DNA from: a virus
Virus record (IMG/VR): IMGVR_UViG_3300020438_000093
Coordinates: 1-40,298 of that record
Direction: 5' to 3' (one strand)
Length of the DNA: 40,298 nucleotides
Made by a program: the position numbers and the translations under genes. Numbering within the stretch: the first letter of the stretch is position 1; each line of letters begins with the position of its first letter. Shown here in pieces: positions 1 through 40,298 of the stretch. The notes under the pieces are model-generated. The model worked only from the letters and a program-made list of their open reading frames with translations, had not been told where the DNA came from and searched no databases.

Positions 1-495
1 ATCCTTGACTGACTCAGGCATTGGATTAGGTTTGTGCCATATTATATCTTGTCTTAGATACCATCCATCAGCACGTAATGCAAATGCAAGCATCCACGGT
101 ATACCAATTAGATCCTTATCTTTATATCCTACAAGCTTATTGGATCGTCTTGGTGTTGTCTTGGGTAAGTCTTGTCTGTTGTTTGCGAATGTCTGTTTAG
201 GTATACATCCATCCTTCCTGTAATTATAATATGAATCACCAATGTTTAACCACAGTGTACCATCATCAGTCAGTACATCACGTACCTTACTGAATACATC
301 CACTAATTGTTCAACAAACTCTTCAGGTGATTGTTCCTGACCTATCTGGTTATCTTCACCACCATAGTCTCTTAGGCCATAGTACGGTGGTGATGTAACA
401 CACATCCTAGGTCTTTCAGCAATGCCTGTAGTAATCTGTCCATGTAATGTCCTGAGTGTATCACGACAGTCACCAAATAATATAGTATTTCTCAT
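1..495 (-). CDS. DNA methyltransferase (N4-cytosine/N6-adenine type), 3' end outside window
   Basis: Reading from ATG at 495 there is an open frame of 165 codons that runs off the left edge, so the C-terminus is missing. An ILFGDCRD segment near the N-terminus is followed by TSPPYYGLRDYG, the catalytic (D/N/S)PP(Y/W) motif IV of amino-methyltransferases. Further on come GTLWLNIGDSYY and IPWMLAFALRADGWYLRQDI, both typical of phage and restriction-type DNA methyltransferases. The SPPY form fits either N4-cytosine or N6-adenine methylation; the target-recognition part is not visible enough to choose. It would modify phage DNA, for example against host restriction. It lies 19 nt after the 39-aa membrane ORF and is the last visible gene of the left-end operon. 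Confidence 0.9.
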   Translation of the reverse strand, partial: MRNTILFGDCRDTLRTLHGQITTGIAERPRMCVTSPPYYGLRDYGGEDNQIGQEQSPEEFVEQLVDVFSKVRDVLTDDGTLWLNIGDSYYNYRKDGCIPKQTFANNRQDLPKTTPRRSNKLVGYKDKDLIGIPWMLAFALRADGWYLRQDIIWHKPNPMPESVKD

Positions 496-514
496 AAATG
501 ATTCCAGTGACGAA

Positions 515-634
515 TTACTCCACCAATAATAAAACAGTTAGTGATGAGATAAGAAAAGAAAATAACAGAACGTACCAGAACAATGTGATTGTCGTATCGT
601 TTAGTTCTCTCATCAGCGAAACTACCCAACGCAT
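515..634 (-). CDS. Small single-span membrane protein (39 aa)
   Basis: The ORF starts at ATG 634, preceded by a GGAGGG Shine-Dalgarno about 9 nt upstream, and ends in TAA. The N-terminal dozen residues carry charged positions (MREL, D). They are followed by one strongly hydrophobic stretch (TLFWYVLLFSFLISSLTVLLLV) that spans roughly residues 17-38 and should cross a membrane once. I do not recognise the family. It sits between a 34-aa ORF and the methyltransferase in a tightly packed operon; the good ribosome site and membrane segment argue that it is real. Confidence 0.55.
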   Translation of the reverse strand: MRWVVSLMRELNDTTITLFWYVLLFSFLISSLTVLLLVE

Positions 635-654
635 ACTTCCATACCCTCCATAGT

Positions 655-759
655 TTAACCATACAATGCTACATTGTGTGACTTACGAGGTGGTGCATAC
701 TTGACCACTCTAGGTCTAGTAACAGCAGTATATATTTTCAATAGTGTGTCTGACTTCAT
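655..759 (-). CDS. Small basic hypothetical protein (34 aa)
   Basis: The start ATG overlaps the TGA of the SET-domain gene as ATGA, the classic sign of translational coupling, and the frame closes with TAA after 34 residues. The product is basic (several Lys/Arg, RPRVVKYAPPRKSH) and has no recognisable domain. Supported only by its coupling to the upstream gene and by filling the gap in the operon. Confidence 0.4.
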   Translation of the reverse strand: MKSDTLLKIYTAVTRPRVVKYAPPRKSHNVALYG

Positions 760-1052
760 GTTACAGAATAAAATGTATATTTGAGGAAGAGTTCTTCACC
801 CTTCTTAATTGGTTTAACAGTTCTTATATGATATATTCTACCCCACTCCATCTCTTCAAGATCTTTAGTGCAGTTAGGATCATCACTATGATTAACGAAA
901 CCACCAAGAGGTGTTCTCATAATCTCTTCATCCACAACAACATGAGATATACCAAGATAAACATCATCAGGTATATCCTCCAAAGCAAATAAGCCCTGTC
1001 CAGCGACAGAGCTATCCTTTATGTGTAAACAGTTGGGTAACGCCTTATACAT
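756..1052 (-). CDS. SET-domain protein, putative protein-lysine methyltransferase
   Basis: 98 residues from ATG 1052. It reads as a compact SET domain: an N-terminal SSVAGQGLFALEDIP segment (the SxxxGxGxFA start of the fold), then GGFVNHSDDPNC, the hallmark NHSxxPN(C) motif near residues 51-62, and RTVKPIKKGEELFLKY, the C-terminal GEEL-x-Y motif that completes the S-adenosylmethionine and lysine site. SET proteins transfer methyl groups to lysines; the target here is unknown. At 98 aa it is shorter than most SET domains, with little besides the core. Its stop codon overlaps the next small ORF (ATGA). Confidence 0.85.
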   Translation of the reverse strand: MYKALPNCLHIKDSSVAGQGLFALEDIPDDVYLGISHVVVDEEIMRTPLGGFVNHSDDPNCTKDLEEMEWGRIYHIRTVKPIKKGEELFLKYTFYSVT

Positions 1053-1066
1053 GATAAAATGATAGT

Positions 1067-1306
1067 TTACTCTCTAATTGATCTTTCGTATACTTTAGTT
1101 AAATGTTGTTCCAACTTAACATCATCAATACCAGCACGTCCTGCTAGTTTAACTGATGATACTGGATCTACTTCCCACATAGCGTGGAGTAAATATCTTA
1201 TCTCACATGTAGTAAGCTCTACCATTGTAGATACTTTCTCATGCTTATGATAAGACATGGAAATTGGTTGTTGTTGATCTTCATGCGTGAAATAGTCGCC
1301 ACTCAT
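1067..1306 (-). CDS. Hypothetical protein (79 aa)
   Basis: Starts at ATG 1306, which overlaps the TGA of the upstream 82-aa gene (ATGA), and ends 14 nt before the SET gene. The N-terminus is polar (HEDQQQP). The C-terminal 50 residues look helical and include VELTTCEIRYLL. That resembles the LT-x-x-E/D-hydrophobic start of the two other small proteins at 1303-1551 and 2107-2301, so the three may be diverged paralogues. No function can be assigned. Confidence 0.6.
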   Translation of the reverse strand: MSGDYFTHEDQQQPISMSYHKHEKVSTMVELTTCEIRYLLHAMWEVDPVSSVKLAGRAGIDDVKLEQHLTKVYERSIRE

Positions 1307-1551
1307 ACATTTTCCTCCAATGCAACAGGTTCAGGGGGTTCAAATGAATCTGATAACACAAGTGTTTCAAATTCGCTCCTAGACACTGCTTCACCAGCAG
1401 GTACATCTCTAACGTACTCATCGTAAGATAAGTCCATCTCAGCGTCATCTAACGCCTTTATGATGCCTTCTACATCTGAATTGTGTTCACTTACAATTCT
1501 TTGTAGAAGATAGAAATCATCATGGGTGAGTTTAACATTAATCTCATCCAT
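1303..1551 (-). CDS. Acidic hypothetical protein (82 aa)
   Basis: ATG 1551 lies 1 nt after the TGA of the upstream 76-aa gene, and its own stop overlaps the next start, so it is coupled on both sides. The product is strongly acidic with a C-terminal tail rich in Glu/Pro. It begins DEINVKLTHDDFYLLQRIV, echoing the LT-x-(E/D) helix of neighbouring small proteins. No family recognised. Confidence 0.6.
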   Translation of the reverse strand: MDEINVKLTHDDFYLLQRIVSEHNSDVEGIIKALDDAEMDLSYDEYVRDVPAGEAVSRSEFETLVLSDSFEPPEPVALEENV

Positions 1552-1552
1552 A

Positions 1553-1783
1553 TCAATAGCGTGAAGGGATCTTACTATACTCTGTAATAGGATTACTCAA
1601 ATTTTGTACGTGTTCAATAATTTGATCACGAATCTGTATAATCTCGTCATAACATTCTTGATTATATGCACATGATCTTAAATGATGATCAGGTTTGTAC
1701 AATGACTCAAGAAGTATACCCTTGGCTCTATCCCACTTTTCATATGATGTGGGTGAGTGTCCAAGAGAGTTCTGATCCTTCAT
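1553..1783 (-). CDS. Hypothetical protein (76 aa)
   Basis: Starts at ATG 1783 behind a very strong ribosome site (GGGAGGAG about 6 nt before the ATG) that follows a late-type CTAAATA element. The product is polar and probably helical, with two Cys (SCAYNQEC) and no motif I can name. The gap to the previous gene (1784-1889) is the largest in this operon, which fits a new transcription start here. Confidence 0.6.
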   Translation of the reverse strand: MKDQNSLGHSPTSYEKWDRAKGILLESLYKPDHHLRSCAYNQECYDEIIQIRDQIIEHVQNLSNPITEYSKIPSRY

Positions 1784-1800
1784 GCTCCTCCCTTTTTTGT

Positions 1801-1807
1801 TATTTAG
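1801..1807 (-). promoter_or_regulatory. Candidate late promoter (CTAAATA)
   Basis: CTAAATA on the minus strand, 17 nt upstream of ATG 1783. The same heptamer is found upstream of several structural genes in this window, including a symmetric divergent pair at 39315-39345. It resembles the T4 late-promoter -10 element TATAAATA. No convincing -35 is visible, as expected for T4-type late promoters. Confidence 0.4.
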
Positions 1808-1889
1808 AAATTGATTGTCTCTATTTTAAGACACAACCGCTACAATACGTGAATCTTTTATGATGTCTTTAGATTGTAGTAACGATTAG

Positions 1890-2123
1890 TTACTCATACT
1901 CAAAGTAAATACCATGAGTAGCATTAAATGCTTCGATACTGAGATGCTCAGGATCATGAACCTCTGGTTCACCAGTCACTAAAAACTCAGAATCAAAATA
2001 TTCAGCACTCACTCCATATTCATCACATGTTTCTAAGTACTGATGTGCATGGGCATCATTCATACCACATACATTAAAGCAATAGCTTAGATCTAATAAT
2101 ACTTGATCAATTGTTGAAATCAT
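1890..2123 (-). CDS. Acidic hypothetical protein (77 aa)
   Basis: ATG 2123 has a good ribosome site (AAGGA about 7 nt upstream) and overlaps the end of the preceding 64-aa gene by 17 nt. The product is acidic, with an N-terminal helix (STIDQVLLDLSYCFN) and many His/Glu/Asp residues. No family recognised. It is followed by about 100 nt without a gene that carries only the CTAAATA element. Confidence 0.6.
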   Translation of the reverse strand: MISTIDQVLLDLSYCFNVCGMNDAHAHQYLETCDEYGVSAEYFDSEFLVTGEPEVHDPEHLSIEAFNATHGIYFEYE

Positions 2124-2301
2124 TGTGAATTCCTTCAGCGAGATCGGCTAATGCACCGAGTTTTTTTACGACTGTACGAGTGTTTACCCCATACGAGGCT
2201 GCTGAGTGGGCAATCTTAGGATCTCGAACCGACATGAGGATATCGAGTAAGAAGTCCAACTCAGCAGCAGTGAGTTTACTCTTTAAACTAGTTTGCTCCA
2301 T
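2107..2301 (-). CDS. Small helical hypothetical protein (64 aa)
   Basis: I place the start at ATG 2301 (MEQTSL) rather than the in-frame ATG 2346, because the longer form would overlap almost all of a better-supported 30-aa ORF in another frame. The product (SKLTAAELDFLLDIL, then GVNTRTVVKKLGALADL) looks like two or three helices with a possible helix-turn-helix-like SYGVNTRTVVKKL segment. That is only an impression, and a DNA-binding role is not proven. It is coupled to its neighbours by overlaps. Confidence 0.5.
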   Translation of the reverse strand: MEQTSLKSKLTAAELDFLLDILMSVRDPKIAHSAASYGVNTRTVVKKLGALADLAEGIHNDFNN

Positions 2302-2380
2302 AGTCAACGATGTACTGGTCAATTGCTTCCAATAGCTCAACGCCATTTTCTGCTGATTCTAGTTGATCGAAGATACTCAT
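2288..2380 (-). CDS. Micro-ORF leading the left-end operon (30 aa)
   Basis: ATG 2380 with AGGGA about 8 nt upstream and about 25 nt after the predicted transcription start. It encodes a 30-residue acidic amphipathic helix (starting SIFDQLESAENG) and ends TAG, overlapping the next gene by 14 nt. The ribosome site lies in a small AGGG/CCCT hairpin, so translation could be modulated. It is either a real small protein or a leader peptide that couples translation to the 64-aa gene. Confidence 0.45.
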   Translation of the reverse strand: MSIFDQLESAENGVELLEAIDQYIVDYGAN

Positions 2381-2406
2381 AGGGTTGTTCCCTTAACGAC
2401 TTCCCT

Positions 2407-2455
2407 ACTATACATCAGAATCCGACCCCGACAAGGGGGTGTGTGCCAGTTTGTT
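2407..2455 (-). promoter_or_regulatory. Sigma70-like promoter with upstream 14-mer, copy 1
   Basis: On the minus strand: the 14-mer AACAAACTGGCACA (2455-2442), exactly 7 nt, -35 TTGTCG (2434-2429), a 16-nt spacer, -10 TATAGT (2412-2407). The 14-mer and the 7-nt gap recur before the promoter at 28612-28670. An ACCCC/GGGGT hairpin straddles the -35. It follows immediately after the stop of the oxygenase gene at 2469 and drives the small-ORF/SET/methyltransferase operon. Confidence 0.6.
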
Positions 2456-2468
2456 GAAGTGCACACTT

Positions 2469-3149
2469 CTAGAACCTTCTCCAATGATCAAAGTGTATCA
2501 TACCTGTATCGAAATCAGTGAGATCTGGGTTCAATACCAGTTTAACATCACCAGCAACTGACCTAATATATGTACCTGTCCCTGAATCACCCTTAAAATA
2601 GTGATTTAGATTTGACGGGAAGACTACTAGATCACCTGCTGCAACTGAAATCGTATGATTATTGGACGTTATGAAGTTTTGACTGCTTACTAATGTCCTA
2701 TCTTGACCCTTGGGATCCATCATACCCTCACTATAACAGTTTGGGTTGCATGGATTATAAAATGATAGGGTAGCTTGAGGTGGTACATGTACATAGTATA
2801 CGAATGATAGATCAGAACATGCATGAGTATGCATGGTCATATTATCCTTAGCATTCACAATCGTGAACCATGCTTTCATTATATGTGGTGATAGTCTATC
2901 AGTTCTAATACCAGCACCATCAAGACACTCAATTATTTGACTAGAGATAGCAAAGAAGAAGTCATTAAGATCTTCCTCATGATGCAACAAGCATTTATCT
3001 CTGGTCTCACCTGTAATAGTATTATCACCAGGTAAATCTGGATCGAATTGAAACTCAGTCTTACTGTGTAACAAATCATTCCAGTTACCATCTATGCTAC
3101 ACTGGTAAATAGCAGTAGGAAACAATGGATGTATTTGATTATTAATCAT
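2469..3149 (-). CDS. 2OG-Fe(II) oxygenase (2OG-FeII_Oxy_5-like)
   Basis: 226 aa. A jelly-roll oxygenase that would use 2-oxoglutarate, O2 and Fe(II) to hydroxylate a substrate, probably protein. Visible motif: MHTHACSDLSFVYYVHVP around residues 106-123, giving the H-x-H variant of the proximal iron ligands (His107/His109), then VVFPSNLNHYFKG with the distal His183, and Arg196 (YIRSV) to hold 2-oxoglutarate. This pattern matches the phage family often called putative 2OG-Fe(II) oxygenase type 5. Its ATG overlaps the ATG of the plus-strand gene next door in a shared CATG. Confidence 0.88.
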   Translation of the reverse strand: MINNQIHPLFPTAIYQCSIDGNWNDLLHSKTEFQFDPDLPGDNTITGETRDKCLLHHEEDLNDFFFAISSQIIECLDGAGIRTDRLSPHIMKAWFTIVNAKDNMTMHTHACSDLSFVYYVHVPPQATLSFYNPCNPNCYSEGMMDPKGQDRTLVSSQNFITSNNHTISVAAGDLVVFPSNLNHYFKGDSGTGTYIRSVAGDVKLVLNPDLTDFDTGMIHFDHWRRF

Positions 3150-3954
3150 GACAGTTGAATCGTATAGTAGTTATCTCTCTAATGCTAAGGATCTGCAAGT
3201 AGAGGCTAAGAACATCCTAGCAGTTGATCCAGAGCAAAAGCTTACATGGTGGTATGATTTCAATAGATCTCCACAGAATATAATAGAGAGCTTCATATTC
3301 AAATCATCAAGACAGCATAACCTATTTCATAGCTATGTTGGTGCTGAGTGGTGGATAAGAGAACATACAACCATAGAGAGTGATTGGAGATTCCATACAG
3401 ATGTTGATGTCGATAAACTTGAGAAAACTAATGAAGTACATGCAGCACCATTCTCTAGTGTAACATACTTATGTGATAGTGGTCAACCAACTGTATTGAT
3501 AGACCATTATAATGACTGGACTAATACAGATGGACATATTACTGGTGATAATAACTGGACATTCTGGTCTGCACCTAAGTTAGGTAAGCACATCAATTGG
3601 TCTATACCATACTATCATGGAGTACCAGCAAACTTTGGATCTTTAATAGATGAGACTAGAATTACACTCATGTATAATGTATGGAGATGGAAACCATTTG
3701 AACCTGCATGTGTAGAATATAATCTACCATATGAAATATCACAAGGTGAAGCTTATATAACCGCAAAAAAAGATACTGAATTACCTTGGCTAGAACCACA
3801 CGGTTATTTCAACTGTGAACTAGAAGGTTATCCAATATCTATGCAATATCATGGTTACTATCAACAACACAAGAGTTGGATGGTAACTCAATTAGCACCA
3901 GATCATATTGATACTACCCCACGTTTTCCCACGCAAGAGAACCAGACTCATTAA
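3148..3954 (+). CDS. Probable 2OG-Fe(II) oxygenase-fold protein, lone plus-strand gene
   Basis: 268 aa from ATG 3148. WRFHTDVDVD (His83, Asp85) gives an H-x-D pair, PYYHGVP (His157) a candidate distal ligand, and ETRITLMYNVWRW (Arg171) the 2-oxoglutarate arginine. Order and spacing fit a double-stranded beta-helix dioxygenase, although I do not recognise the exact family. It is the only plus-strand gene between the left edge and 39.3 kb. Its start codon overlaps the divergent neighbour's start and its last 41 nt overlap the convergent neighbour's end, so it has no private intergenic DNA. No Shine-Dalgarno is evident. Confidence 0.72.
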   Translation: MTVESYSSYLSNAKDLQVEAKNILAVDPEQKLTWWYDFNRSPQNIIESFIFKSSRQHNLFHSYVGAEWWIREHTTIESDWRFHTDVDVDKLEKTNEVHAAPFSSVTYLCDSGQPTVLIDHYNDWTNTDGHITGDNNWTFWSAPKLGKHINWSIPYYHGVPANFGSLIDETRITLMYNVWRWKPFEPACVEYNLPYEISQGEAYITAKKDTELPWLEPHGYFNCELEGYPISMQYHGYYQQHKSWMVTQLAPDHIDTTPRFPTQENQTH

Positions 3955-4279
3955 AGATACAAGCATAAACATAATGATCTGCATCAGGACAGGCACTAGC
4001 TATAGGAAACCAATCCTCTGCATCTGACTGTGCTGTAGTTATACTAGTATATCTTAGAGTACCATAAGTACTATTCTTAAACTCTGATAACAGTGGATCA
4101 GACATGAATCCTTCATACCATGTCCACACAGTATTAATCTTAGTTGTATCACCTGCAGCTTCTAACAATCTTATCTTTGAAGCATCATACCATAGTACTG
4201 GTAATCCTAATGCTTTAGAATAATCGCTGAGTGTGTTTTGTAGTGCTTTATAGTCCATAGGAGTTATGTTAATCATCAT
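3914..4279 (-). CDS. Hypothetical protein (121 aa)
   Basis: Starts at ATG 4279 (or the second ATG, 4276), overlapping the end of the PKHD oxygenase gene by 11 nt, and overlaps the plus-strand gene tail to tail. The sequence is Trp/Tyr-rich (VWTWYEGFMSD, AEDWFPIASACPDADHYVY) with no motif I recognise. It is probably an accessory product of the oxygenase/tail-fibre cluster. Confidence 0.65.
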   Translation of the reverse strand: MMINITPMDYKALQNTLSDYSKALGLPVLWYDASKIRLLEAAGDTTKINTVWTWYEGFMSDPLLSEFKNSTYGTLRYTSITTAQSDAEDWFPIASACPDADHYVYACIFNESGSLAWENVG

Positions 4280-4946
4280 AAGTTGATGAGTACTGTCTTA
4301 TTAATTTATATCTTATCTGGTTAAAGTATGTAGTAGGTTCAATATCATTCATCCATTTATTCTTATCAATAGAACTGATTGCATAGAATTCTAAATCCTG
4401 AAAATCATATAATAACTCACGAATGAATACATCTTGTATTAGAGTTTGCAACCATGTAACACATACTCTTCTTTCTCCTTTAGTCACAGGTGTTACCTTG
4501 TGCCATAAGTTTGGATCAAATAATATACATTCACCTTTGTTAAGTCTATAACTATATGTTTCAGATCCAAATCTAACCTGAAGATCACCACCTTCATATT
4601 CATCAGGACTATTGATTGCTGTTATCATCACATAATCTGATCTTAGATTCCTATTCATAATAGGTAGATCATTATGAAAATCATAGTGACCTCCATCACT
4701 CTCAGTATACTTAACAAACATTGGTCCTGTTGTTCTCTTCACACAGAGAGCTGATATAAAAGAAGACTTCCATAAATTGTCTTCCCACAACTCAATAGCA
4801 CTATCATCATCCTTTAATTGTTGAGTTCTCTTTATTTCTCTGTTATTAGTACCAGTATTACTACCGTCTATAAACTCACCTTTATCAAAATATTCTTGAA
4901 ATTTATCACAAACGGATGGATCCATCCACATCATTTTACGAATCAT
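4269..4946 (-). CDS. PKHD-type 2OG-Fe(II) oxygenase (prolyl-hydroxylase-like)
   Basis: The start is set at ATG 4946, 1 nt after the stop of the preceding gene; an in-frame ATG at 4976 would create a 29-nt overlap. About 225 aa. GGHYDFHNDLP gives His91-x-Asp93, followed by a strand with YEGGDLQVRFG, KGECILFDPNLWHKVTPVTKGERRVCVTW with distal His149 and the 2-oxoglutarate Arg159/160. This is a textbook PKHD/PiuC-type catalytic core. It would hydroxylate a peptide side chain. The location beside fibre genes suggests virion or host-surface substrates, which is inference. Confidence 0.9.
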   Translation of the reverse strand: MIRKMMWMDPSVCDKFQEYFDKGEFIDGSNTGTNNREIKRTQQLKDDDSAIELWEDNLWKSSFISALCVKRTTGPMFVKYTESDGGHYDFHNDLPIMNRNLRSDYVMITAINSPDEYEGGDLQVRFGSETYSYRLNKGECILFDPNLWHKVTPVTKGERRVCVTWLQTLIQDVFIRELLYDFQDLEFYAISSIDKNKWMNDIEPTTYFNQIRYKLIRQYSSTYDD

Positions 4947-4947
4947 A

Positions 4948-5820
4948 TTACATACCTGCAGCAGCTTTAGCGTCATCTAGTTTTTTCTGATCTTCTTCTA
5001 TCTGAGCAATTAATATCTCAACAGGATCAGTCAAGTGTGATATAGATGGTACATTATAATATGGTGCAGGTCTTGAGAACTTCAACGCCAAATTAACATA
5101 CTCATGCATAATATAATCCATAGAATCCATATCAGCAGTGGTACTTGATGCATCTGGTGGGAATTGAATGAACTGTTCATCACTTGCTAAGTAAGCAACA
5201 CCAGCATTATGAGGTAAGAAATGCTTCTTGTAGATAGCTGGATCAATAGGAATATTAATCTTAGCTAGCACATGTATACCACTCTCGAATGCATCAGGCA
5301 ATTCTCTAACCTTTGCTCTATAAGTTTTCCACTGTACTTTCTCTTCAGCAGTAACAGGTGCATCTTCAAGCATTGTCCAATCAGTTGTATGTAAGAAGAA
5401 ATCTCTCCATGCTTTTATTCTTGTTAAGCTTAACCCACTCTCTCTTTCAATTATTCTATCAAACTTCTTGTCTATATCATCTATCTGTATTGATAGTATA
5501 GCATCAAATGCTTCCTTTATCTTATCAACAAAATCCTTTGCTGTTGTTAAGTTTGGTTCATCAAATATATAATCCTTCCAGAAATATTCACCAGTAGTAT
5601 GATTACGAACATACTTACTCTTATTACAAGTATATGATTCAGGATTATCAAAATACTTAAATGTCTGCAATCTATCCTTATCAGTACTCCATAAAGGATC
5701 TAGGATAGGAACAATGTAAGTAGTCCAATCAATATCTGATATTGTTTTGGTTGTAGTACCACGAGTTATGACTCGGTTAGTACCACTAATAATTAATGAG
5801 TTATTATTGAGCGTAGACAT
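4948..5820 (-). CDS. Tail protein with phage tail assembly chaperone domain
   Basis: 290 aa from ATG 5820. The central part carries LTRIKAWRDFFLHTTDWTM, then APVTAEEKVQWKTYRAKVRELP (about residues 130-172). This matches the R-x-x-LL-x-x-(S/T)DWT-x(n)-LT-x-E-(E/K)-x-x-W-x-x-YR-x-x-LR-x-LP signature of the Phage_tail_APC family often found next to tail fibres. The C-terminus is a Lys/Glu/Asp coiled-coil-like helix. It probably assists assembly of, or decorates, the collar-domain fibres encoded just upstream. Confidence 0.75.
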   Translation of the reverse strand: MSTLNNNSLIISGTNRVITRGTTTKTISDIDWTTYIVPILDPLWSTDKDRLQTFKYFDNPESYTCNKSKYVRNHTTGEYFWKDYIFDEPNLTTAKDFVDKIKEAFDAILSIQIDDIDKKFDRIIERESGLSLTRIKAWRDFFLHTTDWTMLEDAPVTAEEKVQWKTYRAKVRELPDAFESGIHVLAKINIPIDPAIYKKHFLPHNAGVAYLASDEQFIQFPPDASSTTADMDSMDYIMHEYVNLALKFSRPAPYYNVPSISHLTDPVEILIAQIEEDQKKLDDAKAAAGM

Positions 5821-5825
5821 TTTTA

Positions 5826-6527
5826 TTATACGGGTTGTTGATAGAACCAGCCTGTTACAATATATTTAGTTCCTTTGAGAACCAAATTACCTCTATGAGT
5901 GTGTGTATAACCAGCAGGCCATATCACTACTGTACCTGTGGTAGGTTTAATCCTTCTCTTTTGATAGAAGAACTCAGTCTCACCACCTTCAAAATCTTCA
6001 TTGAGATATATCATCCATGTAGCAGTTCTGTTTGCTTCATTATATGATCCATCCTCATGATGAAATACATGGTAACCACCTCCCTCTGGAGTCTGTTGCA
6101 TCTTAACATGCCAAGACGTTAAAGGAACTGACCCTAGTGAATCATATGTTGTACAATAATGGTTTAATGTAGATTGTAAATATTGATTAACTTGAGCTGA
6201 AAGAGTACCACTTAAGCAGTCTAACATACATCCAACATCATTACGACCTAATGTTCTTGTCTTGAACTGATTGTTACCAGGCATAGCATGTTGTTCACCT
6301 GCATATGGATCAGTAAGAGGCATGTCTCTCTCATGATTAGTGATGAGTGCTTGCTGTTGCCAAGTGTGGAAGAAATTAATAAGATCGTTACAAAAAGCAG
6401 AGGGAACAAAGTTCTCCCATACTCCTATGAAATCATCAAACTCGCCTCTCTCACCCATTAAGTTCATGGGTACTATAGGTGTAACCATCTCAACGTAGTT
6501 GGATGCACCAGATGATGTAATTGCCAT
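5826..6527 (-). CDS. 2OG-Fe(II) oxygenase (prolyl 4-hydroxylase-like)
   Basis: 233 aa. The catalytic core is near the C-terminus: YHVFHHEDG with His157-x-Asp159, the strand motif YLNEDFEGGETEFFYQKRRI, then PTTGTVVIWPAGYTHTHRGN with the distal His (209/211) and KGTKYIVTGW supplying the Lys that binds 2-oxoglutarate. LNxxFxGGETxF is diagnostic of the P4H-like family. It lies 8 nt after the largest collar-domain protein and 5 nt before the tail chaperone-domain gene. Confidence 0.93.
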   Translation of the reverse strand: MAITSSGASNYVEMVTPIVPMNLMGERGEFDDFIGVWENFVPSAFCNDLINFFHTWQQQALITNHERDMPLTDPYAGEQHAMPGNNQFKTRTLGRNDVGCMLDCLSGTLSAQVNQYLQSTLNHYCTTYDSLGSVPLTSWHVKMQQTPEGGGYHVFHHEDGSYNEANRTATWMIYLNEDFEGGETEFFYQKRRIKPTTGTVVIWPAGYTHTHRGNLVLKGTKYIVTGWFYQQPV

Positions 6528-6535
6528 AATTTAAT

Positions 6536-8977
6536 TTACCAAGCTTTAATAAGATATTTTACTCTAAAGTATTTTAACACAAGTGGGATAGGTGTGCGTG
6601 GAACAATACCAGCAGATACTGTTATTTGTTCAGCACCAGTCATTGTAAGTGTACCATCATTTACAGTCATTGCAGCCGCAGATGGTGTAACCGACAAAGT
6701 TTTATCAATGAAGAATGATACTGCTTGATCATTTTCATTGTTTACATTCTCATTCACCTTATTTTTACCATAAGGATTAGAGTATGCATCACTAGTACCT
6801 GGATCAGTACCATCTACAGGAGTTTGATCTACTGTAAGAGTTGCAGGGTATGACCTTCCAGGTCCCCACATGATTCGTACTCCACCAACTCCTCCATCAC
6901 CTGCGGTAGCTACAGGGTCGGTACTGATAGGAGTGTTAGAGCATGAACCTCCTCCTCCACCAACAGCTCCACCATCTCCACCATTACAGTGTGTAAATGG
7001 TGAAGTGGATCCAGTAGCATCTTGTGAGGTTGCGAACACAGTTCCAAGTCCACCACTAGCACTACTTAACTGCCATGCTATACCACCTGGATTATCATTG
7101 ATACCTCCTGTTGTGGTTCCAGTATTTGTTAGATTCCATCCAAATTTATATGTACCAGCAGCAACAGTACCAATATCAATATTAGTATCAGCAGTACCAT
7201 CAGTTATTGGACTAGTATTTTTCTGTACTCCATCCCAGAAAACATCAGCAGTATCATCAGCCTGAACCCTTATCCATACCTGTGTCGTTGCAGTAAGAGT
7301 AACTAAACGCTGTCCAAATGTTACCTGATTTAGATATGGATCTGGATTAGTTGGATCTGTAACTCTAGCCTTACAAATACCATACTGCTGCATAAATGTA
7401 GACCACATAGCAGTTGTATTTGTTGTTGGGTGAGTTATCATCCAGTTATTATTATTCTGTTCAGGTGCAGTTGTAGCTCCACCAGCAGCACCACCAGAAC
7501 CTCCTGAACCACCAGTCATAGCTCCACCTGTAGTCATTTGGTTAAGTGGAGTACCAGCAGCACCATTAGTTCCTTGTCCTTCTAATCCTACTCCACCACC
7601 ACCAGCTCCAGCAATAGTCAATTGAGTATGGGATCCAGCACCACCACCTCCTCCAGCTCCATCACCAGAAACAGTAGCTCCAGCACCACCTTGAGTATTA
7701 CCTCCACCACCATCACCTGAATATCCACCAGCACCACCACCAGCACCAAATGTGGTAGCAAATCCTCCATTACCACCACCATCTCCAACAAAATCACCAC
7801 CATCCCTAGATGTAGGTGACCCTGATGTCGAACCTCCACCACCACCTTTAACAGTAGTAGCAGATATGAAATAACTATCGTCACCTTCAGGCCAAATTGT
7901 TGGGTATGGATCGTCTGTACCAGTACCACCAGCACCTACGACTATTGTATAACTAGATCCTGGTGACACTGTTATATTATTCTTATAACCTAGGCCACCA
8001 CCGCCTCCACCAACTAAACCTTGACAACCACCAGCACCACCACCAACAGCAACAACACAGATAGACGTTACACCAGCAGGTGCTGTCCAACTGTGAGTAC
8101 CTGCTGTCGTCCATTCTTCTTGACCAACAGCATCTGCAGCAGTACCACTATTATGTTCATGTGAATATGTTGGAGATATATCATATGAATACTGTGCTTG
8201 TGTACCTGCTCCAGGATCTATACCTCTTCTTGGTCTATATTCACAGAAATAATGTGAGTGTTCAGCAGCATATCCTCTCTCTTCAGGAACCCACTGTTGA
8301 ATTGGAGATCTATTGGTAACATAGTTTGGTGATTTAGTATCATCCATCGCAAGACCCTTTTCATATGCCTGTGGTCCTGCTTCACTACCTAAAACTAAAT
8401 GGGCGTGTGGTGGTGGTCCACTTAATGTATGTGGTTGTAAAGGTCCAATCTTTATAACTGCCTGACCAGACAATGTTCCTTTAACAAATCCTGTTACAGC
8501 ACTATATCCAGTTACACGAACTGTCCCAAACCCATACTCCTCAAGTTGCCTAGCTCTGCTAATATACCATTCACCACCAGTAGCACCAACTTCCATAGTA
8601 GATAAGTCTGGTGTCTGTGATCCAGCTCCATCAATACCATCAGGACCATTGACTCTCTTCATCCTCATGTCTGGTAACTTAAATGTACCAGTGAGTTGAG
8701 TGTTATCACCCCAATCTCTGAGGTCAACTAAAGTAGGAGCAGTTCCACCATACTTATTCTGTAATGCATCATACAATAAAGGGAAGTCAGCAATATTTAA
8801 TTGTCTTCCATCACAATATAACCAACCAGGATATTGGTATTCAACCTTTGCTGCATCAGTAGAATCAGATGCATCATATGCACCTACAAAAACAGACTTG
8901 ATAGCTCCAACAGGCATACCAGAGTCATTGCTCATGTCGGAATAATGATTGTGGAAGGATCCTCTTTCTCTAGGCAT
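6536..8977 (-). CDS. Tail-collar-domain fibre protein with glycine-rich region
   Basis: 813 aa. The N-terminal 115 residues form a phage tail collar domain: PVGAIKSVFVGAY, then GWLYCDGRQLNIADFPLLYDAL, YGG and FKLPDMR. Residues about 300-510 are extremely glycine-rich, of the type found in adhesive glycine-rich fibre tips (GGGAGG repeats). Another Gly-rich piece comes later, and the C-terminus ends VKYLIKAW, similar to the ends of the next two collar proteins. It is likely a short-fibre or receptor-contact virion protein. It starts 1 nt after the preceding gene's stop. Plus-strand ORFs here, including proline-rich ones, are shadows of the Gly codons. Confidence 0.85.
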   Translation of the reverse strand: MPRERGSFHNHYSDMSNDSGMPVGAIKSVFVGAYDASDSTDAAKVEYQYPGWLYCDGRQLNIADFPLLYDALQNKYGGTAPTLVDLRDWGDNTQLTGTFKLPDMRMKRVNGPDGIDGAGSQTPDLSTMEVGATGGEWYISRARQLEEYGFGTVRVTGYSAVTGFVKGTLSGQAVIKIGPLQPHTLSGPPPHAHLVLGSEAGPQAYEKGLAMDDTKSPNYVTNRSPIQQWVPEERGYAAEHSHYFCEYRPRRGIDPGAGTQAQYSYDISPTYSHEHNSGTAADAVGQEEWTTAGTHSWTAPAGVTSICVVAVGGGAGGCQGLVGGGGGGLGYKNNITVSPGSSYTIVVGAGGTGTDDPYPTIWPEGDDSYFISATTVKGGGGGSTSGSPTSRDGGDFVGDGGGNGGFATTFGAGGGAGGYSGDGGGGNTQGGAGATVSGDGAGGGGGAGSHTQLTIAGAGGGGVGLEGQGTNGAAGTPLNQMTTGGAMTGGSGGSGGAAGGATTAPEQNNNNWMITHPTTNTTAMWSTFMQQYGICKARVTDPTNPDPYLNQVTFGQRLVTLTATTQVWIRVQADDTADVFWDGVQKNTSPITDGTADTNIDIGTVAAGTYKFGWNLTNTGTTTGGINDNPGGIAWQLSSASGGLGTVFATSQDATGSTSPFTHCNGGDGGAVGGGGGSCSNTPISTDPVATAGDGGVGGVRIMWGPGRSYPATLTVDQTPVDGTDPGTSDAYSNPYGKNKVNENVNNENDQAVSFFIDKTLSVTPSAAAMTVNDGTLTMTGAEQITVSAGIVPRTPIPLVLKYFRVKYLIKAW

Positions 8978-8978
8978 T

Positions 8979-10214
8979 TTAATACTTTATTAGAAATTCC
9001 ATAACAATGTATGGTGAAACAATATCATCAAACTTATTTACACCAGAAGTACTTATGTTAACAGATGCTTCTAGACCATCTGGTCTCATAGTAGCAACTT
9101 GAGTGGTACATTCATAATCAGTATCACCTATCTCCCTATCAATAATATGAGAGTGTAGTGTAGCATCAAGTGTGTCTGATCCTGGGGGAACTCCACATGT
9201 TTCTTCAACATTCCTTGCAGTAGGATATACTGGATCTGATACATCATCATTAACAGTATCATATGGTCTTTGCAAACCGATATTTATACCAGGTGCTGGT
9301 TCGTTGTTAGGCCATGAGGTTGCTGTAACTACATCACTACCAGATAGTGTTTTATCTGGAGTCCAGTTACTTTCTGCTGGATATGTAGTGTTTTGAATCG
9401 TTAAATGAGCACCACTCTGACTAGCATATCCTAAGAAATGATTTTTAAAAGATGCACAGTTACCACCATTACAAATACCAGGTCCACCAATACTATAAAA
9501 CCCAGCTACTGTAGCCTGCCAATAATGTCTAGCAACTTCATTACACAATCCACCATAACTCTCAGCAGATTCAGCAGTAAGATTAACATCAGCTGCTGAT
9601 CTATAATATGGTGTAGATCTATTAGGATACTCAGCACTCTCTTTCACTGCGACTCTAGTACCACCAGAAAAGTGTCCATGTGATCCTATAGCACCTGCAG
9701 GTACTGATGTAGTCTCAGTAGTAGTTGGAAGTGTCCAACCTATTGAACCAATCATATCAAAAGTCTGTGCTGGTATAGTAAATGCACCATTAAATCCTAT
9801 GTTAGCAGTGTTACCAACATTAGAGAACATCTCAACACCAACACCTGCTTTCTTAATAGTTGTTGCATTTTCTCCAGTACCAACAACCTTATTAATATTT
9901 CTATATGATCCCACATTAGATGATGAAGCAGCTTCTATATGTTTTGATCCTAAATCAGGAACCTGAAACTGAGTAGCAGCAAGAGCTTGATCAGATTTTT
10001 TATACAATGATGTTTCACCAACTCCAAGTATCCTTGCAAGCTCTGGATAATCTCTCTCATCATAAACAGAACCATCACATCTCAAGTAACCTGCTGGTAA
10101 CTTGTCTATAATCTGTGCAAAATTAGGATCATTATCAGGGATACTAACACCCCAGTTAATAATAGTACCAGGTGCATTACCTAACTTAGATCTCTCTTTC
10201 TGTAGAAACTTCAT
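8979..10214 (-). CDS. Tail-collar-domain fibre protein
   Basis: 411 aa starting at ATG 10214, overlapping the previous stop by 1 nt (TAATG). PGTIINWGVSIP, GYLRCDGSVYDERDYPELARIL and FQVPDLGSKH in the first 110 residues are the collar-domain hallmarks. The remainder is beta-rich with the SHGHFSGG segment common to these proteins, and it ends YIVMEFLIKY. It is the middle member of three consecutive collar-domain genes, presumably paralogous short-fibre subunits. Confidence 0.85.
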   Translation of the reverse strand: MKFLQKERSKLGNAPGTIINWGVSIPDNDPNFAQIIDKLPAGYLRCDGSVYDERDYPELARILGVGETSLYKKSDQALAATQFQVPDLGSKHIEAASSSNVGSYRNINKVVGTGENATTIKKAGVGVEMFSNVGNTANIGFNGAFTIPAQTFDMIGSIGWTLPTTTETTSVPAGAIGSHGHFSGGTRVAVKESAEYPNRSTPYYRSAADVNLTAESAESYGGLCNEVARHYWQATVAGFYSIGGPGICNGGNCASFKNHFLGYASQSGAHLTIQNTTYPAESNWTPDKTLSGSDVVTATSWPNNEPAPGINIGLQRPYDTVNDDVSDPVYPTARNVEETCGVPPGSDTLDATLHSHIIDREIGDTDYECTTQVATMRPDGLEASVNISTSGVNKFDDIVSPYIVMEFLIKY

Positions 10215-11776
10215 TAATATGCCCTAATAAGATACATCATGCTAATAGCTGGAGTCTTTACATCCACGTTAATATTTAGTGCAGATGGTAGATTCTGTGG
10301 TGCAACTGCTGTAGGTTGACCAGACAATGTACTATCAATTGCTATATCATTAACAGCTACAATCGTAGGTGGTTTAAGAAAACCAGCATTCATTGTAAGC
10401 TGGAATGAATAGTGAGTATGAGACTGCTGATTAGAATGATATTCATCAGCATGATTCAAAGCAACTGGAAATGTTTTAGATGTTCCTTCGTCAGCAGGAT
10501 TGAATAAATTAGTAGCAATATTATCTCCTTCACCCTGATAACCATACCAGTTCTTACTATTCAGATTTGATTCCCTTTCATTACAGTTATATACTGAGTT
10601 AACATTACTATAAGTAGCACCTAAAGGTCTAGGCATAGGTCCTTGCCACACTGGTTGTGGATTATATGTACCAACACCACCAGTATTATTAGGATTGAGT
10701 CGTGGTCTACTCATATCAACTATAGTTTGATTTGCAACAAATCTTGTTACTAAAGCAGTACCTTGGTTACCACCAACAGTATCAGGACTACCTGAACTTG
10801 GTGGTTCTGATGCAACAAGTGTCTTTTGCTTAAAATTACCTTCTACATTAGTCTCAACTTTTGGACACTGAAAGCTTTCAAAGAATCCACCATCATCAAG
10901 AACATATCTATATCCAGTACCTTGATTACCAATAACAGTAGGGTTACCATGTGTATGAGGTGGCATATGATCCTTACTTAGTTTCCTAGGTAAGCTATGA
11001 AATGTCTTAAAATAGTTTGGTGGGTTTACTGAGAAGTTTCTAATCTGTCCTGTTAAACTACTAGAATCTGTGATAGTAAAATTTATATCAGAGTTAGCAT
11101 TGTATGATGTACCTGGACTAACACCAGATCCATCACCTTCAATTAATTTATTAGTACCAACTCCTGTTGGTGTTAATACATCTGGTACTGATGGTAGAGT
11201 CCAATCCACCTTTAGTGTTAATGGATCTGTTCCTGAAGGAAGTGAAGCAGCATCTATAGTTATCGAATCACCAGCAGTATATCCACCACCAGCATCAACT
11301 ATCTTAGTTACTCCAGCTCTACCTTGAGCATCTACATCAATAGTTACTTGGCAACCAGTTCCACCACTAGCAGAAGTTAGAGTAAAATTATATGTTGCTG
11401 CTGCTCTTCCTTCATCTACTTCACCATTAGTAATAGTCATACCACCAACAGCACCACTTAGATATGTCTGTCCAGCTTGCAATGCAGCAACACTAACATA
11501 ATCTTCTTCATAATCTGCTAATAACCTAGTATTTAACTGAGGTAGAGCAAATGTATCACCACTTATATAATTTGGATATATCCTATTATTAAGACCATTA
11601 GTAGGTCCATAGGTATTGCCCAAAATAGAAGCCAATACTGGAAAATTCATAGCTTCCAATACTTGACCATTACAAGCTAACCATCCTTTTGGTATTGTAC
11701 CTTGATCTCCCGACCAAGGAAGGATCGTGCCTATTGCCGATCCTCTCATCTTTTTCTCTGCTTCGTACTGTTTCAT
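10214..11776 (-). CDS. Tail-collar-domain fibre protein
   Basis: 520 aa. GSAIGTILPWSGDQ, PKGWLACNGQVLEAMNFPVLASILGNTYG and FALPQLNTRLL identify the N-terminal collar domain. Residues about 105-200 (TYNFTLTSASGGTGCQVTIDV, AGGGYTAGDSITI) form a Gly-x-Gly-Tyr beta module also seen in the gp5-like protein at 30129-32978. A DHMPPHTHGN His-rich loop and a C-terminal ISMMYLIRAY follow. It starts 3 nt after the giant fibre gene and is probably co-expressed with it. Confidence 0.85.
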   Translation of the reverse strand: MKQYEAEKKMRGSAIGTILPWSGDQGTIPKGWLACNGQVLEAMNFPVLASILGNTYGPTNGLNNRIYPNYISGDTFALPQLNTRLLADYEEDYVSVAALQAGQTYLSGAVGGMTITNGEVDEGRAAATYNFTLTSASGGTGCQVTIDVDAQGRAGVTKIVDAGGGYTAGDSITIDAASLPSGTDPLTLKVDWTLPSVPDVLTPTGVGTNKLIEGDGSGVSPGTSYNANSDINFTITDSSSLTGQIRNFSVNPPNYFKTFHSLPRKLSKDHMPPHTHGNPTVIGNQGTGYRYVLDDGGFFESFQCPKVETNVEGNFKQKTLVASEPPSSGSPDTVGGNQGTALVTRFVANQTIVDMSRPRLNPNNTGGVGTYNPQPVWQGPMPRPLGATYSNVNSVYNCNERESNLNSKNWYGYQGEGDNIATNLFNPADEGTSKTFPVALNHADEYHSNQQSHTHYSFQLTMNAGFLKPPTIVAVNDIAIDSTLSGQPTAVAPQNLPSALNINVDVKTPAISMMYLIRAY

Positions 11777-11779
11777 TGA

Positions 11780-14700
11780 TTATAACTCCACGAGCCACCA
11801 TCCCCTATAATTGGATGGTATAGTTCCTGTTTCTGTTCCATCTTTTGCTCCAGCGAATACGAACCCAAATCCAGCATTTCTAGTCTGGACAATCATTTCA
11901 CCACCTTGGTATGCACTACTTAGTCCACCAGAAAGTGTTCCAGTAGCATCACCTTGCATTTGCACACCAACTGGTGCACGAACGATTAATGATGTAGCGT
12001 AGGATAGATTACCTCCTAGGTCAATCATTCTAATCATATCACCAGTCTCTGCATCTGCTGGTAATGTAAACACTGCTGTAGCAGCAATAGCAACAAAGTA
12101 ATTTTTACCAGTTTCAAGTGTTGCGTCAGAAGATTTAAACTCCCAGTTGAGTCCACCATTCTTACCCCAGTATCTATTAACACCGAATGCATCAATAGCA
12201 GCATCCTGACGTATTCTGAATAATCTATCATCATCATTACCAAGACCATTAATTTCTAATGCCTTAGTATTATCTGCTGATGTACGTGCTTGAGCAAGAC
12301 TGTTAATGGTAACTTGACCACCATTAACTGTTAGATCACCAGTACCGATTGCAGATCCAGCAACACCAATACGTGTATCACCAGTCTGTGCATCTACATG
12401 TAACTTAGCAGTAGCAGCATCACCGAATTGAATTCCAGTAGTACCACTGAATACAGAGAAGTCATCATCTATTTGTAAGTGACCAGAAATTTCAAGGTTA
12501 CCCGTAGATACCTGCAAGTAAGCAGACATCAACGCATCATCAGCAGAACCTACTGTACCATCATTCTGCACTCTTAGGTTACCAGCTAACCACTGATTAC
12601 CTCCCTTATCAATGATTGCTTTAGGAGCAGCCTCAGTACCAACACCAACGACTGTGAACTTACCATCACTATCGATAGTTAGTCTAGTGTTAGCAGTTGG
12701 TTGACCATTAATAATCCTAAACTGATTATCAGTAGAATTAGTTGATGCATTACCTGTTAGATTAATACTAAAGTCTTGAGCACCAAGTATAGTAGAATCT
12801 ACACCACCGAAGACAGAATCAATTACGAAACGATCTTGCTGTGCACCATTATTAACACTAAACTTCTCAGCATTAGTATCATTAACAGCAGTAATCCTAA
12901 CAAATTCACCAGTACATGTAGGTGTGTTAGCACCATTTAATCTTAGGTAGTCACCAACATTGAACTGTCCACCAAACTCAGCAAGTGATACAAGATCAGC
13001 ACTAAAGTTGATTATAGCAGATCCAACACTACCTGATATTGGAACAGCACCACCATCAGGATCTAGAGATAGATTAAACCTTGTGACGCTATTACCAGTG
13101 TCATTCACTGCGTTCACAACGAAGTAAGTTGCTGTAGTATTAACTCCTACAATGCTACCAACATTACTGAACTTAACTGCATCACCTGTTCCTAACTCAT
13201 TGATAGGAACTTCAAGTGTATCAGCATTATTTACAAGATTAGATAAAGCAGGAGTTGAAGAAGTCTGTGGTACTCTACCAACTAAGTGAGTAGCATCATT
13301 AGATCTCTCAAGCTTGTATATAACTTGATTATCTGCGTGTATTGCTACAGTTGTACAATCCACACCTCTATTAACTGGAACTATCCTTGTATTAGCATCA
13401 GGACCAGGTGAGACAACCTCAACCAATTCTGTTCCTATGATAAGGATATCACCAATCGCTATTCCTCTGACGTTATTAACTGATAATCTATTATACTCAG
13501 CATCATTTGAATTAGCTGTCCATTGAGTTGTACCAGTACCAGTATCAACTAAGGTATTTTGTAATGTAATACCAGCAGATGTTCCAGGAGTACCACCAAC
13601 CTGTACAGGTGATCCACCTTCAGATGTAGCAATCTGGAATGTACTACCAGTACTATTAATAACCCAGTATGGTGTGCCTACTGCAACACCACCACCAGAA
13701 AGTCCAGTAATATCAGTAAAGTTAACTACGTTACCATCTAAGAAATAGTTCTCATTTACAGAGATAACTCCATTAGCTGCAACACTAGTAATAACTTGGA
13801 AACTATCAATATCAGCGACATACTTGTAGAAGTCAACATTGAGGTTCTGTAAACTACCAGGAGCATGAGCTATCTGTGCTGTATTGAGTTGTTGTCTATC
13901 AACCGTAACAGTTCCACTGTTAGATCCACCATGCATGGTTACATCACCATACATGTCTGTATCACCATTGACTTGCAGAGAGTTTCTAACCTCTGTAGTA
14001 CCAGCGACACCACCAATAGCAAACTGTGATGCTCTAGTTGCAAAGTTTACAATAGAACCAGCACCAGCTCTGGTGAATAGATTGATAGTCTGTGAATTAG
14101 ACTGTAGATCACCACCATTAACATCTAAGTCACCGTCAAGTATGGTCTGAGCATTCTGAACTGTTAGTGTTGAGTTAGCAGTATTACTAAATGCACCACC
14201 CACTGTGATGATTGACTTATTAGTAGCACCATCAGCAACAGTACCAATATTAATTGTCGAATCAATTGATAATGTGTGTACATTTAATGTCGTATCAGTA
14301 GATGATGTACCAACATTGATTGTCTGAGCTGCTGTTGCATCCTCAAAGAGGTTTACAGTAGTTGCAAGACCACCAACATTTAATGTGGTTGCATTAGTAT
14401 CAAGGACATTGAAGGTTGTTGCATTAGTAGTAATACTTCCACCATCAATGTTTACATTACCATCTATATCTGCGTTAGCAATATCATTACCAACAGTTAC
14501 TAAGTGTAATGCATTTGTTTCACCAGATCCTACCTTGATAGTAAGAGTAGAATCTAAATCATCATCAGTTGCATTAATACCAACTCTTGTTTCTAGAGTA
14601 GAAACTCTAAGTGTTGCTAAGTTATCTGATACTATTGAATCTCCACCAACTATCAATGCATCCTTGAGACCAGTCTCAGTCTTAGTTGTAGTTGCTTCAC

Positions 14701-17700
14701 CAGTATAGTTATTGATCGCCTTACCACTAATGAATGCATTACCAACAACATCCAAGTTTGCTCTTGGTTCTTGCTGATTGTAAACTGTACCACTAGCAGT
14801 ATATGTTAGGAATCCATGCTCATGTGAATTATGAGCAGTACGAGCAATGGTGTTAATACCAAGCTTGTACTTACCAATTGTAGCTGTTTCAGTTCTAATT
14901 GCTTCAGAACCTATTACACCAGTCTCTTTCCAATTCTCATCAGATCTTTCAAGAATAACACTTGACTCAGTAGCCCAAGTAAATGTAGTTGTAGGAATGG
15001 AGTTGTTAACAACAAACTCACAGAACCCATCATCTGCACCTGTTTGATCTGCCTTTGTAATTACCCACTTACCATTAACACGTGGATCAGAGAACCCTTT
15101 AATAAGGATTGTCTTACCTACACCAATGTTAATACCACTATCACCATTAGTAAATGCACCAGACCAATGAAGTTGAACAGTATTACTACCGTTAGCCAAA
15201 AGCTGGAGAACTGATGTGTTTGGTATTATTGAGTAGTAGTTAGCATATATCCAAGCAAGAGAACCACTCTGCTCAATTGACCTACCCTTATAAAGGATAT
15301 CGCCTGCTTGTGCATTAGCATCTACCTCAGATGAGTTGTAATATCTTACAAACTGCTCAGGACTAAATGTTGTTGACTGATCAGGTGTTCTGTTGCTAGG
15401 CTCATTCTCACTGAATGAGAAGTTTGTACGTATACTATACTCTTGACCTGGGAATAGTCCTGTACCTCGACCTTTTATGTGATAAACAGCCGTGGAAATT
15501 TTATTCCTACTAAGGGTCATATCACCCTTATTTCTATCAGACCAATTACCTCTAGTTAATGTGTTATCTTCACCACCACCATCACTTCTTGGGTTAGAAA
15601 GAATGGTAAGAGCAGGTGATTCAGTTGGTGGTTGAGTACTAATAATTACTCTGTTATTAAAGTAACCAATACCTTCAACAGTAATCTTATCCTTAAATGT
15701 AACAGGAGTATCAAACGATGTTACCAGTGTAGTGATAATATCTGTATCATCTTCAGATGACTCAAGTTGAGCTTTCTCAAGGAATGTTTCTTCACCAGTG
15801 ATAGCATCAATCTTCTTGTTACCAATGTATAGGTCACCATTACTGTTAAGACCAGTGTAGAATACAATACCACCATCCTCACGTTTTGCTTGTGAGTAGT
15901 AGTCTTGGAACTCAGAAAGTATAACTTCCTGTCTTGCTGGTAGACCAGATGAATAGTTACCTGGACCAAAACCAAGGTATTCAAACGTATGGTTACCAGA
16001 TCTAGCAATAGATGGTCTTCTTAGTTCAATGTATACCTTCTGATCATGAACAGATTCAGTATCACCAGCAATAGGAATCTGTCTCTGTTCTGAACCAGCA
16101 GTAGCATTACCTGTAACAGCTTGGAGTGTATTACCAGCATTAGCATAGGTGTATCCACTAAAGTATCCTGACTGAGTTAAATCTTCAATTGCTTCCTTAG
16201 TCATTGACCTCTTATAGTCATTGACCCAGACAAGACCATGTGTATAGTTGTCTGCGAAACTGTTAGCAGCAGGTGGATCAGTAATTAATGCATTCTTAGT
16301 ACCATTGTTGTCTATAACCTGATACCATAGAGGATCATTCTTATAGTCCAGTGGATAGAGTGAGGAGATAGGCTGAGAGAACCTAAAGTTCTGGAAGTTA
16401 TTACCAACACCAGCACCACGAGGTAGAGGTGAAATGTTACCACGAACAGCAGTTAGATAGTAGATACCATCTTGCTGTCCAGCAACACGTTCCTGAATAA
16501 TCTCAGAATCAAAGATATAGAATGTATCATCAATGTCTTTAACATCTTCAACAGAAACAACCTTGTAGGTATTACCAACAGTATCATTCAATGTATCACC
16601 AGGTGTGACTGTGAATACATTAGAATCACCAACCACATAAAGATTATTACCTTTACTGTCTCTACCACCATTAACATCTGCTTGCTGATCAGCATAAACA
16701 GCACCTTGCTGGAATCTTGTGGCAGTTAATGGATTGTATGTTGGTCTAGCACTTACATCCTTAAGGATGATATAATGCTTAGTATCAGCACCTACAACTA
16801 CGGAGAAGTATGCATGAATATATCCAAATCCACTGCTACCACCAGTCCACTCTACTATGTTAGTAGGAGCAGATGTAGTCTTACTTGTAGCAAATGAACC
16901 TGCTTGTGGAGCATTAATCTCTACAGTATGGAATACTGTATTCTTTAAGTTTGGTGCGTTAGTATCGTCAACTGTGTGATCAAATACAGTAAGTTCTAGT
17001 TTCTCAGAACCTGATGTACCTATCTTCCTAGCAGAACGAATACTAAATCGAATATAGTTATCAGTATTAACAATGCGAGGATGATTATCTGGATCATATA
17101 TGTTCTTAGCGGTTAATGTACCAGCCTGTACTGCTGCATCAAATGCAGTCTTGGTCATACCAAGTGTCTCAGTTGAGTTAGCAGACTGTGGGTTACGGAA
17201 ATCAGCGATATCAGGAGATCCACCAACTTTCTCAAGTACTATATTCTGTGGGAGTAGATTACGCTTAGTATCAGTACGGATCTTCATTACAAATCCGTTG
17301 TTTGGTTGCCTTACAGAACCAGGATATGCTTTTGGTTGTACATATCTTAAACGATAGATACGATCATTAGCAACACGATCATCCTTAAGACGAGTATAGT
17401 AGGAATCTGTTGTCTGTGTCTGACCTGAAGAAGGATCATAATCACTCTCTTGAATCCTAGTGATTATATTATTATCAAGACTAGTCTCATCCTTAAGGTT
17501 CAAGTACCACAATCCATCAGGTATTGGTGGAACTCTAGATGCAGCAGTATCAACAAACGTAGGATCAAATCTCATTGGTGATGTACGCTTGTTAGCGAAG
17601 ACATACCAGAATTGATCTGGATTATTAACTAGAACTACCTCTGGTGCACCAGCTATAGCATCAGCAGCAGTAGCAAAGATCTTGAATGTATCTTCTGTTT

Positions 17701-20700
17701 CATACCTTACATAATACTCTTGAGTAGAAGATACCAGAGCTCCACCACCACCAGAAAGTGTAGGTAATGTAGGAGCAGCACCACCATCAGATCCTTCTTT
17801 TCTAAAGAAGACTTTCTGTAACTCGGTAGAAGGTATACCATTCGTTGGCTTATCAAATATATGAGCAACCTCTGTCTTGAATATAGTACCACTTGATCCA
17901 TCAAAGGTAACTTTATATTCATGTAAATCATATGCTGAATCTAATACGTACTGTTCGATTAGAATCTCAACATCCTCATCAAGAGATTCTGTCTCAGGTG
18001 AATAGATGTAAATACCAGCAGCAGCTGCCTCTGCTGACTCAGCAAGCATTAACTTAGTTTGGTCACCACCATCAAATATACCACTGTAAACAGCACCATC
18101 ATTGTAGTTGAATGGTTGTGTGTTACGACCTGGAGCAATTACATAATATTTTCTATTTGGTTGGAACCCAAGTGGTAGACGAACGTCTCTCTCATCTGGG
18201 GTCTTACCTGATTTAGCACGAGCAACCAGTCTTACTGGTGTACCAGTCTCAAACTTATGTGGGTTAGTACCACCAGCATCAACAGTGAATAGAGTTGCAC
18301 GTTGAGCAAACTGATCACTAGATGTAGATGGATTTAATCTTGCAATAGAATTCTGTGATGGAGATGACTTAGTTGTAGCAGCAAACTGTCCAGCATTATT
18401 AGAGTATGCGGTAACACCATCAGTAGTAGCACTAACAAAGGTATGTGCATAAGCACCACCAACCTGTACACCAAACTGCTTACCACGTACAAATGTATGT
18501 GCATAAGCACCACCACTAGCAACAGAAGAACCAAGAGCAGATACAAATGTATGTGCTGTAGTGTTAGAAGAAATACCAACATCTACTGTAATTGTATTAC
18601 CTGTTGTTGCTAATATAGGTATTGATGTATTACTTGCAGGGTCAGATGAACGTGGGTATGTGTGGTTACTACCATGACTATCCTGTCCACAAGTAAAGGT
18701 TAATGAATCATCAGCAATCTTAACAGACTCACCAGCAAGTTTAATACTATCAGCAACAGCACTTACAAATGTATGTGGATAATCACCACCAGTCTCAACT
18801 GCAGCTCTTGTTATGCAATTTGCAGAAGCAGAAACAAATGTATGAGCAGTAGCATTAGTAGATGGAATACTAGTTAATACATTAATAGTAAATCCATTCT
18901 GTGTAACTGTATCAATCTTAACCCACTTACCACTAATAGGATCACTAGGTCTAGGATATACATGGTTAGTACCATTATTATCCTCCATACATGTGAAGGT
19001 TAGAGTATTATCTGCAATCTTGATGAAGTCACCTGCAGCAAATCCATGATTAGCAAGAGTAAATGTTATTACACCTGTGTTAGGATCATATCCAGCAGCA
19101 GTTGGAGTGTAACCAGTATTAGGTACAAATGTATGTGTTGTAGTATTTGTAGATGGTATAGTGGTTAGAACATTAACTGTAATTGTTGTTGCAGTTACAG
19201 CAGTAATGCTTACAGCAGTATCAGATGCTGGATCAGATGATCTTGGATATGAATGATTAGATCCACCACCATCTTGAGCACATGTGAATGTTAAGGAGTT
19301 TGGAGCTAACTTAATAGATGTACCAACAGTCAAACTATGACTACCGATAGTCATCTCCATATCACCTGTTGTTGGATTGTAATCAACAGCAGTAGGGATG
19401 AAACCAACTAGAGGAGATGTACCAACATTAACATCAAAAGTACTATCTGTTACACCAACAACATCAATCCACTTCTTGCTATATGGATCTGTTGTTCTAG
19501 GATATGATTTCTGTGCGGTATCACCATCCATACCACAACTCATTACTAAAGAGTTATCAGCAATTCTTACTCTATCTCCTAGAGAGAATCCATGATTAGC
19601 AACAGTAGTTGTTAAGATACCAGTTACAGGATTATATGAAGCATCAGTAGCTGTATGAGTACTTGGTCCACTAAGAGTGTGACTACCAATAGTAATAGTC
19701 ATCTCACCAGTGGTAGGCTCATAGGTAGCAGCAGTTGGTGTGAAAGTAACCTCTGGTGTTGCACCAACAGCAACAGTTATCTTACCAGTCTGTTTCTTAA
19801 CAGCACCAGCAGTTGCTGATACAAAGTTATGGATAGATGTATCTGGTGAAGGTGATACATTAATTAAGAATGTATCATTAGTAACAGTAGTAACCTCCAA
19901 CCATTCTGTTGAAGCTTCGTCAGTTGCTCTAGGATATGTGTGATTACTTGCGTTATTGTCCTTAGCACATGTAAATGTTAATGAATCATTTACAATCTTA
20001 ACCATACTACCAACTCTGGTAACAGAGCTGTTACCAGCAGAGACAAACTTATGCTCAGATGTATCAGAAGAAATTCCAATCTGAACATCAAATGTATTAG
20101 CTGTTATATTCTGTATAGGTAGTTTCTTACCTGCAGCAGGATCAGTTGCTCTAGGATAACTATGGTTAGTAGCATGACTATCTTTAGCACATGTAAATGT
20201 GATAGAATTGTTAGCAAGGGTAACACTAGTACCAGCAGCAAACTGATGGCTAGCAACAGTAAGAGTTAGTATACCTGTCGCTGGATTGAAAGCAGCATCA
20301 GTTGGTGTATGTGTGCTACGTGCTTTGAATCCATGATTAGCAACAGTAAGTACAAGCTCACCGTTTACTGGATTATAATCTGCAGCAGTCGGTGTATGAT
20401 CTGTCTCCTCTACTGCAGTAACTTCAACCTTATTGTTGTATACTGGATCAGATGTTCTAGGATATGAGTGCTCAGTTGCATTGCTATCTTGAGCACAAGT
20501 AAAGACTAAAGCATCTTTCTCTAACTGTAATGTATTTCCTGTGGATATATTATGAGCACCAAGACTTAATACTAGATTACCAGTAGCAGGGTCATATGTA
20601 GCATCACTAACATTATGTCCTACAAGCGGTGTTGTACCAACATTGATAGTAACAGTATCAGCAGTTATGTTAGTGATATCTCTGATAGCATTCTTATATG

Positions 20701-23700
20701 CTGGATCTCCTACACGTGGATAAGCATGGTTTGATCCATGATTGTCCATACCACAACTGAATGTTAATCCATTCTGATTAATACCAATTTTATTCTGAGC
20801 AGATAGACCATGACCAGCCATAGTCAAAGTCAAATCACCAGTAGCACCATCATATGTTGCACCAGTAGGTGTGAATGTTCCTAATGCCTGAGATGAAATA
20901 CCAGAAGTATCAATACCATACTCTATTATCTGGAATAGAGTAGCCATTGCTGAAATAACATCAGCACAATATATTGCATTAACAGGATTAGGATCAGTTG
21001 TAATTGATGTATCTTTTGTCTGACTGTAAGATGTAACAACACCTGCTCTAGGATTATAAGTTACATTCTGAATAATTGAATTAGCAATCTCTTTTGCTTT
21101 TCTGAAAGTATAGATTGATTGCTCTTCTTCTCCAGCAAGATCAGCACCTACAACATATAGATTAGCAGCATCCCAAACCTTATTGTTTGATCCAAACTTA
21201 ATGTTATATGCAACTGCCTCAATAACATCTACAACGTCATCGTAACAATTAACATTACCACCTGGAACTGTGTGTTGAGGATACTCAATATTCATATCCT
21301 TAACTGATACATCAGCAATGTATTCCTTATTAGCAAGTAACAAGTCATGTGCATCAGCAAAACGATCACCAACTGGGTTAATACCTTGGTTAATGATTGT
21401 CTTGATGTTATTCATCAAGGTTGCTATAGCTTGTGCAGTATCATTACACTGAGGGTATACTGTATCCTGAGTAAGATTTGTATCTACATCACCTTCTATA
21501 GATGAGTATACACCTTTACGAACACCATTCTGATCTTCTAATGAGAACCATAGGTTAGCAGATGAATTAGATCCAGTAGCATTTCTAGCAGCACCTGTGA
21601 AAGGTGTACTTCTTAGTCCAGCAACAACACTACCAAGCTCAATAGTTGTTGGATTAACAATACTCTTGATGTAGGTATCAGTAGGAATATTTGCTGTTGT
21701 TAAAGTATTAGGATCAGCAGTTGTATTATTAGCATTAACTCCTGTATATTCCTGAACCTTCATACCAATAGCAAGTCCAACAGTTGATGGAACTGTTACT
21801 AGTGAAGAGTTATTAGAAATTGAACATCCTGTCTGTAAGTATGTCCAGTTACGAATAGATGCAATAGCAAGGTCACGAGCATATTCAAAACCTTCAATGG
21901 TCTCAAACTTCTCGTTATCAATGTAATTTAACTCACCAGCACTGAAGTATGACTCAGCAGCCTGAATAGTGTTGATGTTACCACCAAGACGTAAATCGGA
22001 GATAACAGCATCGAGAACCAATCCAACGTCTCTCTGACACTTGCTGATGATAATGTTCTTACTAAGAAGAGCTGGGTACTTTGTAGTGATATATCCATAA
22101 GTCTCTTCTTGAATAAGTTCTTTATTATCCTCTATTCTGTTAGCAGCATCTTGTGACTTATTATCTACAACTACTGTACTAGGATTAAGGATCTGTAATG
22201 ATGATGGATAGAAATTATAACCAGAAGGTGATAATGTAGCATTATAGATTGCATCAGGTACAGGAGATTTACCAGAAGAAGCAGAATATGGATCTAACTC
22301 AACATATATCTTCTCATTACTCTTAGCACCTATTCTATATCCATTAAGAGTAGCAGCAGGACGCTTCTTAGGATCTGTAACATTATCGCTACCACCAAAG
22401 TAAAGTCTTGTATTAGTATCACGTGATGCTTGTACATCCCATGTATAGTAATCAACTCTATCTTTGTTAGCACTTGAATCAATTAATTTTTCTGGTGGTA
22501 TGATAGAATCAATATATCCACCTTTATCTTGTGCAAAGGAATATCCTTTATGTCCCTTAGCATGAAGTGATGTATTACCGAAGTTACTGTTAGAGTTGGT
22601 GATACTCATATCACCACCACTTTCCATTAGGAAGTGATCAGCGAAACCAACAGCGAAGATGCTAACACACTGAATGAATGCGTCATTAATTGCCTTTATG
22701 TGGGCGTTTCTCCAGTCATCCTTCCAATATGCATCACCCTTAGTGTGGTAAGGTACTGTTGCAAATGCATCAGAAAGAGATGCTTGGTTCCAAGTGTTTG
22801 TAAACTTATCGTATCTGATGAATGCTCTATCGTCTTTCTGTAGAGATACACCAGTGTACTGAGCACAGACCATAGACTTGAAGCCTGTGACCTTACTACC
22901 ATCTGCTAATAGACCACAGATACCCCATGTAGACCTGATAGACAGGTTAAACATGTATGGAGAAGCAGATTCAACTGAGTCTACCTCTGCCTGTACATAA
23001 GCACCATTAGAGAGACCATTAGCAGTAGAATATGTTTGATTATTCTGTAAGTTTAAAGATGTTACAGTACCAGGTAGAGTAAAGCTAAACCTTCTTCTAT
23101 TAAGTGGATCTATACTAGCAACATTAAATGTTCCATTCAATGCTTCATCTAGACCATTATTTTGTACAGCAAAGAACTGGTTCTTAATATAACCATGAGC
23201 AATCTTTGTTGTTACATTAACAGTAATCTCACCCTGTGGAGTTGAATCAACTACCTGTAATGATTCAATAGATCTTAAGTCAGATAGAGGACCAACAATA
23301 CGAGTCTCACTTACATTACCACTAAACTCATTCTGATCATCAATAGTAGGTTGATACTGTGCAAACGATTGAGCAACCTTCTTATAGTAAAGTTCTAGTT
23401 CAGGTTTCTCAGCATACTGGAATACAGTAATCTTGTGGTGTGAGTACTCAGGTATAGCAAGGTTAGCATTATCGTTCTTACGATAGTAAACCTTACCAAC
23501 ACCAGCAGTAGTATCAAATAAAGGAGACTTAGTAGTAACGTCTCCATCCTTAATTGTAAACTGCCAGATGTAAGCACCACCAGTTACATTGAAGATAGAA
23601 GTTCTACCTTGCTCTTTATCAGCAGGATCAGGAACATATAAAGGACGTATTATAGTTCTACGAAGATCATAACCAATTAAAGAACAGCCACGAGGAACTA

Positions 23701-24088
23701 TACAACCACCATCAGTTCCATTAAACTTGTATAGGACGTTATCAGGATTGGAAAGATCCACAACCGAAGAATCTGTCCAAGCATTAGTAAACTGATCAAA
23801 TCCGAAAACAGGAGTTCCAGATGTTGAATTTAATCCAGGTCTATTATCAATAAAGTGATCACCAGGCATAAGCATGATGGTGAACTCATCAAATCGATCA
23901 TTATCGATTCCAGGTGCATAAGAATATCTTGCTACCTCTATAAATGCCCTCTGAATAGTTACAAATGGGCGGTTTGGTGAGTTACCTCTATTGTCTAATT
24001 CATCAGAAGCATTGAAATCATCTGGTGAGACATACAAATATCTACCAGTTTTACTGGAGATTAAGTTATCTAATCTTGTTAATGGCAT
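11780..24088 (-). CDS. Giant tail-fibre-like virion protein (4102 aa)
   Basis: One uninterrupted 12.3-kb frame from ATG 24088. The N-terminus (GRYLYVSPDDFNAS, RPFVTIQRAFIEVARYSYAP, FTIMLMPGDHFID) resembles the pectate-lyase-like beta-helix start of large cyanophage fibre proteins. Residues about 1100-1820 hold eight copies of a Cys/Asp/His-containing module described separately. The C-terminal third is a beta-strand-rich, Thr/Asn/Gly-rich repeat region (NVGTSSTDTTLNV, VNGDTDMYGDVTM) typical of trimeric fibres, ending NYRGWWLVEL. It is probably the long tail fibre or a major adsorption structure. It has its own late-type promoter 42 nt upstream and is followed by collar-domain fibres. Confidence 0.85.
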   Translation of the reverse strand: MPLTRLDNLISSKTGRYLYVSPDDFNASDELDNRGNSPNRPFVTIQRAFIEVARYSYAPGIDNDRFDEFTIMLMPGDHFIDNRPGLNSTSGTPVFGFDQFTNAWTDSSVVDLSNPDNVLYKFNGTDGGCIVPRGCSLIGYDLRRTIIRPLYVPDPADKEQGRTSIFNVTGGAYIWQFTIKDGDVTTKSPLFDTTAGVGKVYYRKNDNANLAIPEYSHHKITVFQYAEKPELELYYKKVAQSFAQYQPTIDDQNEFSGNVSETRIVGPLSDLRSIESLQVVDSTPQGEITVNVTTKIAHGYIKNQFFAVQNNGLDEALNGTFNVASIDPLNRRRFSFTLPGTVTSLNLQNNQTYSTANGLSNGAYVQAEVDSVESASPYMFNLSIRSTWGICGLLADGSKVTGFKSMVCAQYTGVSLQKDDRAFIRYDKFTNTWNQASLSDAFATVPYHTKGDAYWKDDWRNAHIKAINDAFIQCVSIFAVGFADHFLMESGGDMSITNSNSNFGNTSLHAKGHKGYSFAQDKGGYIDSIIPPEKLIDSSANKDRVDYYTWDVQASRDTNTRLYFGGSDNVTDPKKRPAATLNGYRIGAKSNEKIYVELDPYSASSGKSPVPDAIYNATLSPSGYNFYPSSLQILNPSTVVVDNKSQDAANRIEDNKELIQEETYGYITTKYPALLSKNIIISKCQRDVGLVLDAVISDLRLGGNINTIQAAESYFSAGELNYIDNEKFETIEGFEYARDLAIASIRNWTYLQTGCSISNNSSLVTVPSTVGLAIGMKVQEYTGVNANNTTADPNTLTTANIPTDTYIKSIVNPTTIELGSVVAGLRSTPFTGAARNATGSNSSANLWFSLEDQNGVRKGVYSSIEGDVDTNLTQDTVYPQCNDTAQAIATLMNNIKTIINQGINPVGDRFADAHDLLLANKEYIADVSVKDMNIEYPQHTVPGGNVNCYDDVVDVIEAVAYNIKFGSNNKVWDAANLYVVGADLAGEEEQSIYTFRKAKEIANSIIQNVTYNPRAGVVTSYSQTKDTSITTDPNPVNAIYCADVISAMATLFQIIEYGIDTSGISSQALGTFTPTGATYDGATGDLTLTMAGHGLSAQNKIGINQNGLTFSCGMDNHGSNHAYPRVGDPAYKNAIRDITNITADTVTINVGTTPLVGHNVSDATYDPATGNLVLSLGAHNISTGNTLQLEKDALVFTCAQDSNATEHSYPRTSDPVYNNKVEVTAVEETDHTPTAADYNPVNGELVLTVANHGFKARSTHTPTDAAFNPATGILTLTVASHQFAAGTSVTLANNSITFTCAKDSHATNHSYPRATDPAAGKKLPIQNITANTFDVQIGISSDTSEHKFVSAGNSSVTRVGSMVKIVNDSLTFTCAKDNNASNHTYPRATDEASTEWLEVTTVTNDTFLINVSPSPDTSIHNFVSATAGAVKKQTGKITVAVGATPEVTFTPTAATYEPTTGEMTITIGSHTLSGPSTHTATDASYNPVTGILTTTVANHGFSLGDRVRIADNSLVMSCGMDGDTAQKSYPRTTDPYSKKWIDVVGVTDSTFDVNVGTSPLVGFIPTAVDYNPTTGDMEMTIGSHSLTVGTSIKLAPNSLTFTCAQDGGGSNHSYPRSSDPASDTAVSITAVTATTITVNVLTTIPSTNTTTHTFVPNTGYTPTAAGYDPNTGVITFTLANHGFAAGDFIKIADNTLTFTCMEDNNGTNHVYPRPSDPISGKWVKIDTVTQNGFTINVLTSIPSTNATAHTFVSASANCITRAAVETGGDYPHTFVSAVADSIKLAGESVKIADDSLTFTCGQDSHGSNHTYPRSSDPASNTSIPILATTGNTITVDVGISSNTTAHTFVSALGSSVASGGAYAHTFVRGKQFGVQVGGAYAHTFVSATTDGVTAYSNNAGQFAATTKSSPSQNSIARLNPSTSSDQFAQRATLFTVDAGGTNPHKFETGTPVRLVARAKSGKTPDERDVRLPLGFQPNRKYYVIAPGRNTQPFNYNDGAVYSGIFDGGDQTKLMLAESAEAAAAGIYIYSPETESLDEDVEILIEQYVLDSAYDLHEYKVTFDGSSGTIFKTEVAHIFDKPTNGIPSTELQKVFFRKEGSDGGAAPTLPTLSGGGGALVSSTQEYYVRYETEDTFKIFATAADAIAGAPEVVLVNNPDQFWYVFANKRTSPMRFDPTFVDTAASRVPPIPDGLWYLNLKDETSLDNNIITRIQESDYDPSSGQTQTTDSYYTRLKDDRVANDRIYRLRYVQPKAYPGSVRQPNNGFVMKIRTDTKRNLLPQNIVLEKVGGSPDIADFRNPQSANSTETLGMTKTAFDAAVQAGTLTAKNIYDPDNHPRIVNTDNYIRFSIRSARKIGTSGSEKLELTVFDHTVDDTNAPNLKNTVFHTVEINAPQAGSFATSKTTSAPTNIVEWTGGSSGFGYIHAYFSVVVGADTKHYIILKDVSARPTYNPLTATRFQQGAVYADQQADVNGGRDSKGNNLYVVGDSNVFTVTPGDTLNDTVGNTYKVVSVEDVKDIDDTFYIFDSEIIQERVAGQQDGIYYLTAVRGNISPLPRGAGVGNNFQNFRFSQPISSLYPLDYKNDPLWYQVIDNNGTKNALITDPPAANSFADNYTHGLVWVNDYKRSMTKEAIEDLTQSGYFSGYTYANAGNTLQAVTGNATAGSEQRQIPIAGDTESVHDQKVYIELRRPSIARSGNHTFEYLGFGPGNYSSGLPARQEVILSEFQDYYSQAKREDGGIVFYTGLNSNGDLYIGNKKIDAITGEETFLEKAQLESSEDDTDIITTLVTSFDTPVTFKDKITVEGIGYFNNRVIISTQPPTESPALTILSNPRSDGGGEDNTLTRGNWSDRNKGDMTLSRNKISTAVYHIKGRGTGLFPGQEYSIRTNFSFSENEPSNRTPDQSTTFSPEQFVRYYNSSEVDANAQAGDILYKGRSIEQSGSLAWIYANYYSIIPNTSVLQLLANGSNTVQLHWSGAFTNGDSGINIGVGKTILIKGFSDPRVNGKWVITKADQTGADDGFCEFVVNNSIPTTTFTWATESSVILERSDENWKETGVIGSEAIRTETATIGKYKLGINTIARTAHNSHEHGFLTYTASGTVYNQQEPRANLDVVGNAFISGKAINNYTGEATTTKTETGLKDALIVGGDSIVSDNLATLRVSTLETRVGINATDDDLDSTLTIKVGSGETNALHLVTVGNDIANADIDGNVNIDGGSITTNATTFNVLDTNATTLNVGGLATTVNLFEDATAAQTINVGTSSTDTTLNVHTLSIDSTINIGTVADGATNKSIITVGGAFSNTANSTLTVQNAQTILDGDLDVNGGDLQSNSQTINLFTRAGAGSIVNFATRASQFAIGGVAGTTEVRNSLQVNGDTDMYGDVTMHGGSNSGTVTVDRQQLNTAQIAHAPGSLQNLNVDFYKYVADIDSFQVITSVAANGVISVNENYFLDGNVVNFTDITGLSGGGVAVGTPYWVINSTGSTFQIATSEGGSPVQVGGTPGTSAGITLQNTLVDTGTGTTQWTANSNDAEYNRLSVNNVRGIAIGDILIIGTELVEVVSPGPDANTRIVPVNRGVDCTTVAIHADNQVIYKLERSNDATHLVGRVPQTSSTPALSNLVNNADTLEVPINELGTGDAVKFSNVGSIVGVNTTATYFVVNAVNDTGNSVTRFNLSLDPDGGAVPISGSVGSAIINFSADLVSLAEFGGQFNVGDYLRLNGANTPTCTGEFVRITAVNDTNAEKFSVNNGAQQDRFVIDSVFGGVDSTILGAQDFSINLTGNASTNSTDNQFRIINGQPTANTRLTIDSDGKFTVVGVGTEAAPKAIIDKGGNQWLAGNLRVQNDGTVGSADDALMSAYLQVSTGNLEISGHLQIDDDFSVFSGTTGIQFGDAATAKLHVDAQTGDTRIGVAGSAIGTGDLTVNGGQVTINSLAQARTSADNTKALEINGLGNDDDRLFRIRQDAAIDAFGVNRYWGKNGGLNWEFKSSDATLETGKNYFVAIAATAVFTLPADAETGDMIRMIDLGGNLSYATSLIVRAPVGVQMQGDATGTLSGGLSSAYQGGEMIVQTRNAGFGFVFAGAKDGTETGTIPSNYRGWWLVEL
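18630..20900 (-). repeat. Eight-copy protein-coding repeat inside the giant fibre gene
   Basis: Each unit contains a core of the form (L/I/V)-(T/V)-(F/M)-(T/S)-C-x2-(D)-x5-(H)-x-YPR-x2-D, for example TFTCAKDSHATNHSYPRATD. I count eight cores between about residues 1106 and 1816. Each is generally preceded by TPTAA-x-Y-(N/D/E)P-x-(T/N)G-x(n)-H-x-(L/F) and followed by a valine-rich strand, often ending HTFVSA. The units are clearly recognisable at DNA level but not identical. The conserved Cys, Asp and His could be structural or metal-binding; that is a guess. Confidence 0.8.
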
Positions 24089-24129
24089 AGTCCTTGGATT
24101 ACCAATTGGTTGTTATAGCTGTCCTTGGG

Positions 24130-24261
24130 TTATTTATCAGAGTTATTCTCTATCATATCAGCATGAAGACGTTCAAGAGCTTTAGTTGCTTCAGGAGTTT
24201 CTTCCCACTCCCATGTCTCCTCACGTCCTTTCTTGTCAGTTTTAGTGAATTGCTTTTTCAT
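24130..24261 (-). CDS. Small hypothetical protein (43 aa)
   Basis: ATG 24261 to TAA. The product is charged and helical (KKQFTKTDKKGREETWEWEE, then ATKALERLHADMIENN). It follows a CTAAATA element by 19 nt. Its last codons (GAT AAA TAA) form the GATAAATA late promoter of the giant fibre gene, so coding and promoter functions share DNA. No family recognised; composition and context suggest a real gene. Confidence 0.55.
   Translation of the reverse strand: MKKQFTKTDKKGREETWEWEETPEATKALERLHADMIENNSDK
24131..24138 (-). promoter_or_regulatory. Late-type promoter GATAAATA for the giant fibre gene
   Basis: GATAAATA on the minus strand matches the T4 late -10 consensus (NATAAATA). It lies 42 nt upstream of the ATG at 24088. 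It is embedded in the stop region of the 43-aa ORF. Confidence 0.6.
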
Positions 24262-24279
24262 AGTATTATTGCACCCAAT

Positions 24280-24849
24280 CTATTTAGATGGTGTAAAGTA
24301 GTTAAAGTTTATCACACACTTGAATCTTGCGTCAAGTTGACTAACACCTCTGTGTTTTAATGATGATGGAAAAGTAATAAATCTGTTAGCACGACATTCT
24401 ACTTTGGAACCATCTTCAAACTCTGTGTATCCATCACATGTATTCATATAAAGGATACCTGTGGTCATATTATCACATTTATAATCAGTATGAAACTCAC
24501 TATAATAACGATCAACACCACTTACTGCATTAGTAACAGTTCCCTCCTCACCATGCCACACATCAAGTCCCACTTTTAAAGGTTCAAGATTAGCTTTAAT
24601 TCTGTAGATACCGATAGTACTCAATCTAGATAATATTGGTAGCATTAAAGGAAATTTCTCAGATCTTGTAAACACACGAGCATCACTATTCATCTCATAA
24701 AATACATGAGTGAACTGATAATTATTAAAATCAACTGATCCATCTACCTTCGCTTCATTATAATACCAAGGTACACCACCAAAAAAGACTTCTTCTCTAA
24801 GCTGACCAAACTCTACCTTAGTTAAATAATCATCGTGTAAATTTATCAT
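24280..24849 (-). CDS. 2OG-Fe(II) oxygenase
   Basis: 189 aa; the start overlaps the previous oxygenase's stop (ATGA). YYSEFHTDYKCD gives His120-x-Asp122, followed by TTGILYMNTCDGYTEFEDG, the strand pair between ligands, FITFPSSLKHRGV with the distal His166, and Arg175 in DARFKCVINFNYF. A compact oxygenase core with an N-terminal extension of about 100 residues. It is the second of two consecutive oxygenases upstream of the giant fibre. Confidence 0.85.
   Translation of the reverse strand: MINLHDDYLTKVEFGQLREEVFFGGVPWYYNEAKVDGSVDFNNYQFTHVFYEMNSDARVFTRSEKFPLMLPILSRLSTIGIYRIKANLEPLKVGLDVWHGEEGTVTNAVSGVDRYYSEFHTDYKCDNMTTGILYMNTCDGYTEFEDGSKVECRANRFITFPSSLKHRGVSQLDARFKCVINFNYFTPSK
24281..24287 (-). 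promoter_or_regulatory. Candidate late promoter (CTAAATA)
   Basis: CTAAATA on the minus strand at the 3' end of the oxygenase gene, 19 nt upstream of the 43-aa ORF. Same heptamer as the elements at 1801, 37914 and 39315-39345. Confidence 0.35.
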
Positions 24850-25433
24850 TGGTGTAAATAAGCAGATATAATATATTTTTTACCTTTATTGGGTGTTACT
24901 CCTCTATGGATACAATTCCATGTTGATGGAAACATAACCAGTTTACCAGTAGAAGGTATAATCTTCTTACCACTAATGAATTCAGTCTCCCCACCGTCAA
25001 CATCATTCAAATAAAATAACATAGCGACCATTCTAGGAGATTTTCTATCTATCACAAAATCATCATGCCAGTGAAAATATCCACCTGGTTCATATGCCTT
25101 TACATTATAACCATGATCATCAAACTTTGCATTACGAAATGGATTGGGAGTCGGATCAAGCTTATTGAAAATTTCAAAGCAATGATCTATGTAGTTCTGT
25201 ATATTCTCACTAACACTCTTAGAAACTATATCATCCAAATCTTCCCAACCTTCCAGATCTGTTATATACAGATCTATAGAAGTCTTTAAACTATTATCAA
25301 CTATTCTACTGCTATTATCAGAATTACCTATAAGACCAGGAGCTTTACGATCATCACCTTCAAATTTTTCTATTATCTGTTCACATACTTCCTCACTTAA
25401 AGCAGTTTCATTAACATAGATAAAATCATCCAT
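24846..25433 (-). CDS. 2OG-Fe(II) oxygenase (prolyl 4-hydroxylase-like)
   Basis: 195 aa from ATG 25433 (MDDFIYVN). The frame stays open upstream, but those codons lie across the lysine-rich micro-ORF in another frame, so the short start is preferred. YEPGGYFHWHDDF supplies His123-x-Asp125, YLNDVDGGETEF the family-specific strand, FPSTWNCIHRGVTPNKGKKYIISAY the distal His176 and the 2-oxoglutarate Lys. Close in type to the oxygenase at 5826-6527. It overlaps the micro-ORF by 8 nt. Confidence 0.92.
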   Translation of the reverse strand: MDDFIYVNETALSEEVCEQIIEKFEGDDRKAPGLIGNSDNSSRIVDNSLKTSIDLYITDLEGWEDLDDIVSKSVSENIQNYIDHCFEIFNKLDPTPNPFRNAKFDDHGYNVKAYEPGGYFHWHDDFVIDRKSPRMVAMLFYLNDVDGGETEFISGKKIIPSTGKLVMFPSTWNCIHRGVTPNKGKKYIISAYLHQ

Positions 25434-25530
25434 TATGCTTTTTCTTCTTAGGTTTATCACCCTCGTTTTTCTTTTTTTTCTTTTTCTTTTTGGTTCCGTT
25501 GCCGTTACCAAGAAAACGGTATCGAGGCAT
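25426..25530 (-). CDS. Lysine-rich micro-protein (34 aa)
   Basis: ATG 25530 with a GGGGG/GGGGGAAAA ribosome site directly upstream. It encodes MPRYRFLGNGNGT followed by a run of eight lysines, then NEGDKPKKKKHNG and stop. The extreme basic charge suggests nucleic-acid or ribosome binding, but the function is unknown. It lies between tRNA-Tyr and an oxygenase and overlaps the latter's start out of frame. The strong ribosome site makes translation likely. Confidence 0.5.
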   Translation of the reverse strand: MPRYRFLGNGNGTKKKKKKKKNEGDKPKKKKHNG

Positions 25531-25564
25531 TTTTCCCCCAGAGAATTTTTTCGGAAACTATTGA

Positions 25565-25646
25565 TGGGCAGAGTTGGATTTGAACCAACGTAGGCTTAGC
25601 CAACGGATTTACAGTCCGTCTCCTTTAACCACTCGGACATCTACCC
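25565..25646 (-). tRNA. tRNA-Tyr(GTA)
   Basis: 82 nt, folds as a class II tRNA: acceptor GGGTAGA/TCTGCCC (one G-T), D stem TCC/GGA, anticodon stem ACGGA/TCCGT with loop CTGTAAA (anticodon GTA), long variable arm with GGC/GCC stem, T stem GTTGG/CCAAC with TTCAAAT. Discriminator A; CCA is not encoded. Last member of the tRNA-Thr/tmRNA/tRNA-Tyr cluster. Confidence 0.95.
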
Positions 25647-25666
25647 TAGAGGGGCATTTCACCCCT

Positions 25667-25906
25667 ATGAGTTACTTGGGTAACAAGGCTAACTTAACCC
25701 CGATCACTCTTAAACAGTCGCTAATTCAGCGATGCGAGTGAATGCTACGATGTTATTCGCAGCAGGTGTATCTGTTTTTGCAGATGTTGTTTGCTTATCC
25801 AAGCAGGTTTCAGTCCCGATCCTTATACCCTGTCGAAGCCTGGGCAGCCCCATGATGGAGCTGAGGGGAATCGAACCCCTGTCCAGAATGTAGGTGTCGT
25901 CACCTA
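25667..25906 (-). ncRNA. ssrA: Circularly permuted (two-piece) tmRNA, cyanobacterial type
   Basis: On the minus strand the 3' acceptor piece comes first: T arm GGACAGGGG-TTCGATT-CCCCTC, then CAGCTCC-A (discriminator at 25856). After only 4 nt (TCAT) the coding piece begins GGGGCTG (25851), which pairs with CAGCTCC, followed by a D-like CAGGCTTCGACAGGG. The tag reading frame (25760-25710) is ANNIVAFTRIAELATV then TAA; its ANNIV...F-R start matches cyanobacterial tags. The stop sits in a helix (CACTC/GAGTG enclosing TCGCT/AGCGA), as in tmRNA helix 5. tmRNA releases stalled ribosomes and tags the product. Outer ends are approximate; hairpins flank both sides. Confidence 0.9.
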
Positions 25907-25920
25907 TCCTCAGAAGAGGA

Positions 25921-25992
25921 TGCCATCAGAGGGATTTGAACCCCCGACCTTGGCTTTACAAAAGCCCTGCACTACCACTGTGCTATGATGGC
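25921..25992 (-). tRNA. tRNA-Thr(TGT)
   Basis: 72 nt: acceptor GCCATCA/TGATGGC, D arm with AGTGGTAGT loop, anticodon loop TTTGTAA (anticodon TGT) on a GGCT/AGCC stem, T stem GGGGG/CCCTC-type with TTCAAAT. Discriminator A, no encoded CCA. A TCCTC-TTCT-GAGGA hairpin follows immediately and separates it from the tmRNA acceptor piece. Confidence 0.95.
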
Positions 25993-25994
25993 AA

Positions 25995-26081
25995 TCAATG
26001 CGGATCGTATCTATTAATGACTGAGTATACTATGATCAAACAAATAAGTCCAATACAAATTACAGGTAATACAAGATGCAT
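25995..26081 (-). CDS. Membrane micro-protein (28 aa)
   Basis: ATG 26081 to TGA. Nearly the whole product is one hydrophobic segment (LVLPVICIGLICLIIVYSVI) followed by NRYDPH, so a single-span membrane peptide is expected. It starts 13 nt after cpeT and stops 2 nt before tRNA-Thr. There is no clear Shine-Dalgarno. Coding status is uncertain; the lack of stops and coherent hydrophobicity support it. Confidence 0.4.
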   Translation of the reverse strand: MHLVLPVICIGLICLIIVYSVINRYDPH

Positions 26082-26094
26082 TTAAGTTTTTCGT

Positions 26095-26628
26095 CTATGG
26101 TTGTAGTATATCATGCCTTCGATAAAATTTCAAGTGCCCCCACTTAGCACCCCAAACCTGTTGATCTGTCTCTAAGTCGAAACCCTTATCAAGAACCCAA
26201 TAAGAATCATCAGTCAATTCAATTTCGTTAAGAAGATATGTCTCTTTACCCTTGTACGTGACTGTACAGTCTGAGCTTGCTGTCTTGCCGTGATAGACAA
26301 CACCAGACCTTACGAATTTAATATCACACCCCAATCTCCTCTGCAGAGGAGCTTCTTTTAGTTTATTTAGATTTGAACACAAAACATATTGTCTAGGATC
26401 ATCTATGGAATAATTCTGAATAATATAACCGTCATCAACCGTAATAACTTTTAAGATGAACTGTCTGTATGGATCTTTAGGACAATAATCATAACACTGC
26501 TCACCATAAAATATCCCATCGCTTAGTTTAACGTGGGATATATTAATATGAGCATAACGACTGGGATCCTTCATTGCTTGGTGCTGGTTACCAAAGTGAC
26601 CAACTAAGCAATCTTCAAAGCTTTTCAT
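26095..26628 (-). CDS. cpeT: CpeT/CpcT-like chromophore lyase
   Basis: 177 aa from ATG 26628 (MKSFEDCL); a TTG five codons earlier is less likely. FEDCLVGHFGNQHQAMKDPSRYAHI and GIFYGEQCYDYCPKDPYRQFILKV match the conserved (G)-x-F-(S/G)N-x-x-QA and GEQ-x-YD-x(n)-PYRQ signatures of the CpeT/CpcT family, beta-barrel-like lyases that attach phycobilins to phycobiliproteins. This family is a known auxiliary gene of cyanophages, thought to maintain light harvesting during infection. It overlaps the preceding hypothetical by 14 nt and is transcribed from the sigma70-type promoter near 28.0 kb. Confidence 0.88.
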   Translation of the reverse strand: MKSFEDCLVGHFGNQHQAMKDPSRYAHINISHVKLSDGIFYGEQCYDYCPKDPYRQFILKVITVDDGYIIQNYSIDDPRQYVLCSNLNKLKEAPLQRRLGCDIKFVRSGVVYHGKTASSDCTVTYKGKETYLLNEIELTDDSYWVLDKGFDLETDQQVWGAKWGHLKFYRRHDILQP

Positions 26629-26893
26629 CAGGCATAGTTTCAACTGTTATAACAGGTACATCAAATAACAGAGGATGTATCTCTTCTTCTAGTAAATATT
26701 CTGAATTCTTTAAGATCTGTTCTTGAGTGAACTCTGGGTTCAGTGCACACTCAAATAATATCCATCTATCTTCTCGCTGTTCTCTGGTTAGTGGATCATA
26801 TGTAAAGGGAGTATTCTCTATGAAATACATCTTTACTGGTGTTCCATCTAACCAGCAGTGTTTTATATTAACCCTGTAACCAGCGAACGCCAT
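26615..26893 (-). CDS. Hypothetical protein (92 aa)
   Basis: ATG 26893 is chosen over the GTG one codon before it. The product includes YRVNIKHCWLDGTPVKMYFIE, then DPLTREQREDRWILFECALNPEFTQEQIL, acidic at the C-terminus. I do not recognise a family. Its overlap with cpeT implies co-translation. Confidence 0.65.
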   Translation of the reverse strand: MAFAGYRVNIKHCWLDGTPVKMYFIENTPFTYDPLTREQREDRWILFECALNPEFTQEQILKNSEYLLEEEIHPLLFDVPVITVETMPDEKL

Positions 26894-26923
26894 CACTTAA
26901 ATTCATCTACTCTATGTAGACAA

Positions 26924-27961
26924 TCAACCCACTAATTTTTCAGGAATACCACTACCTACCTCTTTACCATAGAGTTGTGGTAGAAACCCTTCCCACTGAT
27001 ATGGTGCTTTACCATTTAGTTGAGACTTTAAGTAAGCATACTTACAGATTAGTCTATCAAGTTCATCAAATCTATCTTTTGCATCTTGACGTTGGTCGAT
27101 TACTGCTTGTTCAGTTTCACAACCTTTAGTGTATCCTATGAGTTGTGTTGTTTCAAGATTATTTTCATCTTGAACAAACTTTTTCATGTGAGTCATGAAA
27201 GCATCTTTGATATAGTCATCCTCTTTAGTACATATAACTAGTGGATTTTCGATGCTCTCGTTGTTATACTCCAGTTCTAATCCTAAAAAGTTTAAAGCTT
27301 CCTTCTTAGCTTTTGAACCTGCAGTAATGTGTCTAACATTAGTTACCTCAGATTCAACTAAGATAGTTGCAGCAATCTTATCAACATCTCTTTCTTTGAA
27401 CTGGTGATCAGAACGATTAACCCAGTCTTTAATAGGTTCAATAATGTCTATGACGTTACCCTTTTGTGCTTCTCTCTTTGTCCACTTAACACCTGTGTTG
27501 ATAAAGTCTTGTCGAGATGCTTCATCTGATTGTGGGTGATCATTTGCACTTAACTGAACATGATCCTTAACGTCTTGGAAATCATAACCTTCCTTAAGAT
27601 TGTATAACCATACAGGTGCTGTTGTCTCTCCAAGCTTTTGAAGTTGAATCCACCTGTTGAAACCATCCCAAAGATAATATTCTCCTTGATAGAAGGTAAC
27701 TATCAAAGGTCTCTGTGTTACATCCCAACCCTTTGCAAGATCTTTTGCTTTAAGTTTAGTACCACCTGCACGAGCTTCGTTTGCTTCTTCATCAGTATTC
27801 ACCTTAGTCATATCAAAGATATAAAACTCACCTTCATCTAATCCCCAAAATTTTGGAGCATTCTTGACTATTGCTGCAAACACTTCGTTCTGTACTACTG
27901 GTTCCCAGTTTCCACCAAGGAAAGGAGCAAAGGTTCTCACGCTACTCTTTGTTATGGTCAT
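26924..27961 (-). CDS. ParB/sulfiredoxin-like-fold protein
   Basis: 345 aa. The N-terminal half contains LKAKDLAKGWDVTQRPLIVTF, then GEYYLWDGFNRWIQLQKLG (around residues 70-110). This resembles the ParB/Srx N-terminal fold, where a (D)G-x-x-R follows a P-(I/L)-hydrophobic-V strand. The rest is helical with a ParB-like KERDVDKIAATIL segment. It could bind DNA or nucleotides; partitioning is not implied. It is the first gene after a sigma70-type promoter, so probably early or middle expressed, ahead of cpeT and the RNA genes. Confidence 0.6.
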   Translation of the reverse strand: MTITKSSVRTFAPFLGGNWEPVVQNEVFAAIVKNAPKFWGLDEGEFYIFDMTKVNTDEEANEARAGGTKLKAKDLAKGWDVTQRPLIVTFYQGEYYLWDGFNRWIQLQKLGETTAPVWLYNLKEGYDFQDVKDHVQLSANDHPQSDEASRQDFINTGVKWTKREAQKGNVIDIIEPIKDWVNRSDHQFKERDVDKIAATILVESEVTNVRHITAGSKAKKEALNFLGLELEYNNESIENPLVICTKEDDYIKDAFMTHMKKFVQDENNLETTQLIGYTKGCETEQAVIDQRQDAKDRFDELDRLICKYAYLKSQLNGKAPYQWEGFLPQLYGKEVGSGIPEKLVG

Positions 27962-27982
27962 TATTTTAAATATCTAATTAAT

Positions 27983-28010
27983 AGTATATAGAAGAATTTA
28001 AGTATGTAAA
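27983..28010 (-). promoter_or_regulatory. Sigma70-type promoter for the auxiliary/RNA operon
   Basis: TTTACA (28010-28005), a 16-nt spacer, TATACT (27988-27983) on the minus strand. The predicted start is about 15 nt before the ATG at 27961. It lies just past the terminator at 28044-28069, as expected for an independent transcription unit. Confidence 0.6.
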
Positions 28011-28043
28011 TGACTTATGTTAAGAAACCGAAATATTGCCAAT

Positions 28044-28069
28044 AAAAAAGAGACCCCGAAGGGTCTCTT
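28044..28069 (-). terminator. Rho-independent terminator after the porin-like gene
   Basis: Minus strand: AAGAGACCC-TTCG-GGGTCTCTT, a perfect 9-bp stem with the very stable UUCG tetraloop, running into TTTTTT. It isolates the outer-membrane-like gene from the auxiliary operon. Confidence 0.93.
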
Positions 28070-28092
28070 GATCCATCTCGAACCGAGACTAT

Positions 28093-28488
28093 TTAGAATG
28101 TGAACTTAGCACCGATCTTAGCAGCGTAGTCACGAACTGTGTCGCCATCGCTGTCTTCGCCGTTAGTAGCACCAGAAAGCTCTGCATAGATTCCTAGATC
28201 TTCAGAAACTCCATAAGAAGCACCAACCTTACCAGAGATTTCTGTCTCTGTATCATCAGTAGAATCAGCATGGTTCAAAGAAGGACCACCCTGTACGTAG
28301 TAAGCAATCTTACCTTCAGCACCTGCAGTACCTTCGTATCCAAGATGGATATCTGTACCAGTAGATGAATAATCTCCATCAGGATATGAAAGGTTTGACT
28401 CAACATTCACGTATGGACCAGCAAAAGCTGCACCAGCGAGTAGGAATGGAGATGCTGCAACAGCAGCGATTGTTGATTTGATAGACAT
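28093..28488 (-). CDS. Outer-membrane-like beta-barrel protein with signal peptide
   Basis: 131 aa from ATG 28488. The N-terminus SIKSTIAAVAASPFLLAGAAFA is a clean Sec signal peptide (cleavage after AFA). The mature part alternates strand-like stretches (VNVESNLSY, TDIHLGYEG, AEGKIAYYVQGG, SGKVGASYGV) and ends AKIGAKFTF. The C-terminal aromatic residue is typical of outer-membrane barrel proteins. The predicted mature chain of about 109 residues would form only a small barrel or an oligomer. It has its own structured leader and terminator and sits alone between the baseplate and auxiliary operons. Role unknown; possibly host outer-membrane alteration. Confidence 0.7.
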   Translation of the reverse strand: MSIKSTIAAVAASPFLLAGAAFAGPYVNVESNLSYPDGDYSSTGTDIHLGYEGTAGAEGKIAYYVQGGPSLNHADSTDDTETEISGKVGASYGVSEDLGIYAELSGATNGEDSDGDTVRDYAAKIGAKFTF

Positions 28489-28519
28489 GTTTGTTTTTAA
28501 AGTGTCTCGCATGGGCATT

Positions 28520-28579
28520 AAAAAAACCCTGCGGATGATAAGACCCCCGACATGGGGTCTACTTACATCGAACAGGGTT
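28520..28579 (-). terminator. Nested hairpin with T7 tail: terminator/attenuator or 3' end of a small RNA
   Basis: Minus strand: outer stem AACCCTG (28579-28573) with CAGGGTT (28531-28525), enclosing inner stem AGACCCC/GGGGTCT (28560-28554 and 28547-28541, loop ATGTCG), followed by seven T to 28520. Both 7-bp stems are perfect. It lies about 30 nt downstream of the promoter at 28612-28670 and 30 nt before the porin-like gene. Transcripts would therefore either end here (about 90-nt RNA) or read through. Confidence 0.75.
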
Positions 28580-28611
28580 ACGATTCTTTCGAGTCCTGAG
28601 TTATGTAAAGT

Positions 28612-28670
28612 TATTTATACATAATACAATCTTATTGGTGTGAGGTCAACCCCCCTTGTGCCAGTTTGTT
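28612..28670 (-). promoter_or_regulatory. Compound promoter: 14-mer copy 2, sigma70 -35/-10 and late TATAAATA
   Basis: Minus strand: AACAAACTGGCACA (28670-28657), exactly 7 nt, -35 TTGACC (28649-28644), a 17-nt spacer, -10 TATTAT (28626-28621), then a perfect T4-type late element TATAAATA (28619-28612). The 14-mer overlaps the stop codon of the lipoprotein gene. Host-type and phage-late polymerases could both start here, giving expression throughout infection. Confidence 0.7.
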
Positions 28671-28875
28671 AACAGTCTGCTAGATTGGGGTGTTCACCAG
28701 TAGCATAATATGCTGCAGCATTGTCTCCTGCTGTTTCGCAAGTGTATGAACCAGCACTACCTGTATTCATAAAGGAGTATGCGTCTAGACCATATCCTCC
28801 ACCACCTCCTCCGTTATTCATTCCGATTCCACACCCCATCAATAGCAGTGGTGTTAGTAGTAATAGTTTCTTCAT
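28669..28875 (-). CDS. Small lipoprotein (68 aa)
   Basis: MKKLLLLTPLLLMGC is a typical lipoprotein signal with an LMGC lipobox (Cys15). The mature part is GIGMNN, a run of six glycines, then a segment with two further Cys (YTCETAG... and the last residue). The strong GAGGAGG ribosome site lies within the end of the 35-aa ORF; start and stop overlap as ATGA. Possible roles include lysis (o-spanin-like) or superinfection exclusion, but no u/i-spanin partner is visible, so I do not assign one. Confidence 0.75.
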   Translation of the reverse strand: MKKLLLLTPLLLMGCGIGMNNGGGGGGYGLDAYSFMNTGSAGSYTCETAGDNAAAYYATGEHPNLADC

Positions 28876-28979
28876 TCCTCCTCGTTAAGTTGTTCTACCC
28901 AATCGTCATCGGGTGTGAATAGTATTGGACCTTCAGCAATACGTTCCTGAAGTTCTTCTAGGAGATCGTCATCATCCAT
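28872..28979 (-). CDS. Acidic micro-protein (35 aa)
   Basis: ATG 28979, 1 nt after the beta-helix gene's TAA; the stop TGA overlaps the lipoprotein ATG. The product is very acidic (MDDDDLLEELQERIAEG, then TPDDDWVEQLNEEE) with a helical first half. Tight coupling on both sides supports translation. Function unknown. Confidence 0.55.
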   Translation of the reverse strand: MDDDDLLEELQERIAEGPILFTPDDDWVEQLNEEE

Positions 28980-28980
28980 G

Positions 28981-30132
28981 TTAATTAATATTGATCACAG
29001 TATTAGATGTGATAGTCATAGCACCTGTAGATTGTACAAGCATAGTAGCACCACCATCCAATGTAGTAGCACCAAGACCCTTCATAGTAAGTGTACCATC
29101 TGTTTTCATAAAGGAATTAACCTTAACGAAATGATTCCAATCCTTAGTAACTGTAGTCATTAGACCACCAGTAAAGTTTTCAGTTGCAGTAGTACCATTT
29201 ACAGTAAAGTCATGGTTACCAGTAATAGTCTGACTGTTATTACCACCTATAGTCTCTGTGAAGTTTTTACCCACAGTCAAGTCCATCTTACCCTCAGTAA
29301 ACTCCATCTTAGCATCACCTGTCTTTGCTGTCAACTTGAATGAGTGTGGTGCAGGAGTATTAGGCCACTTACCAACACCACCAACATCTACATGCAATCT
29401 ACCACCAACATCAAGCTTCATCGAATCTATTGATCGAATGTCTATTACTCCTCTAGAGTTAAAGTGCATCGTACCTTTCAAATGCTTCTGATGAAGCTCA
29501 TAGTTACTCTCTAACTCATGCTTCCAAGGACCACTTGATTTGATAGCAGCAGTAGCATTGTTCATAGCAAAGTTACCACAGTTCATCTCAAGATTACCTG
29601 CACCTTTACCAGCTTCAATACTAACCTTCTCACCTGCTAAATGCAATTCCTGATCAGCACTTATCTTAACATTCTTACCATGTATGTTGACAGTATTACC
29701 TGTTGATTCTATATTAAGCTCTCCACCTATCTTAAGTGATAATGGTTTCTCTTCATCTAATAGATTCTCTATTTCTATCAGAAGTCTACCACCTACCTTA
29801 AGCACCATATTTCCTTGTGATCTTAATATAATCTGACCACCTTGCTCATCCTCACCTACCTTAGCAGATCCTATAAAAACATTACCAGTCTCATCCATGT
29901 ATATGGACTGACCATTATCAGTTGCTACAAGATAAGTTGCTCTATTCTCATCATTAAGATGCCTCAGCTCCTTAGTACCAAGGAGTCTGGTCTTAGCCAT
30001 TAATGCTGGATTAGTAGCAGAAGATGGTGCAGTATCTGGTGGTACTGTATACTTACCACCAGTACCATCAGGTAACTCCTGACTTTGTACGTCCTTATCG
30101 TATTGTTCTACCGCTTGTTGTGTTTCACTCAT
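28981..30132 (-). CDS. Baseplate spike needle: beta-helix protein (gp5 C-terminal/VgrG-tip-like)
   Basis: 383 aa from ATG 30132, which overlaps the previous stop as ATGA (an in-frame TTG at 30141 is rejected). Short V-x-(I/L)-x-G-type strand repeats fill the chain: GQIILRSQGNMVLKVGGRLLIEIEN, NTVNIHGKNVKISADQELHL, NFTETIGGNNSQTITGNHDF. This is the repeat style of the triple-stranded beta-helix of T4 gp5 and VgrG spikes. It carries no OB fold or lysozyme itself; those parts would come from the preceding gene. Probably trimeric at the tip of the tail tube. Confidence 0.75.
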   Translation of the reverse strand: MSETQQAVEQYDKDVQSQELPDGTGGKYTVPPDTAPSSATNPALMAKTRLLGTKELRHLNDENRATYLVATDNGQSIYMDETGNVFIGSAKVGEDEQGGQIILRSQGNMVLKVGGRLLIEIENLLDEEKPLSLKIGGELNIESTGNTVNIHGKNVKISADQELHLAGEKVSIEAGKGAGNLEMNCGNFAMNNATAAIKSSGPWKHELESNYELHQKHLKGTMHFNSRGVIDIRSIDSMKLDVGGRLHVDVGGVGKWPNTPAPHSFKLTAKTGDAKMEFTEGKMDLTVGKNFTETIGGNNSQTITGNHDFTVNGTTATENFTGGLMTTVTKDWNHFVKVNSFMKTDGTLTMKGLGATTLDGGATMLVQSTGAMTITSNTVININ

Positions 30133-32978
30133 GTCGGACAATCCACATATCTACCAGTACCGATCTTCGCATATCCTAACATAGATCTTGTATCACTGTC
30201 AAGACAACTCATGCTTGCTAATGCTTTAGCACCATATCCATTTCCACCTATAATCTCAATCTTAGGTGGTGTATCAAATACTGCTGTTCTATCTATCACC
30301 TCAAAACCAATAACAAATCCTTTATCATTAATTTTAGCAACAGCAACTGTTGAATCTCCATCAACATAAACAGTAGGAACACTAGTATAACCTGTACCAG
30401 GTCTTATAAGAGTTATAGAATCCACAACACAAGAAACTGTATCTGGTTTATAAGGAACATAATTAGTTCCTCTCTGTGTTATTCTGATCTCAGTAACACG
30501 ACCATCAGTATCCAATAAAGGAACACCAATAGCACCATACCCTTGTCCAGTAATTGCTATAGCAGGTGGAAGTATGTATGGATCTCCTGGATCATCTATA
30601 GGTATCTCAATGATCTTACCACCTGGATCTACAATAGGTTCTGAAAGTGTAGGTGGTTTAAATCCTGGATCTTCTTCAGGATCTTTCTCAGGTGGTATAA
30701 ATTCTTCTTCTTGTGCTAATATATGAACATGAGCTACAGCACCAGTACCATTAATACTCATGGTAAGTAACTCTCTACCTTCAATAGTACTATCCTCTGC
30801 AATACCAACAATGATAACAGCTTTGTTATCATAAATCTCAAATGTACTAAAGAAATTACCACCAACAATATCTTCTTTGGTTATATTAGGACCAAATAAT
30901 GTCCATCCCAATATAGTTCCATTAGGAATACCAGCAGATGATACAGTATACGTTATAAATTCTCCTTCCTTATACTCAAGCTTATCAGAAGTGATAGCAA
31001 TACTTACTTCATCGTCAATCAGTACATCAGGTGGCTCTGTATATGGTATGGTAGGATTATCTGGATCTGTTTCACCACCAACGATGGGTGGAATCACTTC
31101 AGGTCTATTTCCTGGTCCAATAACACCAGGTACATATGGATCAGGATCATCTGGTGGTGGTACTGGTGCTAAACCTATAGTAACTGTAGCTTTCTGATTT
31201 ATAAATTCTGCTTCACCCACACCAGTAGAATAATCTATCGATATAGTAAAATCTTCTGGTGTATCGTTTTCGGAATCCATATATGTCGATATACGAATGA
31301 CTCTTTCTAATTGATTAGGACCAAATCCAAGAACACCCTCTACTCTTTCATAATCAACACCTTCAATAGCAGTACCATCTGCTGACTTATAAGCAATAGA
31401 ACTAGAAGCAACTGTATAACCACTTCTTCTTACTGTAACCTCTGCTGTCTGCCCTTCAATAACATTAACATCAAATATCTCATACTCAACCTTTCTTTCA
31501 TTTGTTCTAGGATCACTATCACCAGGTGGTAATGTACCTGCACCTATATTAGGATTAGTAGGAGTACCATAAATCAATTCATTCTTACCACCACCAGGAG
31601 TAATCTTAGGAGTACCACCGTATATGATACCACCAGTTATATCAGGTGGAGCAAAAGTTCTAGCATCATCACAAACACTCTGACCATAATCAAGTGGTCC
31701 ATCCTCTAGTTTTTCAATAAGTTCATCTAAGTTATCCTTCTTGTCTTTCTTCTTAGCTCTAGTGGAATATGTATCCTCATCACCACACTTAGAATCAAGA
31801 CCACCACATGAGATACCAAGTATAGACATGATCTTAAACAAAGCCTTCCCAACTACATTCAGAGCACTCCCTGCTATTTTAAGAATCGACTGCAGAGGTC
31901 CAAGTACACTGTTAAGTAGTCTATTAACGAAAGACATGATCTTGTTAAGGATCGCATTAACAAAGATATCAATCTGACATGTTGCTGCTCTGAATACTTT
32001 CATCAAGTAGTTAAAGATCAACTTAGTAACAAAGTCGATCAACCTTTCAAATATATCCTCGATAGAACATCCAATCTTAGCAAGCATACCTTGCAACCAC
32101 ATCTGCACAGATTCCATGATACCTTGGAAAGGTGCTGTTATCATCTTAACAAGAGCTTCAACACCCTTTTTAAGTGCAGCAATTATCTCACCACGGATCC
32201 TTGCTAGAGAAGCTTTAATAACTCTAAGGATCTTATTAATATATCCTTGTGCTTTGTTTTTATAACCAACAAGCTCTCCATTAACCTTATTAATTAAATA
32301 ATCACCTATATTACCACCACTATCCTGAACCATTCTAAACAGTTCACCCATGATGTACTTAATCTCTGATTTAGTCTCTCCACCACACTCTGCCTGTGCT
32401 ATAGCAACAGTAACATTAGAACCATATGGATTTACAGGTGAGTTCTCCTTCTGATGCATAAGATCAGAAGCAGCATATGTTCCTGGATCTCCACCAGCAA
32501 CTTGACCAGAAGCTATGTTCTTATTATTCTCAGCATAATTAACTGCTAGATGTGTATAAGGATTAGTATCTGGATGCCTCTTAGATGTGAATGCTAAACA
32601 TGTTCCTTCTTCAGGCTTAAACTCTTCTGGTGGTGTAGATGCAGCATTTGGTGTCTGACCTAATGATGCTAATATTATAGGTCTTTGCTTATCAATATCA
32701 GTCCAAACACCAAATACCCAATCAGAAGGTTCTAAGTTAACCGTAGCACCCTTTCTACCACCAACACCGTATGGTGTAGTAAGAGGTAGAGTAGCATGTG
32801 CCCAAGGTAGATCTTCAGTTTTTACACTATCACATGAATGAGTATGAACGCCAAGGATCCTCACCTTAAAACGATTAGACGCTTTAATGGTATCAATCTG
32901 CTCTACTTGGCCTATCCACCAACTAGCACCATCCTCTCCAATTCTATGGAGAGGCATTGAAGATTGAAAAGGATCCAT
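30129..32978 (-). CDS. gp5-like baseplate hub/spike protein with OB fold and Calx-beta domains
   Basis: 949 aa. Residues 1-110 (GASWWIGQVEQIDT, RFKVRILGVH, DLPWAHATLPLTTPYG, WVFGVWTDIDKQRPIIL) are a gp5/VgrG-type OB fold. About residues 200-400 are long amphipathic or hydrophobic helices. Then comes a Calx-beta domain (VNVIEGQTAEVTVRRSG, YKSADGTAIEGVDYERVEG) and a second, weaker one, and at the C-terminus G-x-GY-x-x-(V/P) beta modules (RPGTGYTSVPTVYVDGDS). T4 gp5 carries a lysozyme domain; none is visible here. It directly precedes the beta-helix needle gene, so the spike appears split over two polypeptides. Confidence 0.75.
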   Translation of the reverse strand: MDPFQSSMPLHRIGEDGASWWIGQVEQIDTIKASNRFKVRILGVHTHSCDSVKTEDLPWAHATLPLTTPYGVGGRKGATVNLEPSDWVFGVWTDIDKQRPIILASLGQTPNAASTPPEEFKPEEGTCLAFTSKRHPDTNPYTHLAVNYAENNKNIASGQVAGGDPGTYAASDLMHQKENSPVNPYGSNVTVAIAQAECGGETKSEIKYIMGELFRMVQDSGGNIGDYLINKVNGELVGYKNKAQGYINKILRVIKASLARIRGEIIAALKKGVEALVKMITAPFQGIMESVQMWLQGMLAKIGCSIEDIFERLIDFVTKLIFNYLMKVFRAATCQIDIFVNAILNKIMSFVNRLLNSVLGPLQSILKIAGSALNVVGKALFKIMSILGISCGGLDSKCGDEDTYSTRAKKKDKKDNLDELIEKLEDGPLDYGQSVCDDARTFAPPDITGGIIYGGTPKITPGGGKNELIYGTPTNPNIGAGTLPPGDSDPRTNERKVEYEIFDVNVIEGQTAEVTVRRSGYTVASSSIAYKSADGTAIEGVDYERVEGVLGFGPNQLERVIRISTYMDSENDTPEDFTISIDYSTGVGEAEFINQKATVTIGLAPVPPPDDPDPYVPGVIGPGNRPEVIPPIVGGETDPDNPTIPYTEPPDVLIDDEVSIAITSDKLEYKEGEFITYTVSSAGIPNGTILGWTLFGPNITKEDIVGGNFFSTFEIYDNKAVIIVGIAEDSTIEGRELLTMSINGTGAVAHVHILAQEEEFIPPEKDPEEDPGFKPPTLSEPIVDPGGKIIEIPIDDPGDPYILPPAIAITGQGYGAIGVPLLDTDGRVTEIRITQRGTNYVPYKPDTVSCVVDSITLIRPGTGYTSVPTVYVDGDSTVAVAKINDKGFVIGFEVIDRTAVFDTPPKIEIIGGNGYGAKALASMSCLDSDTRSMLGYAKIGTGRYVDCPT

Positions 32979-32988
32979 AGGTTATACC

Positions 32989-33216
32989 TTAATCATCATA
33001 AACTAAGCACTCAGGCTCATCAGGATGTTGATCACACCATAGTTCTATGGTATTGGGGTCATGATGATCTCCTGCTTTGATCTCTGCTGCATGGTGAGAA
33101 ACATAATCTTCTAGATCATGCAATTCACTTTCAACATGCCTACGCATTTGAGGATTTGTCTGAGGATCTTGTAAGATCTCTTGGTCTTTTTTAATATGGT
33201 CTTCTATAGATTTCAT
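32989..33216 (-). CDS. cp12: CP12-like protein (75 aa)
   Basis: The C-terminus (NTIELWCDQHPDEPECLVYDD) matches the CP12 signature LE-x-YC-x-x-NP-x-x-x-EC-x-YDD, with the Cys pair at the family spacing of eight residues and the terminal YDD. The N-terminal part is helical (QMRRHVESELHDLEDYV) where CP12 has its helical hairpin; the N-terminal Cys pair is missing. CP12 clamps GAPDH and phosphoribulokinase to shut down the Calvin cycle, and cyanophages are known to carry it. It lies between the gp27-like hub and the gp5-like spike genes, 10-11 nt from each, unlike a metabolic cassette. Confidence 0.65.
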   Translation of the reverse strand: MKSIEDHIKKDQEILQDPQTNPQMRRHVESELHDLEDYVSHHAAEIKAGDHHDPNTIELWCDQHPDEPECLVYDD

Positions 33217-33227
33217 AATTGTTTATC

Positions 33228-34625
33228 CTAAGATACTAGAACTTCGTTTTTGTCTAATTGTTGAGCTCCAAAGGAATCTCTTTTCAATTTTAACACAGTA
33301 GTTACCTCCTGTGTCCTTTGATCAAAGAATCGGGATAAACTATAAATGAGATAGAATCCACTGTTAGATTCATCTATCGGTTCATCTAGTTTTTGATCCT
33401 CTGATATTGACGAAGGTAGAATCACGTTGATAATTTCCCCCACACACAAATCGATATTTCCTGGGACATCAATTCGTAATCCTTGTGTATTTAGCATAAA
33501 ATTACGAGAAATGTTCTGTACTATATTGTGTTTACTATAATCCCAGAAATTATTATCATTCTTATAATCAGGATCATCTGGATCTGCTGTCTCTGTACCC
33601 GTGTAATATTTCTCATGGTCAACTATAGTTGATAAAATCCTAGTTGGTTGATCAGAAAGCTTCTCTTGCATAGGATTTAACTTAGTCTGACTACCTAGGT
33701 GAGATTGATTATCCCACTCATTACTTAACTTATACGTATATACCTCAAACTTACCAGAAGATATATCATAGGTCTGTAACTGTGAAGAATATGTCCCTAA
33801 ACGTAGTGCATGAATTAAATTTATCTCACTCTCAAAATTAACATTTATAATAGAATCCTCATTAACACCATCATTTACACTATCAACGAATGTTCTTACC
33901 TCTCCACCACCACCAAACTTTCCTTTAGTATCACAGAGAGAATCAATTGATTTGAAATGATATCCCTTACGATTCTCAAAGAACACATATCCAGCACTAC
34001 CTCCTATTTCTTTACCATCAGATTTTTCAGTTATACCTCCAGGTGTCAAGACACCCATATTATTTGCTTTATCCACATTAGAATTACTAGCAGAAATAGA
34101 ACCATTACAAAGAGAACTAATCACTTGGAATGGTGACTTACCATTAGGATGTATTTTCGTATTATTCCCACAAGGAGTTGTAAAGACATCCTTCTCTGAT
34201 TTAATAACACTATCTTCACCTGTTAAGATCTTTGTTACTATTACATCGGGACGACCTTTCATTGTCTTAGAAACCTTTCTAGCTTCATTAGTAAGAGCTT
34301 CTGTTGATATCAATCCAATATTATATGTCTGTATTTTATTAGATACAGATCTATCACCAACCATATAGACCATCAGAATATAATGATACTCTGTCTCATC
34401 TGGTCCAACAACACTCATATGAACTTCTTCACCACCAACTATCTTATTGATTACACTTTCACCAGAATCTAATATTCTAATATTAGCACTTACGTAAGGA
34501 TCACTGATAGATTCAAAATATGTTATAGCTTGAGCACCAGGTATTAAGTTCCAAACCTCCTTAGAATTATCAATTAGATCCAATTTCGTAAGTCTATACG
34601 AAAATGCTGAGTTATTATTCTCCAT
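33228..34625 (-). CDS. Baseplate hub protein (gp27-like)
   Basis: 465 aa; ATG overlaps the previous stop (TAATG). The N-terminal part (LTKLDLIDNSKEVWNLIPGAQAITYFESISDPYVSANIRILDS) and the following strands resemble gp27/VgrG-type hub ring proteins. RPDVIVTKIL, KSPFQVISSLCNG and GYVFFENRKGYHFKSIDSLC follow, as in hubs of cyanomyoviruses. The C-terminal section (IDVPGNIDLCVGEIINVILP) fits the last barrel domain. It would form the trimeric ring that holds the spike. The assignment rests on pattern and position. Confidence 0.75.
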   Translation of the reverse strand: MENNNSAFSYRLTKLDLIDNSKEVWNLIPGAQAITYFESISDPYVSANIRILDSGESVINKIVGGEEVHMSVVGPDETEYHYILMVYMVGDRSVSNKIQTYNIGLISTEALTNEARKVSKTMKGRPDVIVTKILTGEDSVIKSEKDVFTTPCGNNTKIHPNGKSPFQVISSLCNGSISASNSNVDKANNMGVLTPGGITEKSDGKEIGGSAGYVFFENRKGYHFKSIDSLCDTKGKFGGGGEVRTFVDSVNDGVNEDSIINVNFESEINLIHALRLGTYSSQLQTYDISSGKFEVYTYKLSNEWDNQSHLGSQTKLNPMQEKLSDQPTRILSTIVDHEKYYTGTETADPDDPDYKNDNNFWDYSKHNIVQNISRNFMLNTQGLRIDVPGNIDLCVGEIINVILPSSISEDQKLDEPIDESNSGFYLIYSLSRFFDQRTQEVTTVLKLKRDSFGAQQLDKNEVLVS

Positions 34626-37015
34626 TATGCATTAAGCCTCTGAAGACTATTAAATTTATAAGGATCAAGATTCCTATTCTCTGTAGGTAACTGTGCGAAG
34701 TTCATATTAGTAGAACCCTCCTTAGATCCAGCATTATTATTAGAACCACTAGGAGATGGAACGAATACAAATGTAGGACTACCTGATGTCTCACTACTAA
34801 GACCAGCAACCTTTTGACTTAACTTACCATTCAATCCCTGTGCTCCTTCTATACCCTCACCTGGAATATATTGCTGCCAATTAGCTGGTTTCCATCCTTC
34901 TGGTTTTACAGAATCACCAGAAGTTTGCCATGAATGATGGAAGAAATTACCAGTTGGATCAAACATAGGATCTTCTGTTGCAACTCTATTACCCAATTGA
35001 GACTGTCCTTTAAAATCAGTTCTTCCTTTCAAGACTCTAAGTGCTTCCATAAGCTTTGCCTGTCCTTCTTCACTCTGTAAAAGAGATTGAATCTCAGGAC
35101 TATCAACCATAGTTCCCTTCTCAAATGCTTCATATTGTCCAGGTGCTTTAATGATCTCTTCTATACTCCCATCACCTCTTGCTTTTCTATTAAGTATAGA
35201 TGCAGCAACACCATAGACATCATCTGTACCTTGAGCAGCCTCACCACTAATAGCATAAGCTAACCACTTATAATCATCCTCAGTTAAACCTTTTAAGTTT
35301 CCAGTGGTAGTACTATTGCTTGTCTGGAAGAAGTTCTGTCCATTAACTTTAGAGATATTGTTATTAGTAGTATCACCTAAAACCCCAGTCAGATCTGTTG
35401 ATGCTACTTCTACTCCATCACCTAGAATTTTCTCTGCTGAAAAGGCATTGGCTTGGTCATTATTATTTGTGCTATCATCAGTAATTATTCCTTTGTCCTT
35501 CAATAATTGTTCTTTAGCATTCTCTTGATTCTCCTCACCATATAATCTAAGTGTTCCAAATCCACCAACCTCATCACTAATAACATCCATAGGATCCCAA
35601 ACATTTAAGAATTTTCTAAATCCCTCACGTAGATTAGTATCAACCTCAGCCATTTTCTTATTTGATTCTTCAAAACCACCAGTCTTAATAAGAGAGTCAA
35701 CACCAGAGAATAACGCAGTAAATGGAGCTCCAACAGTCTCTAATGCACCCGAAAGACCAGCAGTTACATCACCAGCAATATTCTTAGCAGTATTAGTACC
35801 ATCACCACGTATCCAGTCATCAGTACTACGAGTTAATTCACCAAGCCAACCAGACACTAGTCCAGCACCAGTAACTGCTATCGCTGGACCTAATACTGCA
35901 CCAGCACCAGTAGTTGATGACATAGCACCAGTTGCTATAGCAGTATCTACACCAGCATCAGCAAGATCTAAACCACCTTCAGCAAAGTTACCTTGTGCCA
36001 TGTTAGAGACACCACTAAAAAGACTAAGACCAGGTATTGCATATTTTACAGGAGTATTATTCAGTAACTTCAATCCTTTTGATCCTTCTGTTATCTTAGT
36101 AAGCTTACTAGCATCACCACCAACTTTGGTCAAAGCACTAGAGTTATTAACTATTTTAGAAGTACTAGAACCATTATTTACAATTTTATTAAGATTGGTT
36201 GAAAGATCTGCAGTCTTAACTATCTTATTAGTTGCTTTAGCAACATCTGGTACAGCTTCTGATCCAACATTAATAACCTTACCCATATCAGCATTAACGC
36301 CGAGATTAGTGAAAGTACCAGATTCTTTAAATGGTATGCTAGAACTACTTGGTAAAAGATTCTGAGTTTTATTAAGATTAGTAGCTTTACTTGCTTTACT
36401 AAATGGATTCTTAAAATTGAATCCCTTCCCTAAATTGGTTAGTTTCGACAACCACCTGCCCTTGCGGAACATCTGGACTAATTGGACAGTATCAGTAATT
36501 GCATCTATAGCACCAAAGAGGCCACCGCCGCCGCCACCGCCGCCTCCTTTCTCTCCTTTCCTCTTCCTAAATCCTTGAGTACCAGAGAGGAATTCCTCAT
36601 CTTCCATCCTCTGTTCTTGTCTTAGTCTCTTAGAATCCGCTACAACATCTGTCTTAAGATCTATAAACGCTCCAAGTAAAGTATTCTGTTGCTCTAATAA
36701 AGCAGTCTGCTTTTTATTCTCATTAACTATTTCAACATCAATTGCACTACCATCATCATAACTAACTGGATCAAAATCATCTGATGCAGTAGCATTAGTG
36801 GAAAACATGGAGTTTATACCATTAATCCCAGTTATTATAAAATCATCTACAGCCTGAACAGAATCCTGAACAAACTTAAGATTCGCAGGATCAATAGGAT
36901 TCTCACTACCACCAGCCTTAGCTCTTTTCCGCAGCTTCTTATACTCCGAGATAAGACTATCAGCAAGACTCTTATCTGTTGTAGTTTTTGAATATCCTTG
37001 GGTTCCTGAAGCCAT
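34625..37015 (-). CDS. Tape-measure-position tail protein with SleB-type cell-wall hydrolase domain
   Basis: 796 aa. It directly follows the frameshifting tail chaperone, the usual place of the tape measure. Residues 1-150 are helical, followed by a poly-Gly linker (nine Gly), small-residue/hydrophobic stretches near the middle (about 330-400, rich in Ala/Gly), and from about residue 580 a hydrolase domain. There LAYAISGEAAQGTDDVYGVAASILNRKA and APGQYEAFEKG match the SleB/Hydrolase_2 pattern (GEA...G-x-x-AV-x-x-VI-x-NR...PGQF-x-AF) with a candidate catalytic Glu. It is probably an injected or tail-associated peptidoglycan-degrading protein; T4 instead puts its lysozyme in gp5. Confidence 0.75.
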   Translation of the reverse strand: MASGTQGYSKTTTDKSLADSLISEYKKLRKRAKAGGSENPIDPANLKFVQDSVQAVDDFIITGINGINSMFSTNATASDDFDPVSYDDGSAIDVEIVNENKKQTALLEQQNTLLGAFIDLKTDVVADSKRLRQEQRMEDEEFLSGTQGFRKRKGEKGGGGGGGGGLFGAIDAITDTVQLVQMFRKGRWLSKLTNLGKGFNFKNPFSKASKATNLNKTQNLLPSSSSIPFKESGTFTNLGVNADMGKVINVGSEAVPDVAKATNKIVKTADLSTNLNKIVNNGSSTSKIVNNSSALTKVGGDASKLTKITEGSKGLKLLNNTPVKYAIPGLSLFSGVSNMAQGNFAEGGLDLADAGVDTAIATGAMSSTTGAGAVLGPAIAVTGAGLVSGWLGELTRSTDDWIRGDGTNTAKNIAGDVTAGLSGALETVGAPFTALFSGVDSLIKTGGFEESNKKMAEVDTNLREGFRKFLNVWDPMDVISDEVGGFGTLRLYGEENQENAKEQLLKDKGIITDDSTNNNDQANAFSAEKILGDGVEVASTDLTGVLGDTTNNNISKVNGQNFFQTSNSTTTGNLKGLTEDDYKWLAYAISGEAAQGTDDVYGVAASILNRKARGDGSIEEIIKAPGQYEAFEKGTMVDSPEIQSLLQSEEGQAKLMEALRVLKGRTDFKGQSQLGNRVATEDPMFDPTGNFFHHSWQTSGDSVKPEGWKPANWQQYIPGEGIEGAQGLNGKLSQKVAGLSSETSGSPTFVFVPSPSGSNNNAGSKEGSTNMNFAQLPTENRNLDPYKFNSLQRLNA

Positions 37016-37203
37016 TATCGTTGTGCTTGCTGTTTTTGTTTAAGTTCCTCAAGATATTGGGTAAGGAGTGCAAGATATACTACTCTCTCCCAAGGCATCA
37101 TATTATCTAGTTCTGTCAAACTATATTTATGGTGCTGCATTAGAGCAAAATTAGTTTGATAATACTCCTCCAGATTAGTATGAAAGAGTGCTATGCGAAA
37201 AAA
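37015..37203 (-). CDS. -1 frameshift extension of the gp26-like chaperone (gp51-position product)
   Basis: From the slippery site an open -1 frame adds 60 residues (after Phe-Phe: RIALFHTNLEEYYQTNF, then SLTELDNMMPWERVVYLALLTQYLEELKQ) and ends TAA overlapping the next ATG. It has no ATG until residue 20 of the extension and no well-placed ribosome site for that ATG (GGAGG lies 26 nt away). The simplest reading is production as a fusion by frameshifting, like lambda G-GT. The PWER/YLALL helix is typical of tail-chaperone C-termini. Alternatively it could be a short independently initiated gp51. Confidence 0.7.
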   Translation of the reverse strand, partial: FFRIALFHTNLEEYYQTNFALMQHHKYSLTELDNMMPWERVVYLALLTQYLEELKQKQQAQR

Positions 37204-37898
37204 CTCTGCAGCCCCTCTATGGTATATGTAGACGACTTCTTAGTATTTGGATTAACAACATCAAACTTATGTTGAAGCTTAGGCATTGTTTCAAAGAACT
37301 TAGCCACCTTATTGAACTGTCTTTGAGTAAGACTCTCAATAAAATCCTTAAGTTCCTTCTTTGAACAATCCTTAGCCTCAGTAACTTCCTCACCCTCAAA
37401 TATTTGATCTACACATCCAACAATAATGTCTAAACCATCCATATCAGTCTCACCCCTAATCCCAAACTCAATGAAATGATCTAACTTAGGATATCTCATA
37501 ATAACACCTACATCCTTACTGATCATGACCTTATCAGTATGACCCTTTGGTTTAAAAACCTTAACGTCATTAATGTTGATGGTATGTTGTACTTTAGTCT
37601 TATTATCATCCATACACACCACATTAACCGTGATCTCTTCCCCTACAGAAGCAGCACGAATCTTAAGGAATATATATTCCAGATCAAAACTAGGTAAATC
37701 TTCAATTTTTATACGAGATGTAACACAAGACTTAATTACATCTACAGTTGCTTGTGTTATCTGTTTCTCATCTTCTGAGTCCATCGCAATAAGAAGGACT
37801 TTCTCTTCTTTAACAAGAAATGGACGGTATTTAATTTTTTTTCCGTTTGACGGTAATTCGAGCTCATAGGTAGGAGCAACAACCTTTGGTAAAGCCAT
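37191..37898 (-). CDS. 26: Baseplate hub/tail assembly chaperone (T4 gp26-like)
   Basis: 235 aa from ATG 37898. MALPKVVAPTYELELPSNGKKIKYRPFLVKEEKVLLIAMDSED is the conserved start of the T4 gp26/gp51 baseplate-assembly family. LPSFDLEYIFLKIRAASVGEEI and the acidic C-terminal helix region (LTQRQFNKVAKFFETMPKL) also fit. It acts during assembly of the central hub or tape measure. The gene ends two codons after a perfect slippery heptamer, so two products are expected. It lies 18 nt after an oxygenase gene. Confidence 0.87.
   Translation of the reverse strand: MALPKVVAPTYELELPSNGKKIKYRPFLVKEEKVLLIAMDSEDEKQITQATVDVIKSCVTSRIKIEDLPSFDLEYIFLKIRAASVGEEITVNVVCMDDNKTKVQHTININDVKVFKPKGHTDKVMISKDVGVIMRYPKLDHFIEFGIRGETDMDGLDIIVGCVDQIFEGEEVTEAKDCSKKELKDFIESLTQRQFNKVAKFFETMPKLQHKFDVVNPNTKKSSTYTIEGLQSFFA
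37197..37203 (-). other. Programmed -1 ribosomal frameshift site T TTT TTC
   Basis: In the zero frame the codons are AGT TTT TTC GCA TAG, giving the canonical X XXY YYZ heptamer two codons before the stop. Slipping back one base yields TTT TTT CGC, exactly the frame of the 60-residue extension. Downstream, ATACT/AGTAT could form a short stem; no strong pseudoknot is obvious by eye. Confidence 0.75.
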
Positions 37899-37913
37899 AA
37901 TGTAGTTTTCTTT

Positions 37914-37920
37914 TATTTAG
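37914..37920 (-). promoter_or_regulatory. Candidate late promoter (CTAAATA)
   Basis: CTAAATA on the minus strand, overlapping the stop codon of the oxygenase gene and 15 nt before the gp26-like ATG. Confidence 0.4.
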
Positions 37921-38525
37921 TACGTCATATTATAAACACAGATCACCCTAAGATCTCCTGGTGATGTTGGACAGAGTGCGTGATAATGAGATCCATCAAA
38001 TAGCACCATCTTACCTTTCTCAGGTTTAACTTCATGCTTTACTGGAATAGGATCATTCTCCCAATCAATAGTCTCATATGGTATTATACCACAAAAATCA
38101 TCATAATTAACCTGTTTATCAAAAATATACGTACTACCAACGGTATCATTAAGATATAAGATAGCAGTATAATGGTTTTCATTATGATCTACATGAGGGT
38201 CACCACAATGATAGTTCGGAAAATGATATGTACAGTTTAAGTTTGATCTAGTTATACGCTTGTATTCCAATCCATTATCACGCATGAAGTTCTTGATAAT
38301 TGTCTTGAAAAATGGATAGAAATCTGAATTATTTCTTCTAGACTCTCTATTCAACAGAACATGAGAGAATTGAGGAAACCTATCAGAGGTAGTAGCAGGA
38401 TCCCAAAGCCAGTTAATACGTGGGGATGAATGAGACTTTATTTGATGCTTTGAAGTCCCAAAGAAACAGTTATCCATGATATCATTTACGACTTCAGGAT
38501 TCCTGATAAATTTTTCAATAATCAT
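37917..38525 (-). CDS. 2OG-Fe(II) oxygenase inside the baseplate operon
   Basis: 202 aa. YHCGDPHVDHNENHYTAILYLND has the iron pair His111-x-Asp113 and the first core strand. Then come KGKMVLFDGSHYHALCPTSPG with the distal His (180/182) and Arg193 in DLRVICVYNM for 2-oxoglutarate. It is inserted between the tube protein and the gp26-like gene, 30 kb away from most of the other oxygenases of this window, and should be co-expressed with the baseplate. Confidence 0.9.
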   Translation of the reverse strand: MIIEKFIRNPEVVNDIMDNCFFGTSKHQIKSHSSPRINWLWDPATTSDRFPQFSHVLLNRESRRNNSDFYPFFKTIIKNFMRDNGLEYKRITRSNLNCTYHFPNYHCGDPHVDHNENHYTAILYLNDTVGSTYIFDKQVNYDDFCGIIPYETIDWENDPIPVKHEVKPEKGKMVLFDGSHYHALCPTSPGDLRVICVYNMTY

Positions 38526-38539
38526 AACAATATAGTATT

Positions 38540-39313
38540 CTATTGATCTCCTATGTAATTGCCGTTATCATCATAGAATCTTACCTCCTCGTTATTAGAA
38601 GGTTTGGATCCCGAAAACCAATTCCAACTACTAATATCATTATACACCACATGATGCTTAGTGTAATGGAATGTCGCTGTAGCTTTAGTTATCTGAGAAG
38701 CACCAAATGATAGTGGTATAGACTCAACTGTATATGGATAAGCATCATGGAGTACATGTACAGCAGCAACCCTTTCAGTTGCTGAGCTCATGCCCCTTTC
38801 CACCTTTACTATCCTAATAGTAGCAGTATAATCATCTGGATATCTAAGTCTAGTGGTTCTATGCTTATTCTTACCATCAACCTGCATCATCGAAGAAAAT
38901 CCATTCTCTCTAACGAACGGTTCATACTTCCCATCCTTATCAATAGAATCTTCTTTACCAGGTTCATATTCTGCAAATATATACTGCCACCAAGCATTAG
39001 CAAACTTGAATGGTTCCATATTAGCATCACACATCCAACCTAATTGAACGTCAGTATAAAGCTTAGTATGAGCATAAGATATAGATCCTTCTCCTAAAAG
39101 TCTCCCTTGCAACTGTCCAGTAGCTGCTTGTGAAGGTGGTAATTGAGCTTCATCACAAAACCCTTCATATAGATCAGGACTAACCCCACCACTTTCAATA
39201 TACTTCTTTAAATTATTACCCATATCAAATTGCACAGCGAATCCATTGGACATCGCCATACCGCCTTTATCTGCGATTGTTTTAACAAAATCTGGTATTC
39301 TGGTTCTAGCCAC
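38540..39313 (-). CDS. Baseplate tail-tube initiator/cap family protein (T4 gp48/gp54-like)
   Basis: 257 aa from GTG 39313 (MARTRIPDFV); an in-frame stop lies four codons upstream and no ATG intervenes. MSNGFAVQFDM, FCDEAQLPPSQAATGQLQGRLLGEGSISYAHTKLYTDVQLGWMCDANM, and the late PLSFGASQITKATATFHYTKHHV are the strands of the gp19-fold tube proteins to which gp48 and gp54 belong. Position (baseplate operon, before gp26) favours gp48/gp54 over the main tube gp19; I cannot decide between those two. Transcription likely starts at the CTAAATA 25 nt upstream. Confidence 0.75.
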   Translation of the reverse strand: MARTRIPDFVKTIADKGGMAMSNGFAVQFDMGNNLKKYIESGGVSPDLYEGFCDEAQLPPSQAATGQLQGRLLGEGSISYAHTKLYTDVQLGWMCDANMEPFKFANAWWQYIFAEYEPGKEDSIDKDGKYEPFVRENGFSSMMQVDGKNKHRTTRLRYPDDYTATIRIVKVERGMSSATERVAAVHVLHDAYPYTVESIPLSFGASQITKATATFHYTKHHVVYNDISSWNWFSGSKPSNNEEVRFYDDNGNYIGDQ

Positions 39314-39314
39314 T

Positions 39315-39321
39315 CTAAATA
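39315..39321 (+). promoter_or_regulatory. Late-type promoter (CTAAATA) for the gp4 gene
   Basis: Plus-strand CTAAATA exactly 25 nt before the ATG of the gp4 gene; mirror image of the minus-strand element at 39339-39345. Confidence 0.5.
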
Positions 39322-39338
39322 TTTAAGTGTATACATTT

Positions 39339-39345
39339 TATTTAG
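39339..39345 (-). promoter_or_regulatory. Late-type promoter (CTAAATA) for the baseplate operon
   Basis: Minus-strand CTAAATA exactly 25 nt before the GTG of the tube-family gene. Together with 39315-39321 it makes a symmetric divergent promoter pair in a 33-nt gap. Confidence 0.5.
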
Positions 39346-39346
39346 G

Positions 39347-39772
39347 ATGGCTTATTCGGGTAAGTATAAACCTAAGAATCCTAAGAAGTATAAAGGGAAC
39401 CCAACAAAGATCATATACAGATCAAATTGGGAGAAAAAATTTATGTACTTCTGTGATTCTACGGATTCAATTCTTGAGTGGGGTAGTGAGGAAGTAATTA
39501 TTCCCTACCGTTGTCCCACTGATGGTAAACTTCATAGGTATTACCCAGACTTCTACATCAAAACTGCTAAGAAACAGAAATACATAATAGAGATAAAACC
39601 AAAGAAGCAAGTTAAAGGTCCAGAAAGAAATCCTAAGCGAAAAACTACTGCTTGGAAGAAATCTGTTCTAGTCTTTATGAAGAATAAAGCAAAGTGGAAT
39701 GCTGCGGAAGATTGGTGTGATGATAGAAGTATGAAATTCAAAATCCTAACGGAAGATCAACTACATGTCTAA
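39347..39772 (+). CDS. 4: Head completion protein, PD-(D/E)XK nuclease fold (T4 gp4-like)
   Basis: 141 aa from ATG 39347; the longer in-frame opening would cross the divergent promoter and gene. KIIYRSNWEKKFMYFCD, then the catalytic-type pattern HRYYPDFYI (PD) and KYIIEIKPKKQV (E-x-K), as in TnsA-like/PD-(D/E)XK nucleases and the T4 gp4 (50/65) head-completion protein. In T4 this protein acts after DNA packaging to complete the head for tail joining. First gene of a plus-strand operon. Confidence 0.87.
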   Translation: MAYSGKYKPKNPKKYKGNPTKIIYRSNWEKKFMYFCDSTDSILEWGSEEVIIPYRCPTDGKLHRYYPDFYIKTAKKQKYIIEIKPKKQVKGPERNPKRKTTAWKKSVLVFMKNKAKWNAAEDWCDDRSMKFKILTEDQLHV

Positions 39773-40298
39773 ACAAACAATATTTGAACAAGTCAAAGAA
39801 AAAGCAAGTAGTAAGGAACAAACTTCCGCATGGTACAGGAAGCAAGTTCGTCTTATTGCTAAGAACTATACTGACGTTGAAAAGTTGATAAGAGAAGATA
39901 AGCAAGAAAGCTTAACAGAAGATAATTTCCAAGATACTAACCGAGTTCGTAATAATGTAAGGGAAGGTCACCTATATCTCTTCGAGTATAAAGCAACCAA
40001 AAAGTACCTACCATACTACGATCAGTTCCCATTAGTGTATGTTACTAAGAGGTCATCTTCCAATGATTTCTTTGGTACAAACCTACATTATATCAATCCG
40101 AAGTATAGATACACTGTAATAAAGAACTTAATTGAGAACGACACTCTCAACGTACCTAAGATAACCTTCCATAAATACTTAGATAGTAATGTTATAGGTA
40201 GATTCTTAGACCTCGGTAAAGACGAATGGTATACGGCAATATACTTGCCTATTGATAATTTTATACGTGATAAAAACGGACGCAAGCTTCCTGTAAGG
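39765..40298 (+). CDS. Conserved T4-like virion/assembly protein, 3' end outside window
   Basis: ATG 39765 overlaps the gp4 stop by 8 nt; 178 codons are open to the right edge. GHLYLFEYKATKKYLPYYDQFPLVYV and FFGTNLHYINPKYRYTVIKNL form a pattern seen in small structural or DNA-packaging-end proteins of T4-like phages (a YYD-x-FPL-x-(F/Y)-V...G-x-N-x-HY-x-x-P signature). I cannot give it a firm gp number; a head-neck or DNA-end-protection role is possible from its place next to gp4. The translation has no stop or frameshift. Confidence 0.65.
   Translation, partial: MSKQTIFEQVKEKASSKEQTSAWYRKQVRLIAKNYTDVEKLIREDKQESLTEDNFQDTNRVRNNVREGHLYLFEYKATKKYLPYYDQFPLVYVTKRSSSNDFFGTNLHYINPKYRYTVIKNLIENDTLNVPKITFHKYLDSNVIGRFLDLGKDEWYTAIYLPIDNFIRDKNGRKLPVR

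Follow-up and report, generated by a model that had tools for sequence, protein, structure and literature searches.

A cyanophage two-piece tmRNA gene with an altered tag end

The tmRNA locus of a T4-like cyanophage fragment

The DNA analysed here, hereafter the window, is the whole 40,298 bases of the IMG/VR record IMGVR_UViG_3300020438_000093, a fragment of a T4-like cyanophage, a virus of ocean cyanobacteria; among its PHROGs matches are those to baseplate hub and tail lysozyme, tail tube and short tail fibre proteins. The closest named phages, AG-345-P14 and P-SSM7, match the window over just 2–5% of 28–38 kb. On its minus strand, between the genes for tRNA-Thr and tRNA-Tyr, the window carries a permuted tmRNA gene, as a sequence-only reading of the same DNA had proposed and on which RF01851, RF04321 and ARAGORN agree. 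The locus comprises the following features:

28093–28518, cyanophage outer-membrane-like barrel, a cyanophage-typical neighbour
26095–26643, CpeT-family protein, a cyanophage-typical neighbour
25918–25993 (−), tRNA-Thr (TGT), immediately upstream of the tmRNA (ARAGORN)
25651–25937 (−), permuted cyanobacterial-type tmRNA gene (span matched by RF01851; ARAGORN)
25864–25880 (−), T arm AGGGG TTCGATT CCCCT (read from the sequence)
25857–25863 (−), acceptor stem 3′ strand CAGCTCC, on the acceptor piece (read from the sequence)
25856 (−), discriminator A, with no CCA encoded after it (sequence and parsed viral genes)
25852–25855 (−), spacer TCAT, 4 nt, between the two pieces (read from the sequence)
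25845–25851 (−), acceptor stem 5′ strand GGGGCTG, with which the coding piece begins; forms the G3-U70 pair (sequence)
25713–25760 (−), tag frame ANNIVAFTRIAELATV, stop TAA at 25710–25712 (sequence, ARAGORN)
25718–25732 (−), possible helix-5-like hairpin TCGCT-GAATT-AGCGA, just before the stop (read from the sequence)
25713–25718 (−), final two tag codons ACT GTT (Thr-Val), Ala-Ala in hosts
25565–25646 (−), tRNA-Tyr (GTA), immediately downstream of the tmRNA (ARAGORN, Rfam covariance search)

The identity of 25937–25651 (−) as a permuted cyanobacterial-type tmRNA gene was confirmed by a covariance-model search, the check that the sequence-only reading had suggested. RF01851 (cyano_tmRNA) matches there over the full model (1–288) with 130.6 bits (E 2.2e-35), far above its gathering cut-off of 70 bits, and RF04321 (tmRNA_permuted) also matches the gene (74.9 bits, E 9.8e-13). 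ARAGORN independently called a tmRNA* with the tag AKTDTPAANNIVAFTRIAELATV*, and the alpha_tmRNA model (RF01849) had no match in the window. The extent first given for the gene, 25667–25906, covers its core, but the model match is some 15–30 nt longer on each side; upstream it runs into the 3′ part of tRNA-Thr, and this stretch is probably leader.

The gene order is permuted, with the acceptor 3′ piece preceding the coding piece, and the order, the GGGGCTG/CAGCTCC pairing and the T arm described earlier were all located in the sequence, where the two complementary strands include the G3-U70 alanine identity pair. The TCAT spacer is expected to be removed on processing, and the GCT just before the tag frame (25763–25761) may be the resume codon. 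The folded 257-nt RNA has an energy of −89.4 kcal/mol (z −3.96 against shuffles). A helix-5-like stem, which had been placed at the tag stop, is borne out in part: RF01851 has a stem at the same place and the hairpin lies inside the fold of the 257-nt RNA, but a fold of the short region pairs 25718–25732 otherwise, hence the hairpin is not firm.

In its gene order, acceptor and T stems, G3-U70 pair, discriminator A, tag start and stem near the tag end, the window gene resembles the cyanobacterial permuted tmRNA of RF01851. It differs in being phage-borne, in ending its tag with Thr-Val rather than Val-Ala-Ala, in its sixth tag residue (Ala, versus Arg or Ser in hosts) and in its RF01851 score, which is roughly 299–336 bits for the best-scoring hosts listed. 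The tag start fits AN(N/K)IV-x-F-x-R, and the claim that it begins ANNIV-x-F-x-R as in cyanobacteria holds both for the ARAGORN tag and in the comparison of viral with host tags. The unusual part of the tag is its end, however, whereas only its start had been remarked on.

Upstream of the tmRNA, promoter-like sites were as many as in shuffled sequence, i.e. at chance level. Downstream of the tRNA/tmRNA cluster is an open frame of 4102 codons (window 11780–24088, −) without a Pfam match; close to this position a tail fibre protein is encoded in S-SSM7 and an S74-peptidase-domain protein in Sf-FS3.

Viral relatives and tRNA genes nested in the spacer

Published work already covers two-piece tmRNAs from marine phages, among them cyanophages, which answers the earlier question of whether such an RNA had been described. 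Buchholz et al. (2022, PMC9004378) report tmRNA in 402 of 18,146 phage genomes, with 53 unique two-piece forms, 50 of them marine or aquatic; cyanophages are among the phages with a two-piece tmRNA, and the tree of that study places cyanobacteria together with their phages in one lineage. The tmRNAs of this marine-phage set (Melnitz, Mosig, AG-345-P14 and others) are phage-borne as in the window, and AG-345-P14 has a homologue of the window gene, whereas the Melnitz tmRNA is of an alphaproteobacterial type and is linked to a glutamine riboswitch. A 2025 database holds 79 phage tmRNA sequences (PMC11915505).

Homologues of the window tmRNA were found with a distant-similarity blastn search in Sf-FS3, AG-345-P14, S-CAM1, S-CAM3 and S-SSM7, all exceeding the RF01851 cut-off. 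The records of Sf-FS3, S-CAM1, S-CAM3 and S-SSM7 have no tmRNA annotation for the gene. Hypothetical proteins are drawn across it in S-SSM7 (SSSM7_025, L005:5004-5222) and S-CAM3 (BOW87_gp053, L004:4959-5099); these are probably not real proteins.

Pattern scans of IMG/VR and the blastn homologues gave a cyano-type viral set of 119 loci (97 distinct sequences). Acceptor stems were counted in the 69 genes that could be parsed, the remaining 28 of 97 going unread as exact loop letters and a tRNA-free spacer were demanded. The stem is fully paired in 67 of these 69 genes, with pair 5 varying compensatorily (G-C, A-U, C-G, U-A), and G3-U70 is present in 68, the lone exception looking misparsed. 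Furthermore, the discriminator A is kept across the parsed genes and all five T-stem pairs form in 69/69, with variation. ANNIV is invariant among viral tags despite synonymous codon changes, a constancy that is partly built in as two search patterns required ANNIV; cyano-type genes at loci that match tag-independent patterns all start AN(N/K)IV, although cyano-type is itself defined by the same motif. A quick tree separates viral from host tmRNA genes by a single branch with support 99. Judged from its sequence, with a covarying acceptor stem and with G3-U70 and the tag start kept, the RNA looks functional.

The short spacer of the viral genes overlaps the host range in length. Some viral tags are longer than the 16 residues of host tags, at 24–25 residues, e.g. 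ANNIVAFSRILTREFARTDELVTA (L005, L100 and relatives), and others are shorter, at 14.

In 17 related viral loci the acceptor and coding pieces are separated by an entire tRNA gene:

tRNA-Tyr, nine contigs: L034, L036, L055, L081, L101, L103, L113, L123, L134
tRNA-Asn, eight contigs: L084, L096, L100, L114, L176, L193, L194, L195

By contrast, the window has its 4-nt spacer with tRNA-Tyr just downstream of the tmRNA, and no nested tRNA occurs among the 94 hosts. The nested gene sits 2–4 nt past the discriminator A and 1–4 nt ahead of the acceptor 5′ strand, and gaps this short (1–4 nt each side) fit excision by tRNA-processing enzymes. The RF01851 match spans the insert in all five loci tested, and on the tree the nested-tRNA label shows at least four changes (Tyr one, Asn three). 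A search of titles and abstracts returned nothing relevant on tRNA genes nested in permuted tmRNA; such genes provide a direct test of how a two-piece tmRNA gets cut.

Tag ends in viruses and hosts

The window tag ends in Thr-Val (last three residues ATV), without the terminal Ala-Ala. The host tags compared come from Prochlorococcus and further picocyanobacteria in its order and end in VAA in 94/94 cases, an Ala-Ala end being outside the Rfam definition of RF01851 but universal in these hosts. Final Ala-Ala, which matters for recognition by ClpXP, is missing from 78 of the 119 cyano-type viral tmRNAs and from 36 of their 47 distinct tags. The last three residues at the viral loci are VAA (n = 41), ATA (n = 31), VTA (n = 16), ATV (n = 10), ALV (n = 8), VAV (n = 6) and rarer endings (n = 7), with VAA retained by about a third of the genes. 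The homologous genes of named cyanophages also differ from the window in their tag ends, which are TVAA in S-CAM1 and S-CAM3, LVTA in S-SSM7 and LATA in Sf-FS3.

The difference between host and viral tag ends gave Fisher's test values of 5e-28 when loci are counted and 3e-6 when distinct tags are, with kinship ignored. With the tag end excluded from tree building, at least 17 switches between AA and non-AA were counted within the viruses, a rough figure as many forks are weak. Alpha-type permuted viral tmRNAs from the same collection end in AA in 55 of 60 cases, hence the cyano-type change is not something that viral contigs or ARAGORN calls show in general. Tag-independent patterns gave 41 AA and 82 non-AA ends among 123 NNIV-type loci, and AA in one of 14 NKIV-type loci (counted by eye), in a set that is not strictly unbiased as some loci were first fetched by tag patterns.

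Replacing the last or second-last Ala of the tag raises KM for E. coli ClpXP with little effect on Vmax (PMC7652416). The strength of tags fused to proteins in Synechocystis follows LVA > AAV > ASV (PMC3446811), and in E. coli AAV and ASV are less destabilising than LAA and LVA (PMC9097571). Among the measured endings LVA, AAV and ASV, the ATV of the window is most like ASV, and by analogy we expect its degradation signal to be weakened, not abolished. The weakening may be slight, as the commonest altered viral endings, ATA and VTA, lie outside the cited measurements. We found no discussion of cyanophage tag ends in open-licence papers, including the available text of Buchholz et al. (PMC9004378). 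The phage two-piece tmRNA itself is already known; the altered tag end and, in some relatives, the nested tRNA may be features not remarked on before.

Function and alternative explanations

The best explanation as a whole is probably a working phage two-piece tmRNA that acts with host SmpB and has a weakened degradation tag. We infer that the gene, intact and maintained by the phage, would be transcribed, probably together with its flanking tRNAs, and that host tRNA-processing enzymes would cut the transcript so as to separate the acceptor and coding pieces. The kept G3-U70 pair would allow charging by the host alanyl-tRNA synthetase. With host SmpB, the RNA would then rescue ribosomes that stall on broken mRNA in the infected cell and would append the tag; proteins tagged in this way would be expected to be poorer ClpXP substrates, and so degraded more slowly, than host-tagged ones because their tag is without an Ala-Ala C-terminus, hence rescue would be kept and degradation turned down. 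Searches of the window and of 16 related phage records turned up no SmpB gene, therefore the RNA would need host SmpB and would act beside the host tmRNA; the earlier suggestion that it could replace host trans-translation is too strong and goes beyond the evidence. More tentatively, and with rather less than even confidence, we propose that cyanophages have their own tmRNA lineage in which repeated replacement of the final Ala-Ala has partly uncoupled rescue from destruction, such that infected cells would recover their ribosomes without ClpXP rapidly degrading the tagged proteins, and in which some viruses would release a spacer-nested tRNA with both pieces by a single round of tRNA-processing cuts.

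The strongest rival is that the tag end merely drifts in a functional phage tmRNA kept for rescue only, as a short lytic infection would impose no selection for degradation of tagged proteins. The many endings (TA, TV, LV, AV, LA, PA, SV, VA), the repeated changes of state and the altered codons, mostly one step away from GCN, are all in keeping with drift. However, the 97 viral genes use just Ala or Val in the final position and just T, A, L, V, P or S in the one before it, and alpha-type viral tmRNAs keep AA, which argues against pure drift and leaves it a possible but doubtful account. Less likely again is that the codons changed as a side effect when the tag-end hairpin was rebuilt, selection acting on the RNA structure and not on the peptide. 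RF01851 does have a stem at the tag end, and folding predictions for many viral genes put the Thr codon's first base opposite a U, at a place where the G of a host Ala codon pairs with C, but G-C is equally good for the stem in host and viral VAA genes, and the predicted pairing of the short region differs between near relatives. As the last codons lie in or near the stem, RNA structure may nevertheless drive part of the change at the tag end.

A decoy role, in which the RNA ties up SmpB or blocks trans-translation by the host, would have a precedent in mycobacteriophage DS6A, which has a tmRNA-derived RNA of the tRNA-like domain only, and a molecule similar to it inhibits tmRNA (PMC4131195, PMC11915505). 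The DS6A RNA has no tag, unlike the window gene, and a decoy would not need the tag frame, stop codon and charging pair that are all kept, making this explanation very improbable. We give marginally less credence still to a functionless, decayed or captured host fragment, left as an attachment-site remnant or carried as a passenger. PMC11915505 describes tmRNA genes as frequent integration sites, and some host genomes contain broken second copies, but the viral gene is whole with an open tag, its stem covaries and its lineage is distinct in many contigs, whereas the remnants found in hosts are broken and not called by ARAGORN.

Proposed purposes of phage tmRNA, according to PMC9004378, are upkeep of the translation machinery or the tagging of host proteins for amino-acid recycling. 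If the tag signal is weakened as the preferred explanation holds, this would count against the recycling idea for cyanophages. The viral tags are furthermore a natural set of degradation-tag endings for studies of ClpX recognition in cyanobacteria.

Host genomes were also searched for tmRNA copies of the viral type, and the second hits were decayed remnants or tRNA-level or short matches, with no viral-type copy among them. Three picocyanobacterial genomic loci (L274, L275, L276) are decayed second tmRNA copies, perhaps left by integration events. A further picocyanobacterial locus (L277, G006:C1:926930-927148) is a second, short permuted tmRNA-like gene which scores 65.9 bits, under the cut-off, and is not called by ARAGORN; its frame, read by eye, is ANNIKRTERTLAIAA.
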